The position numbers were made by a program, and so were the translations under genes. 64,000 nt of DNA. Source: Sedimenticola sp. Its GTDB lineage: Bacteria; Pseudomonadota; Gammaproteobacteria; Chromatiales; Chromatiaceae. Position 1 is the stretch's first letter. The number at the start of each line of letters is the position of its first letter. Of this stretch, positions 1-64,000 are shown one piece after another. The stretch lies in NCBI GenBank assembly GCA_026984735.1, contig JALSRN010000079.1, forward strand, positions 62,001 to 126,000, written 5' to 3'. The notes below the pieces were generated by a model. It worked only from the letters and a program-made list of their open reading frames with translations, was not told where the DNA came from and ran no database searches.

Positions 1-1
1 A

Positions 2-328
2 GCTGCACTTCGCAAGTTATGCCGGCGTGAGGGGTTGCGGTTGGTGCAGGTACGGACCGACCAGAAAATATTTGGCGGAGCACTGAATGGTGGGTTACTC
101 TATGCCGTCAAGCGGCTTGGTGGCTACAGTCAGGACGAAGCTTTTTCCGAGTGGAAACAGCCGCATGATCCGGATCTGTTTTGGGGTTGCTGGCGAAGCC
201 GCCCATCGCGCTTTGTTCGGGCCGTTAGTCGACTGGACCGGGCGATCACATGGCCGATTGAGAAACTGCTCGATTACCTCGGTTTTGGTTTTATCATGAC
301 GTTTGTCATTGAAAAGCCCCATGAATGA
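2..328 (+). CDS. C-terminal end of a probable SAM-dependent methyltransferase (5' truncated by window)
   Basis: The frame is open from base 2 to a TGA at 326-328, so the gene starts outside the window; TTG at 35 is not needed as a start. The visible 108 residues look like the last strands and helices of a class I methyltransferase: a segment LRKLCRREGLRLVQV like the final beta-strand region, then an amphipathic C-terminus with the hydrophobic end LDYLGFGFIMTFVIEKP. The SAM-binding part is missing, so the assignment rests on this resemblance and on two methyltransferases directly downstream. It could instead be the end of another small-molecule modifying enzyme. Confidence 0.55.
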   Translation, partial: AALRKLCRREGLRLVQVRTDQKIFGGALNGGLLYAVKRLGGYSQDEAFSEWKQPHDPDLFWGCWRSRPSRFVRAVSRLDRAITWPIEKLLDYLGFGFIMTFVIEKPHE

Positions 329-349
329 ATTGGAAAAACAAGGAACGAG

Positions 350-1030
350 ATGACTGACCGTTGGCTGGATTATTTCTCTCGCCAGGGCGGTTTGAGCGAG
401 ACTTGGCTGAAGGCTGCTGTCACCCATTGGGGATTTCACGAAATCCTATATGGCATGATCCAGCGTTATTGCTCTCCTCCGGCACGTCTGCTCGATGTAG
501 GATGCGGGCTGGGATGGTCGGACGCTTATTTGGCCTCTTGTGGCTACGAGATTCTGGGCATCGACAACGAAGAACGTCTAGTGGCACGTGCACGTGAATT
601 GGCCGCTAACCTTGGAGTTCCAGCTCAATTCCAAGTAGCAGACGCTTTTGATCTTTCACCATTCTATGGCCAGTTTGATCTGGCCTATTCCTGCGGCGTG
701 CTCGAACATTTCGACCGGGACGTTACGATTCAACTTCTGCGTGAGCAAGCAAGGTGTGCCCGCTATGTGCTGATCCAAATCCCAACGAAATATACTGCAT
801 ATACCAATGAAATTACGGACGAACGCATTTACAATATCACGGAACTGAAGAGAATCGTGCGTGATGCGGGGCTTTCCGTTGTTGTTGCTTTTGGCTATGG
901 AGATATAACCGTCACGCCAGCCCAGATCTGGGCCCGCAGGCTCATGCCCCGGGCGGCATGGCGCTGGCTTCAGAACCGCGGGTTTGCCTATAGCATTGCC
1001 GTCGTTGGGGAGGAAGCGGAGGCACGCTAG
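350..1030 (+). CDS. Class I SAM-dependent methyltransferase
   Basis: A 226-residue protein with the methyltransferase signature: motif I LLDVGCGLGWSDAYL at about residues 47-61, an acidic residue after the second strand (LGIDNEE), and a post-motif CGVLEHFDR at about 115. The C-terminus has a basic, aromatic segment. The ATG is preceded by an AAGGAACGAG ribosome site. It lies 21 bases after the previous gene and directly abuts the next, so it is part of the polysaccharide operon. The likely job is methylation of a sugar or a terminal glycan residue; substrate unknown. Confidence 0.8.
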   Translation: MTDRWLDYFSRQGGLSETWLKAAVTHWGFHEILYGMIQRYCSPPARLLDVGCGLGWSDAYLASCGYEILGIDNEERLVARARELAANLGVPAQFQVADAFDLSPFYGQFDLAYSCGVLEHFDRDVTIQLLREQARCARYVLIQIPTKYTAYTNEITDERIYNITELKRIVRDAGLSVVVAFGYGDITVTPAQIWARRLMPRAAWRWLQNRGFAYSIAVVGEEAEAR

Positions 1031-1666
1031 ATGAAGCACCCACCTATCAGGTTGCTATGCGTCGAACGACTTAGTGCGGAAATTGCAAGCGCAGTACAAG
1101 TCCTCGACGCTGGCGCAGGCGGTCGCCGGCTGGCGCCTCACTGTACTACAGTAGACGTTGTCGCTATACCTGGTACAGATGTCGTGGCCGATATATGTAG
1201 TTCAGTCCCTTTCCCCGACGAATGTTTTGATTTAGTTATTTGTACCAGCGTTCTGGAACATGTAGAAGATCCCGAGTCTGCATTGAGAGAATTGCGCCGT
1301 GTTACTCGCCGAGGCGGCCGGATTTGGCTGGAGGTTCCATTCATTTACCATTTTCATGTCAGTTCCTGGGCTGATCGTGCAGATTTCCGGCGCTGGACGT
1401 TTGAGGGCGCTCGGCGGTTGTTGCCTGGCGATCATCTGTTGGAATATGGCATCAATGTTGGTATAGGTACATCACTTCGTCTGATGGCAGCGGAAACGCT
1501 CGCTACTCCCCTTTATGCTGAGAGGCATCAAGGAGCTTACTATTTGGCGCGATGGTTATTTTCTTGGCTAATGTATCCCCTCTCATGGCTAGACCGCTAT
1601 AAAAACCCAGATGGTCCCGCTAACCGAACGGCAGGTGGATTCTGGTTGCTGTTTGAGAAATCATAG
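1031..1666 (+). CDS. Class I SAM-dependent methyltransferase
   Basis: A 211-residue protein whose ATG immediately follows the stop of the preceding methyltransferase. It has a short Rossmann start (VLDAGAGGRRLAP, about residues 24-36), then ICTSVLEHVEDPESALRELR, the usual motif for methyltransferases of the COG2226/2227 type, and RRGGRIWLEVPF. The C-terminal WLMYPLSWLDRYK segment is hydrophobic and could associate with the membrane. As with its neighbour, the substrate is probably a glycan or lipid-linked sugar, inferred from position only. Base composition is visibly AT-richer than in the housekeeping part of the window. Confidence 0.75.
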   Translation: MKHPPIRLLCVERLSAEIASAVQVLDAGAGGRRLAPHCTTVDVVAIPGTDVVADICSSVPFPDECFDLVICTSVLEHVEDPESALRELRRVTRRGGRIWLEVPFIYHFHVSSWADRADFRRWTFEGARRLLPGDHLLEYGINVGIGTSLRLMAAETLATPLYAERHQGAYYLARWLFSWLMYPLSWLDRYKNPDGPANRTAGGFWLLFEKS

Positions 1667-2791
1667 ATGGAGGAGCCGAAAGTAAGGAAACGCCTGCTGT
1701 TTTCGGTTTCCAGCCTGTCTGCTGGAGGCGCGGAACGTGTGATCTCAGAGCTTGCTGGGTCCTTTGCCGAGACAGGCTGGGAAGTGGGGGTGTTGACGCT
1801 GGGAGGACAAGCGAACGACCACTACACTCTTCATCCTGAAGTGGAGCATATCGCGCTCGATCTCATTTGGGATTCTAGAAACCTATGGCAAAGCGTGGTC
1901 AGCAATGTACGTCGCAGTCGCATCATACGGCAGGCGGCGGTCCTATTTTCGCCGCAAGTCGTGATAAGTTTCATCGACCAGAACAACGTGAGGCTCCTTG
2001 CCGCACTGAGGGGCAGCGGCATTCCCGTCATTGTCTCGGAACGGATTGATCCGCGCCGCCACCCCGTGGGACGAAGCTGGGCGCTTGCACGCCGAGTGCT
2101 CTATCCACTGGCGGCTCGGGTCGTGGTACAGACGGAATCGGTCGCCCAGTGGGCGGCACGTATTGTCCCTCGGTCACGGGTACGGGTTGTCCCGAATTTT
2201 GTTCGGGAACTGCCGCTACCTATCCTGGAGGGTCGCGAGGCCGCGCACCTGCTTGCGGTCGGACGTTTGGACAGGCAAAAAGGTTTTGATGTCTTGCTGA
2301 CGGCATTTGCCCGAGCGGACCTTATGCCGCGGGGGGTGCGGTTGACGATCCTCGGCGAGGGGCCGGAGCGGGCTACGCTGCAAGCTCTGGCGCGCAAGCT
2401 TGGTATCGCAGAGGCCGTACATCTACCAGGAGTAGTAAAGGATCCAGAAACCTGGATGGCCCGCTGCACCGCCTTCGTGTTGCCTTCACGCTACGAGGGT
2501 TTTCCCAATGCGCTCGTCGAAGCCATGGCTATGGGGTGTCCGACTATCGCGTCCGACTGCGATTCGGGGCCGCGCGAGATCGTGCGGCACGAGATAGATG
2601 GGCTGCTGGTGCCTCCGGAGGATTCCGAAGCCCTGGCGCGGGCGCTCGTACGCCTCTTTGACGACAGCGTGCTGCGTGGCCGTCTTGGGCGACGAGCAAT
2701 CGAGATTCGCAATCGTTTTGTACGCGAACGTATCCTTGGGCAATGGGAAGCTTTGATCGAAGAAATCATGGAGGATAAGCAAAGAATGTGA
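1667..2791 (+). CDS. GT4-family glycosyltransferase
   Basis: A 374-residue GT-B fold enzyme. The N-terminal domain starts with FSVSSLSAGGAERVISELA, typical of the WaaG/PimB-like GT4 acceptor domain. The donor domain shows LLAVGRLDRQKGFDVLL at about residue 194 and the nucleotide-sugar binding EGFPNALVEAMAMGCPTIAS around 277, including the E-x7-E pattern. Its ATG abuts the preceding stop. It should transfer a sugar from a nucleotide donor to a lipid-linked glycan at the inner face of the membrane. Donor and linkage cannot be told. Confidence 0.85.
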   Translation: MEEPKVRKRLLFSVSSLSAGGAERVISELAGSFAETGWEVGVLTLGGQANDHYTLHPEVEHIALDLIWDSRNLWQSVVSNVRRSRIIRQAAVLFSPQVVISFIDQNNVRLLAALRGSGIPVIVSERIDPRRHPVGRSWALARRVLYPLAARVVVQTESVAQWAARIVPRSRVRVVPNFVRELPLPILEGREAAHLLAVGRLDRQKGFDVLLTAFARADLMPRGVRLTILGEGPERATLQALARKLGIAEAVHLPGVVKDPETWMARCTAFVLPSRYEGFPNALVEAMAMGCPTIASDCDSGPREIVRHEIDGLLVPPEDSEALARALVRLFDDSVLRGRLGRRAIEIRNRFVRERILGQWEALIEEIMEDKQRM

Positions 2792-3610
2792 ATGCGCCCA
2801 CGACGGAAATCACTTAGGGCGAACGATTTGCCTTTGGTGCCAACCGGGCAGATTTTCTAAATTCACTAGACGATGCCCGCATTGGCCGTGCGGAAGAATC
2901 GCTGAAGACTATGCTGCATCTAGGCACATTGGAAGGTAAGCGTTTTTTGGATATCGGAAGCGGCTCGGGCTTGTTCAGCCTTGTAGCATAGTGACTAGGA
3001 GCCAAGGTTCATTCCTTCGACTACGATCCTCAGTCAGTCGCCTGCATAACGGAGCTGCGGCGAAAATTTTTTTCCAGAAGACCCGGATTGGACAGTAGAG
3101 TAGGGCTCAGTGTTGGATGAAGATTATTTAGCTCAGTTGGAGCAATATGACATCGTCTATTCCTGGGGTGTGTTGCATCATACCGGGGCGATTTGGCAGG
3201 CCTTGGAAAATGTTGCATTGCTGGTGGCTCCGGAAGGTCGCTTTTTCATCGCTATCCATAATGATCAGTGCTACAAGACAAGACGTTGGAAATGGATCAA
3301 GCGAAGCTATAACCAGCGCCGCTGGCTGCGCCCGTTACTGCTTACTTATGGGTTGGCACGTACATGGGGAATCATGATGCTCCTCGACATCTATCATCTA
3401 CGGCCCTTTGCTTCCTGGTGTGCCTATCATGCCGAGCGTGGGATGTCGCTTTGGTGGGATGTTGTGGGCCGTATCAGCGGCTGGCCTTACGAGGCGGGAG
3501 CGCCAGAAGAAATTTTTCGCTTTTATCGGGATCAAGGCTTTATATTGGAGGAGCTGGTAACGCGTCAGGGATATGGCAGCAACGAGTTTGTGTTTCGCAG
3601 GCCGGTGTGA
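2788..3610 (+). pseudogene. Broken class I methyltransferase (paralogue of the intact gene at 7273-8118)
   Basis: Reading from GTG 2788 gives NAPTTEIT, a TAG, then GERFAFGANRADFLNSL, the motif KRFLDIGSGSGLFSLVA, a TAG-TGA doublet, GAKVHSFDYDPQSVACITEL, and a frameshift in a T-run near 3065. The frame then gives DWTVE, another TAG, and an open stretch from GSVLDEDYL to the TGA at 3610 (VYSWGVLHHTGA, KTRRWKWIKRSY). The architecture matches the intact 281-residue enzyme at 7273: FAFG, RFLDIG, YAWGVLHHTG and GGWPYE all recur. Only the C-terminal part remains readable, and the enzyme is dead unless the sequence has errors. The next gene starts inside its end. Confidence 0.85.
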
Positions 3611-4728
3611 GTGAAGTAGTGCTTTTGATTCGCTCGCTGGAAATCGGGGGGGCGGAACGGCAGCTCGTGGCCCTGGCCGTGGGACTGAGGGCGCGCCGTG
3701 TCAATGTGCGCGTTTTGACATTTTACCCTGGCGGTGCGCTCGCGGGCGAGCTCGCGGCGGCTGGCGTTCCGGTGGAAGACCTGGGAAAGACTGGGCGGTG
3801 GGACGCCGCTGGATTTTTGGCGCGGCTCGTGCGGCGGTTGCGAGCGCTGCGTCCGCAGGTGCTCTATAGTTTCCTGCCGGTGTCCAATGTGCTCGCGGCA
3901 TCAATGCGGCCGGCTTTGAGAGACATGCGCGTTGTCTGGGGCGTGCGTGCATCGAACATGGATCTTGACCGTTATGACCCCTTGTCTCGGGTTGCAGCTT
4001 GGGTTGAAGCTCGGCTTTCGCGCTTTGCGGACGCAATCATCACCAACTCACAGGCAGGTAGGGAATACCACATACAGCAGGGGTTCCCTTCCGAACGTAT
4101 ACAAGTCATCGAAAACGGTATTGACACGAAGCGTTTTGGCTTCGATCGAGCAGGGCGTGTACGGGTGCGGGCGGAATGGGGAATCTCGGACGACGACATT
4201 CTTATCGGTGTGACGGCGCGCCTCGATCCAATGAAGGGGTTGGAGACTTTCATCGAGGCGGCGGCAAAGGCCAGTCGAGAAAATCACATGCTGCGTTTCG
4301 TTTGCGTGGGCGAGGGTGAACCTGGCTATGCCTACTTACTGCGGAAAAAGGTTGGGAAAGCCGGGCTGGGGAAGCGGTTCCTTTGGGCGGGGACGCGGCA
4401 AGACATGCCGGCGGTGTTTTCCGCCTTCGATATCGCTTCTTCTTCTTCTTCTTTTGGCGAGGGGTTTTCCAACGCAGTTGCCGAGGCCATGTCCTGCGAG
4501 CGCGTAGTTGTTGTGACCGACGTGGGGGATTCGGCGCGGATTGTCGGTGATTGTGGACGGGTGGTGCCTGCGCGTGACGCTGCCGCGCTCGCCCTGGCTT
4601 TCATCCAGCTTGCCGCCTTATCGAAGGAGAAACGGGTCGCACTGGGTGCGCGGGCGCGCAGCCGCATCGCGTCTAAATTCAGTGTGGAACGCATGGTGGA
4701 ACGAACTTGGGATGTGCTTACGCGATGA
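3607..4728 (+). CDS. GT4-family glycosyltransferase
   Basis: A 373-residue GT-B protein read from GTG 3607, whose GTGA overlaps the stop of the decayed methyltransferase; an upstream extension of this frame reads through the pseudogene and is not real. It begins VSEVVLLIRSLEIGGAERQL, and the donor domain has GVTARLDPMKGLETFIEA near residue 200. The E-x7-E region carries an unusual serine run, IASSSSSFGEGFSNA, encoded by TTC/TCT triplets at about 4437-4452. It resembles the GT4 at 6143 closely enough to be a paralogue. Its role is transfer of a sugar in capsule or O-antigen repeat assembly; specificity unknown. Confidence 0.85.
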   Translation: MSEVVLLIRSLEIGGAERQLVALAVGLRARRVNVRVLTFYPGGALAGELAAAGVPVEDLGKTGRWDAAGFLARLVRRLRALRPQVLYSFLPVSNVLAASMRPALRDMRVVWGVRASNMDLDRYDPLSRVAAWVEARLSRFADAIITNSQAGREYHIQQGFPSERIQVIENGIDTKRFGFDRAGRVRVRAEWGISDDDILIGVTARLDPMKGLETFIEAAAKASRENHMLRFVCVGEGEPGYAYLLRKKVGKAGLGKRFLWAGTRQDMPAVFSAFDIASSSSSFGEGFSNAVAEAMSCERVVVVTDVGDSARIVGDCGRVVPARDAAALALAFIQLAALSKEKRVALGARARSRIASKFSVERMVERTWDVLTR

Positions 4729-6143
4729 GCGCAGGTTTGATCATCTCGTGGCTGACTGTGTTGGCGATCGTGATGGGCATGGCCGTGTCGCTCGCTGGGC
4801 CCGGCGCGCGCAAGGCAACCATGTACCTGTGTGCGCTCGGCCTTGTGACGGCGCTCATCAAGATCTGGCTCTTCCAGCAGGCGCCCCAGTGGCACGACAT
4901 CAACCCCGATTCGATCACCTACGACGTCAACGCGCGCGCCTTCGCACGGCATTGGGCGGGGGAGACGGTGGATGCCTACGAATACCACCTGCGGGGATTG
5001 CAGATGTGGCACGAAGCCGGCTTGCATGGCCGTAGCTGGACGCCGGATGACCCATTGAGTTATACATCCGTGATCGGTTCACATGAATGGTTGTATCCTG
5101 CGTGGGTCGGTCTGCAGTACGGCCTCGGCGCAACCCCATCCCTGGCTATCAGCTCGAATGCGCTTTTCGCTGCCTTCCTACCGGCAGCAGCCTTTGGTAT
5201 TGCGCTTTCGCTCGGTGCATCGCGCAGACTTGCGTTCGCAGCGGCCTGGCTTGCCTTATTGGATCCATCTAGCGGCGTTAACGCAAGCTGGATGCTCAAG
5301 GATACTCTCGTTGCCTTCCTCGCAATGGCGGCAGTGTGGGCAGTCGTGCGGCTATGGCGGGGAGCGGGATGGCCGGCAACCGGTTTGCTAGCGACTTCGC
5401 TGGCAGCGCTGGGCGCGGGACGGTTTGTTGCCTTTCTCGCCGTGATCCTGGCGGCGGGTTTTGTCGTGCTTTTTTTCTGGCGAAGGATGGCGCAGGTGTC
5501 ACGGCGGCTATTGGCGGGGCTGGCTCTGGCCTGGGTCGGGCTTGGACTGCTGTATTTCGTGCCCCACGCTGTGACCGCGCCTCAGACTGTGACCGCGCCT
5601 CAGACTGTGACCGCGCCCCACGCTGTGACCGCGCCTCAGACTGTGACCGCACCTTTTAAGGCAATTTCAGGAGGAATGGCCACGTTGCGGGCAGCCCGTG
5701 GTGAAGCGGCCGCCGATGACACAGTTCTCAGGTGGAAGGAAAATCTTTCGACAAACCCACTGCGAGCCGCGATCAAATCGATAGCGCACACCTTGTTCGC
5801 ACCCTATCCCTGGGTAGCGATTTATCCGGGGCTGACCTGGAGTTCCTTCAGCGAATTGTACTATCCGGGAGTATTGTTGTGGATGGCCTGTCTGCCGGGC
5901 ATTTTTTGGGCAATCGGCCTCGGCCTGTGCAGTCGTGATCCAGCGTGGTGGACCCTTTTGTTTTTCCTCGGCGCCTGCCTAGGAGCTTATACGGTTTTCC
6001 TAGGAGAGTGGTCTACGCGCCAGCGGGTGTTTGTGCTGCCGGCGTTTTTTGCGCTCGCGGCAATTGGCTGGCCGGCTCTGGTCAAATGCTGGCGAGACTG
6101 GCGGCACGGCAGGTCAATGTCCACGCAATCCAGTGTGACGTGA
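4725..6143 (+). CDS. Multi-pass membrane protein of polysaccharide locus (GT-C-like or unknown), with hexapeptide repeat
   Basis: A 472-residue integral membrane protein starting at ATG 4725, overlapping the previous stop as ATGA. About ten or more hydrophobic segments alternate with short loops. An early extracytoplasmic loop carries an acidic-aromatic stretch (WHDINPDSITYDVNA, about residues 55-69), as in GT-C glycosyltransferases of the ArnT/PMT type. Around residues 280-310 a loop consists of VTAPQT/VTAPHA repeats. The protein could be a lipid-linked sugar transferase or a polymerase-like component; no Wzx or Wzy family is clear to me. Its place between GT4 genes supports a role in glycan assembly. 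Confidence 0.6.
   Translation: MSAGLIISWLTVLAIVMGMAVSLAGPGARKATMYLCALGLVTALIKIWLFQQAPQWHDINPDSITYDVNARAFARHWAGETVDAYEYHLRGLQMWHEAGLHGRSWTPDDPLSYTSVIGSHEWLYPAWVGLQYGLGATPSLAISSNALFAAFLPAAAFGIALSLGASRRLAFAAAWLALLDPSSGVNASWMLKDTLVAFLAMAAVWAVVRLWRGAGWPATGLLATSLAALGAGRFVAFLAVILAAGFVVLFFWRRMAQVSRRLLAGLALAWVGLGLLYFVPHAVTAPQTVTAPQTVTAPHAVTAPQTVTAPFKAISGGMATLRAARGEAAADDTVLRWKENLSTNPLRAAIKSIAHTLFAPYPWVAIYPGLTWSSFSELYYPGVLLWMACLPGIFWAIGLGLCSRDPAWWTLLFFLGACLGAYTVFLGEWSTRQRVFVLPAFFALAAIGWPALVKCWRDWRHGRSMSTQSSVT
5563..5654 (+). repeat. In-frame tandem 18-bp repeat (VTAP + QT/HA)
   Basis: Four full 18-bp units of the form GTGACCGCGCCTCAGACT (two-codon variant CCCCACGCT) run from 5571 to 5642. A partial copy lies at 5643-5654 and a partial CCCCACGCT before the first unit. 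Each unit adds six residues, so copy-number change would keep the reading frame and lengthen or shorten a loop in the membrane protein at 4725-6143. Confidence 0.9.
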
Positions 6144-7276
6144 TGCGCGTGCTTTTCGTCTCGACAGGTCTCGCTACGGGCGGTGCGGAAAAACAGCTTG
6201 CGGGGCTGCTCGCATTGCTACATGGAAAGGGTGTGAGGGTCGGAGTGGTTTCCCTTGCTTCGCCCGGACCGGTGTCGAAGGAGATCGCCGCATTTGGCAT
6301 CCCGGTCTGGCATTTGGGTCTCGATCATCACTGGCGCTTGCCGCTGGCCGCAGTTCAAATCGTCACCCTAGCGCGCCGGTTTCGGCCTGATGTGATGCAG
6401 GGATGGATGTATCATGCCAATCTGGCTGCGCATTGGGCGGCGCGGGCAACAGGCTGGCGTGTGCCGGTGGTGTGGGGCGTTCGCCAGTCGCTCTACGATA
6501 TCAGGCGTGAGAAACCGATGACACAAGGGGTGATCCGCCTTTCGGTCCGGCTATCGGCGCAGGCTGCCGCCATCGTGTATAACGCGGAGGTGGCCCGCAC
6601 CCAACATGAACATATTGGGTTTGCCAGCTCCCGCGGGCTTGTTATCGGCAACGGCTTCGATGCCGAACGTTGGCAACCGGATGCACAGGCGCGCCTTGCC
6701 GTGCGTGCGGAGCTGGGGCTTGCGGCGGATACACCACTCATTGGCATCATCGCCCGCTATCACCCGATGAAAGGTCATGAGGTGTTCTTAGAGGCTGCTC
6801 GTCTACTGGTCGAAGAGCAACCCAATGTGCATTTTCTGCTTGCGGGCAAGGGGGTGATGGAGGATACGCCCGTCTTTGCCCAATGGTTGTCGGAATATCC
6901 TATGCTTGCCGGGTGCGTGCATCTGCTGGGTGAGCGCAGGGACATTCCACGTTTGACCGCTGCCCTCGACGTCGCTTCTTCTTCTTCCTCCTGGGGTGAG
7001 GCATTTTCCAACGCCATTGCCGAGGCCTTGCTTTGCGCTGTGCCGGTGGTCGCGACCGCCGTGGGCGATGCGAGCGCGATCGTGGGCGACGCAGGGCGCA
7101 TCGTGCCGCCTGGCGATTCGCAAGCCATGGCCCGTGCCTGGAGGGATTTATTGGCCATGGATTCCAATGCGCGCTGCCATCTGGGGATGATGGGCCGGGA
7201 CCATGTGCGGGCGCACTTCGGAAGGGATGCAATAGTGAAACGTTATCTCGATCTTTATCGGGAAATGGCAATATGA
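6143..7276 (+). CDS. GT4-family glycosyltransferase
   Basis: A 377-residue GT-B enzyme starting at ATG 6143, whose first base is the last base of the preceding stop. MRVLFVSTGLATGGAEKQLA opens the acceptor domain. GIIARYHPMKGHEVFLEA at about residue 203 opens the donor domain. The E-x7-E region again contains a serine run, VASSSSSWGEAFSNA. Order, length and these motifs make it a paralogue of the GT4 at 3607. It is likely to act consecutively with that enzyme in repeat-unit assembly on the cytoplasmic face. Confidence 0.85.
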   Translation: MRVLFVSTGLATGGAEKQLAGLLALLHGKGVRVGVVSLASPGPVSKEIAAFGIPVWHLGLDHHWRLPLAAVQIVTLARRFRPDVMQGWMYHANLAAHWAARATGWRVPVVWGVRQSLYDIRREKPMTQGVIRLSVRLSAQAAAIVYNAEVARTQHEHIGFASSRGLVIGNGFDAERWQPDAQARLAVRAELGLAADTPLIGIIARYHPMKGHEVFLEAARLLVEEQPNVHFLLAGKGVMEDTPVFAQWLSEYPMLAGCVHLLGERRDIPRLTAALDVASSSSSWGEAFSNAIAEALLCAVPVVATAVGDASAIVGDAGRIVPPGDSQAMARAWRDLLAMDSNARCHLGMMGRDHVRAHFGRDAIVKRYLDLYREMAI

Positions 7277-8118
7277 CGAAAGACCTGACGCGGGTGGAGA
7301 CGCATTTCGCCTTCGGGCGTAATTGGGCCTCTTTTGCTGATAGGATCACAGAAGTTGAAATCGAAGAGGCGGTCGTGGGCCTGCAGCGGCTGGTGGGCGC
7401 GCTCAATGGTAAGCGTTTTCTCGATATCGGCTGTGGCTCTGGACTGCATGCACTAGCGGCTTTGCGGCTCGGTGCGAGGGAGGTGGTGGCTGTTGATCTG
7501 GACCAGAACAGTGTGCTCACGGCTCGTCGTGTGCTCGCCCACCATGCCCCGGGCCATGTGTGGCAAGTGGATAAGATCAGCGTATTCGATCTCAGCCTGG
7601 ATGCGATGGGTGCGTTCGATACGGTTTACGCCTGGGGCGTGTTGCATCATACCGGCGATATGCAGAGGGCAATACGCCAAGCAGCGGCCCTGCCCGCCCC
7701 GGGAGGCATCTTTGCATTTGCCCTTTACCGGCGTGTGTGGATGGACTGGTTCTGGCGGCGCGAGAAGCCTTGGTATGCCCGAGCCTCGTCTCGCGCCCAG
7801 GCGCGGGCGCGCACCGTTTACATGGCGCTTTTTCGTCTGGGCCTGCGCCTGACGGGACGCAGTTTTGCGGATTATTTGGCGGGCTATCGAAGCAATCGTG
7901 GCATGGATTACTCGCATGATGTACATGATTGGCTCGGCGGCTGGCCGTACGAGAGCATTCTTCCCAAGGAGGTGGAAGCGCTCATGCGCCCGCTGAGGTT
8001 TGAACAGGTGCAAAGCTTCACCCGAAAAGGTTGGTTGTTCGGACGCGAATTTGGCTTTTTTGGTTCGGGCTGCGACGAATACGTGTACCGAAGGTCGAGT
8101 GCCTTATGTGCGGCCTGA
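7273..8118 (+). CDS. Class I SAM-dependent methyltransferase
   Basis: A 281-residue enzyme starting at ATG 7273 (ATGA overlap with the GT4 stop). Motif I is RFLDIGCGSGLHALAALRLG at about residues 47-66, followed by VVAVDLDQNSV and YAWGVLHHTGDM. The C-terminal third has the basic helix and GGWPYE motif seen in sugar/lipid methyltransferases of COG2227 type. It is the intact relative of the pseudogene at 2788-3610. Substrate unknown; probably a residue of the exported glycan. Confidence 0.8.
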   Translation: MTKDLTRVETHFAFGRNWASFADRITEVEIEEAVVGLQRLVGALNGKRFLDIGCGSGLHALAALRLGAREVVAVDLDQNSVLTARRVLAHHAPGHVWQVDKISVFDLSLDAMGAFDTVYAWGVLHHTGDMQRAIRQAAALPAPGGIFAFALYRRVWMDWFWRREKPWYARASSRAQARARTVYMALFRLGLRLTGRSFADYLAGYRSNRGMDYSHDVHDWLGGWPYESILPKEVEALMRPLRFEQVQSFTRKGWLFGREFGFFGSGCDEYVYRRSSALCAA

Positions 8119-10070
8119 CGGGCTTCTGGCAGCAGGACGGTTTCGAGCCTCGGTGGGCACGGGACACCGCCCACCGCATGGCGGACACGCTGTTCCATCG
8201 TGGCCCAGATGATGCGGGTGTATGGGTGGACGCGTCAGCTGGAATCGCCCTCGCGCACCGGCGCCTTTCCATCCTTGATCTCTCGCCCGCCGGGCATCAG
8301 CCCATGGTATCGGCCTCCGGACGCTATATCATTGTCTTTAATGGCGAGATTTACAATCACTTGGAGCTTCGTGCCGAGCTGGAGAAGGCGGACAAAGCGC
8401 CTGCCTGGCGAGGTCATTCCGATACCGAAACCCTGCTCGCGGCCTTCGAAGATTGGGGAGTGGAAGCGGCGCTTGCTAAAACCGTGGGCATGTTCGCCAT
8501 TGTCCTGTGGGATCGTGCAACCCGCACATTGACGCTCGTGCGCGACCGGTTGGGCGAGAAGCCGCTTTACTATGGCTGGGTGCGTGGCGCGCTGGTGTTC
8601 GGCTCCGAGCTCAAAGCGATCCGCGCATGGCCGGGTTTCGACAATGCGATTGAGAGGCGGGCACTTGCGCTCTTCATGCGGCATAACTACGTGCCCGCTC
8701 CATGGAGCATTTACGAGAACATCTGGAAACTGCCCCCGGGCTCGCTCGTGCAGTTTGGCGCGGCAGATGCGTCGGTGGGGCGCGGCGAGGTGCGGGCCTA
8801 CTGGTCCGCGCGCGCAGTGGCGGAACAGGGACTGCATGAACGCTTCGTGGGGAACGAGGCCGAAGCGGCTGCCGAGCTGGAACGGCTGCTTCGGCAGAGC
8901 ATCGCCGGGCAGCGGATCGCGGACGTTCCGCTTGGGGCCTTCCTGTCGGGGGGTATCGATTCTTCGGCTGTAGTGGCACTCATGCAGGCACAGTCAAGCC
9001 AGCCGGTGAAGACTTTCACCATCGGTTTTCATGAAAGCGAATACAATGAGGCTAAGCATGCCAAATCGGTGGCGCGCCACCTTGGGACGGATCACACAGA
9101 GTTTTATGTCACCCCAAGGGAGACGCTGGATGTGATCCCCAAGCTGCCAGAGCTGTATGACGAGCCCTTTGCAGACTCCTCACAGATTCCTACCCATTTG
9201 GTGGCACAGCTTGCACACCGGCAGGTGACGGTGGCACTGTCGGGCGACGGTGGGGATGAGCTTTTCGGTGGGTACAATCGCTATTTCTGGGCGATGGCGT
9301 TGTGGCGACGCATTGCGCGCATGCCCCATTCCGTCCGACGTTTGGCAGCAACGACGATTCAGAGGATATCACCCACAAAGTGGAACCGGTTTTTCGATAT
9401 TACCACCTACCTGCTGCCCCAACGCCTGCGTTACAGCAATCCCGGCGACAAACTGCACAAACTAACGGGGCTCTTTGGAGCAGGCCGGCCCGAAGTACTT
9501 TACCAGCATCTCGTCTCACACTGGGATGATCCGGCACGGCTGGTTCTGGAGTCTGAAGAACCCACCACCCCAATTACGGATCCGGCGGCATGGTTGGATT
9601 GCTCTGACTTCGAGCACCGCATGATGTATCTGGATACGGTCACTTATCTACCGGACGATATACTGGTGAAGGTGGACCGCGCAGCTATGGGGGTGAGTCT
9701 GGAGACCCGCGTGCCCTTCCTGGATCCTCGGGTAGTGGAATTTGCCTGGACATTGCCGCTCAACATGAAAATCCACGACGGACAAGGTAAGCGAATCCTG
9801 CGACAGGTGCTCTACCGCTACGTTCCGCGGGAGATCATGGAGCGGCCCAAGATGGGCTTTGGTGTGCCCATCGATCACTGGCTGCGTGGGCCCTTGAAGG
9901 AGTGGGCAGAATCGCTGTTGTCGGAGGCGCGCCTCAAGCAGGAAGGTTTTTTTGATCCGGCGCCAATCCGGCAGAAATGGGCGGAACACTTATCTGGGCG
10001 GCGCAACTGGGCCTACCACTTGTGGGATGTGCTCATGTTCCAGTCTTGGCTGGAGGAGTTGGATGGCTAG
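8106..10070 (+). CDS. Asparagine synthase-like glutamine amidotransferase (AsnB family)
   Basis: A 654-residue, two-domain enzyme. The start is fixed by the family: Met then catalytic Cys2 in MCGLTGF, with HRGPDD, HRRLSILDLSPAG and FNGEIYN completing the class II glutaminase domain. The synthase domain has the PP-loop LSGGIDSSAVVAL at about residue 281 and SGDGGDELFGGYNRY at about 380. It overlaps the preceding gene by 13 bases and the next by 8. In polysaccharide loci such paralogues usually amidate uronic-acid or other carboxylated sugars rather than make free asparagine. That role is inferred from context. Confidence 0.85.
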   Translation: MCGLTGFWQQDGFEPRWARDTAHRMADTLFHRGPDDAGVWVDASAGIALAHRRLSILDLSPAGHQPMVSASGRYIIVFNGEIYNHLELRAELEKADKAPAWRGHSDTETLLAAFEDWGVEAALAKTVGMFAIVLWDRATRTLTLVRDRLGEKPLYYGWVRGALVFGSELKAIRAWPGFDNAIERRALALFMRHNYVPAPWSIYENIWKLPPGSLVQFGAADASVGRGEVRAYWSARAVAEQGLHERFVGNEAEAAAELERLLRQSIAGQRIADVPLGAFLSGGIDSSAVVALMQAQSSQPVKTFTIGFHESEYNEAKHAKSVARHLGTDHTEFYVTPRETLDVIPKLPELYDEPFADSSQIPTHLVAQLAHRQVTVALSGDGGDELFGGYNRYFWAMALWRRIARMPHSVRRLAATTIQRISPTKWNRFFDITTYLLPQRLRYSNPGDKLHKLTGLFGAGRPEVLYQHLVSHWDDPARLVLESEEPTTPITDPAAWLDCSDFEHRMMYLDTVTYLPDDILVKVDRAAMGVSLETRVPFLDPRVVEFAWTLPLNMKIHDGQGKRILRQVLYRYVPREIMERPKMGFGVPIDHWLRGPLKEWAESLLSEARLKQEGFFDPAPIRQKWAEHLSGRRNWAYHLWDVLMFQSWLEELDG

Positions 10071-11184
10071 TCTCCTCTTCCTGGTCACAGAGGACTGGTA
10101 CTTCATCTCCCACCGCCTATCTCTAGCCGTGGCGGCGAAAGAGGCGGGATATGAAGTGGCGGTGGCCACTCGACCGGGAAATTCTGCTCAAGCCATTGAG
10201 GCAGCTGGAATTCGCGTGGTGCCCTTCGAGATAGATCGTCGTGGTATGAATCCTTTGAAGGAGTTGATCGCGATGCTCCGGCTGGCCCTGCTCATACATA
10301 GAGAAGGCCCTGACCTGCTGCACATGGTAGCTCTCAAACCGGTACTGCTGGGGAATCTCGCTGCCCGGTTGGCGGGAGCAAAGCGCCGGGTGTCTGCAGT
10401 AACCGGCATGGGATTTCTATTCACGGATGGAGGTCGGGGCGGAGTGTTGATGCCTCTGGTCCGCCGCTTGTTGGGGCGTAGCCTGCGTGGCGGTCTAGTA
10501 ATCGTGCAGAACCCAGACGACGCCGCTCTTTTGGTCGAGATGGGCGTGCCAGAGGAGTCTTTGCGGCTGATCCGCGGCTCCGGTGTGGACTTGGAGCGTT
10601 TCCGGGTGGAGCCTGAATCTACTGGAACCCCACTGGTGATGCTGCCTTCGCGCATGCTTTGGGACAAAGGAGTTGGGGAATTTGTGGAGGCTGCCCGGCA
10701 CCTGAAAGAGAGCGGGGTGGAGGCGAGATTCGTGCTGGTCGGTGCCCCCGACCCTGCCAATCCTGCCGCCGTATCCAAAGAGCGGCTGGAGGCGTGGCAG
10801 GCGGAAGGTTTGGTGGAGTGGTGGGGTCATCAAGAAAGGATGGAAACGGTGCTGCCCCAGGCACATATGGTCTGTCTGCCCTCCTATCGAGAGGGTTTGC
10901 CCAAAGTGCTGCTTGAGGCCATGGCTTGTGGCAGGGCGGTGATCACCTGCAATGTTCCTGGCTGCCGGGAGGTAGTCGTGCATGAACAGAACGGCTATCT
11001 AGTGCCGCCCCGGGATCCTGCCGCGTTGGCTGATGCCATCGGGCGTCTGCTGGACGATGCCTCCATGCGGCGCTGCTTTGGGGCCGTTGGTCGGCGGCAC
11101 GCAGAGCGATTCTTTTCCACAGAACGGGTAACGCGGGAAACGTTCGATGTGTACCAGGAGTTACTGGAAAGGAAGGAAACGTGA
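10063..11184 (+). CDS. GT4-family glycosyltransferase (WbpU-like position)
   Basis: A 373-residue protein starting at ATG 10063, inside the end of the amidotransferase gene. The N-terminus (FLVTEDWYFISHRLSLAVAA) is characteristic of O-antigen glycosyltransferases that precede the epimerase/WecA pair. The acceptor domain has VTGMGFLF, and the donor domain MLPSRMLWDKGVGEFVEAA and SYREGLPKVLLEAMA. The next gene starts at GTG 11181, overlapping by 4 bases. By analogy with Pseudomonas wbpU-wbpV-wbpL, it probably adds the second sugar of the repeat. The donor is not determined. Confidence 0.8.
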   Translation: MASLLFLVTEDWYFISHRLSLAVAAKEAGYEVAVATRPGNSAQAIEAAGIRVVPFEIDRRGMNPLKELIAMLRLALLIHREGPDLLHMVALKPVLLGNLAARLAGAKRRVSAVTGMGFLFTDGGRGGVLMPLVRRLLGRSLRGGLVIVQNPDDAALLVEMGVPEESLRLIRGSGVDLERFRVEPESTGTPLVMLPSRMLWDKGVGEFVEAARHLKESGVEARFVLVGAPDPANPAAVSKERLEAWQAEGLVEWWGHQERMETVLPQAHMVCLPSYREGLPKVLLEAMACGRAVITCNVPGCREVVVHEQNGYLVPPRDPAALADAIGRLLDDASMRRCFGAVGRRHAERFFSTERVTRETFDVYQELLERKET

Positions 11185-12176
11185 AGCGGGATTGTGGTGA
11201 GTGGGTCGGAAAGAGAACGCTCGTCACTGGAGCCACCGGTTTCATCGGCCATGTCCTCTGCCAACGGTTGCAAGCCTCTGGCGCTACCGTTCACGCTTTA
11301 CTTCGCCGGGACGCGGAAGGGCCTTGGAAAGCGGTGGTACGGTGCGAGTTGGGAGACGAGCTGCTGCCGGCGGTGGACCTCGGGGAAGTAGACACAGTTT
11401 TTCATTTGGCGGGGGTGGCGCACAGGCGGGGCGTGTCCGACGACCTGTACCGGCGGGTGAACGTGGAGGGCACGCGGAACTTGCTGGAAGCCGCAGTGGC
11501 GGCGGGCGTGGAGCGGTTCGTCTATTTCAGTTCGGTGAAGGCGGTGGCCGATCCGCCGCGGGACGAATGCGTGGACGAGTCGTGGGATGTGCCGCCCAGC
11601 GACGCGTACGGCCGCTCCAAGCGTGAAGCCGAATCGCTGGTGTTGGAAGCGGGGGGACGGGCCGGGATGCATGTCGTGGTGATTCGTCCCACATTGGTCT
11701 ACGGGCCGCAGGTGAAGGGCAACCTCGCCCGGATCGCGCGGTTGGTGGCTTCGGGCTGGTGTCCGCCTTTGCCGGATACCAGCAATCGGCGTTCCATGGT
11801 GCATGTGGAGGATCTGTGCGCGCTGGCTTTGGAGGCGGCACGAAATCCGGCGGCGGCTGGTGGCTGTTTCATTGCGGCCGATGCCCATCCAGTGAGCACC
11901 CGGGCGCTGTACGAGGGTCTTTGCGGCGCCTTGGGGCGCTCCGTTCCCCGTTGGCGTTTGCCTCCGGGACTGTTGCGGATGGGGGGCAGAGCCGGGGATT
12001 GGGCCGAGAGGCTGCTGCGTCGCACCTTGCCCCTGGATTCCGCGGTGGTGTCGCGGTTGTTGGATTCGGCTTGTTACAGCGGCGAGCGGGCGATGAGAGA
12101 GCTGGGCTGGCGGCCGCGGTACGATCTGCTCTCCAGCCTGGACGAGATGGTGGCGACCATGGGATCCGTCGCATGA
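11181..12176 (+). CDS. NAD-dependent epimerase/reductase, WbpV-like (extended SDR)
   Basis: A 331-residue SDR with GTG start overlapping the upstream stop. It has the glycine-rich TLVTGATGFIGHVLC at about residues 13-27, FHLAGVAH, and FSSVKAVADPP. The catalytic YGRSK (about residue 143) gives the Tyr-x3-Lys pair. Placement directly before a WecA/WbpL-type transferase and a WbpM-type dehydratase suggests it reduces UDP-4-keto-6-deoxy-GlcNAc to UDP-QuiNAc or UDP-FucNAc. A UDP-hexose 4-epimerase role cannot be excluded from sequence alone. GC content rises here relative to the genes upstream. Confidence 0.8.
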   Translation: MKRDCGEWVGKRTLVTGATGFIGHVLCQRLQASGATVHALLRRDAEGPWKAVVRCELGDELLPAVDLGEVDTVFHLAGVAHRRGVSDDLYRRVNVEGTRNLLEAAVAAGVERFVYFSSVKAVADPPRDECVDESWDVPPSDAYGRSKREAESLVLEAGGRAGMHVVVIRPTLVYGPQVKGNLARIARLVASGWCPPLPDTSNRRSMVHVEDLCALALEAARNPAAAGGCFIAADAHPVSTRALYEGLCGALGRSVPRWRLPPGLLRMGGRAGDWAERLLRRTLPLDSAVVSRLLDSACYSGERAMRELGWRPRYDLLSSLDEMVATMGSVA

Positions 12177-13180
12177 CGCCCGAGTGGGCGATGGTGGTGC
12201 CGGCTTCGGTGGCGTGGCTTCTGTGCCGCTGGCTGGTTCGAGCCGGAGGCCGCTTGCTTGACCATCCCAACGAGCGTTCCCTGCATGACACTCCAGTGCC
12301 CAGGGGCGGCGGAATCGGCATCCTGGCGGGTATCGGAGCGGCGCTGGCGTTTCTGCCGTCCTTGCCGGTCCTCTTGCTCTGGCTGGTGGGGCTCGCCTTG
12401 GCGCTGGGCGCCTTTTCTCTGCTGGACGATCTTTTTCATCTGTCGCCTGGAGTGCGGTTTCTGGTGCAGGGAGCCGTGGCCACGCTGTTGGTGGGGCTGG
12501 GTTTGTGGGCGCCGCACCTTCCCTTGCCGGGCTCTCCCGATTTGCCGCCATTATTGGGCATGCTCTTCAGCGGATTGTGGTTGGTGTGGATGACCAATCT
12601 CTACAACTTCATGGATGGCATGGATGGCTTCGCCGGCGGCATGGCGCTGTTCGGCTTTGGAGCTCTGGCGGTGCTGGGGTGGCAGGGCGGCGGCTGGGCC
12701 TATGCTCTGTTGTGCGCCGCCGTGGCCGCGGCGGCAGCCGGTTTTCTCTGGTTCAACTTGCCTCCGGCGCGCCTTTTCATGGGCGACGTGGGCAGCACCG
12801 CGCTGGGATTGCTGGCGGCAGGGCTGGTGCTTTGGGGCGATCGTTCCGGGCTCTTTCCCTTCTGGGCGGGCGTGTTGGTCTTCGCCCCCTTCGTGGTCGA
12901 TGCCAGCGTCACTCTGCTGCGACGGCTGCTGCGCGGCGAACGCATCTGGCGGGCGCACCGCAGCCACTACTATCAGCGGCTAGTGCAGCTCGGCTGGGGG
13001 CATGGGCGCACGGTGTTCTGGGAATATCTGTTGATGTTGGCCTGCGGCCTCAGCGCCGTGGGGGCGGTGCGCTTGTCGACGACTCTCCAATGGATCCTGG
13101 CGGGAGGATGGGCCTCGGTGTTCGTGGGCCTGATGGGCTGGGTGGATCGGACCTGGCGCCGCCATCTCGTGAAAGAGTGA
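12173..13180 (+). CDS. Undecaprenyl-phosphate sugar-1-phosphate transferase, WecA/WbpL family
   Basis: A 335-residue polytopic protein starting at ATG 12173 (ATGA overlap). The polyprenyl-phosphate GlcNAc-1-P transferase signatures are all visible: NLYNFMDGMDGFAGG at about residue 142, FMGDVGSTALG near 200, a cytoplasmic HRSHYYQRL histidine motif near 262, and PRGGGIGILAG near residue 42. About nine or ten membrane segments surround them. It should transfer a 2-acetamido-2,6-dideoxyhexose-1-phosphate from its UDP form to undecaprenyl phosphate, starting each repeat unit. The paired upstream reductase and downstream dehydratase supply that substrate. Confidence 0.88.
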   Translation: MTPEWAMVVPASVAWLLCRWLVRAGGRLLDHPNERSLHDTPVPRGGGIGILAGIGAALAFLPSLPVLLLWLVGLALALGAFSLLDDLFHLSPGVRFLVQGAVATLLVGLGLWAPHLPLPGSPDLPPLLGMLFSGLWLVWMTNLYNFMDGMDGFAGGMALFGFGALAVLGWQGGGWAYALLCAAVAAAAAGFLWFNLPPARLFMGDVGSTALGLLAAGLVLWGDRSGLFPFWAGVLVFAPFVVDASVTLLRRLLRGERIWRAHRSHYYQRLVQLGWGHGRTVFWEYLLMLACGLSAVGAVRLSTTLQWILAGGWASVFVGLMGWVDRTWRRHLVKE

Positions 13181-13472
13181 GACCCGCCGCTTCGCCCGAC
13201 TCCCGCGAATGGAGGCGGAAGCGCTGCCGGGGGATGGGGCTCTTTGCGATATCATTATGACTGCTGAATGGATGGGAAGGGTCACGTGGATGACGGCGAT
13301 CTCGCTGAAATTTCTCCATGTTCGGGACGAAGAGGCGGCGCCGTCCCACCGGCTTTGCGCCCACCGGGCAAAGCTCGTTCGGTGGTCGCCGGCCAGCGGC
13401 GCGTCTGCCTTGGTCTGGCTCGATGGGGCGCCATCGCTTTTTGATGGAGTCTGAGCGTCGGCTCATGAAAAG
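13181..13472. other. Intergenic region between wbpL-like and wbpM-like genes
   Basis: These 292 bases carry no gene I can defend. An 81-codon frame (13209-13454) has no recognisable domain and no good ribosome site. A 7-bp hairpin with arms GCTTTGC/GCAAAGC sits near 13350-13376, and GATATCATTATG at about 13247-13258 could be part of a promoter for the following gene. This is the only sizeable break in the otherwise overlapping polysaccharide operon, so the dehydratase gene may have its own promoter here. Confidence 0.4.
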
Positions 13473-15377
13473 ATGAAAACGGCCTTCCGCAACCTTTTGG
13501 AAAAACTTCGCCGCGCCCTCGTGGTGGCGCTGCTGGATCTGGCCATGATTCCGCTGGCGTGGCTGGGGGCCTACTGGCTGCGCTTCAATCTGGGCGCCAT
13601 TCCTCCGGAATTGCTGGGGCCGCTGAAGCAGGCGCTGTGGGTGCTGTTGCCGGTGCAGGGCTTCTTCTTTTGGCGCTTCGGGCTCTATCGCGGCATGTGG
13701 CGCTTCGCCTCCATGCCCGATCTGCTGCGCATTCTCAAGGCGGTGGCCGCTGGGGTGGTGGTCTCCTTCGGTCTGCTCTTTCTCTGGACCCGGCTCTACC
13801 ACATCCCCCGCTCGGTGCCCCTTTTTTACGCCGCGCTCCTGGTGGGGCTGCTAAGTGGGCCGCGCTTTCTCTATCGCTGGCTCAAAGATTTCCGCCTTCA
13901 GCCCATCGTGGGCGACCGGCGGGTGCTGGTGGTGGGGGCGGGGCGCGCCGGCGAGATGCTGGTGCGCGATCTGTTGCGGGATCCCAACCACGCCTACCAG
14001 CCGGTGGGGTTCGTGGACGACGACCGCAAGAAGTGGGGACGGGAGATTCACGGCGTGCGCGTGCTGGGCGGCTGCGACCGGATCCCCGAATCGGCGGCCC
14101 GGTACGGCGCCGAGGCGGTGATCCTGGCCATTCCTTCGGCTTCGTCGAAACAGATCCGCCGATTGGCGGCGCTGGCCGAAGAGGCGGGGGTGCCGGTGCG
14201 CACCCTGCCGCCGCTGGAGGACCTGATGTCGGGGCGGGTGAGCGTGAATCAGCTCCGCGAGCTCTCCATCGAGGATCTGCTGGGGCGCGAGCCGGTCTCC
14301 CTCGACTGGCCGGCGATCCGGGCCGGGCTCCAGGGGCGCCGCGTGCTGGTCACCGGCGCCGGCGGCTCCATCGGCTCCGAGCTCTGCCGCCAGCTCGCTC
14401 GCTTGGAACCGGCCCAGCTGATCCTGCTGGAGAACGGCGAGTTCAACCTCTATGCCATCGAGCTGGAGCTCTCGCGCGATTTTTCCGAGCTGGATCTGCG
14501 CGCCCATCTGTGCGACGTGCGCGACGCCGGCGCCGTGGAGAGGCTCTTCGAGCGGTATCGTCCCCAAGTAGTCTTCCATGCGGCGGCCTACAAGCATGTG
14601 CCCATGCTGGAGCACCAGGTGCGCGAGGCGGTGAACAACAACGTTCTGGGTACCCGGGTGGTGGCCGAGGCGGCGGACCGCCACGGTTGCTCGGAATTCG
14701 TGCTCATCTCCACCGACAAGGCGGTGAATCCGGCCAACGTGATGGGCACCACCAAGCGGGTGGCGGAGCTCTTCTGTCAGAATCTCGACGCCCGCTCCCG
14801 CACCCGTTTCATCACTGTGCGGTTCGGCAATGTGCTGGGATCGGCCGGCAGCGTGGTGCCCCTGTTCCGCAAGCAAGTGGAGGCGGGCGGGCCGGTGACC
14901 GTCACCCATCCGGAGATCGAACGCTATTTCATGACCATCCCCGAGGCGTGCCAGCTCATCATGCAGGCGGCGGTGATGGGCAAGGGCGGCGAGATCTTCG
15001 TGCTCGACATGGGCGAGCCGGTGAAGATCCGCTATCTGGCCGAGCAGATGATCCGCCTCGCCGGCCGTGAACCGGGCGAGGAGATCGAGATCGTCTACAC
15101 CGGCTTGAGGCCGGGCGAAAAGCTCTACGAGGAGCTCTTTCATGAGCAGGAGGCGCTGCGCGAGACCGCCCACGAAAAGATTCTTCTGGCGCGCCACCGG
15201 CAAGTGGCCTGGCCGGTACTGATGGAGGCGTTCGACAAGATGGCCCGGGCTTGCGCCGACCACGACGAGGCGCGGCTTCGGCGGCTGCTGGCCGGCCTGG
15301 TGCCCGAGTCGAATGGCGTCGAAATCATCGAAAAAAACAGGGAAAAAGAGTCGGTCGTCAACAAAAATGTGATTTGA
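13473..15377 (+). CDS. wbpM: UDP-N-acetylglucosamine 4,6-dehydratase, WbpM/CapD/PglF-like membrane protein
   Basis: A 634-residue protein with four N-terminal membrane helices (about residues 12-120). A first Rossmann fold follows (VLVVGAGRAGEMLVRDLL, about 150-167), then the catalytic SDR domain (VLVTGAGGSIGSELC, about 291). In STDKAVNPANVMGTTK (about 413-428) the usual SDR tyrosine is replaced by Met, as in this membrane-bound dehydratase family. The length is normal for WbpM. It converts UDP-GlcNAc to UDP-4-keto-6-deoxy-GlcNAc for the WbpV-like reductase upstream. It is the last plus-strand gene of the locus and is followed by a hairpin-rich region. Confidence 0.9.
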   Translation: MKTAFRNLLEKLRRALVVALLDLAMIPLAWLGAYWLRFNLGAIPPELLGPLKQALWVLLPVQGFFFWRFGLYRGMWRFASMPDLLRILKAVAAGVVVSFGLLFLWTRLYHIPRSVPLFYAALLVGLLSGPRFLYRWLKDFRLQPIVGDRRVLVVGAGRAGEMLVRDLLRDPNHAYQPVGFVDDDRKKWGREIHGVRVLGGCDRIPESAARYGAEAVILAIPSASSKQIRRLAALAEEAGVPVRTLPPLEDLMSGRVSVNQLRELSIEDLLGREPVSLDWPAIRAGLQGRRVLVTGAGGSIGSELCRQLARLEPAQLILLENGEFNLYAIELELSRDFSELDLRAHLCDVRDAGAVERLFERYRPQVVFHAAAYKHVPMLEHQVREAVNNNVLGTRVVAEAADRHGCSEFVLISTDKAVNPANVMGTTKRVAELFCQNLDARSRTRFITVRFGNVLGSAGSVVPLFRKQVEAGGPVTVTHPEIERYFMTIPEACQLIMQAAVMGKGGEIFVLDMGEPVKIRYLAEQMIRLAGREPGEEIEIVYTGLRPGEKLYEELFHEQEALRETAHEKILLARHRQVAWPVLMEAFDKMARACADHDEARLRRLLAGLVPESNGVEIIEKNREKESVVNKNVI

Positions 15378-15540
15378 ATCAGTGGCTTGTTGAATTTACG
15401 GGGCGACGGAGCCAATCTGGCTGCCGCTTTCTTTGCATTGGTGGAAACTTTGGCGCTTTCTCCCGGTCATATGGACAGACGTTGTACGACGTCGGGTCGT
15501 TTTCCTCCCTTGACGGCCCTGCCGGGCAAACCGGCAACCC
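15378..15540 (+). other. Structured 3' region after wbpM-like gene
   Basis: Besides the terminator that follows, two further hairpins are visible. One is GACGT-6-ACGTC at 15478-15493. The other is TGCCGG-GCAAA-CCGGCA at 15520-15536. No protein frame is convincing. The region could be an extended 3' untranslated structure or a small RNA. I could not match it to a riboswitch class: the GGGCAAACC string recalls c-di-GMP-I aptamers, but the rest of that consensus is absent. Confidence 0.4.
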
Positions 15541-15584
15541 AAACCCCGGAGTCTGCCCCCCTTCTGGCTTCGGGGTTTTCTTTT
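15541..15584 (+). terminator. Rho-independent terminator after the polysaccharide operon
   Basis: The arms AAACCCCGGAG (15541-15551) and CTTCGGGGTTT (15568-15578) pair with one mismatch and run into TTTTCTTTT. It lies 164 bases after the wbpM-like stop and before the convergent gene ending at 15666, as expected for the end of the operon. Confidence 0.7.
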
Positions 15585-15665
15585 GCGCGGTCTCTCATTT
15601 TCACTCCACGCCTTTCTGCGGTTTCCTGGCCGATGGAGAAGAAAGTAGGTGAGCAGCGATCACCA

Positions 15666-17138
15666 TTATTTGAGTGGGTAGATTTCTACCGTCTTTCCTT
15701 TTCGCTGCGGGAAACGTGCCACAGAGCGAATTTTCCGATCTGACAGTATGCGACTCAGCTCGCTGCCGGGTTTGGCTACCACGGCGTAATCGAAGCCTTG
15801 CAGAGTGTCTGCTTCTTTGGGGTAGAGTCTGACCTGCCGTTCGCCGGGGGCTCGGTCGTTCATATAGTACTGAAGACGTGCCGTTTCATTGTCGCTGAGG
15901 ATTCGGGCCCGAGAGGGGATATGGCCTGCGGCCCACTGTCCTATCTCAAGAAGATAGCTTTTGTCGCTCGCTGATTCGATCAGGCTGTCAGCGGCTAAAG
16001 CGAGAATTCCCGCCAGTACTGCCGTGGCCAGCGTTTTGGACACTCTCCCCTTACGATAACGTTGCCAAAGGTCGTCAAGGGCGAAAACCACCACCGGCAG
16101 CAATGCTAGAGCCAGTGCCTGGGTATGGCGGGCAATCATAATGAAGAAGCGCAACTCTTGAAAAAGAAGCACCAAGGCACTTACCCCAAGATAGAAGAAC
16201 AGAGCACGGCGATATTCCGCGGGAAGCCCAGGAGCAGGAAACCAGCGCCGAAAGAGCAGTATCAGGAAAAAAGGCCAGGAAAGGGTCGTTATCAGGTCTT
16301 TTACAATGTCCACTAGAGCTGCGAAAAAAAGGACCCACACTGCCGCAGCGTGATCGTAATAGGGTGAGAGAAGTTGCTGTAGCGCTTCTGCCTTGGCGGG
16401 AAGCTCCTCCATCAATACCTTTTGCAGAGTAAACCAGCCGTTGGAAAGTTCCGTTGCCAAGCGGGTCTCATCCCATGTGTGCTTATCCATACCAGCTAGA
16501 AGGACAGTGATGCCAACGGCAAGGGGTAGGTAAGCCTTGAGCATGCCTAAGAGCCGCTTTCCCTCTGTGGCGGGAATGGTCAGCAAACCCAAAGGCATGA
16601 GCGCTAAAAAGGCGGCGCCTTCCACTCGAAATAGGGTGGCCGTTCCCATGGCGATATACCACCCTAGCAAGTCTTTCCAGGAAAAACGGCGCATTAAATC
16701 CACATAAAATATTAGGGCAATCATCGAAAAGGCCCAGTAACCGTGGTCTCGGATGATCTCCGCACGATTGTCATTAAGATAGGGCAATACCAGCACTACG
16801 ATAGCCCCTACAGCCAAGGTTCGGCTGTTTGCACGAAGTCGTTCCAAAAGGCGTAGAAAGGCGAGTATCAGCAATAGATCTAGGCTGGCGCCAAGCAATT
16901 TCGCACTTGTTTCTGCGGTCACTCCCAAGACCGTGGCTACGCCGTGAATGAGCCACGAGAAGAAGATCCAGTGGCTCGCGTATCCCAAGGAAGAGGCGTC
17001 TCCTTTTGCATAGGCGGCCAAGAGGTAGACTACTGCATCTTTATTGATGATGGGGTGGATATAGGCATACCATGCCGACAGTGCGATACTGACAATGCTA
17101 GAAGTTAGATAAATGCAACGGCGTTCACAGGAGATCAC
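15666..17138 (-). CDS. Polytopic membrane protein, GT-C-like (glycosyltransferase family 39-like), function unknown
   Basis: A 490-residue protein read from GTG 17138, which overlaps the engB stop as GTGA. About eleven to twelve hydrophobic segments are present. The first periplasmic loop reads [14 protein letters not shown], with the acidic residue typical of GT-C transferases that use polyprenyl-linked sugars. A soluble C-terminal domain follows the last helix. The gene is AT-richer than engB next to it, resembling the polysaccharide genes, so it may have arrived with them even though it is coupled to engB. No closer family can be named. Confidence 0.6.
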
Positions 17139-17758
17139 CGTTTTGCCCTCTTCTCTTCCGGTTTGTTCAGCCAGCGATCCAGCACGCTGTGCGCTTCGTC
17201 GATGCCGCTCCGTTTGAGGGCGGAGAAGAGCTGGACGCTAAAATCCCCCTTCATCCCTTCCAGCGCCCTGCGTACCTGGATGAGGGTGGAGGCGGCGGCG
17301 CCGCGTCCCAGCTTGTCGGCCTTGGTGAGCAGAACATGGACCGGAAGCCCTCTATGGGCGGCCCACTCCAGCATCTGCAAATCGAACTCCTTCAGCGGAT
17401 GGCGCACGTCCATGAGCAGGATCAGGCCGCGCAGGCAGCGGCGCTGCTCCAGATAGTCGGCCAGGTTGCGCTGCCACGCCTGCTTGATCTTTACCGACAC
17501 CCGGGCGAATCCGTAGCCGGGTAGATCCACCATGCGGCGTGACTCGTCCAGCGCGAAGAAGTTGATGAGCTGGGTGCGGCCCGGCGTCTTGCTCACCCGG
17601 GTGAGCCCTTTGTGGTCGCAAAGGGCGTTGATGGCCGAGGACTTGCCGGCGTTGGAGCGGCCGGCGAAGGCCACTTCGAAACCTTCGTCGCGCGGGCACT
17701 GGCTCAGCTTCGCCGCGCTGGTGAGGAAACGAGCCTGACGGTAGAAAAGGTCGTTCAT
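17135..17758 (-). CDS. engB: Ribosome biogenesis GTPase EngB/YsxC
   Basis: A 207-residue TrmE-Era-EngA family GTPase. G1 is GRSNAGKSS (residues 33-41), G2 lies in TPGRTQ, G3 is DLPGYGFA at about residue 79, and G4 is TKADKLG at about 147. Length is normal for EngB, which acts in late 50S subunit assembly. Its stop overlaps the GTG of the membrane protein downstream, so the two may be co-translated. The upstream neighbour moaC ends 39 bases before the engB start. Confidence 0.95.
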
Positions 17759-17796
17759 CTTGGTTTGCGGGCCGACCGTCGGGGACCGAGGCCCGA

Positions 17797-18288
17797 CTAG
17801 AGAGTCTTGCCAGTGGGACGCTTCCAGGTGCCGGACTTGCCGCCCGACTTCTCCTCCAGGCGCACGCGGTCAATCACCATGCCGCGGTCCACCGCCTTGC
17901 ACATGTCGTAGATGGTGAGCAGGGCCACCTGGACCGCGGTGAGCGCCTCCATCTCCACCCCGGTCTGCCCGCGGCACTCCACCCGGGCGGTGCAGCGCAC
18001 CCGGTCCTCTTTTTCTTCCGGCTCGAACTCCACCGCCACCCGGGTGAGCGACAGGGGGTGGCAGAGCGGCACCAAGTCGGCGGTCTTCTTGGCCGCCATG
18101 ATGCCGGCGATGCGGGCCACGCCCAGCACGTCTCCCTTTTTGTGGCCCCCTTCGAGGATCAGTCTCAGGGTTTCGGGTTGCATGCGGATCATCCCGGAGG
18201 CGACCGCCACCCGGTGGCTGCTCTCCTTCCCGCCCACGTCCACCATGTGGGCCTGGCCGCGCTCGTCGAAATGGGTGAGATCGCTCAT
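17797..18288 (-). CDS. moaC: Cyclic pyranopterin monophosphate synthase MoaC
   Basis: A 163-residue protein of standard MoaC length. Family motifs are present: [15 protein letters not shown] at the N-terminus, [20 protein letters not shown] (about 51-70), LCHPLSLT and [10 protein letters not shown] with the catalytic-loop Glu, and [11 protein letters not shown]. It converts 3',8-cyclo-dihydro-GTP to cPMP in molybdenum cofactor synthesis. Its ATG overlaps the stop of the phosphodiesterase gene upstream (4 bases). No other mo-cofactor gene is in view. Presence of MoaC implies molybdoenzymes elsewhere in the genome. Confidence 0.96.
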
Positions 18289-18827
18289 GCCCGCTCCCGG
18301 TCGAACTCGATGGATTTGGAGACTTCGTGCACTTCGAAGGCCATCGCTCGGAGGTCGCCCAGCACCCAGGTGGCCTTGGGCTTGCCCACGCCGCCCACGG
18401 TGCCCGGGTTGACCAGGGCCGTCCTACCCCCGCGCACGTTGGGCAGCCATTCGATCTCCACCTTGTGGCTGTGGCCGCAGCAGACCAGGTCGAAGTCGCC
18501 GGTGGCCGCCATGGCGCGGGCATAGTGGGGATAGTGGACCATGAAGATGCGTCGGCCGTCCAGTTCGATGGCGGCATCCATGCCGTGATAGCGGATCGCT
18601 CCGCCCGGCTTGTGGCTCAACCGGGTCAGTGCGTAGAGGTCGCCGGTGTTGTTGCCGTGGATCACGTGCACCGGCAGCCCGAAGGGCTCGATTTTGGCCA
18701 GGGTGCTGGGCGCCACCACGTCGCCGCAGTGGAGCACTGCTTCGGCGCCCAGCGCCTTGGCGTCGGCCACCGCCGCTTCCAGCAGGGGAATGTGGTCGTG
18801 GCTGTCGGAGAGGATGCAGACCTTCAT
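18285..18827 (-). CDS. YfcE/MJ0936-like metallophosphoesterase
   Basis: A 180-residue protein starting at ATG 18827 (ATGA overlap with the ppa stop); a longer upstream reading is inside ppa and rejected. Metal-binding motifs are ILSDSHDH (about 5-12), HCGDVV, HGNNTG, CGHSHK and NPGTVG, the last two closing the two-metal site. The family hydrolyses phosphodiesters; the physiological substrate is unknown. The 4-base overlaps on both sides place it in a ppa-yfcE-moaC translational chain. Confidence 0.85.
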
Positions 18828-19375
18828 CAGAAATGGGGCTTTTCCGGTGCGTTCTGGAACATCTTGAGCGAGTTGCGGATCTCCTCCTTGGCGGCTTCCG
18901 CCCCTTCCCAGCCCTTGACCCGCACCCATTTGCCCTCGTCCAGATCCTTGTAGTGCTCGAAGAAGTGGGCGGTGCGGTCGAGCAGCTCCTTGGGCAGGTC
19001 GGTCACGTCTTGCACGTGGCTCCAGCGGTCGGTGATGTCGTCGGCCGGCACCGCCATCACCTTGGCGTCGTCGCCCGATTCGTCGGTCATGATGAGCACC
19101 GCCACCGGCCGGGCGCGGATCACCGAGCCGGGAATCAGGGGGAAGGCGGTGGGCACCAGCACGTCGCAGGGGTCGCCGTCGTCGGAGAGGGTGTGGGGAA
19201 TGTAGCCGTAGTTCACCGGGTAGCGCATGGCGGTGCGCAGGATACGGTCCACGAACATGGCGCCCGACTCCTTGTCCACCTCGTACTTCACCGGGTCGGC
19301 GTTGGCGGGAATCTCGATGATGACGTTCACCTCGTCGGGCGGGTTCTTGCCGCTGGTCACGCGATCCAGGTTCAT
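18827..19375 (-). CDS. ppa: Soluble inorganic pyrophosphatase (family I)
   Basis: A 182-residue family I pyrophosphatase. Visible motifs are [30 protein letters not shown], and the metal-binding signature DGDPCDVLV (about residues 66-74). The conserved [13 protein letters not shown] and KWVRVKGW complete the fold. A ribosome site AGGAGTGAGAAG precedes the ATG. It hydrolyses PPi to phosphate and so drives biosynthesis. Its nearness to a PPi-dependent phosphofructokinase is notable because the two compete for PPi. Confidence 0.95.
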
Positions 19376-19454
19376 CTTCTCACTCCTGCGGGTTTCGTCG
19401 GTGTGGATGGGGGCGAGGCCGGCGTGCCCGACGAGACTTCGCTGCCCGTCGGCG

Positions 19455-19661
19455 TCAACGCCGCCTCAGGCTGGAGTAGTCCTCGCCGGGCCTGAGATCG
19501 AAGCGCGCCTCGAGGTCGTATTCGCGGATCAGGCGGTCCACCGCCGCCTGGCCGTGCACCAGTTGCACCTCGGCCAGAATCATACGGATGCTGTTGCGGT
19601 TGTAGCCGCTGGTGAACTGCAGCTGAACCTCGATCAGCTCCTTGGCGCGTTCGATCTTCAT
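19455..19661 (-). CDS. Small protein of unknown function (68 aa)
   Basis: A 68-residue frame starting [20 protein letters not shown] and ending in a basic SSLRRR tail. It is predicted mainly helical with a charged amphipathic pattern and no cysteine, signal or membrane segment. It lies between a terminator after pfp and the ppa gene, 79 bases before the ppa ATG. The frame keeps GC-rich third codon positions like its neighbours, which supports translation. I do not recognise a family. Confidence 0.6.
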
Positions 19662-19668
19662 GTTGAAG

Positions 19669-19690
19669 AGGCCGGCCCGAGGGCCGGCCT
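19669..19690 (-). terminator. Hairpin terminator after pfp
   Basis: A perfect inverted repeat, AGGCCGGCCC / GGGCCGGCCT with a 2-base loop, lies 8 bases after the pfp stop and 8 bases before the next start codon on the minus strand. The downstream tract is only CTTC, so termination may be partial and some read-through into the small gene and ppa is likely. Confidence 0.65.
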
Positions 19691-19697
19691 TTCGCCG

Positions 19698-20954
19698 TCA
19701 GATCTCGAAGGCGGGCAGCTTCTTCTCCACCGCTGCCAGCTTCAGAGTCACGTATTTGGGCATGCCGTTCTCGTCGTAGGGAGGATAGGCCTCGCCCTGG
19801 ATGAGCGGATAGAGATACTCCTTGCAGGCGTCGGTGATGCCGAAACCGTCGTCGGTGATGAACTCCATGGGCATCATCTTCTCCACGTTGGCCACTTCCG
19901 AGAGCGGGGCCTCGCCGATGCTCCATTTGTAGGGGCTGGAGGACTCGCGCACGATGGTGGGCATGATGGAGTTCTTGCCTTCCAGCGCTTTCTCCACCGC
20001 AGCCTGGCCCAGCGCGTAGGCTTGGTCCACGTCGGCCTTGGAGGCCAGGTGGCGCGCCGCCCGCTGCAGGTAGTCGGCCACCGCCCAGTGGAACTTGTAG
20101 CCCAGGGCGTCCTTGATCATGTTGGCCACCACGGGCGCGGCGCCGCCGAGCTGGGCGTGACCGAAGGCGTCGCGCGTGCCCTGTTCGGCCAGGAAGCGAC
20201 CGTCGGGCCAGTGGCACCCTTCGGAGACGACGATGGTGACATAGCCGAACTTCTCCACTTTGGCCTTCACCGAGGCGAGGAACTTCTCCTGGTCGAACTC
20301 CACTTCGGGGAAGAGCACCACCACGGGGATGCCGTAGTCCTCGATGAGGCCGCCGGCGGCGGCGATCCAGCCGGCGTGGCGCCCCATCACCTCGATGACG
20401 AAGACCTTGGTGGAGGTCTTGGCCATGGAACGCACGTCGAAGCTGGCTTCCAGAGAGGAGACGGCGATGTATTTGGCCACCGAGCCGAAGCCGGGGCAGT
20501 TGTCGGTGATGGGCAGGTCGTTGTCCACCGTCTTGGGCACGTGGATCGCCTGCACGGGGAAGCCCATCTTCTCGGAGAGCTGGGAGACCTTGTAGCAGGT
20601 GTCGGCGGAGTCGCCGCCGCCGTTGTAGAAGAAGTAGCCGATGTCGTGCGCCTTGAACACTTCGATGAGCCGCTCGTATTCGCGCTGGTTCTCCTCCAGG
20701 CTCTTGAGCTTGTAGCGGCAGGAGCCGAAGGCGCCGGACGGCGTGTGCTTCAAAGCGGCGATGGCCTCGTCTGACTCCTGGCTGGTGTCGATGAGGTCTT
20801 CCGTGAGCGCCCCGATGATGCCGTTGCGGCCGGCGTAGACGTTGGCGATCTTGTCCGAGTGGTTGCGGCAGGCTTCGATGACGCCGCAGGCGGAGGCGTT
20901 GATCACGGCGGTGACGCCGCCGGACTGGGCGTAGAAGGCGTTCTTGGCAGTCAT
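19698..20954 (-). CDS. pfp: Diphosphate-dependent 6-phosphofructokinase
   Basis: A 418-residue phosphofructokinase. The site that sets the phosphoryl donor reads NGGGDS (residues 111-116), with Asp where ATP enzymes have Gly, so it uses PPi. PKTVDND (140-146) and MGRHAGW (190-196) are the PPi-PFK catalytic and fructose-6-phosphate motifs. A ribosome site AAAGGAGAT precedes the ATG. The reversible reaction serves both glycolysis and gluconeogenesis; it is common in methanotrophs and other one-carbon or sulfur-oxidising gammaproteobacteria. A hairpin terminator follows directly. Confidence 0.95.
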   Translation of the reverse strand: MTAKNAFYAQSGGVTAVINASACGVIEACRNHSDKIANVYAGRNGIIGALTEDLIDTSQESDEAIAALKHTPSGAFGSCRYKLKSLEENQREYERLIEVFKAHDIGYFFYNGGGDSADTCYKVSQLSEKMGFPVQAIHVPKTVDNDLPITDNCPGFGSVAKYIAVSSLEASFDVRSMAKTSTKVFVIEVMGRHAGWIAAAGGLIEDYGIPVVVLFPEVEFDQEKFLASVKAKVEKFGYVTIVVSEGCHWPDGRFLAEQGTRDAFGHAQLGGAAPVVANMIKDALGYKFHWAVADYLQRAARHLASKADVDQAYALGQAAVEKALEGKNSIMPTIVRESSSPYKWSIGEAPLSEVANVEKMMPMEFITDDGFGITDACKEYLYPLIQGEAYPPYDENGMPKYVTLKLAAVEKKLPAFEI

Positions 20955-21047
20955 GGGATCTCCTTTATCTTCTTGACGAATCGGATTGGGGTTGAAAATT
21001 TCCTTCCGGCGCGGGCGGAACCGCGGGCGCGCCCGGCGCCGGCGATC

Positions 21048-21395
21048 TCACTTGATGTCTCCCCGCTCGCGGGCCTCGTGGTCCGCCTGGGCCTGCAGCA
21101 GAGAGACCATGCATTCACTCAGGTCGTCGTACTCGTGGACGCCCGTTCCATACTGCTGGTAACCCCGGTAGAAGAATTGGCACCGGTAGCGCCGGTCGCC
21201 GGTCTTGAAAACCACGAAGTTGCACCCTTCGTGGTTCCAATAGACCACGGGACAGGTGGTGAGCTCGCGGTCCGCCGGCGAGAGACGGATCTCGGCGTCG
21301 GCCAGTTCGTAGGGCTTCTCTTCGCCGTAGCGCTCTTTGAGAGTGGTCGTGATGATCCACTCCTCGCTCTTGCCGAAATCGGGAATCGTTGCCAT
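21048..21395 (-). CDS. Conserved-looking hypothetical protein (115 aa)
   Basis: Read from ATG 21395 (MATIPDFGKSEEW); a TTG six codons upstream is possible but less likely. The protein is acidic, soluble and aromatic-rich, with PVVYWNHEGCNFVVFKTGDR in the middle and YRCQFFYRGYQQYGTGVHEY after it, suggesting a small beta-rich fold. Two cysteines (in EGC and YRC) and one late Cys are present without a metal motif. It ends about 90 bases upstream of the pfp start, so it could be co-transcribed with pfp. Family not recognised. Confidence 0.6.
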   Translation of the reverse strand: MATIPDFGKSEEWIITTTLKERYGEEKPYELADAEIRLSPADRELTTCPVVYWNHEGCNFVVFKTGDRRYRCQFFYRGYQQYGTGVHEYDDLSECMVSLLQAQADHEARERGDIK

Positions 21396-21571
21396 GGCTG
21401 TATGGTGGATCAATTCAAAATTCGCAGAAAATCAGACACTTTGGCACGGATTCATTTGACATCCGGGCCTTGGAGCGATTAGTTTATAGCAGGTATGCCT
21501 GCAATCCGGTCAATCTGCCAATTATACAGGAAAACGGTGGAGAGGCCATTTTCGAAAGGGACGGAATAACA

Positions 21572-22831
21572 ATGCGAATCATTCTTATGGGTCCGCCTGG
21601 GTCGGGAAAAGCGACGATCTCCAGGAAAATTGCAGAGAAATATGGCATTCCCACCATCGGCATGGAAGAGGTGGCGGAAGCGCTTTCCGCTCTGGCGAGC
21701 CGCGAAGACGAAGAGGGCCGGATGGCCAGAGACGCCATCGCGGCGGGCCGGGTGTCGGACGAGGTGTGCAACCTGGTGCTCAAGCAAGTGCTCTCGCGAG
21801 ACGACCTGACCCGGGGCTATGTGCTCCTCGGCTACCCCAAGGATGGCGCCCAGGCGGAGGTGCTGGACACGGCGATGCGCCAGGCGGGCCGCCCCTTCGA
21901 TCTGGTGTTGATGATCGACATCGACCGGGACGAGCTGATGGAGCGCCGGGTGGGGCGCATCGATTGCGACAGCTGCGGCGCCCAGTACAACCTCTACGTC
22001 AATCCGCCCATGGTGGAAGGGGTGTGCGACCTTTGCGGCGGCCGTCTCACCCGGCGCCCCCGCGGCTACGAAGAGAACATCTCCAACCAGCTGCGCGAGT
22101 ACGATGTGAACGTGCAGCCCATCCTTGACTATTTCGAGAAGCGGGGCCTCCTCCGCTACGTGGACGGCAACGGCACCGAGGAGGAGTTGTGGCGGAACGT
22201 CCAACGGGTCATCGACTCCGTCGAACCCGCCGAGGTGGAAGAGTCGGTTGGCGCAAAAGGGGGCGGTAAAAAGCCGCCGGCGAAGAAGGCTTCGGGGGAA
22301 AGCGGCTCGTCGAAAAGCGTCAAGAAGGCTTCTGCCGTCAAAGCGGCGAAGGCATCGAAGAAAGCCGCCAAGAAAGCGGCGGCCAAGAAGAAGGTCGTCA
22401 AGAAGGCCGTCAAGAAAAAGGTGGCGAAGAGAGCGGCCAAGAAGGCGGTCAAGAAAGCGGCGAGCAAGAAGGTCGCCGCGAAAAAAGTGGTCAAGAAGAC
22501 GCCGGCTTCCAAGGTGTCCAAGAAGAGGGCGGCGGTCAAGAAGGTCGCCAAAAAGAAAGCGTCCAAGAAGAAGGCCGTCAAGAAAAAGGTGGCGAAGAAG
22601 GCGACCAAGAAGGTGACCAAGAAGGCGACCAAGAAGGCGACCAAGAAGGCGGCCAAGAAGGCGGTCGAGAAAGCAGCGAGCAAGAAGGTCGCCGCGAAAA
22701 AGGTGGTCAAAAAGACGCCGGCTTCCAAGGTGGCCAAGAAGAAGGCGGCGGCCAAGAAGGTCCCCAAAAAGAGTGCGTCCAAGAAGAAATCCACCCCCCG
22801 CAAGGCGGTGAAGAAAAGAGCCGCGAAGTAA
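21572..22831 (+). CDS. Adenylate-kinase-like domain fused to a long histone-H1-like Lys/Ala tail
   Basis: A 419-residue protein starting at ATG 21572. Residues 1-220 follow the adenylate kinase fold: P-loop GPPGSGKAT (7-15), LLGYPKDGAQAEVLD in place of the DGFPRT loop, ERRVGR, and a zinc lid with C132-x2-C135 and C152-x2-C155. The lid ends YEENISNQLREYDVNVQPIL. Some canonical substrate arginines are replaced (FPRT to YPKD; KRL to NQL), so kinase activity is uncertain. Residues of about 228-419 are almost entirely Lys, Ala and Val with KKA and KKV steps, as in eukaryotic H1-like and AlgP-type tails. The tail contains a 72-residue internal duplication. DNA or RNA binding by the tail is inferred. 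Confidence 0.85.
   Translation: MRIILMGPPGSGKATISRKIAEKYGIPTIGMEEVAEALSALASREDEEGRMARDAIAAGRVSDEVCNLVLKQVLSRDDLTRGYVLLGYPKDGAQAEVLDTAMRQAGRPFDLVLMIDIDRDELMERRVGRIDCDSCGAQYNLYVNPPMVEGVCDLCGGRLTRRPRGYEENISNQLREYDVNVQPILDYFEKRGLLRYVDGNGTEEELWRNVQRVIDSVEPAEVEESVGAKGGGKKPPAKKASGESGSSKSVKKASAVKAAKASKKAAKKAAAKKKVVKKAVKKKVAKRAAKKAVKKAASKKVAAKKVVKKTPASKVSKKRAAVKKVAKKKASKKKAVKKKVAKKATKKVTKKATKKATKKAAKKAVEKAASKKVAAKKVVKKTPASKVAKKKAAAKKVPKKSASKKKSTPRKAVKKRAAK
22460..22739 (+). repeat. Long internal direct repeat in the Lys/Ala tail
   Basis: The block encoding ASKKVAAKKVVKKTPASKV occurs at about 22460-22523 and again at about 22676-22739, exactly 216 bases (72 codons) apart, with few differences. Between them AAGAAGGCGACC-type 12-base units recur several times. 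The DNA is therefore prone to slippage and recombination in multiples of three. Confidence 0.85.
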
Positions 22832-22884
22832 AGGTTTCCAGAGCGCTCTGCGAAACCACATTCCGGAGCGGCGACGGAGCGCGG

Positions 22885-22890
22885 TATAAT
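22885..22890 (+). promoter_or_regulatory. Candidate -10 box for apaG
   Basis: A perfect TATAAT lies 7 bases before the apaG ATG. No TTGACA-like -35 is obvious at the right distance. If used, the transcript would start at or within a base or two of the start codon, giving a leaderless message. Confidence 0.4.
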
Positions 22891-22897
22891 TTTTTCT

Positions 22898-23278
22898 ATG
22901 GATACCGACAAGCACGATGTGCGGGTGGTGGTGGAGACCGCCTACCTGCCTGACCAGTCCCGGCCCGAGCGCAACCGCTACGTCTTCGCCTACACCATCA
23001 CCATCTCCAACCGGGGAACCCTGGGCGCGCGGCTGCTCAACCGCCATTGGGTCATCACCGACGCCAACGGTCGGACCCAGGAGGTGCGCGGAGAAGGGGT
23101 GGTGGGCCAGCAGCCCCATCTGGCGCCTGGCGAGAGCTACCGCTACACCAGTGGAACCGCCCTGGAGACGCCGGTGGGCGCCATGGAGGGCGAATACGAA
23201 ATGGTCGATGACGAGGGGCGCCGTTTTCTGGCGCTCATCGAGCCCTTCTCCCTGCGGATGCCCCACACCATAAACTGA
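22898..23278 (+). CDS. apaG: ApaG protein (CorD)
   Basis: A 126-residue protein of normal ApaG length. The immunoglobulin-like beta-sandwich signatures are present: FAYTITISNRGTLGARLLNR, HWVITDANG, EVRGEGVVGQQPHLAPGESY and YRYTSGTALETPVGAMEGEY. The family is linked to divalent-cation and Ap4A biology, but its biochemical role is not settled. It sits one base before apaH, the classic apaG-apaH order. There is no ribosome site but a TATAAT very close to the ATG. Confidence 0.95.
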   Translation: MDTDKHDVRVVVETAYLPDQSRPERNRYVFAYTITISNRGTLGARLLNRHWVITDANGRTQEVRGEGVVGQQPHLAPGESYRYTSGTALETPVGAMEGEYEMVDDEGRRFLALIEPFSLRMPHTIN

Positions 23279-23279
23279 C

Positions 23280-24119
23280 ATGGCCACCTGGGTCATCGGT
23301 GACATCCAGGGGTGTTACGACGAGCTGCGCGCCCTGCTCGACCGGCTCCATTTCGACCCCTCGAAAGACTGCCTCTGGTTCGTCGGCGATCTGGTGAACC
23401 GTGGCCCCCGCTCGCTGGAGACCCTGCGCTTCGTCCGGGGGCTGGGGGAGCTGGCCACGGTGGTGCTGGGAAACCACGATCTGCACCTGTTGGCGCTGGC
23501 CTGCGGCGAGGGAGAGGCGAAGGCGGACGAGGATCTGAAAGAGGTGCTGCGCGCTCCGGATCGCGACGAGCTGATCCATTGGCTGCGCCACCGGCCGCTG
23601 CTGCATCACGATGCCGGCTTGGCGTTCACTCTCATCCACGCCGGCCTGCCGCCGCAGTGGGATCTGTCCACCGCCGTCGCCTGCGCGCGCGAGGTGGAGG
23701 AGGTGCTGCGGAGCGACGCCCACCGCGAATTCTTTCAGGGCATGTACGGCAACAAGCCCAACCGCTGGGATCCGAAACTGAGCGGCATCGACCGCTGGCG
23801 CTTCATCACCAACTGCTTCACCCGTCTCCGCTTCGTCACCCGCAAAGGCAAGCTGAAGCTCAAGCTCAAAGGGCCGCCGGCCGGCCAGAAGAAGAAGTAC
23901 ATTCCCTGGTTCCTGCACCCGGAGCGGCGCACCCGGGGCGAACGGATCGTCTTCGGCCACTGGTCGACTTTGGGATACCACGTGGCGGAGAACACCTGGG
24001 CCATCGATACCGGCTGCCTCTGGGGCGGCAAGCTCACCGCGCTGCGCATCGACCTGCCGGAGCCCGGTCCTCTGCAGATGCCCTGCCCTGGGGCCCAGGA
24101 TCCGCGCAATTTCAGTTGA
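23280..24119 (+). CDS. apaH: Symmetrical bis(5'-nucleosyl)-tetraphosphatase
   Basis: A 279-residue PPP-superfamily phosphoesterase. Metal-site motifs are GDIQGCYDEL (about 7-16), GDLVNRGPRS (about 36-45), LGNHDLHLL (about 62) and the HAGLPPQW and FGHWST histidines. It cleaves Ap4A to two ADP. A short basic insertion (KGKLKLKLKG, near residue 200) is not in the E. coli sequence as I remember it. The ATG follows apaG after one spacer base, so expression is coupled. Confidence 0.95.
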   Translation: MATWVIGDIQGCYDELRALLDRLHFDPSKDCLWFVGDLVNRGPRSLETLRFVRGLGELATVVLGNHDLHLLALACGEGEAKADEDLKEVLRAPDRDELIHWLRHRPLLHHDAGLAFTLIHAGLPPQWDLSTAVACAREVEEVLRSDAHREFFQGMYGNKPNRWDPKLSGIDRWRFITNCFTRLRFVTRKGKLKLKLKGPPAGQKKKYIPWFLHPERRTRGERIVFGHWSTLGYHVAENTWAIDTGCLWGGKLTALRIDLPEPGPLQMPCPGAQDPRNFS

Positions 24120-24165
24120 TTTCAGTCGAGGAGCGTCGGCCCGAACCGGTCCGGCGGTCGCTTGT

Positions 24166-24633
24166 CTAGGAGGGTTGCAGCCAATAGACTCCGCCGGTGG
24201 CCACCGCCACGGTGGCGAGCCCCAGCAACAGGTTGAAGCCCACCAGTTTGCGGATCCTCGCCAGCTCGCGCGCCCCTTCGGGCCAGTCTTCCGCCTCCAC
24301 CGCCATCCTCAGCGCCCGGTAGGGGACGAAGAAGACGTAGAAGAAGACTCCCATCATCACCAGCCCCATGGCCAGCATCAGGTGCACGTGCAGAGCGACG
24401 CCGCCCATGCCGCCATAGACGCTGAAGATCATCCACAGGCCGCTGGCCAGAATCGCCGCCACGCAGCCCCACACCCAGGGAAAGAAACGGCCGAAGACCC
24501 CCACCCAGAGGCGCAGCCGCTGGGGCGGTTCCAATCTTTCTGCGGCCACGGGGCGCAGGCACTGATGGGCGAAGAACATGCCGCCCACCCAGATCACCAC
24601 GGCGAGCACGTGCAACGGGATGGCAAGGTTCAT
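24166..24633 (-). CDS. CopD-domain membrane protein
   Basis: A 155-residue protein with four membrane helices, read from ATG 24633 (the longer upstream frame lacks coding character). It starts MNLAIPLHVLAVVIWVGGMFF; the H-x3-L-x5-WVGG helix, a later LHVHLMLAMG and SGLWM are typical of the CopD/HemJ-like family. The conserved histidines could bind copper or heme. Nearby Sco and PCu(A)C genes (25.6-26.7 kb) fit a link to copper and oxidase assembly, but they are not in the same transcript. Confidence 0.75.
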   Translation of the reverse strand: MNLAIPLHVLAVVIWVGGMFFAHQCLRPVAAERLEPPQRLRLWVGVFGRFFPWVWGCVAAILASGLWMIFSVYGGMGGVALHVHLMLAMGLVMMGVFFYVFFVPYRALRMAVEAEDWPEGARELARIRKLVGFNLLLGLATVAVATGGVYWLQPS

Positions 24634-24739
24634 GGAGGTTGCTCCGACGATGTGAGTTTCCTTCCATTTTACTCGACCCCGGGCGTCCCCCGCGCTCGAA
24701 AAGCCGGGCAAGCCAAAGTTGCCCCCGCCCGATACGCGC

Positions 24740-24745
24740 TAAAAT
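24740..24745 (+). promoter_or_regulatory. Candidate -10 box for the CoA-binding protein gene
   Basis: TAAAAT lies 28 bases before the ATG, with TTGCCC 15 bases further upstream (24719-24724). The spacer is shorter than the ideal 17, so this is a tentative sigma-70 promoter in the region divergent from the CopD-like gene. Confidence 0.35.
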
Positions 24746-24772
24746 CCTTTCACCTCAGCCAGGAGAACCGCC

Positions 24773-25147
24773 ATGAATCCCGCCGAACACCATGTCGCCG
24801 TTCTCGGCGCAACGCCCAAGCCCGAACGATACGCCAACCAGGCGGTGCGCCTGTTGCTGGAGAAGGGCTATAAGGTGACGCCCATCCATCCCAGGATCGA
24901 CGAGATCGAAGGGTTAGCCGTGGCCTCCTCGCTGGAAGCGGTGGAGCAGCCCATCCACACCCTCACCCTCTATGTGGGTCCCGCCCGCCTGGAGCCCCTG
25001 ACCGACGCCATCCTTGCGGCCCGCCCCGGTCGCGTCATCTTCAATCCGGGCACCGAGACCCCCTCGGTGCAGCGGGCCCTGGACGAAGCCGCCATTCCCT
25101 GGGAAGAGGCCTGCACCCTGGTGCTGCTGCGCACGGGCCAGTTCTGA
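24773..25147 (+). CDS. CoA-binding domain protein (YccU family)
   Basis: A 124-residue single-domain Rossmann protein with [18 protein letters not shown] at the N-terminus, GYKVTPIHP, and the family end [20 protein letters not shown]. An AGGAG ribosome site lies 8 bases before the ATG. The family binds CoA in its structure; no reaction is known. greB follows after 4 bases. Confidence 0.88.
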
Positions 25148-25151
25148 GACC

Positions 25152-25634
25152 ATGGCGCCGAGATCCCCCTACATCACCCGCGAAGGCTACGAGTCGCTCA
25201 AGGCCGAGGCGGAAGGGCTCTGGAAGAGGCGCCGCGAAGTGGTCCAGGCGCTGGCGGCGGCCGCGGCGGAAGGGGACCGCTCGGAGAACGCCGAGTACAT
25301 CTACCGCAAGAAGCAACTGCGCGAACTGGACCGGCGCATCCGCTATCTGCAGAAGCGGTTGCCCGAGCTGAAGGTGGTGGAGCGCCGTTCCGGCGCCTGC
25401 GATCGGGTCTTCTTCGGCGCCTGGGTGGAGCTGGAGGACGAAGCCGGCGACACGGCTTGCTACCGCATCGTCGGCGCCGACGAGTTCGATCCCAAACGCA
25501 ATTGGATCAGCGTGGATTCCCCCATGGCCCGCGCCTTGCTCGGAAAGGCGCTGGACGAGGAGGTTCGGGTCCGCACCCCCGGCGGCCGGCGCACCCTGCT
25601 GGTGGTGTCGGTCCGCTACGAAGAGCCCGGGTGA
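25152..25634 (+). CDS. greB: Transcription elongation factor GreB
   Basis: A 160-residue GreA/GreB protein. The N-terminal coiled coil carries the tip acidic pair in [17 protein letters not shown] (about residues 46-62) and [18 protein letters not shown]. The FKBP-like C-domain has [18 protein letters not shown] and [16 protein letters not shown]. The basic N-terminus (APRSP) and [16 protein letters not shown] pattern favour GreB over GreA. It rescues backtracked RNA polymerase by stimulating transcript cleavage. The gene's end overlaps the convergent sco gene by 19 bases. Confidence 0.92.
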
Positions 25635-26203
25635 AGGACCCGCCGCAGCCGCGTCACGATCACTTCCGGCGAGCTGCTGTGCTGGATCATATCCACCAGC
25701 ACCCCTCTCTCGTCGACGATATAGATCACCGAGGAGTGGTCCACCGCGTAGCCGAAGGAGGAATCTTCCACCAGCGCCTTGCGGAAATAGGCGCCGTAGC
25801 GTTTGGCGATCGATTTCAGCCGCTCCAACGGGCCGGTGAGGCCGATCAGCTTGGGGTGAAAGTAGCGGACGTACTCCACCAGCTTTCGGGGCGCGTCCCG
25901 TTCGGGATCGACGCTGACGAAGAGCGGCTGCACGCGCGCCAGCTCTTCGGGCGAAAGTCGCTTGAGCGCGGTGGCGAGCGCGCCAAGAGTGGTGGGGCAG
26001 ACGTCCGGACAAGAGGTGTAGCCGAAATAGAGCAGCACCACCTTGCCGCGGAAGTCCGACAGAGAGACCGGCCCCTGCGCCGACTGCAGGGTGAAGTCGC
26101 CACCCATGCCGGGATAGGGGCCTTGCGGCGCCTTTTCGGTGAAGAGAAACCAGCCGCCGGCGCCGACCAGGGCCAACGCCAGCAGCCACGCCAGCCGTTT
26201 CAT
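25616..26203 (-). CDS. Sco1/SenC copper chaperone
   Basis: A 195-residue thioredoxin-fold protein with an N-terminal membrane anchor (residues 2-21). The copper site is C65-P-D-V-C69 with the distal His in AVDHSS at about 154. The start ATG 26203 overlaps the pcuAC stop. Sco proteins deliver copper to, or reduce, the CuA site of cytochrome c oxidase; pairing with PCu(A)C supports that role. The 3' end overlaps greB on the other strand. Confidence 0.92.
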
Positions 26204-26688
26204 CACTGCATCGGCATGTGGCGTTTCATCGGCATGCCATGGCCCATGGTCATTCCGAAGCGGCGCACTTCCGCCTGGATCGCTTTCTTGCTGCCGTCCT
26301 CGAAGACCAGAGTGATGGGCAGCTTGTCGCCCGCCTTGAAGGCGTGCTTGAGCTTCATCACCATCAGATGCAGACCGCCCGGCTTGAGCTCGGTGCGGCC
26401 GCCGGCGGGAACGGCCATCTCTTTCACCGGGCGCATGCGCATCACGCCGTTGTCGTTGATGTGGGTGTGCAGCTCCACCATGCCGGCGGCGGGCGATTCG
26501 GCGGCCACCAGCTTGTGATCCGCCGCTCCCTTGTTCATCATGGTGAAGAAGGCGGCGGTGGTGGTCATGTTGGGAGGCATCTCCCGCGCCCAGGGATCCA
26601 TCACCTGCACCTCTTGGGCGGCCGTGCCGGCGAAGGCCGGTGCCGAGAGCAGCAGGGCCAGAGCGGCGACTGGGAAAGGATTGCGCAT
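26203..26688 (-). CDS. Periplasmic copper chaperone PCu(A)C
   Basis: A 161-residue protein read from ATG 26688 with a clear signal peptide (MRNPFPVAALALLLSAPAFA). The copper motif H-M-x10-M-x21-H-x-M is represented by ELHTHINDNGVMRMRP and GLHLMVMKLKHAF. The C-terminal tail is rich in Met and His (TMGHGMPMKRHMPMQ), giving extra soft copper ligands. It hands Cu(I) to CuA of cytochrome oxidase together with Sco, whose gene overlaps by one base. Confidence 0.92.
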   Translation of the reverse strand: MRNPFPVAALALLLSAPAFAGTAAQEVQVMDPWAREMPPNMTTTAAFFTMMNKGAADHKLVAAESPAAGMVELHTHINDNGVMRMRPVKEMAVPAGGRTELKPGGLHLMVMKLKHAFKAGDKLPITLVFEDGSKKAIQAEVRRFGMTMGHGMPMKRHMPMQ

Positions 26689-26772
26689 GATACGACTCCT
26701 CGAAGTGTCATGGGGAGCAAAAAGCATAACAGCGATCCCTTCCGCCCAGACAGGACATAGGTCAATTTATTT

Positions 26773-26800
26773 CGATATTTCATATAGTTGCGCCATATCG
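26773..26800. promoter_or_regulatory. Inverted repeat in the pcuAC/mutY divergent region
   Basis: CGATAT (26773-26778) and ATATCG (26795-26800) form an inverted repeat in an AT-rich stretch with promoter-like TTATTT and CATATA strings. It lies 13 bases before the mutY ATG and 85 bases from the pcuAC start. It could be an operator, or chance in a short AT-rich patch. Confidence 0.25.
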
Positions 26801-26813
26801 CACAGCTTGTTGC

Positions 26814-27887
26814 ATGGATCTGACGGACTCCGCCTCCGAAGCGTTCGCCCGGCGCGTGCTGCGCTGGCACCGGCGTCACGGCCGCCACGACCTCCCCTGG
26901 CAACGGGAGCGCACCCCCTACCGCGTCTGGATCTCGGAGATCATGCTGCAGCAGACCCGGGTGGAGACGGCGATCCCCTACTATGAACGGTTCCTCGCCG
27001 CCTTTCCCGAAGTGGGGACGCTCGCCGCGGCCACGGAAGATCGGGTGCTGCACCTCTGGTCCGGTCTCGGTTACTACGCCCGGGCGCGCAACCTGCACCG
27101 CGCGGCCCGCATCGTCGTGGAAAAACATGGCGGCCGCTTTCCCGAGGCGTTCGACGCGGTGCTGGCGCTGCCCGGCGTCGGCCGTTCCACTGCCGGCGCC
27201 ATCCTCTCTTTGGCTCTGGGGCAGCGCCATCCCATTCTCGACGGCAACGTCAAGCGGGTGCTCGCGCGCCACTTCGCCGTGGCCGGCTGGCCGGGGCGGA
27301 GCGCGGTGTCGAAGCGCCTCTGGGCCTTGAGCGACCGCCTCACTCCAACCGAAGCGGTGGCGGACTACAACCAAGCGATGATGGATCTGGGCGCCACCCT
27401 CTGCACCCGCGCCCGCCCGCGCTGCGGTCGATGCCCCCTTCGCAAGAGCTGCCGAGCGGCAGCCGCCGGCGCCGTGGAGCGCTACCCCGCGCCCAGGCCC
27501 CGGCGCATCCTTCCCGAGAAACGGGTGCAGATGCTGGTGGTGCGGGATTCCAAGGGGCGGGTGTTGCTGGAGAAGCGACCGCCCGCCGGCGTCTGGGGCG
27601 GTTTGTGGAGCCTCCCTGAACTCCAGCCCGACCAAGAGCCGTGCGCCTGGTGCCGCGAGCATCTCGCCCTGGAGGTGCGCGACGAAGGTGCACTGGCCGA
27701 ACGCCGCCACGGCTTCAGCCACTTTCTTCTTCACATCCAACCGCGCCTGCTGCGCTTGAAAAACCCGGCAACGGGCGTGCTGGATGGCCGGCGGACCCTC
27801 TGGTATAAACCGGACCAATCCCATCGCGGCCTGGCCGCGCCCGTGGCGGCCCTGCTGCGGGAACTCTTTAAGGAAGACCCACCATGA
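26814..27887 (+). CDS. mutY: A/G-specific adenine glycosylase
   Basis: A 357-residue MutY. The helix-hairpin-helix [12 protein letters not shown] (about 120-131) is followed by the catalytic Asp in [11 protein letters not shown]. The 4Fe-4S loop is C-x6-C-x2-C-x5-C in [17 protein letters not shown] (about 196-212), and the catalytic Glu lies in [12 protein letters not shown]. The C-terminal NUDIX-like 8-oxoG recognition domain begins at about 232. It removes A opposite 8-oxoG. Its stop overlaps the yggX ATG, the usual gammaproteobacterial mutY-yggX arrangement. Confidence 0.95.
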
Positions 27888-28150
27888 CCCGAACCGTGCA
27901 CTGCGTGAAACTGGGCCGCGAGGCCGAAGGGCTCGATCGCCAACCCTATCCCGGCGAACTGGGCAAGCGCATCTTCGACAACGTCTCCAAGGAGGCCTGG
28001 CAGGGCTGGCTCCAGCACCAGACCATGCTCATCAACGAATACCGCCTCTCGCCCCTCAAGCCCAAGGACCGCAAGTTCCTCGAGGAGCAGATGGAGAAGT
28101 ATTTCTTCGGCGAAGGGGCCGATATCCCACCCGATTTTCGCCCCCAGTGA
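27884..28150 (+). CDS. yggX: Probable Fe(2+)-trafficking protein YggX
   Basis: An 88-residue protein that matches YggX throughout: [19 protein letters not shown] with the single conserved Cys, [31 protein letters not shown] and the EQMEKYFFG end. It protects iron-sulfur clusters from oxidation in enteric bacteria. It overlaps mutY, itself an Fe-S enzyme, by 4 bases. Confidence 0.95.
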
Positions 28151-28224
28151 AGGAGGGGCGTCGAATTTCTTCTTGACGCAAGCGGCAATGCCGGGATTAA
28201 ATATGCCGCCTTGCCGATCATCGC

Positions 28225-28300
<76 letters not shown>

Positions 28301-28335
28301 AATACTTCTCGCATACTATCCCATACCGTTCCGAA

Positions 28336-28359
28336 GTCCGCGTAACTGCGGGCTTTTTT
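28336..28359 (+). terminator. Rho-independent terminator of tRNA-Phe
   Basis: Stem GTCCGC / GCGGGC (one G-T pair) with a 6-base loop is followed by six T residues. It lies 36 bases after the tRNA CCA end. Confidence 0.8.
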
Positions 28360-28399
28360 GATGCTAGACTCTTCCCATACTGCCCCATGCCGCCCCAGG

Positions 28400-28458
28400 G
28401 TTGCCCCCGAAAAAGTGGGGCAACTTTGGGGGCAACTCTTCGAGGGGGTGGGGCAACT
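28400..28458 (+). repeat. Three direct and one inverted GGGGCAACT motifs before the integrase
   Basis: GGGGCAACT occurs at 28417-28425, 28429-28437 and 28450-28458, and its partial reverse GTTGCCCC at 28400-28407. They lie between the tRNA-Phe terminator and the integrase start. This is where arm-type integrase or excisionase sites, or an autoregulatory operator, would be expected. Confidence 0.6.
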
Positions 28459-28489
28459 TTTCCGGGGAGACGGATTCCAGGGGGGAGCC

Positions 28490-29095
28490 ATGCCACTGAC
28501 AGACGCGACCATCCGCAAGACCAAGCCACGAGAGCGGATATTCAAGCTGCACGACGAAAAGGGGTTGTATCTGGAGATCACCCCCAAGGGGGCGAAGCGT
28601 TGGCGGTTCAAGTACCGGCGGCCTGGCACGGGCAAGGAGAACCGGCTTTCGATGGGTGTTTATCCGGAAGTAACGCTGAAGGAAGCCAGACGACGACGTG
28701 ATGAGGCCCGCAAGCTGCTTGATGTCGGGATTGATCCTGGACAGGCACGCCGGGCGGAGCAGGTGGAGCGCCGTCTTGCCGCCGCCAATTCCTTTCAGGC
28801 GGTTGCTGAAGAATGGATAGCCGAGCACCTGGCGACCAAGAGCAAGAGCTACCGCGAGAAGATTGCTCGCCTGCTGAGCCGGGATGTTTTCCCTTACCTG
28901 ACCTCGTCGCTCCGCTTCGCGCGGGGCGTCTTCGTTTCCAGAGAGCTCCACCGGATCGAATGCGGCCTTGATCCACGGGATTCCTACCCGGGCTTGTGGC
29001 CTTTTCGAACGACATGGACCGTTTTGGGGGTACGCTGCGCCGGTTCTCTTCTATTCTGGTCTGGTTTGCGTTTTGAGCTCCCTTTCCGAAATTGA
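28490..29095 (+). pseudogene. Truncated P4-type tyrosine integrase
   Basis: From ATG 28490 the first 137 or so residues match the P4/CP4-57 integrase N-terminus: PLTDATIRKTKPRE, DEKGLYLEITPKGAKRWRFK, SMGVYPEVTLKEARRRRDEA and the start of the core-binding domain ending LSRDVFPYL. After about 28900 the frame stays open to 29095, but the sequence no longer resembles an integrase and the catalytic R-H-R-H-Y domain is missing. A normal member has about 400 residues. The gene directly follows tRNA-Phe, the standard site for this family, so this is the remnant of a lost island. Confidence 0.85.
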
Positions 29096-29134
29096 ATTAC
29101 CATACCTTTGGAATCCATGAAGCAAGGCATTTGA

Positions 29135-29293
29135 AACGTCTTCATCGTAGGCATCAACTCGGGATCGGACCGGGGTTTCGCCGAAGCGCTGCTGGAGCGG
29201 GGTTGGCGGGTTCACGCCTGGAGTTTCGGAAGCATTTGCCGGATTCCCGATCCGGGAGGATACGCCCGTCTGGATGGACCATTTTGGCGATGA
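29135..29293 (+). pseudogene. Possible N-terminal remnant of a short-chain dehydrogenase
   Basis: The frame reads NVFIVGINSGSDRGFAEA, then LLERGWRVHAW, and ends at TGA 29291-29293. This resembles the first beta-alpha-beta of an SDR, although the glycine motif is imperfect (GINSGSDRG). It is preceded by an in-frame TGA and has no catalytic region. It probably marks the right side of the deletion that removed the island. Only short similarity supports the call. Confidence 0.4.
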
Positions 29294-31986
29294 GTGAAGC
29301 CGTCGCGCATGAAACGCTGTTTCAGGGGCTCACCGAAGGTACTCTTCTGCTCACTGCCGGCAGCCGCCTGGCGCGCACCCTGACGGAGGCCCACGCCGCC
29401 TGGCGGAAGGTGCAGGGCGCTTCGGCCTGGGAGACGCCCGCCATTCTGCCATGGGAACGCTGGCTGGAGCGGCTCTGGGAGGAGGCGCTCCTGTTCTCCT
29501 CCGAGCCGCTGCCGCTGCTGATGGGGCGCCATCAGGCGCGGCGTCTGTGGCGGGAGGCGGTGCGCCGTGAGGAGATTTCGGCCCTCATTCCCGGCGGCTT
29601 GGCGGAACAGTTGCAGAAGAGCTGGGAGCGGTTGCACCAGTGGCGGCTGTCGCTGGACGATCCCCTCTTCCAAAGCAACGAAGAGAGCTTTCTCTTTGCG
29701 AAACTGGCGCGCCGCTTCCGGGCGCTGTGCCGGCGGCGCCAGCTGCTCACCGCCGACGAGTTGCCGGAGCGCCTGGCGCAGCTGGCGGGGATCCTTCCCT
29801 TGCCCGAATGCATCGAGCTAGCCGGCTTCGAGCTTCTCACTCCGGCGCAGGAGTGGCTGCTCGACGCGCTGGAAGAGGAGGGCGTGAAGGTGCGCCGGCT
29901 TGCCCCTCCCGCCGCTGGCCGCCGGGCTTGGCGCCTTGCCGCTGCCGATCCCGGGGTAGAGTTGGAGTTGGCCTGCGCCTGGGCCCGCGCTCGGCTGGAG
30001 GAGGATCCCCGACGGCGGCTGGCCATCGTCATTCCCGATCTGCAGCGGCGGCGCGACGAAGTGGAGCACCGCCTCGGAAAGATCTTCGAGCCGGGAGGCC
30101 TGGCGCCCGGCGCCGGCGCCGGGCCGCGCCCCTGGAACCTCTCGCTCGGCCGCCCCTTGGCGGAGCAGCCCCAGGTGGAGATCGCGCTCGCTCTGCTGGA
30201 GCTGGCCGCCGCTCCGCTTCCACCGGAACGGGTAGAGCTGCTGCTGCGCAGCCCCTGGTTGGCGGGGGCGGAAGAGGAGCGCTTCCAGCGGGCCAAGCTG
30301 CTCCGCCGCCTGCGCGAGAAGAGCCGCTTTCCCCTCGGTTTGACGGCCCTGTTGCACCACGCCTCGGCGCTGGACGCGGAGAGCGGCGGGCCTCTGCCAT
30401 GGAACGCTCCCCGCCTGAGCCGATCCCTCGCCCGGCTGGAGGCGGCGGTGCGCGAAACCGGCCGCGCCCCCTGTTCCCCTTCCCGCTGGGCCGAACGGTT
30501 CACCCTCTGGCTGGAGGCGGGCGGCTGGGTCACTTCGGGACTCGACAGCCACCATTTCCAAGTGCTGGAGCGTTGGCGACGGTTGCTGGAGGAATATCGC
30601 GCTCTGGATCTGGTGGCCGGCACCTTTTCTCTGGGCGAAGCGCTGGTGGAGCTGGGCGCCATGGCGCGCGGTGTCCTCTTCCAGCCGCAGAGCCCGCCGG
30701 CGCCGCTGCAAGTGCTGGGGCTCTACGAAGTGAGTGGGCTGGCCTTCGACGGTCTCTGGGTGGTCGGCCTGCACGAAGGCGCCTGGCCGGCGCTGCCCCC
30801 TCCCGACCCCTTCCTGCCCCTGAGTCTGCAGCGCGAGCGGCGGATGCCGGGCGTCGATCCAGGGCGCGAGCTGGAACTGGCCGGTCGCTGGACACGGCGG
30901 CTGGCGGAGTCCGCTCCCGAAGTGATCTTCAGCCATCCCCGGGCCGAGGGCAGCGAGCCGCTGTCGCCCAGCCCCCTGTTGCACTCCTATCCAGAGACCG
31001 AGGCCGCCGCCTTGGGCGTGGTCCCGCCGCCGCGCTGGGAAGAGCGGATTCGGGAGAAGGCGCGCCTGGAACTCCTGGAAAGGGACGAGGCGCCGCCTCT
31101 CTCCGGCCGGGTGCCGGGCGGTACCGCTCTCTTTCGCCACCAGGCCAACTGCCCTTTCCGCGCCTTCGCGGAGGAGCGGCTGCGGGCCGAGGCTTTTCCC
31201 GCCGTTCGCGTCGGGCTGGACGCCGCCGGCCGGGGCACCCTGCTCCACCGCGCCCTGGAGATCCTTTGGGAGAAGCTGGGAGATCAGGCCACTCTGCGGT
31301 CGCTGGACGGCGCGGCGTTGCGGCGGGAGGTGGACAATGCCGTCTCCGCCGCCCTGGCCCGGCTGGAGGTTGAGCTCCCCGGTCTCTTCGGGCCGCGCGG
31401 GCGCAACCTGGAGGCGCGCCGCCTGAAGCGGTTGCTGCTCCAATGGCTGGAGCTGGAGAAGGAGCGTGCTCCTTTCCGGGTAGTGGCCCGGGAACTGCAC
31501 CTGAAGGGGCGCAGCGGCCCCGTTGAGTATCGTCTCTTCATCGACCGGCTGGACGAGCTGGAAGACGGCCGCCGCCTGGTGATCGACTACAAGAGCGGCC
31601 GCGTGAGTCCTTCCGCCTGGTTCGGCGAGCGACCGGAAGACCCCCAACTTCCGCTCTACGCCACCACTCTGGAGACTGCCCCGGTGGGCGTGGCCTTCGC
31701 CGTGCTGCGCGCTGGCGAAATCGCTTTCAAAGGAGTGGCGGCCGAGGCGGGGCTGCTGCCCGATGTGCCTCCGTCGCGCCCCTTTCCGGAGCAGCGCGAA
31801 GCGATGGAGGATTGGGCCGCGGCCCTGGCCCGCTGGCGGCGGACCCTCGACCGGCTGGCCTGCGCTTTCGCCGCTGGAGAAGCGGCGGTGGATCCGAAGA
31901 GAGGCGCCGCCACCTGTCGGGAGACCTATTGCCAACTACAGCCTTTGTGCCGCTTCCACTCGGCGGAGGAGGCTGGCCATGAGTGA
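29290..31986 (+). CDS. AddB/RecB-nuclease-like DNA repair protein (PD-(D/E)XK, Fe-S)
   Basis: An 898-residue protein from ATG 29290. A helicase-like AddB N-terminal region without intact Walker motifs leads to a C-terminal nuclease with DRLDELEDGRRLVIDYKSG (Asp and the Asp-x-Lys pair, about residues 752-770). A cysteine in FRHQANCPFRAFA (about 615-627) and three in CRETYCQLQPLC near the end form the AddB-type iron-sulfur staple. This matches the proteobacterial "probable DNA repair protein" family found next to a UvrD-like helicase. Its end overlaps that helicase gene by 8 bases. The role is double-strand-break end processing, inferred from family. Confidence 0.82.
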   Translation: MSEAVAHETLFQGLTEGTLLLTAGSRLARTLTEAHAAWRKVQGASAWETPAILPWERWLERLWEEALLFSSEPLPLLMGRHQARRLWREAVRREEISALIPGGLAEQLQKSWERLHQWRLSLDDPLFQSNEESFLFAKLARRFRALCRRRQLLTADELPERLAQLAGILPLPECIELAGFELLTPAQEWLLDALEEEGVKVRRLAPPAAGRRAWRLAAADPGVELELACAWARARLEEDPRRRLAIVIPDLQRRRDEVEHRLGKIFEPGGLAPGAGAGPRPWNLSLGRPLAEQPQVEIALALLELAAAPLPPERVELLLRSPWLAGAEEERFQRAKLLRRLREKSRFPLGLTALLHHASALDAESGGPLPWNAPRLSRSLARLEAAVRETGRAPCSPSRWAERFTLWLEAGGWVTSGLDSHHFQVLERWRRLLEEYRALDLVAGTFSLGEALVELGAMARGVLFQPQSPPAPLQVLGLYEVSGLAFDGLWVVGLHEGAWPALPPPDPFLPLSLQRERRMPGVDPGRELELAGRWTRRLAESAPEVIFSHPRAEGSEPLSPSPLLHSYPETEAAALGVVPPPRWEERIREKARLELLERDEAPPLSGRVPGGTALFRHQANCPFRAFAEERLRAEAFPAVRVGLDAAGRGTLLHRALEILWEKLGDQATLRSLDGAALRREVDNAVSAALARLEVELPGLFGPRGRNLEARRLKRLLLQWLELEKERAPFRVVARELHLKGRSGPVEYRLFIDRLDELEDGRRLVIDYKSGRVSPSAWFGERPEDPQLPLYATTLETAPVGVAFAVLRAGEIAFKGVAAEAGLLPDVPPSRPFPEQREAMEDWAAALARWRRTLDRLACAFAAGEAAVDPKRGAATCRETYCQLQPLCRFHSAEEAGHE

Positions 31987-34900
31987 GCGCCCGCTAGACT
32001 GGAAGGCACGCCAGCAGGCCCTGGAGCCGGGCGGCTCCTTCATCGTCCAGGCGCCGGCGGGGTCGGGCAAGACCGGCCTGCTCACCCAGCGGTTCCTGCG
32101 GCTGCTGGCCAACGTGGAACATCCGGAAGAGATCCTGGCCATCACCTTCACCCGCAAGGCGGCTGGAGAGATGCGGGAACGCATCCTGGAAGCGCTGCGC
32201 CAGGCCGCCGACGGCGTGGCGCCGCAAGAGGCGTACGCGCGGCAGACCTTCGAGCTGGCCCGGGCCGCCCTGGCCCGCGACCGGGAGCGCCAATGGCGCC
32301 TGTTGGAGAATCCCGCCCGGCTGCGGGTGCGCACCATCGACGCCTTCTGCCAATACCTGGCCGCCCAGGCGCCGTTGGGTTCCGGTTTGGGTGCCGTGCC
32401 TGGAGTGGCGGAATCGGCCGCTCCCCTCTATGAGCAGGCCGCCCGCAATCTGCTCGAAGAGCTGGAGAGCGAAACGGTAGGCGCCGCTCTGGAGCGGCTG
32501 TTGGAAGAGCGTGACAACGATGCCGGCCGCCTCGCCACCCTGCTGGCACAGATGTTGGCGCGGCGCGACCAGTGGTTGCACCATCTGAGCGCCGGCAATG
32601 CTCGCGCGCATCTGGAAGCGGCGTTGCGGGTGGCGGTGGAGCAGGGGTTGAAGGCGGCCGCCGAGGCCCTGGCTCCCTGGGAGGCGGCCTTGGTGCCCTT
32701 GGTGCGTTTCGCCGCCGACAATATGGATCCAAGCGGTCCTCTGTCGGCCTGTCGCGATCTCCATGCCCTGCCGCCGGCCGCCGCGGACTTCCTGCCCGCT
32801 TGGCGCGCCCTGGCCGATCTGCTTCTGAAGAAAGACTCTCTCCAATGGCGCCGGCAGGTGAACAAGAACCAGGGCTTTCCGGCCGGCTGCGAGCAAAAGA
32901 TCGCAATGCGGGAACTGCTGCGGGAGCTTGACGGCCAGGAAGAGGTGGCCGAGATCCTGGACGCAGTGCGCAAACTGCCCGAACCGGGCTATCGGGACGA
33001 GGAGTGGCTGGCGCTCGAAGCTCTCTTCCAGGCGCTGAAGCGGGCGGCGGCCCATCTCCAGCTGGTTTTCGCCGAGAGTGGGGAGCTGGATTTCACCGAA
33101 GTGATGTTGCGCGCTCAGCAGGCGCTGGGCGCCCCCGAAGAGCCTACCGAACTGGCTCTGCGCGTGGACTACCGCATCCGCCATCTGCTGGTGGACGAAT
33201 TTCAGGATACCTCGCGCAACCAGTACGAGCTGCTGCTGCGCCTCACTGCCGGCTGGCAACCGGGCGATGGCCGCACCCTCTTTCTGGTGGGCGATCCTAT
33301 GCAGTCCATCTACCGTTTTCGCGAGGCGGAGGTGGGCCTGTTTCTGCAGGCGTGGCGCCATGGGCTCGGCGATCTGCCGCTCACTCCCCTGCGGCTGGAG
33401 GTGAACTTTCGCTCGCAGGCGGACCTCGTGGCGTGGGTCAATCGTCATCTGCCCCACGCCCTTCCCTCCCGCGACGATCCCTTCACCGGCGCGGTGCACT
33501 ATGTTCCCGCCACTGCCCACCAGAGCGCCCTGCCGGGAAAGGCCGTCAGCATCCACCCCCGCCTCATCCGCGACGACCGCGCCGAGGCGGAAGAGGTGGT
33601 GGCGATCGTGCGCCGCCATCTGGCCGAGGAGCAGGGCGATCTTGCCATCCTGGTGCGCAGCCGCTCCCACGCTGCCGCCATCGCGCCTGCACTCAAAGCG
33701 GCTGGCATCCCCTTCCAAGCGGTGGAGATGGAGGGGCTGGCGCAGCGCCCGGTGATCCAGGATCTGTTGGCGCTTGCCCTGGCGCTCCTCTATCCCGCCG
33801 ATCGGCTCCACTGGCTGGCGTTGCTGCGCAGCCCTCTCTGCGGCCTTTCGCTGGCCGATCTTCACGCCCTGGCAGGGGGGGAAGACGCCGTCCTTCCGGA
33901 ACTCCTGGCCGACGCCGAGCGGTTGCGGCGCCTCTCCCCGGAAGGGCGCGAGCGCATCGGTCGTGTCCGCCTTTTATTGGAGGCGGCACTGGCGGAAGAA
34001 GGGCTGCGTCCCCTGCATCTGCGCCTGGAAGGGCTCTGGTTGGCGCTGGGCGGGCCGGCGGCCTGCGACGACACTGCATTGGAGGAGGCGGAGCTCTTCT
34101 TCGAGCGGATTCGTGCCCTGGAAAGGGATGGCCCGCTGACCCGCGAGCGGCTCATGCAGGGCCTGGACGATCTTCACGCCCGTCCCGGCGGCGCCAACGC
34201 CCGGGTGCAGCTGATGACCATGCACAAGGCCAAGGGGTTGGAGTTCGACACCGTGATCCTCCCCGGGCTGGGACGCATTCCGCGGGGCGAGGAGTCTCGC
34301 TTGCTCTACTGGCTGGAGGCGGTGGACGACGCAGGTCGCCGGCAGCTGATGATGGCTCCCATGAAGGCCGCCTGGGAAAAAGGGGAGAATCCCGCGACCG
34401 GTTTCATCAAGGCCCTGGAGGCGCGCAAGGCGGGCCACGAAGCGGGCCGCCTTCTCTATGTGGCGGTGACCCGCGCCAGGCGACGCCTGCATCTACTGGG
34501 CCATGCGCCACCCAGGAGTGACGGCGAGCCCGCAGCAGCAAAGGGGAGCCTGCTGGCGCTGCTGTGGCCCGCGCTGAGCCACCGGTGGGAAGCGTTGGAG
34601 GCCGGCGGGGAGGAGGGAACGGCTGCTGAGAATTCACTGCTGCGTGTGCCACCCTTGCGGCGGCCTGTCGCCTCCTGGAGGCCGCCTCCGCCGCCTTCCG
34701 GTTTGGCGCTCTCCACTTCCCTTGCCGAGGAGAGCGGCGGTACGGTGGAGTTCGACTGGGCCGGCGAGTTGGTGCGCGCCGCCGGCGTGGCGGCCCACCG
34801 CCTGTTGCAGCACCTGGCCACCCGGGGCGGTCTGGACAAGGGCTTCCCGCCCCTGCGGCAGGCGGCCGCGCGGTTGCTGCAGCGGGAAGGGCTGGCCGGC

Positions 34901-35287
34901 GAGCGCCACCGCCAGGCTCTGGTCCTGGTGGAGACCGCCATCGAAAACACCCTGGCCAGCGAGCGGGGCCGATGGATCCTCGACCGGCGCCATTCGATGG
35001 CGCAGTGCGAGCTGCCGCTCACAGCGGTGCTGGAGGGCCGCCTCTGCCGGCTGGTGGTGGACCGCACCTTTGTGGATGGCGAGGGGCGGCGCTGGATCAT
35101 CGACTACAAGACGGGGCGCCACGAAGGGGGCGATCCCCAAACCTTCCTCGACCTTGAGCAGGAGCGCTACCGGACCCAGCTCGAAACCTATGCCGCCGCC
35201 TTCCGTCTGCTGGAGCCGCGGCGGCCCCTGCGGGTAGCGCTCTACCACCCCCTGCTGGATGGCTGGCGCGAGTGGGAGCCGGAATGA
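31979..35287 (+). CDS. AddA/UvrD-like helicase-nuclease (ATP-dependent exonuclease subunit)
   Basis: A 1102-residue SF1A helicase from ATG 31979. Walker A is VQAPAGSGKTGLLTQRFL (about 23-40), motif Ia AITFTRKAAGEMRERI, motif II LLVDEFQDTSRNQYELL, motif III VGDPMQSIYRFREAEVG, motif V LMTMHKAKGLEFDTVILP and motif VI LLYVAVTRARRRLHLLG. The C-terminal PD-(D/E)XK domain keeps RRWIIDYKTG. Together with the overlapping AddB-like gene it should unwind and resect DNA ends, a RecBCD/AddAB-equivalent role. It is longer than UvrD because of the nuclease domain. Confidence 0.88.
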   Translation: MSERPLDWKARQQALEPGGSFIVQAPAGSGKTGLLTQRFLRLLANVEHPEEILAITFTRKAAGEMRERILEALRQAADGVAPQEAYARQTFELARAALARDRERQWRLLENPARLRVRTIDAFCQYLAAQAPLGSGLGAVPGVAESAAPLYEQAARNLLEELESETVGAALERLLEERDNDAGRLATLLAQMLARRDQWLHHLSAGNARAHLEAALRVAVEQGLKAAAEALAPWEAALVPLVRFAADNMDPSGPLSACRDLHALPPAAADFLPAWRALADLLLKKDSLQWRRQVNKNQGFPAGCEQKIAMRELLRELDGQEEVAEILDAVRKLPEPGYRDEEWLALEALFQALKRAAAHLQLVFAESGELDFTEVMLRAQQALGAPEEPTELALRVDYRIRHLLVDEFQDTSRNQYELLLRLTAGWQPGDGRTLFLVGDPMQSIYRFREAEVGLFLQAWRHGLGDLPLTPLRLEVNFRSQADLVAWVNRHLPHALPSRDDPFTGAVHYVPATAHQSALPGKAVSIHPRLIRDDRAEAEEVVAIVRRHLAEEQGDLAILVRSRSHAAAIAPALKAAGIPFQAVEMEGLAQRPVIQDLLALALALLYPADRLHWLALLRSPLCGLSLADLHALAGGEDAVLPELLADAERLRRLSPEGRERIGRVRLLLEAALAEEGLRPLHLRLEGLWLALGGPAACDDTALEEAELFFERIRALERDGPLTRERLMQGLDDLHARPGGANARVQLMTMHKAKGLEFDTVILPGLGRIPRGEESRLLYWLEAVDDAGRRQLMMAPMKAAWEKGENPATGFIKALEARKAGHEAGRLLYVAVTRARRRLHLLGHAPPRSDGEPAAAKGSLLALLWPALSHRWEALEAGGEEGTAAENSLLRVPPLRRPVASWRPPPPPSGLALSTSLAEESGGTVEFDWAGELVRAAGVAAHRLLQHLATRGGLDKGFPPLRQAAARLLQREGLAGERHRQALVLVETAIENTLASERGRWILDRRHSMAQCELPLTAVLEGRLCRLVVDRTFVDGEGRRWIIDYKTGRHEGGDPQTFLDLEQERYRTQLETYAAAFRLLEPRRPLRVALYHPLLDGWREWEPE

Positions 35288-35360
35288 AGCGGCCCCGCTG
35301 GCCCCTGGGTGGATATCGTCGGGGAGAAGTGCCAAGCGCAAAACCACTGGGGCAGAAAAA

Positions 35361-35383
35361 AGCCCGCCAGGGGATGGCGGGCT
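35361..35383 (-). terminator. Rho-independent terminator on minus strand downstream of pyrE
   Basis: Perfect 9-bp arms AGCCCGCCA (35361-35369) and TGGCGGGCT (35375-35383) are followed on the minus strand by six T. It lies about 165 bases after the pyrE stop, with other hairpins between. It could terminate pyrE or a small RNA. On the plus strand the same hairpin lies 73 bases after the helicase gene but has no T tract. Confidence 0.8.
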
Positions 35384-35387
35384 AAAT

Positions 35388-35546
35388 CTGACAACAGTCA
35401 GGAGGAGTGAGAACATTCTGGATAACTTCCATTACCCGAATGGCAAGATATTGTTTCCAATATCTTGAGGCGTAGTTTAACGCTTCAGCAGAAACTGATA
35501 TTGACCCAGCTCAAATAAATAACGATAAGCGGGTGGGGTTTTTGCC
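35388..35546 (-). ncRNA. Structured region between pyrE and its terminator; possible small RNA or 3' UTR
   Basis: Read on the minus strand, the region contains CAAGATATTG-GAAA-CAATATCTTG (35444-35467), a 10-bp stem closed by a GAAA tetraloop. It is followed by CCATT/AATGG and CTGAC-4-GTCAG (35388-35401) stems, and then the strong terminator. No convincing protein frame exists. The series of hairpins ending in a T tract resembles a bacterial sRNA, though a long structured pyrE 3' UTR is equally possible. No promoter was firmly identified. Confidence 0.4.
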
Positions 35547-36188
35547 CTATACCCCGTAGCGCTCGCGGTAGGCGCGGATGGCGTCCAGCTGTGCGCCGGC
35601 CTCCGGCCGCTTTTCCAGGAACTCCACCAGGTTCTCCAGCCGGGCGATGGCGACCACCGGGATGCCGTAGTCCCTCTCCACCTCTTGGATCGCCGAGAGC
35701 TCGCCGCGGCCCCGTTCCTGGCGATCGAGGGCGATGACCACGCCGGCGGGTTCGGCGCCCTGGGCGTGGATGATCTCCATCGATTCACGGATGGCGGTGC
35801 CGGCGGTGATGACGTCATCGACGATGAGCACTCTGCCCTCCAGGGGGTGCCCCACGATGCGACCCCCCTCGCCGTGGTCCTTGGCCTCCTTGCGGTTGAA
35901 GGCCCAGCCGGGATTGCGGCCGTGATGGTCGTAGAGCGCGGCGGCGGCCGCCGCCGCCAGGGGGATCCCTTTGTAGGCGGGGCCGAAGAGCAGCTCGAAA
36001 CCGACGTCCGAGTCGACGATTGCCTGGGCGTAGTAGCGGCCCAGCCGCGCCAACGCCTCTGCGGTGTTGAAGAGGCCGGCGTTGAAGAAGTAGGGGCTCA
36101 CGCGGCCCGACTTGAGGGTGAATTCGCCGAAGCGCAACACGCCCTGCTTCAGGGCGAACTCGAGAAACTCCTGCTGGTATGGCTGCAT
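35547..36188 (-). CDS. pyrE: Orotate phosphoribosyltransferase
   Basis: A 213-residue type I PRTase of normal length. It has [18 protein letters not shown] at the N-terminus, [12 protein letters not shown], and [14 protein letters not shown], the flexible loop lysines. The PRPP signature is [16 protein letters not shown] (about residues 119-134). It makes OMP from orotate and PRPP in pyrimidine synthesis. It is divergent from the AmpG-like gene with a 53-base gap. The usual rph neighbour is absent on this side. Confidence 0.95.
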
Positions 36189-36227
36189 GGGTGCGACCCG
36201 CTGGGAAAGGGTGGCGGAATGGTAGCG

Positions 36228-36233
36228 TATAAT
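36228..36233 (+). promoter_or_regulatory. Candidate -10 box for the AmpG-like gene
   Basis: TATAAT lies 8 bases before the ATG at 36242 in the pyrE divergent spacer, with no clear -35. As at apaG, the implied transcript would have almost no leader. Confidence 0.35.
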
Positions 36234-36241
36234 CGCCGCTC

Positions 36242-37642
36242 ATGCCGACCTCCCACGCCACAGCTCCCTTTCTGGTTCGCACTTGGCGCAGCCTGCAGGT
36301 CTATCGCCACCCCCGCGCTCGGGTGATGCTCTTTTTGGGCTTCTCCTCGGGGCTGCCGCTGCTGCTGGTCTTCGGCACTCTTTCGGTGTGGCTGCGCGAG
36401 GCGGGGGTGGAGCGTTCCACCATCGGTTTCGTCAGTTGGGTGGCGCTGGCCTACGCTTTCAAATGGGCTTGGTCGCCGCTGGTGGACAAACTGCCGTTGC
36501 CCCTGCTCACCCGGCGGTTGGGACGGCGCAGAAGCTGGCTGCTGCTGAGCCAGCTGGCGGTGATGGGGGGGCTGGTGGGCATGGCCTTGAGCGATCCGGT
36601 GCATGGCCTGGCCGGCCTGGTGTGGCTGGCGGTGCTGGTGGCCTTCGCCTCGGCCACCCAGGACATCGTCATCGACGCCTTCCGCATCGAGAGCGCGGGA
36701 ACCCGTCTGCAGGGGGCGTTGGCGGCCGCCTACATGGTGGGCTACCGCCTTGCCATGATCCTCGCGTCCGCCGGCGTGCTCTGGCTCGCCGACTGGGCGG
36801 GCGGCGGCGAGAAGGGCTACCATCCAGGGGCTTGGTCGCTGGCCTACCTGGCGATGGCCGCCGCCATGGGGGTGGGCGTGGCCACCACCCTGCTGGTGGA
36901 CGAGCCCACGGTGCCGCCCAGCGACGAGGAGGTGGAACGGCTGGGAGCACGGCGCATCCGGCGGATCTCCTGGCTGCCTTCCTGGCTCGCGGAACTGCTC
37001 GAGTGGCTGTGGCGCACGGTGGTGAGCCCTTTCGCCGATTTTCTGCGGCGCTACCGCTGGCAGGCGGTGCTGCTGCTGGCCCTCATCTCCAGCTACCGCA
37101 TATCGGACATCGTGCTGGGAGTGATCGCCAACGTCTTCTACATCGATCTTGGATTCACCAAGACGCAGATCGCCGACGTCACCAAAGTGTTCGGCATCGC
37201 CATGACTCTGGTGGGCGCCGCCCTCGGTGGGGTGCTGGTGTCGCGTTTCGGCGTCATGCGCATCCTCTTCGTCGGCGCTCTCCTGGCGGCGGCCACCAAC
37301 CTGCTCTTCTCGCTGTTGGCTCGCAGCGGCCCGGAGCTGGGCCTGCTGATAGGAGTGGTGGCGGCGGACAACCTCAGCGCGGGGCTCGCCTCCGCCGCTT
37401 TCGTGGCCTATCTCTCGGCGCTCACCAATGTGGCCTACTCGGCCACCCAGTACGCCCTCTTCAGCTCGGTGATGCTGCTCTTTCCCAAGTTCATCGGCGG
37501 CTTCTCGGGGATATTGGTGGAGAAACTGGGCTATCCGGGGTTCTTTCTTCTCACCGCCGCCATGGGAGTGCCGGTGCTGCTGTTGGTGGCGTTGGCCTGG
37601 AGGTGGGTGCCGGTGAACGGCGGAGGGCGTCATGGCGCCTGA
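36242..37642 (+). CDS. AmpG-like muropeptide transporter (MFS)
   Basis: A 466-residue protein with about twelve to fourteen membrane helices. The AmpG signatures FLGFSSGLPLLLVFGTLSVWLREAGV, SWVALAYAFKWAWSPLVDK and the loop after LGRRRSWLLLSQ are present. FASATQDIVIDAFRIE follows at about residue 140. AmpG imports GlcNAc-anhydroMurNAc peptides from the periplasm for wall recycling and beta-lactamase control. No ampC or ampD lies nearby. The stop overlaps the next gene by 11 bases. Confidence 0.85.
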   Translation: MPTSHATAPFLVRTWRSLQVYRHPRARVMLFLGFSSGLPLLLVFGTLSVWLREAGVERSTIGFVSWVALAYAFKWAWSPLVDKLPLPLLTRRLGRRRSWLLLSQLAVMGGLVGMALSDPVHGLAGLVWLAVLVAFASATQDIVIDAFRIESAGTRLQGALAAAYMVGYRLAMILASAGVLWLADWAGGGEKGYHPGAWSLAYLAMAAAMGVGVATTLLVDEPTVPPSDEEVERLGARRIRRISWLPSWLAELLEWLWRTVVSPFADFLRRYRWQAVLLLALISSYRISDIVLGVIANVFYIDLGFTKTQIADVTKVFGIAMTLVGAALGGVLVSRFGVMRILFVGALLAAATNLLFSLLARSGPELGLLIGVVAADNLSAGLASAAFVAYLSALTNVAYSATQYALFSSVMLLFPKFIGGFSGILVEKLGYPGFFLLTAAMGVPVLLLVALAWRWVPVNGGGRHGA

Positions 37643-38312
37643 TCTTCTGGGCGCCCTGGTGGTGGGACTGCTCGGCGGGGTTCACTGCCTGGGCATGTGC
37701 GGGGGCATCGTCGGTGCGCTCACCCTGGGGCAGGGTGGCGCGTCCGCCGGCGACCTCCATTTCTGGCAGTTGCAGCTCGGCTACAACCTGGGACGCCTGA
37801 CCAGCTACATGGCGGCCGGCGCCCTGGCAGGCGGGCTGGGATTGTTGCTGGCCGGCTCCGTCCCCCTCGCCGGGGCGCAGCGGGCGCTGAGCGTGCTGGC
37901 GGGCCTCTTCATGATCGTTCTGGGGCTCTACCTGGGCGGTTGGTGGAGCGGGCTGGCGCGGGTGGAGCAGGCGGGCGGCCTGCTCTGGCGGCGGGTGGAG
38001 CCTTTGGGCCGTCGCTTGCTGCCGGTGCGCTCCCCTTTTCGCGCTTTTCTGCTGGGTATGGTGTGGGGGTGGCTGCCTTGCGGCTTGGTCTACAGCGCCT
38101 TGATCTGGTCGCTCTCGGCGGGCGGGATGGTGCGGGGCGCGCTGCTCATGGGCGCTTTCGGGCTGGGAACCCTTCCCAATTTGCTGCTGATGGGGGCCGC
38201 CGCCGGTTGGCTGGCCGGTTTTCTGCGCCGGCCCTGGGTGCGCCGCTTGGCCGGTGCTCTGGTGATCGGCTTCGGCCTGATGCTGCTGCTACAGCTGCGA
38301 CCGGGAGGCTGA
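37632..38312 (+). CDS. TauE/SafE (UreH-type) membrane protein
   Basis: A 226-residue protein with six or so membrane segments. The conserved first helix GLLGGVHCLGMCGGIVGAL and the later WGWLPCGLVYSALIWS each contain a Cys-Gly or Pro-Cys pair, as in DsbD-like and UreH-domain transporters. This family is frequently linked to cbb3 oxidase biogenesis and metal or sulfite handling. Function here is not proven. The overlap with the AmpG-like gene implies co-transcription. Confidence 0.75.
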   Translation: MAPDLLGALVVGLLGGVHCLGMCGGIVGALTLGQGGASAGDLHFWQLQLGYNLGRLTSYMAAGALAGGLGLLLAGSVPLAGAQRALSVLAGLFMIVLGLYLGGWWSGLARVEQAGGLLWRRVEPLGRRLLPVRSPFRAFLLGMVWGWLPCGLVYSALIWSLSAGGMVRGALLMGAFGLGTLPNLLLMGAAAGWLAGFLRRPWVRRLAGALVIGFGLMLLLQLRPGG

Positions 38313-38317
38313 GCCGT

Positions 38318-38761
38318 TCAGCGGGTGAAGAACTGCTGTTCGAATCGCGCTTTGATGGTGTCGCGCGTGCCTTCGGGCGTCACCTCCACGTCGAAGGTGT
38401 CGACCTCGCCGTTCTCCACCAGGAACTCGCCCAGATAGTAGATGGCGTCGCCGTCCTTCACCTCGCGCAAAGGGATGGGACGGACCTGGCCGCGCAGGTT
38501 GTGCGCCGTCACCTTGACGATGGCCCGCACCGATCGGCCGGTGGTGCCGGGCTTCTCCTTGATGACGCTGATGTTCACCATGCCGCGGTGGGGGCTGCGC
38601 CGGATGTTGTAACGGCTGGCCATGTCCGGAGACAGGTCACTGGTGAGAAAGGCGTTGTGGTGGATGGCGTAGCCGTGGGCCCGGGTGGCGTTTTCCGCGG
38701 TGGCGACGGCGCTCCACAACGCCAGCAGGGTCGTGAGCGACAAGACAAAGGATTTGACCAT
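38318..38761 (-). CDS. DUF4426 family secreted protein
   Basis: A 147-residue protein from ATG 38761, chosen because AGGAGG lies 10 bases upstream and a signal peptide starts there (VKSFVLSLTTLLALWSAVATAE). The mature part has AIHHNAFLTSDLSPDMASRY and NISVIKEKPG, which I recognise as DUF4426, a periplasmic beta-rich domain of unknown role in gammaproteobacteria. It converges with the TauE/SafE-type gene, 5 bases apart. Confidence 0.7.
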   Translation of the reverse strand: MVKSFVLSLTTLLALWSAVATAENATRAHGYAIHHNAFLTSDLSPDMASRYNIRRSPHRGMVNISVIKEKPGTTGRSVRAIVKVTAHNLRGQVRPIPLREVKDGDAIYYLGEFLVENGEVDTFDVEVTPEGTRDTIKARFEQQFFTR

Positions 38762-38863
38762 GGCTGCCTCCTGGTGGTTTTTCTCTCTACCGGAATGGGA
38801 CCGGATCCAGACGCTGGATGTTTCCATCGCCGGCTTCCGAAAGAAAGTATAGTCCAACAAGGA

Positions 38864-40831
38864 TCAGGCGCTGCGGCTGCTCACCACCCTCAGGTGCAGC
38901 TTTTTCGAATCCTTTTCGGGAACGGACTTGGTGAGCGTCTTGCGGGTGTTCTGCAGGGTTTCCAGTTGGTCTTCCAGTTTGCGGCACTCCCGGTCCAGGC
39001 TGGCGAGGCGCTGGCGCACCATGCTGCGGGAGCGGCCCGACAGTTTGAGGTCCGCCAACTGCTGGGAAAGCGCCGTCCGGTGTTCGTGGATCTCCTGGGT
39101 GAGGGCGTCGAGGGCGGTCTCCAGCCACTCCTTGGCATCGCTATGAGCTTGGAGAAAGATCTTTCGAACTCGCGCCACGATGGTCTGGAAATAGCGCCTC
39201 ACGGCGAAATGTTGTTCGGTGAGTGTGGTGAGCGGGCTTTTGCGGAAGATCTCCGATTCCTGGTGCACCAGGTTGAGCTCCACTTGGTGGCCGATGAGCG
39301 ACAGCATCTGGGGTTCGGCCAGTTGCATGTCGTGCTGGCTCTGGAAGCGCCGGTAGATGGCGCGCACCAAGCGGCGCATCTCTTGAGTCTGGTTGGAAGC
39401 GATCTCCATCTGCTGGTTGATGTCTTCGAACAGTTGGCGCATCGCCTCTTTGAGGCCGATGGTGGTCCAGGCGCCGGTCATGCGCTTGTAGGCCTCTCCA
39501 ATCATGGTGTCGAGGCGGGAGGGTGAGATGGCGTCGAGCAGGATCTTGCCGTGGGCAGTGAACTCGGCGCGGGACTGCTTGTAGGCCTGGATGCTCGCTT
39601 GGTAGCGCGCTTTGTCATGCTGCGCCTGCTTGAGCAACTGGTCGATAGCCGCCTCGCTCTTGGTACTAAGCTCGTCCAGCTCACGGGCCTGCTTGCGCAA
39701 CCGCTTCAACCGGGAAGAGACCAGCGCTTCGATGTTCCACAGAGCGGAGATCACTGCTTCAGTGGATTGTTCCACGATGAGGGCCTGGCGGTTCTCCACC
39801 AGCGTCTTGGCGAGCTGCTTTTCGAGCTCGGGAATGCCGGACCGTTGCTCCAGCTGGTAGTCGTCTTTGACCCGCGCCACCAATCCCTTTTGGGCGGAAA
39901 CGGCGTAGACTTGGTTGGGGTCGATGTTGAGGATTTCCGCCACTTCCCGGCACTGGCGCTCGACGATCTTCTGGATCTCCACTTCCGTGCGCAACTCGTC
40001 CCACAGCGTGTCTGCCTTGTTCAGCACCACCATGACGCCGAGCCGTTGTCGTACGCCGGGCTGGCGGATCAGTTGCTGCCACATCTCCATATCCGACTGG
40101 GTGATGCCGGTGTCGGCCCCCACCACGAAGAGACGCGCCTGGGCGTTGGGTAGCATCTCGTAGGTGAGTTCCGGTTCGCTGGAAACGGCGTTCAGCCCCG
40201 GTGTATCGAGAACGTGGAGCCCCTGCGACAATAGCGGATGGCGATAGTTGAGCCGGGCCAGCCGCCAGGCTGGCACTGACACCATTGCCTCCACCTCCTC
40301 GGCGATCTGCGAGACGTCGCCTAGCCCCATGTTGGTCGCCACCTCGCGTGGTACCAGCTTCTGCTCCCGGATCTTCAGCAGGGTCTCGATCAACTGGTCG
40401 CTGTCGTCGAGATCGATGGGCAGCTTCTCCCACAGTGGTTCGTTCTCCAGCAGCTCCGCCAGGCTGGCCTCTTCCAGGCGGGTCTCGATGGGGAGCAGGC
40501 GCAGGCAGGGGGGCTCGCTGTTGTCCTGGAAGATCTCGGTGGGGCACATGGTGGTGCGACCGGCGTCCGTGGGCAGCAGGCGGAATTTGTGGTCGCTGAA
40601 GAAGAGAGCGTTGATCAGCTCGGTCTTGCCCCGGGAAAACTCGCCCACCACCGCCACGGTGACGTGGTCGCGGTGCAAGGCAAGTGTAGCGTACCTCAGA
40701 GCACGTTGGACCTGGGAAGTATAGAGCCCTTCCTGCTTCAGCCAGTTTTCCAGTTGTTCCATGATCTGCAACTGCTGCTGCTTCCATGCGCTGAAATCCT
40801 GCAGCTGGCCGGTGAGATCTCCGATGGTCAT
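38864..40831 (-). CDS. Bacterial dynamin-like GTPase
   Basis: A 655-residue protein. The GTPase domain has P-loop GEFSRGKTELINAL (63-76), switch I region around TMCPTEIF, VLDTPGLNAVSSEPE (about 210) and NKADTLWDE (about 272). The remaining half is long helices and coiled coils (about 340-655), as in dynamin-family stalks, with no obvious transmembrane pair. Such proteins remodel or tether membranes, or respond to membrane stress. It stands alone between a DUF4426 gene and ftsX, whereas many bacterial dynamins occur as tandem pairs. Confidence 0.82.
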   Translation of the reverse strand: MTIGDLTGQLQDFSAWKQQQLQIMEQLENWLKQEGLYTSQVQRALRYATLALHRDHVTVAVVGEFSRGKTELINALFFSDHKFRLLPTDAGRTTMCPTEIFQDNSEPPCLRLLPIETRLEEASLAELLENEPLWEKLPIDLDDSDQLIETLLKIREQKLVPREVATNMGLGDVSQIAEEVEAMVSVPAWRLARLNYRHPLLSQGLHVLDTPGLNAVSSEPELTYEMLPNAQARLFVVGADTGITQSDMEMWQQLIRQPGVRQRLGVMVVLNKADTLWDELRTEVEIQKIVERQCREVAEILNIDPNQVYAVSAQKGLVARVKDDYQLEQRSGIPELEKQLAKTLVENRQALIVEQSTEAVISALWNIEALVSSRLKRLRKQARELDELSTKSEAAIDQLLKQAQHDKARYQASIQAYKQSRAEFTAHGKILLDAISPSRLDTMIGEAYKRMTGAWTTIGLKEAMRQLFEDINQQMEIASNQTQEMRRLVRAIYRRFQSQHDMQLAEPQMLSLIGHQVELNLVHQESEIFRKSPLTTLTEQHFAVRRYFQTIVARVRKIFLQAHSDAKEWLETALDALTQEIHEHRTALSQQLADLKLSGRSRSMVRQRLASLDRECRKLEDQLETLQNTRKTLTKSVPEKDSKKLHLRVVSSRSA

Positions 40832-40923
40832 GCCGTTCCCTTAATGGGTTGCTGTTTCAATAGTAATGGGGATCGGAGAAAATTGCCATGCCCGTTTCGC
40901 GAGACTTGCAGTGGCTCACCGCT

Positions 40924-41880
40924 TCAATGCGGCTCGATTCGCCTCAGCTGCTGGCGAACCGCCACCCAGGCGCCGAGCACGCCAAGCGCCGAACCGGCGG
41001 CGAGCAGCAGTAGAACGACGGTGAATCCGGGACCTTTCAGAGTGAAATCGCTGGCATAGAGATGGGCGAGGCGCGCCACCGGCACCCGCAACGCCACCAG
41101 GGAGACGGCGAGCAACACCAGCGCCAGGATCGCGCCCAGTAGGCCGTACCAGAAGCCCTCGTAGAGAAAGGGGCGGCGGATGAAAGCCTGGCTGCCGCCC
41201 ACCAGCTTGACGATCTCGATCTCGTCCCGGCGGCTTTGGATCTCCAGTCGGATGGTGTTGCCGATGACCAGCAGCACCGCCAGCGAGAGCAGCGCTGAGA
41301 GCAACAGGGCGCTCCTGCGCACCAAGTCCACCATGCCTTGAAAACGCTCCACCCACTGCAGGTCGGCGATGGCCCGCTCCACTTCCGGCCGCTTTCGCAG
41401 CCGTTCCACCAGGTTCTTGAATCGTGCGGGGGCGATGTGGGGGTCGGCGGGGCGGATCATCACCACATGGGGCAGGGGATTGGTCTCCAGCAGGGTGATG
41501 GCGTCAGCCATGCCGGAATGGCGGCGGAAGTCGTCCAGCGCTTGCGCCGGCGTCAGGTGCCGCACCAGGCCGACCGCCGGATCTTCTCGAAGCTGCTTCA
41601 GCAACCTTTTCACTTGGTCGTCGGAGATCTCCCGGCGCAGAAAAAGGGTGGCGCTGGCTGCTCCTTGCCAGCCGCCGGCCAGCCGCTCCAGGTTGTGGAC
41701 CAGCAGATGCAGCCCCGTCGGCAGCGCCAGGGCGATGGCGATCACCAGAATGCTCATGAAGTTGCCCAGGGGGCGCCGCCACAGTCGGCCCAGGGAAGAG
41801 ATGAGAACCTGCAGGTGGCGCGCTGCCCAGGCGCGCGGGCGGAAGGGCGGCCGCAGCCTGCCGCCGTTGCGGCGTTTCAC
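40924..41880 (-). CDS. ftsX: Cell division protein FtsX
   Basis: A 318-residue membrane protein with the FtsX layout: a basic cytoplasmic N-terminus, a first helix (ILVIAIALALPTGLHLLV), a large periplasmic loop, then three helices near 185, 235 and 285. IEIVKLVGGSQAFIRRPFLYEG is the conserved cytoplasmic coupling segment. With FtsE it activates septal amidases through EnvC-type partners. Its start overlaps the ftsE stop by 4 bases. Confidence 0.93.
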   Translation of the reverse strand: MKRRNGGRLRPPFRPRAWAARHLQVLISSLGRLWRRPLGNFMSILVIAIALALPTGLHLLVHNLERLAGGWQGAASATLFLRREISDDQVKRLLKQLREDPAVGLVRHLTPAQALDDFRRHSGMADAITLLETNPLPHVVMIRPADPHIAPARFKNLVERLRKRPEVERAIADLQWVERFQGMVDLVRRSALLLSALLSLAVLLVIGNTIRLEIQSRRDEIEIVKLVGGSQAFIRRPFLYEGFWYGLLGAILALVLLAVSLVALRVPVARLAHLYASDFTLKGPGFTVVLLLLAAGSALGVLGAWVAVRQQLRRIEPH

Positions 41881-42539
41881 CGGCGCTCTCCTGCCAAGCG
41901 CCCCTCTTTGAGAATGAGGGTGCGCATGCCGAAGCGTTCCACCAGAGCCAGGTCGTGGGTGGCGATGAGCAGGGTGACGCCCACCTGGTTGAAGCGGCGG
42001 AACAGCTCCATGATCTCCACCGACAGCTCCGGATCGAGGTTGCCGGTGGGCTCGTCGGCCAGCACCACGGGCGGACGACTCACCACCGCCCGCGCGATGC
42101 CCACCCGCTGCTGCTCGCCGCCGGAGAGGGTCTCCGGAAGCGCCTTGGCCTTGTGCAGCAGCCCCACCTTGTCGAGCGCCGCCTGCACCCGCCGCCGGGT
42201 CTCGCCCCGCCCCACGCCGGCCACCACCAGCGGCAGGGCCACGTTGTCGAAGACGGTGCGGTCGGCGAGCAGGCGGTGGTCCTGGAAGATCATGCCCACC
42301 TGGCGGCGGAACAGCGGCAGCCGGCGCCGGCTGATGCGGCCGAGGTTGTGGCCGTTCACCCGGATCTGCCCGCGGTTGGGGCGCTCCAGCAGGCCGACGA
42401 GCTTGAGCAGGGTGCTCTTGCCGGCGCCCGAGTGGCCGGTGAGAAAGATCATCTCCCCCGGCTCGATGTGCAAGCTCACCTCGTGCAGCCCACCCTGGCT
42501 GCCCGGATAGCTCTTGCTCACGTTATCGAAGCGGATCAT
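41877..42539 (-). CDS. ftsE: Cell division ATP-binding protein FtsE
   Basis: A 220-residue ABC ATPase. It opens MIRFDNVSKSYPG, with Walker A GHSGAGKSTLLKL (about 36-48), Q-loop MIFQDHRLL, signature LSGGEQQRVGIARAV and Walker B VLADEPTGNLDPE, typical FtsE wording. It works with FtsX at the divisome. ftsY lies 7 bases upstream. Confidence 0.96.
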   Translation of the reverse strand: MIRFDNVSKSYPGSQGGLHEVSLHIEPGEMIFLTGHSGAGKSTLLKLVGLLERPNRGQIRVNGHNLGRISRRRLPLFRRQVGMIFQDHRLLADRTVFDNVALPLVVAGVGRGETRRRVQAALDKVGLLHKAKALPETLSGGEQQRVGIARAVVSRPPVVLADEPTGNLDPELSVEIMELFRRFNQVGVTLLIATHDLALVERFGMRTLILKEGRLAGERR

Positions 42540-42546
42540 GGAAGGC

Positions 42547-46684
<4,138 letters not shown>

Positions 46685-46700
46685 AAGGCGTTTTTGCGGC

Positions 46701-46706
46701 TACAAT
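46701..46706 (+). promoter_or_regulatory. Candidate -10 box for rpoZ-spoT
   Basis: TACAAT lies 40 bases before the rpoZ ATG in the 62-base gap after ggt. A TTGAAA at 46681-46686 is only 14 bases upstream of it, too close for a standard -35, so the promoter is tentative. Confidence 0.35.
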
Positions 46707-46746
46707 AGGTTTTTGAAGGCGAAATCCCCATGGACGTAGAGTAGAG

Positions 46747-47025
46747 ATGGCACGCGTAACCGTAGAAGACTGCCTGGAGCATGTAGACAACCGATTCAAC
46801 CTGGTCCTGCTGGCCTCCAAGCGGGCCCGCCAGCTGGAGCACGGCGTGGAGCCGCTGGTGCCCTGGGACAACGACAAGCCCACGGTGGTGGCCCTGCGCG
46901 AGATCGCAGCCGGGTTGATCACCCCCGAGACGGTGGAGGAGCAGGAGCAGCAGCGCGACTCCATCGACGACGAACTGGCCGCGGCGCTGGCGCAGGAGGT
47001 ACAGGCGGCCGTGAACGGCCTCTGA
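46747..47025 (+). CDS. rpoZ: RNA polymerase omega subunit
   Basis: A 92-residue protein with the omega signatures [32 protein letters not shown], and [14 protein letters not shown]. The acidic variable C-terminus follows. Omega aids assembly of the beta' subunit and forms one ppGpp site on RNA polymerase. spoT follows after 16 bases, linking the ppGpp enzyme with its target, as in E. coli. Confidence 0.96.
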
Positions 47026-47041
47026 GGCCGGAGGGCTGCCG

Positions 47042-49228
47042 ATGGCCACGGCGCTCACCCGCGAAGCCGGGAACCGCTGGCCGTCGGCTGTGCCCGAAAC
47101 CCAGACTGCGCCCTCCCGCCCCCGCTACCTCATCAGCGATCTCTGCACCTATCTCGAGCGCTACCTGCCGCCGGAGCAGGTGCGCGAGGTCTACCGCGCC
47201 TATCTCTTCGGCGCCGAGGCCCACCAGGGGCAGAAGCGCCTCTCCGGCGAGCCCTACATCTGCCACCCCGTGGCGGTGGCGCGCATCCTCGCCGAGATGC
47301 GCCTTGACTACCGCTGCCTGATGGCGGCCATTCTCCACGACGTCATCGAAGACACCTCCACCGCCAAGGAGAAGCTGGCCGAGGAGTTCGGCGAAGAGGT
47401 GGCCGAGATGGTGGACGGCGTCAGCAAGCTGGCCAAGATCGACGCTCAGACCCACACCGAGGCGCAGGCGGAGAATTTCCGCAAGATGATGCTGGCCATG
47501 ACCCGCGACATCCGGGTCATTCTCATCAAGCTGGCGGACCGGCTTCACAACATGCGCACCCTCGGCGTCATGCGCCCCGACAAGCGGCGCCGCATCGCCC
47601 GGGAGACTCTCGAGATCTACGCGCCCATCGCTCTGCGGCTGGGGATCAACAGCATCCGGCTGGAGCTGGAAGACCTGGGCATGCAGTCCTACTACCCCTG
47701 GCGCTACCGGGTGTTGAGCGACTGCCTGAAGAGGCTGCGCGGCCACCGCAAGGAGCTGGTCAACGGCATCGAGGAGAGCATCCGCAACCGCCTGTCCCAG
47801 GAGTCCATCGAGTGCGAGGTGAGCGGTCGCGAAAAGCACATCTGCAGCCTCTATCGCAAGATGAAGGAGAAGCATGTGCCTCTCAGCGAGGTGGCCGACG
47901 TCTTCGCTTTCCGCATCCTGGTGAAGGACGTGGACACCTGCTACCGCGTATTGGGCGCCATGCACGGCCTGTACAAGCCGGTGCCCGGCCGCTTCAAGGA
48001 CTACATCGCCATTCCCAAGGCCAACGGCTACCAGTCGCTGCACACGGTGCTGGTGGGTCCCCATGGCCAGCATATCGAGGTGCAGATCCGCACTCACGAG
48101 ATGCATCAGGTGGCCGAGGAGGGCATCGCTGCCCACTGGCACTACAAGACGGGGGACGAGCAGTTTCCCCCCAGCGCCGCCATGGAGTGGGTGCGGAGCC
48201 TGTTGGAGGTGCAGAAGGGCTCGGGCACCTCGGTGGAGTTCCTCGAGCATGTGAAGGTGGATCTCTTCCCCGACGAGGTCTACGTCTTCACCCCCCAGGG
48301 GCAGATCAAGGTGTTGCCCAAGGGGGCCACCGTGGTGGATTTCGCCTACGCCATCCACTCCGACGTGGGCAATCAGTGCGTGGCGGCGCGGGTGGAGAAA
48401 CGGCTGGTGCCGTTGCGGACCCCCTTGCGCAACGGCCAGACGGTGGAGATCCTCACCAAAGAGGAGGCGCGGCCCAATCCGGCATGGCTCGATTTCGTGG
48501 TCACCGGCAAGGCGCGCGCCGCCATTCGCGCCTATCTCAAGAGTCTGAAAGAGGAAGAGGCGGCCGAACTGGGTGGTCGGTTGCTGGAGCGGGAGCTGGA
48601 GCGGTACGGCGCCAGCCTCCACTACATCGACATCGACCGCATGGACAAGGTGCTGGCGCAGCTCAAGGTGGAGAGCCTTTGGAACCTGCTGGTGGACATC
48701 GGCCTGGGCAACCGCATGGCCAAGCTGGTGGCGGGAGCCCTGTTGGCGCGGGAACCGGCGGAGGAGGAGAAAGATTCGAAAGGGCAGCTCACCATCCGCG
48801 GCACCGAAGGGCTGGTGGTGAAGTTCGGCAAGTGCTGCCGTCCCATTCCGGGCGATCCGGTGATCGCCATCTTCCACCCCGGCAAGGGGCTGGTGGTGCA
48901 CCACCAGAGTTGCCCCAACGTGCTGGATGACCGCCGTGCCGAGGCCGAGTGGCTGGACGTGCAGTGGGAGAAGAAGATCGAAGGCGAGTTTCCCACGGCG
49001 ATCGACGTCACCGTCTCCAACAAGCGGGGCATGCTGGCCACCATCGCTTCGGCCATCGCCTCCATGGGTTCCAACATCGACGACATCCGCAGCGAGGAGC
49101 GGGACGGCTCCACTTCTTCCCTCCATCTGGTGATCTCCGTGCGCGACCGCAAGCATCTGGCGGCCATCCTGCGGCGGCTGCGGGCCATTCCCGAAGTGAT
49201 CCGCATCGTGCGCGATCTCGGCCGCTGA
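47042..49228 (+). CDS. spoT: Bifunctional (p)ppGpp synthetase/hydrolase SpoT
   Basis: A 728-residue RSH protein. The HD hydrolase domain has HPVAVARILAEM, LHDVIEDTSTAKE and KLADRLHNMRTL with intact His and Asp residues. The synthetase has GRFKDYIAIPKANGYQSLHT, the RFKD form typical of bifunctional enzymes rather than RelA. TGS (VYVFTPQGQIKVLPKGATVV), a CCRPIPGDP zinc finger and a C-terminal ACT domain follow. It sets (p)ppGpp levels in starvation. Confidence 0.96.
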   Translation: MATALTREAGNRWPSAVPETQTAPSRPRYLISDLCTYLERYLPPEQVREVYRAYLFGAEAHQGQKRLSGEPYICHPVAVARILAEMRLDYRCLMAAILHDVIEDTSTAKEKLAEEFGEEVAEMVDGVSKLAKIDAQTHTEAQAENFRKMMLAMTRDIRVILIKLADRLHNMRTLGVMRPDKRRRIARETLEIYAPIALRLGINSIRLELEDLGMQSYYPWRYRVLSDCLKRLRGHRKELVNGIEESIRNRLSQESIECEVSGREKHICSLYRKMKEKHVPLSEVADVFAFRILVKDVDTCYRVLGAMHGLYKPVPGRFKDYIAIPKANGYQSLHTVLVGPHGQHIEVQIRTHEMHQVAEEGIAAHWHYKTGDEQFPPSAAMEWVRSLLEVQKGSGTSVEFLEHVKVDLFPDEVYVFTPQGQIKVLPKGATVVDFAYAIHSDVGNQCVAARVEKRLVPLRTPLRNGQTVEILTKEEARPNPAWLDFVVTGKARAAIRAYLKSLKEEEAAELGGRLLERELERYGASLHYIDIDRMDKVLAQLKVESLWNLLVDIGLGNRMAKLVAGALLAREPAEEEKDSKGQLTIRGTEGLVVKFGKCCRPIPGDPVIAIFHPGKGLVVHHQSCPNVLDDRRAEAEWLDVQWEKKIEGEFPTAIDVTVSNKRGMLATIASAIASMGSNIDDIRSEERDGSTSSLHLVISVRDRKHLAAILRRLRAIPEVIRIVRDLGR

Positions 49229-49240
49229 TTCCACCGTTCC

Positions 49241-49819
49241 ATGTCTTCCCGGCTGTACCGTTCCCTTGGCGAGCCCCGTTGGCTCGGGCTGCAGGAGGGG
49301 ACGCCCGCGGGGATTCCGGAGCCGGTGCGGCAGTGGCTGTGGGACGATGCTTCGCTCACCCGGCGGGTGACCGCGGCCTGCGGCGGCCGCTTTCGGGTGC
49401 GGGTGGTCTCGCAGAACTGGGGAAGGCTGTTCAACAGCGAAAGGCGCCTGCTCGGTCTGGGAACCCGGTCGGCCTGCCTGGTGCGCGAGGTGGAGTTGCT
49501 ATGCGACGGCGTGCCCCAGGTGTTCGCTCGAACCTTGATGCCCGCCACCAGTCTCGCTGGCAGCGCCCGTCGGTTGGCGCGATTGCGGGACAAACCCTTG
49601 GGCGCGGTGCTTTTCGCAGATCCCCACACCCGCAGGGAGCGGGTGGAGATCGCCCGGTTCCACTCCCGCCACCGTCTTTTCGAGGTGGCCACTCGCCATT
49701 TGCGGGAGCGGCCCGACGCGGTGTGGGGGCGGCGCACGCTCTTTCGCTACGCCGGCAGGCCGATCCTGGTCAACGAGCTCTTTCTGCCGGCGCTGGTGGA
49801 GTCGGGGAACCGGCGTTAG
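49241..49819 (+). CDS. ubiC: Chorismate lyase UbiC
   Basis: A 192-residue protein matching the chorismate lyase fold: QWLWDDASLTRRV near the start, VRVVSQNWGRL, the central LLCDGVPQVFARTLMPATSL, the glycine in KPLGAVLF, and C-terminal ILVNELFLPAL with the conserved Glu. It releases pyruvate from chorismate to give 4-hydroxybenzoate, the first step to ubiquinone. It lies 12 bases after spoT and converges with the ABC-F gene. Confidence 0.88.
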   Translation: MSSRLYRSLGEPRWLGLQEGTPAGIPEPVRQWLWDDASLTRRVTAACGGRFRVRVVSQNWGRLFNSERRLLGLGTRSACLVREVELLCDGVPQVFARTLMPATSLAGSARRLARLRDKPLGAVLFADPHTRRERVEIARFHSRHRLFEVATRHLRERPDAVWGRRTLFRYAGRPILVNELFLPALVESGNRR

Positions 49820-49867
49820 CGATCGAGGAAGGGAAGAGCCGCGTCGTTTTGGCCGTCCCATTCGATC

Positions 49868-51763
49868 TCATTGGACGGCTCCTTCGGCCTCCTCCAAGGC
49901 TTCCGCGGCCTCCAGCCAGGCGCGCTCTTCCGCCTCGCAGCGCCGGTCCAGTTCCCGTTTCCGCGCCAGCAGCGTCTTGAGCTCCTCCTTCCGCTCGGGA
50001 TGGTAGAGCTGGTTGTCGGCCAGGCTTCTTTCCACTTCCGCTCTCTGCTTCTGGGCGGCTTCCAGCCGCGCTTCCGCCTCCTGGACTCTCTTTTTCAAGG
50101 GTTGCAGCGCCTTGCGCCGACGGGCCGCTTCGCGCCGCTCCTCCTTGCGGTTGGGCGGGTTGCCGGCGCCTTCCCCCGCCGGGCGGCTCTTCTCGCGGCG
50201 CCGGGACAGCCAGGCGGGATAGTCGTCCAGGGCGCCCTCGAAAGGGTGGAGCCGGCCCTCGTCCACCACCAGCAGCCGATCGGTGGTGGTGCGCAGCAGA
50301 TGGCGGTCGTGGGAGACGAGCACCAGCGCGCCTTTGAACGCCTGCAGAGCCAGCGCCAGCGCCTGGCGCATCTCCAGGTCCAGGTGATTGGTGGGCTCGT
50401 CGAGCAGCAGCAGGTTGGGCCTTCGCCGGACGATCAGCGCCAGGGCAAGGCGGGATCTTTCGCCTCCCGAGAAGGGGGCCACCGGCTGCAGCGCCTGATC
50501 GCCGCCGAAGCCGAAGCCGCCGAGATAGTCGCGCGCCTCCTGCTCCCGCAGTTGCGGGTCGAGCCGCAACAGATGCTCCAGCGGGGAACATTGCGGTTGG
50601 AGCTGGTCGAGTTGGTGCTGGGCGAAATAGCCGATGGTGAGGTCGCGCGCCCTTTCCAGGCGGCCCTTCAAGGGGGCGAGCTCGCCGGCCAGCAGCTTCA
50701 TCAGCGTGGACTTGCCGGCGCCGTTGCTTCCGAGCAGGCCCAGGCGGTCGCCGGGCGAAAGGACCAGTTCCACCTCCGAGACCACGGGCCTGCCGTGGTG
50801 ACCGCAACTGGCGTCGTGGAGGCGCAGGAGGGGGCGGGGCAGTTTTCGCGGAGTAAGGAAGCGGAAGCGGAAGGGCGAATCGACGTGGGCGGGAGCGATG
50901 CGCTCCATCCGTTCCAGCGCTTTGAGACGGCTCTGGGCCTGGCGCGCCTTGCTTGCCTTGGCGCGGAACCGCTCCACGTAGGAGCGGATGTGGGCGATCT
51001 CCCGCTGCTGCCGTTCGCATGCCGCCCGCTGGTGGGCGAGCCGTTCCGCCCGCGTCCGCTCGAATGCGCTGTAGTCGCCCCGAAAGAGGGTGAGGCGCTG
51101 CTGTTCCAGATGGAGGATGTGGCCGCAGACGGCGTCGAGAAACTCCCGGTCATGAGAGATGAGGAGGAGGGTGCCGCGATAACGCTGCAGCCACCCTTCC
51201 AGCCAGATGACGGCGTCCAGGTCGAGATGGTTGGTGGGCTCGTCGAGCAGCAGCAGGTCGGAGCGGCAGAAGAGGGCGCGGGCGAGGTTGAGGCGCATGC
51301 GCCAGCCGCCGGAGAGGCGTTCCACCGGCTGGTGGACGTCGCCGGGAGCGAAACCCAGGCCGTGCAGCAGTCGTTCCGCCCGGCTGCGGGCCCGGTAGCC
51401 GTCGATCGCCTCCAGGCGGGCATGCAGCCGCGCCAGGCGGGAACCGTCGCCGGCCTTTTCGGCCTCTTGCAGGGATCGTTGCAGAGCGCGCAGTTCGGCG
51501 TCTCCGTCGAGCACGTACTCCAGCGCCGGCCGGGGGCCGCGGGGCGTCTCTTGGGCGACGTGCGCCGTCACCCACTCGCGGGGCACTCTCCAATCGCCCC
51601 GGTCCGCTGGCAATTCGCCCAGGAGGAGGGAGAAGAGGCTGGACTTTCCGCAGCCGTTGACGCCGGTGACGCCCACTTTCCAGCCGGGGTGGATCTGCAG
51701 GGTGGCGTCGCGGAACAGCAGCCGGGGGCCGCGCCGCAGCGCCAGATTGGCGAACTCGAGCAC
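49868..51763 (-). CDS. yheS: ABC-F family ATPase (YheS-like)
   Basis: A 631-residue soluble protein with two ABC domains. The first has GVNGCGKSSLFSLLLGELP and LSGGWRMRLNLARALF, the second GSNGAGKSTLMKLLAGELA and FSGGERSRLALALIV, each with LLLDEPTNHLDL. The interdomain linker and a C-terminal charged coiled coil (about 540-625) fit the YheS group, which acts at the ribosomal E/P sites. Length equals E. coli YheS. It ends 48 bases from ubiC and lies 6 bases after a membrane coiled-coil gene. Confidence 0.9.
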   Translation of the reverse strand: MLEFANLALRRGPRLLFRDATLQIHPGWKVGVTGVNGCGKSSLFSLLLGELPADRGDWRVPREWVTAHVAQETPRGPRPALEYVLDGDAELRALQRSLQEAEKAGDGSRLARLHARLEAIDGYRARSRAERLLHGLGFAPGDVHQPVERLSGGWRMRLNLARALFCRSDLLLLDEPTNHLDLDAVIWLEGWLQRYRGTLLLISHDREFLDAVCGHILHLEQQRLTLFRGDYSAFERTRAERLAHQRAACERQQREIAHIRSYVERFRAKASKARQAQSRLKALERMERIAPAHVDSPFRFRFLTPRKLPRPLLRLHDASCGHHGRPVVSEVELVLSPGDRLGLLGSNGAGKSTLMKLLAGELAPLKGRLERARDLTIGYFAQHQLDQLQPQCSPLEHLLRLDPQLREQEARDYLGGFGFGGDQALQPVAPFSGGERSRLALALIVRRRPNLLLLDEPTNHLDLEMRQALALALQAFKGALVLVSHDRHLLRTTTDRLLVVDEGRLHPFEGALDDYPAWLSRRREKSRPAGEGAGNPPNRKEERREAARRRKALQPLKKRVQEAEARLEAAQKQRAEVERSLADNQLYHPERKEELKTLLARKRELDRRCEAEERAWLEAAEALEEAEGAVQ

Positions 51764-51769
51764 GGCCGG

Positions 51770-52309
51770 TCAGGGCAGCAGCGGATTCAGGGAGCCCATG
51801 GGGCGCGAAATGGTCCAGACGTGGAAGCGCATCACCGCCACGCCGTCCGCCATGTGGTGGAAGCGCTGGTCGATGTGCGCCATGCCGCCGCTCATGCGGC
51901 CCATCTCCTGGTCCATGAGCGCCACGTCGCCGCGAATGAGATGCATCTCTTCGGCGATCTCGGGCATCATCCGGGCCATGGCCTGGGTGCTGCTTTCGAT
52001 CTGGTCCATGTGGCGCATGTGGCGGTCGAAACGCTCCACCATGGTGGTGATGTGGGCCATCCGGTCCGACACCTTCTGCATGTAGGTGTGCATGGAGTCC
52101 ATGTTGTTCACGATGCCGTTGAGGTCGCGATAGAGGATGGCCACGTAGTAGACGTTGATCACCGCCAGCACCACCAGAAGGATGGAGATGAGAACGATGA
52201 TCACCTTGTTCACGTAGAAATGGTGGTGACGCTCGTCGAGGTGCAGCTGGGTCTCCCAGCTCAGCCGGCCCACCATGTCGATGAAGAGTTTCTGTTCGTT
52301 TTCCGACAT
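51770..52309 (-). CDS. Membrane-anchored Met/His-rich coiled-coil protein, partner 1 (unknown function)
   Basis: A 179-residue protein: a short cytoplasmic N-terminus with HLDERHHHF (residues 23-31), one membrane helix of about 22 residues (VIIVLISILLVVLAVINVYYVA, written here as a segment near 35-57), and a long periplasmic helix. The helix has Met at many heptad positions (MDSMHTYM, MAHITTMVERFDRHM, MARMMPEIAEEMHL, MGRMSGGMAH). It resembles the gene upstream in layout. Neither is a chemoreceptor, since no signalling hairpin is present. Function is not recognised. Confidence 0.7.
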   Translation of the reverse strand: MSENEQKLFIDMVGRLSWETQLHLDERHHHFYVNKVIIVLISILLVVLAVINVYYVAILYRDLNGIVNNMDSMHTYMQKVSDRMAHITTMVERFDRHMRHMDQIESSTQAMARMMPEIAEEMHLIRGDVALMDQEMGRMSGGMAHIDQRFHHMADGVAVMRFHVWTISRPMGSLNPLLP

Positions 52310-52321
52310 GGGCGCTCTTCC

Positions 52322-52888
52322 TCAAGGAACGGGAAACATCTTCTTGATGGTGCGTGCCGGCTTGGCCATGTACTGCATGTCGGCGGCCATCATCTGCACC
52401 TCGTCGTCCATGCGGTCGATGGTGGTAGCCATGTTCTCCACCGATCGCCTCACCTCGGTGACATGGGTGCCCATGGTGCCGATGGTCCGTTGCATGGCGG
52501 CGATGTCTTCGTCGATCTGCTTCATCTTCCCTTTCATGGCGGCGGTCTGGGCATCCATGGGCTCGAGCAGCGCCACGCGCTCCACCATGTGGCTCATGGA
52601 GCCGCTGATGCGGTCCATCTGTCCGGTGACGGTCTCGAAATTGCGGTTCATGTCCGCCACCACCGCCGAGATGCGGTTGATCTGCGAAGAGAGGGTCAAC
52701 AGCAGCACCAGGATGGAGACGGCGATGAGGCCGAGAATCACCATGCCGAAGCGGATGGCGTTCTTCAGGTCGTTGCTCAGCTTCTCCTGGATTTCGATCT
52801 GGCTGAAGAGGATCGCCTCGAAAGAGCGCGCGGCCCGGAGCAGCTTGGGGTCGATCGGTTGGGTCGGGGAACGGGTTTCTTCAGCCAT
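52322..52888 (-). CDS. Membrane-anchored Met-rich coiled-coil protein, partner 2 (unknown function)
   Basis: A 188-residue protein with a cytoplasmic N-terminal segment (about 45 residues, FEAILFSQIEIQEKLSNDL), one membrane helix near 48-68, then about 120 residues of helix. Met recurs in SGSMSHMVERV, MDAQTAAMKGKMKQI and MAADMQYMAKPAR. The 12-base gap and matching architecture suggest that it and the next gene encode a heteromeric complex. Repeated DRI/DRM/SGSM segments are shared by both. The gene is divergent from a c-type cytochrome gene. No known family assigned. Confidence 0.7.
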   Translation of the reverse strand: MAEETRSPTQPIDPKLLRAARSFEAILFSQIEIQEKLSNDLKNAIRFGMVILGLIAVSILVLLLTLSSQINRISAVVADMNRNFETVTGQMDRISGSMSHMVERVALLEPMDAQTAAMKGKMKQIDEDIAAMQRTIGTMGTHVTEVRRSVENMATTIDRMDDEVQMMAADMQYMAKPARTIKKMFPVP

Positions 52889-53122
52889 TTTCGGGTGCCT
52901 CGGTCGAATGGCGCGGCGCCATCGTCGGCGAGCCTTGACCTTACAACTATAACAAGATGTACGTCCGGCATGCCATGGATGCGGGTGGCGCGGGGCAAGG
53001 CTCGATGGGCGTCGATGTGGCGCCGGGCGGTTTTGAGGGTCCGGCGGGGGGTGGTATCATGGCGGGACCGTGAATCATCGCGTGGCCGTCCGGCCCGGAT
53101 CCAATCTCGAGGAATCAGAAAA

Positions 53123-53641
53123 GTGGCTAAGAAGTTCAACGCTCTGTTCGCTTCATTGACGCTCACGGCGGCGCTGACCGCCGCGGCCCATGCCGAAGAC
53201 GACGTGCTGTCGAGAATCAGGCCCGTCGGCCAGGTGAACGTGGCGGGCCAGAAGCAGGAGGCGGCTTCGGCTCCCGCCAAGGAGGCCGCGGCTCCGGCGG
53301 TTTCCGCGCCCGCCGCTCCCCCCAAGGAGGCCGCGGCTCCCGCCGCCCCGGCGCCGGCCCCCGCCGCGGCCGCTCCCGCTGCTGGAGGCGCCGACGGCAA
53401 AACGCTCTATGCGGCCAAGGGGTGCAACGCCTGCCACGGCGCCGACGCCAAGACCACGGCCACGCCCCTCTATCCCAAGCTGGCGGGGCAGAGCAAGACC
53501 TATCTGTTGAACCAGATGAAGGACATCAAGAGCGGCAACCGCCACAACGGCCAGACCGCCGCCATGAAAGGCATCATCGCCACCGTCTCCGACGCCGAGA
53601 TGGAGGCCATCGCCGCTTGGCTCTCCTCGCTGACGCCTTAG
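53123..53641 (+). CDS. Secreted monoheme cytochrome c with Ala/Pro linker
   Basis: A 172-residue protein from GTG 53123 with GAGGAA about 10 bases upstream. A signal peptide (MAKKFNALFASLTLTAALTA) is followed by about 60 residues dominated by Ala, Pro, Lys and Glu. The class I cytochrome domain has heme motif C101-N-A-C-H105 and a distal Met in AAMKGIIATV near 153. The flexible linker would let the heme domain reach membrane-bound partners. It is likely an electron shuttle; the long same-strand open frame covering the genes upstream is not coding. Confidence 0.85.
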   Translation: MAKKFNALFASLTLTAALTAAAHAEDDVLSRIRPVGQVNVAGQKQEAASAPAKEAAAPAVSAPAAPPKEAAAPAAPAPAPAAAAPAAGGADGKTLYAAKGCNACHGADAKTTATPLYPKLAGQSKTYLLNQMKDIKSGNRHNGQTAAMKGIIATVSDAEMEAIAAWLSSLTP

Positions 53642-53738
53642 TCCGCTCCGTTTCGTTCCCTGGATGCGGAAAAGGCGACGCCCCGCGCTTTCCACCCGTT
53701 CCGATCCGAAGGGCGGGCGATGAGGGGGCGAAGGGGAA

Positions 53739-55742
53739 CTACTCCAGCATCGCTTTGAGGTTGGCCAGGTGGGCGCGCTCCCTGGCCTTCTTTTTTTCGG
53801 GATCCTGCGGCTCGCCGCGTCCTTCCCACTCCAGCGCCTCCCGCGGCAGCTCTTCGAGGAAGCGGCTCGGTTCGCATTCGCTCAGCTCTCCGCCCCGGCG
53901 CCGCTTGCGGGCCAGGGTCAGATGGAGCAGCCGGCGGGCGCGGGTGATGCCCACGTAGGCGAGCCGCCGCTCCTCCTCGATCGTCTCCGCTTCGATGCTC
54001 GCGCGGTGGGGCAGCAGCTCCTCCTCCATCCCCACCAGGAAGACCACGGGGAACTCCAGCCCCTTGGCCGCGTGCAGGGTCATCAGGTTCACCCGGTCGT
54101 CGGCGCGCTCTTCGTCCTGGCGTTCGAGGATGTCCAGCAGCGACAAGCGGTTCACCAACCCCGAGAGGTCCGCGCTTCCCTCTTCCTCTTCTTGCAGGCG
54201 CTCGATCCACTCGAGAAGGTCGTTCACGTTCTCCAGCCGCCGGTCGGCGGCGCGATCATTGGGGGAGGTCTGCCGCAGCCACTCTTCGTAGTCGATGTCG
54301 CGAACGAGCTGGCGCAGGGCCGCCGAGGGGCTCTCCTCGTGGGCCAGCCGCGAGAGCTGCCACACCCAATCGGCGAAGCGGCGCAGCGCCGTCAACGCTC
54401 TTCCCGAGAGCCGCTCCTCCAACCCCAGCTCCTGTACCGATTCGAGCAAGGGGGAGCGGCGGTGCTCCGCCCAGTCGGCGAGCTTTTCCAGAGTGGCCGG
54501 CCCGATGCCCCGCCGCGGCGTGTTCGCCACGCGCAGGAAGGCGGTGTCGTCGTGGGGGTTGGCCAGCAGGCGCAGGTAGGCGGTCAAATCCTTGATCTCG
54601 GTGCGGGAGAAGAAGGAGGTGCCGCCGCTGAGGAAATAGGGCACCTTGTGCCGCCGAAGCTGCTTCTCGAAAGGACGCGCCTGGTGGTTGCCGCGGTAGA
54701 GGATGGCGAAATCGCCGTAGGCGCGGCCGCGCAGGAACTTCTGGTGCAGGATCTCGGAAACCACCCGCTCCGCTTCGTGCTCCTCGTTGTCGCACACCAG
54801 GACGCGGATGGGATCGCCGGGACCCAATTCGCTCCACAGCCGCTTCTCGAAGAGGTGGGGGTTGTGGCCGATGAGACGGTTGGCGGCCTGCAGGATGCGG
54901 CCGGTGGAGCGGTAGTTCTGCTCCAGCTTCACCACCTTTAGACGAGGAAAATCCCGCTGCAGGCGGGCCAGGTTGTCGGGTCGGGCGCCGCGCCAAGCGT
55001 AGATCGACTGATCGTCGTCTCCCACCACGGTGAGGGCCTGGCGCACTCCGGTGAGAAGCTTCACCAGCTCGTACTGGGCGCCATTGGTGTCCTGGTATTC
55101 GTCCACCAGCAGGTAGCGGATGCGGTTCTGCCAGCGTTCGCGGACGTGCGCTTCTTCGCGCAGAAGCTGCACCGGCAGGCGGATGAGGTCGTCGAAATCC
55201 ACGGCGTTGTGGGCGACCAGCGCCCGCTGGTAGGCGCCGTAGAGACGGGCGTGGCGCAGCTCCTTGTCGTCCGCCGCCGCGGCCAGCGCCCCCTCGGGAG
55301 GAATCAGCTCGTTCTTCCAGGCGGAGATGCGCCACAGAGCGCCGCGCACCGCCTCCTTGTCCACGCCCTCTTCGGCCATCAGCTCCTTGACCAGGTGCTC
55401 GCTGTCGAGGCTGTCGAAGATGGTGAACCCTTCGCGCAGCCCCCCGACCTTGCGCTCCTTGCGGAGAATGTCGAGCCCCAGGGTGTGGAAGGTGGAGACG
55501 GTGAGGCCGCGGCTTTCGCCTCCTTCGAGCAGGCCGCCCACCCGCGCCTTCATCTCCCGCGCCGCCTTGTTGGTGAAGGTGACGGCGGCGATGTGGCGCG
55601 CGGCAAGCCCCGCCTCGCGGATCAGCCAGGCGATCTTGTGGGTGATGACGCGGGTCTTGCCCGAGCCGGCGCCGGCGAGCACCAGCAGGGGACCGTCGAT
55701 CCAGGTCACCGCCTGACGCTGTCTTGGATTGAGATCGTGCAT
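53739..55742 (-). CDS. rep: Rep-type ATP-dependent DNA helicase
   Basis: A 667-residue SF1A helicase. Q motif NPRQRQAVTWIDGPLLVLAG is followed by Walker A AGSGKTRVITHKIAWL, AVTFTNKAAREMKAR, LLVDEYQDTNGAQYELV, VGDDDQSIYAWRGARPDN, LMTLHAAKGLEFPVVFLVG and LAYVGITRARRLLHLT. The length and NAVDFDDLIRLPVQLL fit Rep rather than UvrD. It unwinds 3'-5' and clears protein roadblocks ahead of forks. It converges with the cytochrome c gene. Confidence 0.9.
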   Translation of the reverse strand: MHDLNPRQRQAVTWIDGPLLVLAGAGSGKTRVITHKIAWLIREAGLAARHIAAVTFTNKAAREMKARVGGLLEGGESRGLTVSTFHTLGLDILRKERKVGGLREGFTIFDSLDSEHLVKELMAEEGVDKEAVRGALWRISAWKNELIPPEGALAAAADDKELRHARLYGAYQRALVAHNAVDFDDLIRLPVQLLREEAHVRERWQNRIRYLLVDEYQDTNGAQYELVKLLTGVRQALTVVGDDDQSIYAWRGARPDNLARLQRDFPRLKVVKLEQNYRSTGRILQAANRLIGHNPHLFEKRLWSELGPGDPIRVLVCDNEEHEAERVVSEILHQKFLRGRAYGDFAILYRGNHQARPFEKQLRRHKVPYFLSGGTSFFSRTEIKDLTAYLRLLANPHDDTAFLRVANTPRRGIGPATLEKLADWAEHRRSPLLESVQELGLEERLSGRALTALRRFADWVWQLSRLAHEESPSAALRQLVRDIDYEEWLRQTSPNDRAADRRLENVNDLLEWIERLQEEEEGSADLSGLVNRLSLLDILERQDEERADDRVNLMTLHAAKGLEFPVVFLVGMEEELLPHRASIEAETIEEERRLAYVGITRARRLLHLTLARKRRRGGELSECEPSRFLEELPREALEWEGRGEPQDPEKKKARERAHLANLKAMLE

Positions 55743-55934
55743 GGCCTATAGTGTGCCGGCTCCCGGGTGCGAGGAGGCCTCTGCCGAGGGGCTCGCTCCG
55801 GAGCCCGAGGGTCGGGAAAGGCTGGAGATTCTAGCCAAATGTCGCGCCGGAATCCGGAATTTTCCCGGGGAGATCTTGTTCGCCGCATCCTGGCGCCTCA
55901 CCCTCTGCGGGGCTGGCGCAACAGAGGAGAAGCC

Positions 55935-56654
55935 ATGAGCGATTTTTCTACCATCCGCCCGCGCACGCCCGAATCCGAGGCGGAGCTGAAGCGGGAGTCC
56001 TGGCGCATCTTCCGCATCATGTCGGAGTTCGTCGAAGGGTTCGAGCAGCTCAGCCGCATCCGCCCCGCGGTGAGCATCTTCGGTTCCGCCCGCACGCCGC
56101 CGGACCACCCCTGGTACCGCAAGGCGGAGGAGGTGGCCCGGTTGCTCTCCGAGGCGGGCTTCACCGTCATCAGCGGCGGCGGTCCCGGGATCATGGAGGC
56201 GGCCAACAAGGGGGCCTTCCAGGGGCCTTCCCCCAGCGTGGGTCTCAACATCGTACTGCCCCACGAGCAGCGCCCCAACCCCTACCAGGACATCTCCATC
56301 GAGTATCGCCATTTTTTCGCGCGCAAGGTGATGTTCATCAAATACGCCTCGGCCTACGTGGTGCTGCCGGGCGGTTTCGGCACCCTCGACGAGCTGGCCG
56401 AGTGCCTCACCCTGGTGCAGACCGGCAAGGGGCGGCGCATTCCCATCATCCTCGTGGAGAAACGTTTCTGGCAGGGAATGTTCGATTGGTTCCGCGATAC
56501 CCTGGTGGCGGAAGGCACCATCGGCCCCGAGGATCTGGATCTGATGCGTCTGTGCGACGAACCGGAGGAGATCGTCGAGGCGATCTTCGCTCACTACGGC
56601 GGTCGCGGTTTCCAACCCTCCCGCGAGGAGCAGGAGATCCTGCTCGAGCTATAA
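55935..56654 (+). CDS. LOG-family protein (Rossmann-like nucleotide hydrolase)
   Basis: A 239-residue protein from ATG 55935 with GAGGAGAA upstream; longer upstream readings have no SD. The LOG/TIGR00730 motifs are VSIFGSARTPPD, GFTVISGGGPGIMEAANKGA and the signature VVLPGGFGTLDELAECL with catalytic Glu. Members cleave nucleoside monophosphates, in plants releasing cytokinins. The bacterial role is nucleotide recycling or unknown. DUF2782 follows after 31 bases. Confidence 0.88.
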   Translation: MSDFSTIRPRTPESEAELKRESWRIFRIMSEFVEGFEQLSRIRPAVSIFGSARTPPDHPWYRKAEEVARLLSEAGFTVISGGGPGIMEAANKGAFQGPSPSVGLNIVLPHEQRPNPYQDISIEYRHFFARKVMFIKYASAYVVLPGGFGTLDELAECLTLVQTGKGRRIPIILVEKRFWQGMFDWFRDTLVAEGTIGPEDLDLMRLCDEPEEIVEAIFAHYGGRGFQPSREEQEILLEL

Positions 56655-56685
56655 TGACGCTTTTCATCCTCCGGAGAGCGCAACC

Positions 56686-57006
56686 ATGAAACGGGCCTCC
56701 TTCGCCGCCACGGCACTCTTCCTGCTTTTCGTCGCCCTCGCCGCGGCGGAAGAACCGCCCCCGCCGCCGGCGCCCGTGGACGAGAACGGCCAGCCGCTGG
56801 AGCCGGAAGTGACCATCCGCGAGGAGGGGGGCAAGACCATCCAGGAGTACCGCGTCAACGGCCAGCTCTACATGGTCAAGATCGTGCCCCGGCGCGGCGC
56901 GCCCTACTACCTGCTGGACCTGGACGGCGACGGCCAGTTCGACGAGGTGAGGGGGGACGATCCCGGTCAGATCGTGCTGCCCCAGTGGATCCTGTTCCGC
57001 TGGTAG
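56686..57006 (+). CDS. DUF2782 family secreted protein
   Basis: A 106-residue protein with a signal peptide ending near LAAAEE, a Pro-rich segment and the conserved EYRVNGQLYMVKIVPRRG followed by APYYLLDLDGDGQFDE. This is the DUF2782 pattern seen in many gammaproteobacteria, usually beside DNA polymerase I or homoserine kinase genes; function unknown. The DLDGDG string is EF-hand-like but short. The TRAP genes follow 9 bases later. Confidence 0.8.
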   Translation: MKRASFAATALFLLFVALAAAEEPPPPPAPVDENGQPLEPEVTIREEGGKTIQEYRVNGQLYMVKIVPRRGAPYYLLDLDGDGQFDEVRGDDPGQIVLPQWILFRW

Positions 57007-57015
57007 AGAGGAACC

Positions 57016-57522
57016 GTGGAGCGACTCATCCGCAGGTTGGAGGTGACCGCCGAATGGCTCGGGCGGATGGTGGCCTGGGCCACGCTTCTGATGGTGCTGA
57101 TCACCTTTCTGGTGGTGCTGCTGCGCTATCTGTTCGACACCGGCTGGATCGCCATGCAGGAGTCGGTCACCTATCTGCACGCCGCCGTCTTCATGCTGGG
57201 GGCGGCCTACACCCTGAAGCATGGCGGCCATGTGCGGGTGGACATCTTCTATCAGGGGTTCGGTCCGCGCGGCAAGGCGTGGATTAATCTGTTGGGTACC
57301 CTCTTTCTCCTCTTTCCCCTGGCGCTCTTCATCCTTTTCGTCAGTTGGGACTACGTGGCCGAATCCTGGAAGGTGCTGGAAGGGTCGCGGGAAGCGGGCG
57401 GCCTGCCGGGCGTCTTTCTTCTCAAGACGCTGATCCTGGTGCTGCCCCTGACTCTGCTGCTTCAGGGAACGGCGTTGGCGCTCAAGAGCCTGCGGCTGTT
57501 GCGGGGAGCCGTGGATGGTTGA
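57016..57522 (+). CDS. TRAP transporter small permease (DctQ family)
   Basis: A 168-residue protein with four membrane helices, GTG start, and GAGAGGAA upstream. The family motif after helix 2 reads TLKHGGHVRVDIFYQ. It pairs with the large permease, overlapping it by 8 bases. TRAP systems import organic acids or related solutes with a sodium gradient using a periplasmic binding protein. No such protein gene lies within the window, so substrate is open. Confidence 0.9.
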   Translation: MERLIRRLEVTAEWLGRMVAWATLLMVLITFLVVLLRYLFDTGWIAMQESVTYLHAAVFMLGAAYTLKHGGHVRVDIFYQGFGPRGKAWINLLGTLFLLFPLALFILFVSWDYVAESWKVLEGSREAGGLPGVFLLKTLILVLPLTLLLQGTALALKSLRLLRGAVDG

Positions 57523-58888
57523 ATACCTGCCGCTGATCCTCTTCGCGGTGGTGGCCCTGGTGTTGATGCTGGGCTACCCCGTGGCCTTCACCCTGGGCGG
57601 CGTCTCGCTGCTGTTCGCCTACGCCGGGGAGTGGTTCGGCACCTTCGACAGCGCCTTTCTGGAGGCGTTGCCCAACCGCATCTACGGCATCATGACCAAC
57701 GAGACGCTGATCGCGGTGCCGCTCTTCGTCTTCATGGGGGTGATGCTGGAGCGCTCCAAGGTGGCCGAAGAGCTGCTCGACACCATGGCGGCGCTGTTCG
57801 GCCGGCTGCGCGGGGGGCTGGGCATCTCGGTGACTCTGGTGGGCATGCTGCTGGCCGCCAGCACCGGCATCGTCGGCGCCACGGTGGTGACCATGGGGCT
57901 GCTCTCCCTGCCCACCATGATCAAGCGCGACTACGATCCGGCGGTGGCCGCGGGCACCATCTGCGCCTCGGGCACCCTCGGACAGATCATTCCGCCCTCC
58001 ATCATCCTGGTGCTTCTGGGCGACGTGCTCTCTTCGGCCTACCAGCAGGCGCAGCTGGAGATGGGCATCTGGGATCTGAAGACGGTCTCCGTGGGCGACC
58101 TTTTCGTGGGCGCCGTGATTCCAGGGCTGGGCCTGGTGGCCATGTATCTGATCTATCTGCTGGGCGTCGCCCTGTTCCGGCCCCACAAGGTGCCGCCCGC
58201 CCCCGACCTCTCGGCCCAGGGCTCTCTGGCGCGGCGGGTGGTGACGGTGCTGCTGCCTCCCTTGCTGCTGATCGTGGCGGTGCTCGGCTCCATTCTGGCC
58301 GGCATGGCCACCCCCACCGAGGCGGCTTCGGTGGGCGCGGTGGGCGCCATGCTGCTGGCTGCCCAGCGTCGCGAGTTGAGCCTCGCCTCGCTGCGGGAGG
58401 TGATGCGGTCCACCGTGAAGGTCACCAGCATGGTGTTCGTGATCTTCATCGGCGCGGCGGTCTTCTCGCTGGTCTTTCGCGGCTTCGGAGGCGATGACCT
58501 GGTGGGCGAGCTGCTCCACAATCTTCCCGGCGGGGTGGTGGGTGCCGTGGCGGTGGTGATGTTGTTGATGTTCCTCCTCGGCTTCATTCTCGACTTCATC
58601 GAGATCACCTTCGTGGTGGTGCCCATCGTCGGTCCCATATTGCTGGAGATGGGGCTGGATCCGGTGTGGCTAGGGATCATGATCGCCATCAATCTGCAGA
58701 CCTCTTTTCTCACGCCCCCCTTCGGCTTCGCCCTCTTCTATCTGCGTGGCGTGGCCCCGGCCGAAGTGAGCACGAGCGCCATCTATCGGGGTGTGATACC
58801 CTTTATCCTGATCCAGCTATTCATGCTGGCTCTGCTCGCCTGGTGGCCGCAGCTCGCCACCTGGCTGCCGGGCGTGGTGTACCGGTAG
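57515..58888 (+). CDS. TRAP transporter large permease (DctM family)
   Basis: A 457-residue protein with about twelve membrane helices. DctM signatures include LMLGYPVAFTLGGVSLLFA, LIAVPLFVFMGVMLERS, GLGISVTLVGMLLAASTG and the paired GTICASGTLGQIIPPSI and TSFLTPPFGFALFY motifs. It forms the ion-coupled channel of a TRAP transporter with the DctQ protein. It is followed by a short hairpin and then a cytochrome gene. Confidence 0.93.
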   Translation: MVEYLPLILFAVVALVLMLGYPVAFTLGGVSLLFAYAGEWFGTFDSAFLEALPNRIYGIMTNETLIAVPLFVFMGVMLERSKVAEELLDTMAALFGRLRGGLGISVTLVGMLLAASTGIVGATVVTMGLLSLPTMIKRDYDPAVAAGTICASGTLGQIIPPSIILVLLGDVLSSAYQQAQLEMGIWDLKTVSVGDLFVGAVIPGLGLVAMYLIYLLGVALFRPHKVPPAPDLSAQGSLARRVVTVLLPPLLLIVAVLGSILAGMATPTEAASVGAVGAMLLAAQRRELSLASLREVMRSTVKVTSMVFVIFIGAAVFSLVFRGFGGDDLVGELLHNLPGGVVGAVAVVMLLMFLLGFILDFIEITFVVVPIVGPILLEMGLDPVWLGIMIAINLQTSFLTPPFGFALFYLRGVAPAEVSTSAIYRGVIPFILIQLFMLALLAWWPQLATWLPGVVYR

Positions 58889-58898
58889 AAAAAAAACA

Positions 58899-58916
58899 GG
58901 CCGTGGCGAAACGGCC
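58899..58916 (+). terminator. Weak hairpin after the TRAP genes
   Basis: GGCCGT / ACGGCC with a 6-base loop lies 10 bases after the dctM stop, preceded by A8 and followed by TTCG. The T tract would be on the other strand. It may be an attenuator or mRNA-end stabiliser before the cytochrome gene 45 bases on. Confidence 0.35.
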
Positions 58917-58960
58917 GTTCGATCGTTATACGTGAACCAAAGTAGTTGGGGGAGGAAACC

Positions 58961-59503
58961 ATGGCGCAACGCATTAGCCTGGGTATCGCCATCGTCATTT
59001 TCGTGGCCGGCATCGTCTTCGCGGGTCTTTTCAACGTGGCACTGCACTACACCAATGAGCTGGAGTTCTGCACTTCCTGCCATTCCATGAAGCAGAACCT
59101 CAAAGAGTACAAGGAGACCATCCATTACAAGAACCCTGCCGGAGTACGGGCCATCTGCTCAGATTGCCACGTGCCCAAGCCGTTCATACCCAAGATGATC
59201 GCCAAGGTGATGGCGGCCAAGGACGTGTATGGAGAGATCGTGGGCATCATCGACACCCCGGAGAAGTTCGAGGCGCGTCGCTGGGAGATGGCCAATGCCG
59301 TTTGGGACAAGATGAAATCCACCGATTCGCGCGAGTGCCGCTCCTGCCACTCCTGGGATGCGATGGATCTGGCGGAGCAGGACCGCAGCGCCCGCAAGCG
59401 CCACGGCCGCGCCCGGGACGAGGGCAAGACCTGCATCGACTGCCATCAGGGCATCGCCCATGAGGAACCGGAGGAACCCGAAGACGACGAGGCGGACGAG
59501 TAA
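58961..59503 (+). CDS. NapC/NirT-family tetraheme cytochrome c
   Basis: A 180-residue protein from ATG 58961 with a strong GGGGAGGAAACC ribosome site. A single N-terminal membrane anchor (LGIAIVIFVAGIVFAGLF) precedes four CxxCH motifs: CTSCHSMKQN, CSDCH, CRSCH and CIDCH. The Met in the first motif is the family's axial ligand. The C-terminus is very acidic (EEPEEPEDDEADE). The family oxidises quinol and passes electrons to periplasmic reductases. Its dedicated partner is probably one of the cytochromes downstream. Confidence 0.92.
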   Translation: MAQRISLGIAIVIFVAGIVFAGLFNVALHYTNELEFCTSCHSMKQNLKEYKETIHYKNPAGVRAICSDCHVPKPFIPKMIAKVMAAKDVYGEIVGIIDTPEKFEARRWEMANAVWDKMKSTDSRECRSCHSWDAMDLAEQDRSARKRHGRARDEGKTCIDCHQGIAHEEPEEPEDDEADE

Positions 59504-59529
59504 GCGGCATGGCAGGGGGATCGAAGAAG

Positions 59530-60528
59530 ATGAAGACGAATGCGCAATGGTTGAAGAGGCTTTCCTGGCTGGCCTGCCTTCTGCTGGCGATGGGCGCGTC
59601 GTTCGCCCAGGCTGGTGGGCCGGACGCGAAGAAGGCGGAGCTGGATCGCCAACTGCGCCTGGCGGCGTCGGTGGACGATGTGGAGACGGTGCGGAAACTG
59701 CTCGATAAGGGCGCGGACGTCAACGCCGCCAACAAATTCGGCAAGACGGCGTTGATGATGGCCGCCGAAAACGGCAACCTCGCGACGGTGTCGGTGCTGC
59801 TCTCCCGGGGTGCCGACGTCAACCGCAAGACGGTGGCCAACTGCACGGCCCTCACCCTGGCGGCGGAGAACGGCGAGTCCGAAGTGACCGCCTTGCTCAT
59901 CGAGCGTGGCGCCGATCTCAACGCGCGCACCCGTGCCGGAGCGACGCCGGTGTTGTTGGCGGCGCGCTATGGCGAGAACGAGATGCTCGATCAGCTCCTG
60001 TTTCGCGGCGCCAACCCCAACGACCGCGACAAGGAGGGAAGGACGCCTCTCATGCTGGCGGCGGAGCACGATCACCTGAAGGCGGTGAAACTGCTGCTCA
60101 AGCATGGGGCCAAGGTGAATCTGCAAGACAAGAAAGGGAAGACGGCGCTCATCCATGCCGTGGAAAGGGGCAAGAACATTGAGATCGCCAAGGTGCTCCT
60201 CGAACACGGCGCGAAAGTCGATTTACGTTCCAAGGACGGCGCCACGGCGCTCATCTGGGCGGCCGGCAGCGGCAACGTGGCGGCGGTGGAGCTGTTGTTG
60301 CGGAACGGCGCCGACGTGCACGCCGCCGACAAGGACGGCACCACGGCGCTGATGGAGGCGGTGGACGTGCGCGAGCCCGAGGTGGTCAAGGTTCTCCTCG
60401 CCCATGGCGCCGATCCGAAACGGAAGGACAAGGAGGGGCGTTCAGCCCTGGAGATCGCCAAGGGGATGCGCAACGGCCGCTGCTTGAAGCTGCTTCAAGA
60501 GTCGTTGCAGAAACCGATCTCGCATTGA
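59530..60528 (+). CDS. Secreted ankyrin-repeat protein
   Basis: A 332-residue protein from ATG 59530 (AGGGGGAT upstream; ATG 59509 in the same frame is possible). A signal peptide (LSWLACLLLAMGASFAQA) precedes about eight ankyrin repeats of 33 residues, with consensus TALMMAAENGN and LLxxGADVNxxDK. Export suggests a periplasmic binding scaffold. It sits 5-26 bases after the tetraheme cytochrome, so it may bind or stabilise the electron-transfer complex. That is inference from position. Confidence 0.85.
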   Translation: MKTNAQWLKRLSWLACLLLAMGASFAQAGGPDAKKAELDRQLRLAASVDDVETVRKLLDKGADVNAANKFGKTALMMAAENGNLATVSVLLSRGADVNRKTVANCTALTLAAENGESEVTALLIERGADLNARTRAGATPVLLAARYGENEMLDQLLFRGANPNDRDKEGRTPLMLAAEHDHLKAVKLLLKHGAKVNLQDKKGKTALIHAVERGKNIEIAKVLLEHGAKVDLRSKDGATALIWAAGSGNVAAVELLLRNGADVHAADKDGTTALMEAVDVREPEVVKVLLAHGADPKRKDKEGRSALEIAKGMRNGRCLKLLQESLQKPISH

Positions 60529-60536
60529 TGTGCCTT

Positions 60537-60562
60537 GCCGCCCCGCCATGGAGCGGGGCGGC
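60537..60562. terminator. Bidirectional hairpin between convergent genes
   Basis: Perfect 10-bp arms GCCGCCCCGC / GCGGGGCGGC with a 6-base loop lie between the ankyrin gene and the convergent diheme cytochrome gene. There is no T tract, but the stem is strong. Confidence 0.6.
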
Positions 60563-60570
60563 GCGCAGGA

Positions 60571-61329
60571 TCAGCGGATGGTGGCCGGCCGCCAACTGCG
60601 GTCGAAGAAGTCGAAGTCGGGGTTGCGCCAGCCGCGAGGCGCCAGATGGTCGGGGCGCAAACTGGCCACGTAGGACATCACGGCCACCTGTTCGCGCGGC
60701 GTGAAATTGCGGATCTGTTTGACCATCTTGGGGTCGGCGTTGCGCCGCCGGCCGTTGCGGATCCAGTTGAATTGGCGCATCAGATAGCTGTAGTGCTGTC
60801 CCTGGATGCGCGGCACGTGCTTTTCGGGGTCGCCCTCTCCCCGGTCGCCATGGCACTTGGCGCAATTCTCCTCGTAGATCTTGCGGCCCTCCTCGATGCG
60901 CAGGCGAAAGCCCTGCTCGTTGTCGGGGTTCATGGGCAGCGAAGCCACGTAGGCGGCCACGTCGGCGATGTCTTGCGGGCCTCCCAGCGAGCGGGCGGAG
61001 GCGAAGGCGCGCATGATGGGGTTGTCGCGGTTGCCGGCGCGGAAGTCGGCAAGCTGCTTGATGATCACGGGGCGCAGCTGCCCGGCGATCTCTGGATAGC
61101 CGCTGCCAGCCACGCCCCAACCCTCGGCACCATGGCAGGTGATGCAGATGGTGCCGAAGAGTTCGCGGCCGTGGTCGATGTCCGGTTTCAGTCGCAAGGC
61201 CTCCTCGAACTCCTTGAGGTGGGGCGGCGCCTTGTCTTTGAACGGTTCTGCATGAATGCTTGCTGCGAAGAGAGCGAGGGGCAGGATCAGTGCCTGTGCG
61301 CGCAGTAAACGCTTCCGCGGGATCTTCAT
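60571..61329 (-). CDS. Secreted diheme cytochrome c (c4/c553-like)
   Basis: A 252-residue protein from ATG 61329 with a signal peptide (RAQALILPLALFAASIHA). Two class I heme domains are visible: CITCHGAEGWG with PEIAGQLRPVIIKQL and a distal Met in NPIMRAF, and CAKCHGDRGEG with PRIQGQHYSYL and a Met in PKMVKQI. This is the cytochrome c4 architecture. It probably shuttles electrons in the periplasm. It is divergent from the multiheme lipoprotein gene across a 356-base spacer. Confidence 0.88.
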   Translation of the reverse strand: MKIPRKRLLRAQALILPLALFAASIHAEPFKDKAPPHLKEFEEALRLKPDIDHGRELFGTICITCHGAEGWGVAGSGYPEIAGQLRPVIIKQLADFRAGNRDNPIMRAFASARSLGGPQDIADVAAYVASLPMNPDNEQGFRLRIEEGRKIYEENCAKCHGDRGEGDPEKHVPRIQGQHYSYLMRQFNWIRNGRRRNADPKMVKQIRNFTPREQVAVMSYVASLRPDHLAPRGWRNPDFDFFDRSWRPATIR

Positions 61330-61685
61330 GGCGGACTCCAGCCTCCGGGTGAAACGCCGATTTTTGTAGCTACACAACTTTCCACAGATCGTTGTTGTGG
61401 CGCATTGATCTGGGTCATGTGTGAGCAAAAGTTGCTTATATACAAGAATATTAATGAATAATGATTTTCTAAATTATTGTTTCTTAAGAAAAAAATTTGA
61501 CGCACGAAGGAGGTTGATGGTAGCTTTGAGCCTCCGAAATCTCGCGTGCAGAATTGAATCCAAAGGAGGCGAATTTTGGAGGGGGGTGCTGCCAGTGGAC
61601 GGTGGTACTAAAAATTCGTAATCGTAACCTTTGGGCGGGAAGTCAGAAGCCCGTTCGAAGGAACTTCCACAACGAGGGGGATAGC
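61330..61685. other. Divergent AT-rich regulatory spacer between cytochrome genes
   Basis: No gene is supported in these 356 bases. The stretch 61425-61500 is strikingly AT-rich (GAATATTAATGAATAATG) in a GC-rich genome and likely contains promoters. An FNR-like box is at 61405-61418. Further on, GCCTCC near 61533 and GGAGGC near 61565 can pair to give a leader hairpin. A 66-codon frame (61421-61621) has no recognisable content. Confidence 0.6.
61405..61418. promoter_or_regulatory. FNR/ANR-like binding site
   Basis: TTGATCTGGGTCAT matches the TTGAT-N4-ATCAA consensus at eight of ten defined positions. It lies 76 bases before the diheme cytochrome start and 268 before the multiheme start, next to the AT-rich promoter patch. 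It suggests oxygen-responsive control of one or both cytochrome genes. Confidence 0.5.
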
Positions 61686-64000
61686 ATGAAAAAGGCACTG
61701 TCTGCGGCCGTTCTGGCCGCACTGGCGACGAGCGCCTGTACCACGCAGGAGCCTGCTGCCGAGAAGACAGCCAAGGCCGAGGCCATGTTGGCGCCGGTGG
61801 TTCCCATGGAACCCAAGGTGTACGGCGGGCCGATGGTGGCGGCTGATACCAGCAAACCCAAGAACGACTACAACATCACCATCAACTACGAGTTGGGGAT
61901 GCACTGCACCGGCTTCGACTTCAGCTACTGCTGCGTGCTGCCGCCCTACAACTCGGTTCAGTCCCAGGTGATCAAGACCGCCACCGGCAAGAAGAAGTAC
62001 CCCGAGGTGCTTGAGGCGGACGAAAAGGATCCCATGGTGCTGGTGGACGGCAAGAAGCGCTTCAAGCTGGCCTACGGCTTCATCGGCAACACCTACTCCG
62101 AAGGCAACAAGATGAAGTACTGGGACGTTCCCTACGACGTGAACGGGGACGGCAAGTACGGCAAGAACGAGAACGTGGCCAACGCCTACTGGACCCATCT
62201 GTACGTCTACAAGGATCTGGAGGGCACCAACCCCAAGCACACCAGCGCCGACAAGGAGAAGCTGTTCGTGGGTCTGCAGATCCCCGTGCCGCGGGACAAC
62301 GGCCCGGCCGGGGCCGCGGTGCCCAGCCCGCTGCACGGCGGTTTCCTCCGTTACTCGGGTGAGACGGGGACGGTGGTCTACACCAAGTCTCCCGTTCTGG
62401 ACAACGTGCCCATCGTGCTCACCAACCCCGGCATTTGGGAGGCCCTCGGCCTGCCGCTCACGCCCTTCTCCGACCGGCGGGCGGCCAAGGACATCCTCAC
62501 CCTGGTTGAGAGCGACATCCAGCCCTTCCAGGAGGCGTGGGTGAGTCTGGTGGACGCCGACACCGGCAAGCCGGTGCTGGACAGCCACAGCGGCAAGCCG
62601 ATCACCTTCATCGGCACCGAGCCCATCGACGTGCCCAACTGCGCCAACTGCCACAGCAACGAGAACGCCAACGGCAAGAAGTACCAGCTCTACAAGCAGG
62701 AGCGGGCGTTCTGGAAAGGGTTGGGCGCGTCGGACTGGATCGCCAACCTGAAGGCGACCTCCATCTCCATCCTGGAGATCCACGACGACAAGAACGGCAC
62801 CGATTTCCTGAAGAATTACGATCCCAACAGCCGTTCCACCATGAACCGACTGGGACGGGATCCGGTGCTCTGCCAGAAGTGCCACGCCGACAACGTCATC
62901 GCGGTGCTTGCCTCCAAGACCTACAAGGACAAGGACGGCAAGGAGAAGCTGATCCAGCCGCTGACTCAGGCGATTCACGGCATCCACCAGAAAGAGCGGC
63001 CGATGCCCGATTCCCATGGCCGCACCGGGGCCTGCCAGGGCTGCCACCCGGCGCACCGGTACGACCGCAGCATGGATGAGTATCCCATCACTCCCGACGG
63101 CAAGAACGCCTATGCCGACACCGACAACCGGGATGCCGCCGGCGGCTGCTATGTGGGCCGCGACGTCCACTCCAACCCCTTCAAGGACAAGGATGGAGTG
63201 GGCACGCCGGAGCACCTGAACGCCATCGGCAAGTGGCTGCAGGCCAACGTCTCGCAGATCGGCAATGGAAAGGGCGGCAAGGGCCTGTGGTGCACCAACT
63301 GCCACAACCAGCTCTCCCGCGAGCTATATCAGCGCGACAACCTGAAGAACGCCTTCAAGCAGACCGGCACCACCTTGCGCAACAAGTCGCTGCCGGAGAT
63401 CGCCAAGGGCATCGGCGTGTCGCTGGCGCAGCTCAAGCGCATGATGGACCCGAAAGTGGTGCCCGACGCCAAGGGGCATGACACTCCGGGCAAGTCGGAG
63501 ATCCTGCACACCTGGGCCAAGAAGCGCCTGGTGCCGGACATTGCGGTGATCGCGCTCAAGGGCAACGGCCCGCTGGTGCACAAAGACGTGGATGGCGACA
63601 TCAACGTGGTGCCTCTGTCGGCCAACCCGGCGGTGGACATCGCCAGCCTGAAGCTGCCCGAAGGGGCCACGGGCGCAGCCGCCGTTCCCTACGAGGCCGC
63701 CACCCATGGCCGCGACTACTGGCTGTCGCCCGGTGCTCCGCACTGCGCCGACTGCCACGCCGCGCCTTTCGTGGAAGGTCAAGGCGGGGTCGCCTTCCCC
63801 ATCAACCAGCCCGGCAAGTACAGCCTGATGCGCTACACCAAAGGCCATGCCGGACTGGCCTGCCAGGCCTGCCACGAGTCGATCCACGGCCTCTATCCGG
63901 TGTCGCCGCGTGCCGACACCACCACCTACAAGCAGCCGACGCAGTACAACCCGGACGGCTCCCGCGGTCCGTTCAAATGCGCCGCCTGCCACGAGGTGAA
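61686..64000 (+). CDS. Large multiheme c-type cytochrome lipoprotein (3' end beyond window)
   Basis: Open from ATG 61686 to the window end (771 codons), with GAGGGGG upstream. A lipoprotein-type signal ends ALATSAC with Cys18. Seven CxxCH motifs occur near residues 319 (CANCH), 396 (CQKCH), 450 (CQGCH), 536 (CTNCH), 687 (CADCH), 726 (CQACH) and 765 (CAACH), all in frame. The first 300 residues lack heme motifs but hold GMHCTGFDFSYCCVLPPYNS (about residues 74-93) and an EF-hand-like DVNGDGKYGKNE. Heme-poor N-domain plus heme-rich C-domain suggests a periplasmic or surface oxidoreductase. Substrate unknown. Confidence 0.88.
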   Translation, partial: MKKALSAAVLAALATSACTTQEPAAEKTAKAEAMLAPVVPMEPKVYGGPMVAADTSKPKNDYNITINYELGMHCTGFDFSYCCVLPPYNSVQSQVIKTATGKKKYPEVLEADEKDPMVLVDGKKRFKLAYGFIGNTYSEGNKMKYWDVPYDVNGDGKYGKNENVANAYWTHLYVYKDLEGTNPKHTSADKEKLFVGLQIPVPRDNGPAGAAVPSPLHGGFLRYSGETGTVVYTKSPVLDNVPIVLTNPGIWEALGLPLTPFSDRRAAKDILTLVESDIQPFQEAWVSLVDADTGKPVLDSHSGKPITFIGTEPIDVPNCANCHSNENANGKKYQLYKQERAFWKGLGASDWIANLKATSISILEIHDDKNGTDFLKNYDPNSRSTMNRLGRDPVLCQKCHADNVIAVLASKTYKDKDGKEKLIQPLTQAIHGIHQKERPMPDSHGRTGACQGCHPAHRYDRSMDEYPITPDGKNAYADTDNRDAAGGCYVGRDVHSNPFKDKDGVGTPEHLNAIGKWLQANVSQIGNGKGGKGLWCTNCHNQLSRELYQRDNLKNAFKQTGTTLRNKSLPEIAKGIGVSLAQLKRMMDPKVVPDAKGHDTPGKSEILHTWAKKRLVPDIAVIALKGNGPLVHKDVDGDINVVPLSANPAVDIASLKLPEGATGAAAVPYEAATHGRDYWLSPGAPHCADCHAAPFVEGQGGVAFPINQPGKYSLMRYTKGHAGLACQACHESIHGLYPVSPRADTTTYKQPTQYNPDGSRGPFKCAACHEV

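Follow-up and report, generated by a model that had tools for sequence, protein, structure and literature searches.

An adenylate kinase (Adk) sets the adenylate balance of the cell and is a textbook enzyme. Here we analyzed a window of DNA (the whole stretch of 64,000 nucleotides, from a Sedimenticola sp. genome of 2.44 Mb in 101 contigs) in which an Adk-like domain runs on into a long Lys/Ala/Val tail. The locus raises the question of whether this fusion is genuine, which part of it is unusual, and what such a protein may be doing in the cell.

Open reading frame and domain layout

The fusion protein is encoded at 21572-22831 on the forward strand by a single open frame, whose translation gives 419 amino acids and one terminal stop. 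The adenylate kinase-like domain takes residues 1-222 (21572..22237, +), as placed by Pfam and profile matches and by the predicted fold, and adenylate kinase models cover residues 1-216 in the profile search. The protein belongs to Pfam ADK, which it matches over residues 5-192 with 89 bits (gathering cut-off 26.8), and to ADK_lid, matched over residues 129-163 with 48.3 bits (cut-off 26.6). Translation and alignment to E. coli Adk place the P-loop, GPPGSGKA, at 21590..21613 (+); its K13 is kept, and the next residue, G14, has become A in the window protein and S in 10 of the 12 genus rows. The zinc lid at 21956..22060 (+) carries C132, C135, C152 and C155 (translation, Pfam), and a genus signature, RRPRGYEENI.NQLREYDV, stands at residues 161-179 (22052..22108, +), where it spans the positions of R156, D158 and R167. 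The fold predicted for residues 1-223 from a 46-row alignment has a pLDDT of 91.3 and a pTM of 0.83. When the predicted domain was compared with the PDB, the top match was human AK2 (Z 23.5, rmsd 3.2 A, 216 residues aligned) and the best 50 matches were adenylate and UMP/CMP kinases.

The tail, residues 223-419 (22238..22828, +), was delimited by its composition, its charge and its recurrence in the genus. Its 197 residues include 81 Lys, 48 Ala, 24 Val and 17 Ser, while the composition count gave zero for aromatic residues, Leu, Ile, Met, Cys, His, Asn, Gln and Asp; residues 216-419 carry a net charge of +79, the first 215 residues one of -8. H1-like bacterial tails are a compositional class, being long, Lys/Ala-rich, low in complexity and basic, and the tail of the window protein falls within it; the globular winged-helix domain of linker histone H1 is absent from the Pfam matches of the protein (E up to 0.01; six families, all of NMP-kinase or AAA type). 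Inside the tail lie two in-frame copies of a 158-nt direct repeat (22415..22572 and 22631..22788, both +), which are 90% identical, stand 72 codons apart, and differ by 4 synonymous and 9 non-synonymous codon changes. The coordinates, the four zinc ligands and the approximate tail length given in the original prediction agree with the translation and with Pfam.

An antisense open frame at 21479-23305 (-) was rejected as a gene, since it mirrors the Lys-codon repeats of the tail. Genome-wide low complexity was likewise rejected as the source of the tail, because the tail used as a query against its own genome found only itself and one other place, a free-standing Lys-rich ORF. The latter (L246:1501-1782; contig C74 near 17142-17423) encodes about 93 residues and is itself Lys/Ala/Val-rich and H1-like.

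Copies of the fusion within the genus

The fusion protein was found in 12 of the 15 genus genomes, the window's included, and 13 copies were counted in total; one genome (G014) carries two tailed copies (contigs C218 and C258), perhaps through strain mixing in the assembly. It was not found in three genus genomes (G002, G005 and G012), which are 84-89% complete. The other 12 genus copies are 68-83% identical to the window protein over the kinase part. The closest copies in named records stand in four Sedimenticola sp. MAGs (70-83%), in a Gammaproteobacteria bacterium (77%) and in Thiolapillus brandeum (71%); that of the Solemya velum gill symbiont has 40% identity to the window protein.

It had been proposed from the single sequence that no stop separates the two halves, and the frame from the domain into the Lys-rich tail is indeed uninterrupted in all 13 genus copies. 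Two of these copies end at a contig edge (L010/L229 and L014/L228), and in L014/L228 the final 30 or so residues ahead of the contig end depart from the Lys pattern. At least five Lys/Arg stand among the last 15 residues in 72 of the 75 complete tailed homologues, and three of the 75 complete tails shift frame inside the repeat (L151, after a run of N, L184 and L236). The shifts take the Lys codons into an Arg-rich or Glu/Gly-rich reading, and they reflect either assembly error or a hypermutable tract.

Since the same frame recurs in the 13 genus copies and the Lys/Arg frame is kept to the end in 72 of the 75 complete tails, the family as a whole cannot be a product of misassembly, although repeat-associated frame changes, real or erroneous, do occur. 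Long repeats are error-prone, and the three relatives just named do shift frame within theirs, but the notion that misassembly or a frameshift has fused two genes is already refuted by independent copies with an identical frame, 13 in the genus from 12 genomes and others across 40 families, and hardly any weight is left to it. The fusion is confirmed as genuine.

Distribution of tailed adenylate kinases

An alignment of tailed Adks was used as query against 274 genomes of the class, of which 259 matched. The comparison took in 84 class matches (83 fetched stretches and the window's copy), with lower-scoring matches left out, so that the counts are lower bounds, and an Adk was called tailed when its tail had at least 60 residues. 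At least 63 of the 274 sampled class genomes, distributed over 40 family codes, carry a tailed Adk, and 21 of the compared rows are untailed. Another 17 rows, taken from relatives in the genus and the family, brought the full comparison to 101 rows. Over the 75 complete rows the tail length runs from 69 to 324 residues with a median of 195, and the Lys fraction from 0.13 to 0.54, the two lowest values belonging to frame-changed tails. The tail label changes 7 times over the 104 rows of a quick tree, and at least 2 of these changes are forced by supported branches. In four relatives (L189, L190, L160 and L219) the tail closes, as judged by eye, in a charged, coiled-coil-looking segment past the Lys-rich part, unlike the tail of the window protein.

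A second kind of tailed Adk is described by the curated model PRK13808 (NF010381, 335 positions), whose cut-off was passed by 2 of the 120 phylum genomes searched (L249 and L250), which we take to be Bradyrhizobium relatives. Each has a Lys/Ala-rich tail behind its Adk, as the window protein has, but the Adk is a short-lid one without the zinc Cys and with an ordinary P-loop, and the tail is shorter; the window protein reaches 91.3 bits against the PRK13808 cut-off of 426. The presence of a Lys/Ala tail on this short-lid enzyme as well suggests that the architecture arose on two different Adk types.

The tailed Adk is a widespread architecture in the class and the fusion is not unique to the window genome. 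The view that nucleotide kinases carry an H1-like tail only exceptionally is not supported, both for the number of tailed class genomes and for the tails of PRK13808. The tailed form did not turn up in searches of the open PMC literature, subscription papers being outside that scope; one paper that did come up has adenylate kinase in its reference list alone.

The altered kinase half

Residues were compared with E. coli K-12 Adk and are given in E. coli numbering. In that enzyme R36 and R88 bind and grip AMP and R167 contacts phosphates. The alignment of 11 genus rows with it gives R36S, D84L/V, R88K, D158R, D159G and R167Q, the alignment near R36 being less sure by reason of an adjoining 3-residue insertion. 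The position of D33 is E or D in the genus rows, and the same 11 rows retain K13, R119, R123, R156 and the four zinc Cys. Among the residues expected of a curated adk, the P-loop Lys and the lid and catalytic R119, R123 and R156 are thus present, whereas R36, D84, R88 and R167 are absent, their places being taken in the 11 rows by S, by L or V, by K and by Q. The original prediction had seen correctly that substrate-site arginines are altered; the alignment sets S against R36, K against R88 and Q against R167.

The scores follow the same line: the window protein lies below the cut-off of 168 of the curated adk model TIGR01351, with 137.1 bits in the protein search and 139.6 bits in the genome search, and at least one match above this cut-off was found in each of the 80 genomes tested (80/80). 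Two intact Adks are encoded elsewhere in the window genome, one beside htpG and without zinc Cys (L001) and one with a zinc lid (L002), so that the sensor idea does not face the objection that the fusion might be the only adk of its genome.

Compared with the zinc-lid bacterial Adk (Pfam ADK with ADK_lid; TIGR01351), the window protein is alike in its predicted fold, P-loop Lys, zinc Cys and R119/R123/R156, and it differs by the replaced AMP-site residues and R167, by the adk score below cut-off and by the extra tail. The tailed Adks of the class that stand at the same locus beside pfp (for example L165, L167 and L238) share the locus, the zinc lid and the basic tail, but they keep 11 of 11 core residues, unlike the window protein. 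The unusual part is the altered kinase half in this genus and not the fusion, and this half has probably changed its role or its specificity.

Altered cores and additional Adk genes

Scoring covered the 79 tailed rows in which the kinase core is complete (L244, whose kinase domain ends at a contig edge, was dropped), and a row was called altered when at least one of 11 core positions was unlike E. coli, D and E being treated as equivalent at 33 and 159. Genomes with a second Adk supplied 61 of these rows, 28 of them with an altered and 33 with an intact core; the other 18, from genomes where no second Adk was found, included 0 altered cores (Fisher p = 1.4e-4 on the 79 rows, which are related to one another). 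Counted per family code (n=40; a single such row sufficed for a code to count as altered or as multi-Adk), there are 9 altered codes, 22 intact ones with a second Adk and 9 intact ones without it, with Fisher p = 0.09, and a tree-based independent-pair test of the link had no power. The Adk counts come from one search, and other searches differ for some genomes, among them G104 (2 against 1) and G026, G047 and G160 (1 against 2). The tie between an altered core and a second Adk, as drawn from these sequences, is suggestive only. In the 18 of the 79 scored tailed genomes in which the tailed Adk is the only Adk found its site is intact, and the tail, being found on such sole enzymes too, is again not exceptional.

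On the tree the altered label requires at least 4 changes. Among the 28 altered rows, a single change is seen in 7, two changes in 6 and at least three in 15; since just these 15 are so heavily changed and 11 of them are from this genus, strong pseudoenzyme candidates would be confined to this genus and a few others. None of the 21 untailed rows compared has an altered core (11 of 11 residues kept in each), but high scores or long open frames decided which rows were taken, and altered copies without a tail may have been missed.

Locus and neighbours

Divergent from the fusion gene lies pfp (19698..20954, -; translation), the product of which we take to be PPi-dependent 6-phosphofructokinase. 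Of the 63 tailed class rows, 45 have a pfp homologue upstream and in the opposite orientation, against 2 of the 21 untailed rows; one of these 2 has a 44-residue tail, and some tailed loci end at a contig edge before pfp. In 15 of the 21 untailed rows, and in many tailed rows as well, a ppa homologue is found upstream on the other strand. Between pfp and the fusion gene the translation shows a 121-aa ORF (21048..21413, -), and many relatives have a match to it in this position.

Directly downstream of the fusion, at 22898-24119, are apaG-like and apaH-like genes, presumably apaG and apaH (Ap4A hydrolase), and adenylate kinases bind ApnA inhibitors. An alarmone reading of this link was dropped, since the downstream pair was seen in the window genome and not at the other 100 of the 101 loci in the comparison, some of them with little sequence on that side. 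An apaG-like match lies upstream in L235.

PPi-PFK activity was measured in a vent isolate (PMC4136832, a paper that came up under Thiolapillus brandeum), and this makes the pfp neighbourhood metabolically plausible, but the tail is not explained by pfp alone.

Proposed function and alternatives

By descent the protein would be one of the tailed zinc-lid Adks which are widespread in Gammaproteobacteria at this same locus beside pfp. In this genus the kinase half is without the residues expected for binding AMP and for phosphoryl transfer to it. What the ATP side needs (P-loop Lys, lid Arg and zinc lid) is retained, as is the basic tail, and the housekeeping would be left to the two ordinary Adks. 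The polycation tail, probably disordered, would hold the protein on a polyanion, which may be nucleoid DNA in the first place, or else RNA or polyphosphate. The Adk-like domain would bind ATP or a related nucleotide and open or close in response, so that the role would be that of a local nucleotide-binding module and not of an AMP kinase. The predicted ATP binding follows from the retained P-loop and lid, and the predicted loss of ordinary AMP kinase activity from the changed AMP side. Weak NMP kinase activity may persist, since R88K is a mild change, the alignment at R36 is uncertain and the losses are perhaps partly compensated. To a tethered, non-canonical Adk homologue of this kind, ATP-binding, deficient in its AMP site and with its tail on DNA, RNA or polyphosphate, we would give about an even chance. 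The nucleotide-sensor idea of the original prediction survives in this form, with putative binding to DNA or RNA, putative sensing and a possible signalling role.

The putative polyanion tether is drawn by analogy from other Lys-rich proteins. AlgP, PhaF and HupB have Lys-rich tails for which DNA binding is shown or presumed (PMC9239181 and PMC5676037). A survey connects Lys-rich low-complexity regions with DNA-binding proteins (PMC6821194), and the word "adenylate" is absent from the main text of that survey. AlgP and PhaF of Pseudomonas, HupB of mycobacteria and the lysine-repeat TopA of Streptomyces all carry a basic repetitive C-terminal tail on another domain as a DNA or granule tether, and their partner domains differ from Adk. 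The tail of AlgP consists of KPAA repeats, of which the window tail has 0, so it is not of AlgP type. Composition by itself is no proof of DNA binding.

The protein could instead be a phosphotransferase still, whose changed acceptor would be either a nucleoside monophosphate other than AMP or some small phosphate compound, and with a tail that just concentrates it where it is needed. The kept K13, R119, R123 and R156, the intact fold of the prediction and the strong purifying selection described below would suit such an enzyme, and the new invariant residues at acceptor and lid sites would fit an altered pocket. Both arginines with which E. coli Adk grips AMP (R36 and R88) are changed, however, together with R167 and D84, and the neighbourhood suggests no acceptor, apaGH not having been found downstream at the other loci compared, some of them short downstream; a changed acceptor is possible and in our judgement rather doubtful.

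The choice of polyphosphate as the target of the tail would place tailed Adks on polyP granules, like AlgP, and would couple polyP and PPi metabolism to the adenylates. AlgP, with its H1-like tail, localises to polyP granules in Pseudomonas (PMC9239181), the gene stands opposite pfp and, in many relatives, ppa, and the PPi-PFK activity of the isolate in PMC4136832 points the same way. Two PPK2-family matches in the window genome also speak for it, but no PPK1 match was found there, and polyphosphate was accordingly kept as a rival and not taken as the lead reading; the lack of KPAA repeats in the window tail also speaks against it, and the neighbours pfp and ppa use PPi and not polyP. We consider it unlikely.

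Constraint or decay of the kinase domain

The pairwise dN/dS of the genus kinase domain has a median of 0.086 (48 pairs, dS 0.1-1.5), which is higher than the median of 0.049 for pfp (66 pairs). In 12 genus copies 124 of the 218 kinase-domain columns are invariant, and the genus signature, which replaces the canonical D158, D159, N160, T163 and R167, is invariant except for one column. Eighteen sites (16 substituted and 2 inserted) are invariant in 11 genus rows while at least 95% of the 72 intact rows have another residue or a gap, and out of the 63 columns that are at least 95% conserved in the 72 intact rows the genus keeps 32 unchanged. The low dN/dS, the invariant columns and the genus signature sites together indicate that the altered kinase domain is constrained and is not a decaying relic.

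Neutral drift, by which a redundant Adk paralogue would be decaying with a functionless low-complexity expansion for a tail, is very improbable on these grounds. It would account for the spread of tail lengths (69-324 residues over the 75 complete rows), the internal duplication in the window tail, the long branches of several altered rows and the frame shifts inside the tail in three relatives, but it is opposed by a dN/dS of about 0.09 with 124 of 218 columns invariant, by the 72 of 75 complete tails that close in the Lys/Arg frame, and by the Lys/Ala tail on a different Adk type.

Significance

In its widest form, which we offer as speculation and would not expect to hold in full, the account is that Adk gained, across Gammaproteobacteria, an H1-like, polyanion-binding tail and that several lineages, with this genus the furthest, gave up AMP kinase and kept the tail and the ATP-binding lid, which would yield a nucleotide-gated protein associated with the nucleoid or with granules. 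The tailed Adks, along with a branch whose AMP-site residues have been lost, would offer a testable route from energy charge to the nucleoid or to phosphate polymers, and one conserved locus would provide a natural series from an active enzyme to a likely pseudoenzyme. If the account is true, there would be a direct physical link between the cellular ATP level and the chromosome or the phosphate stores.
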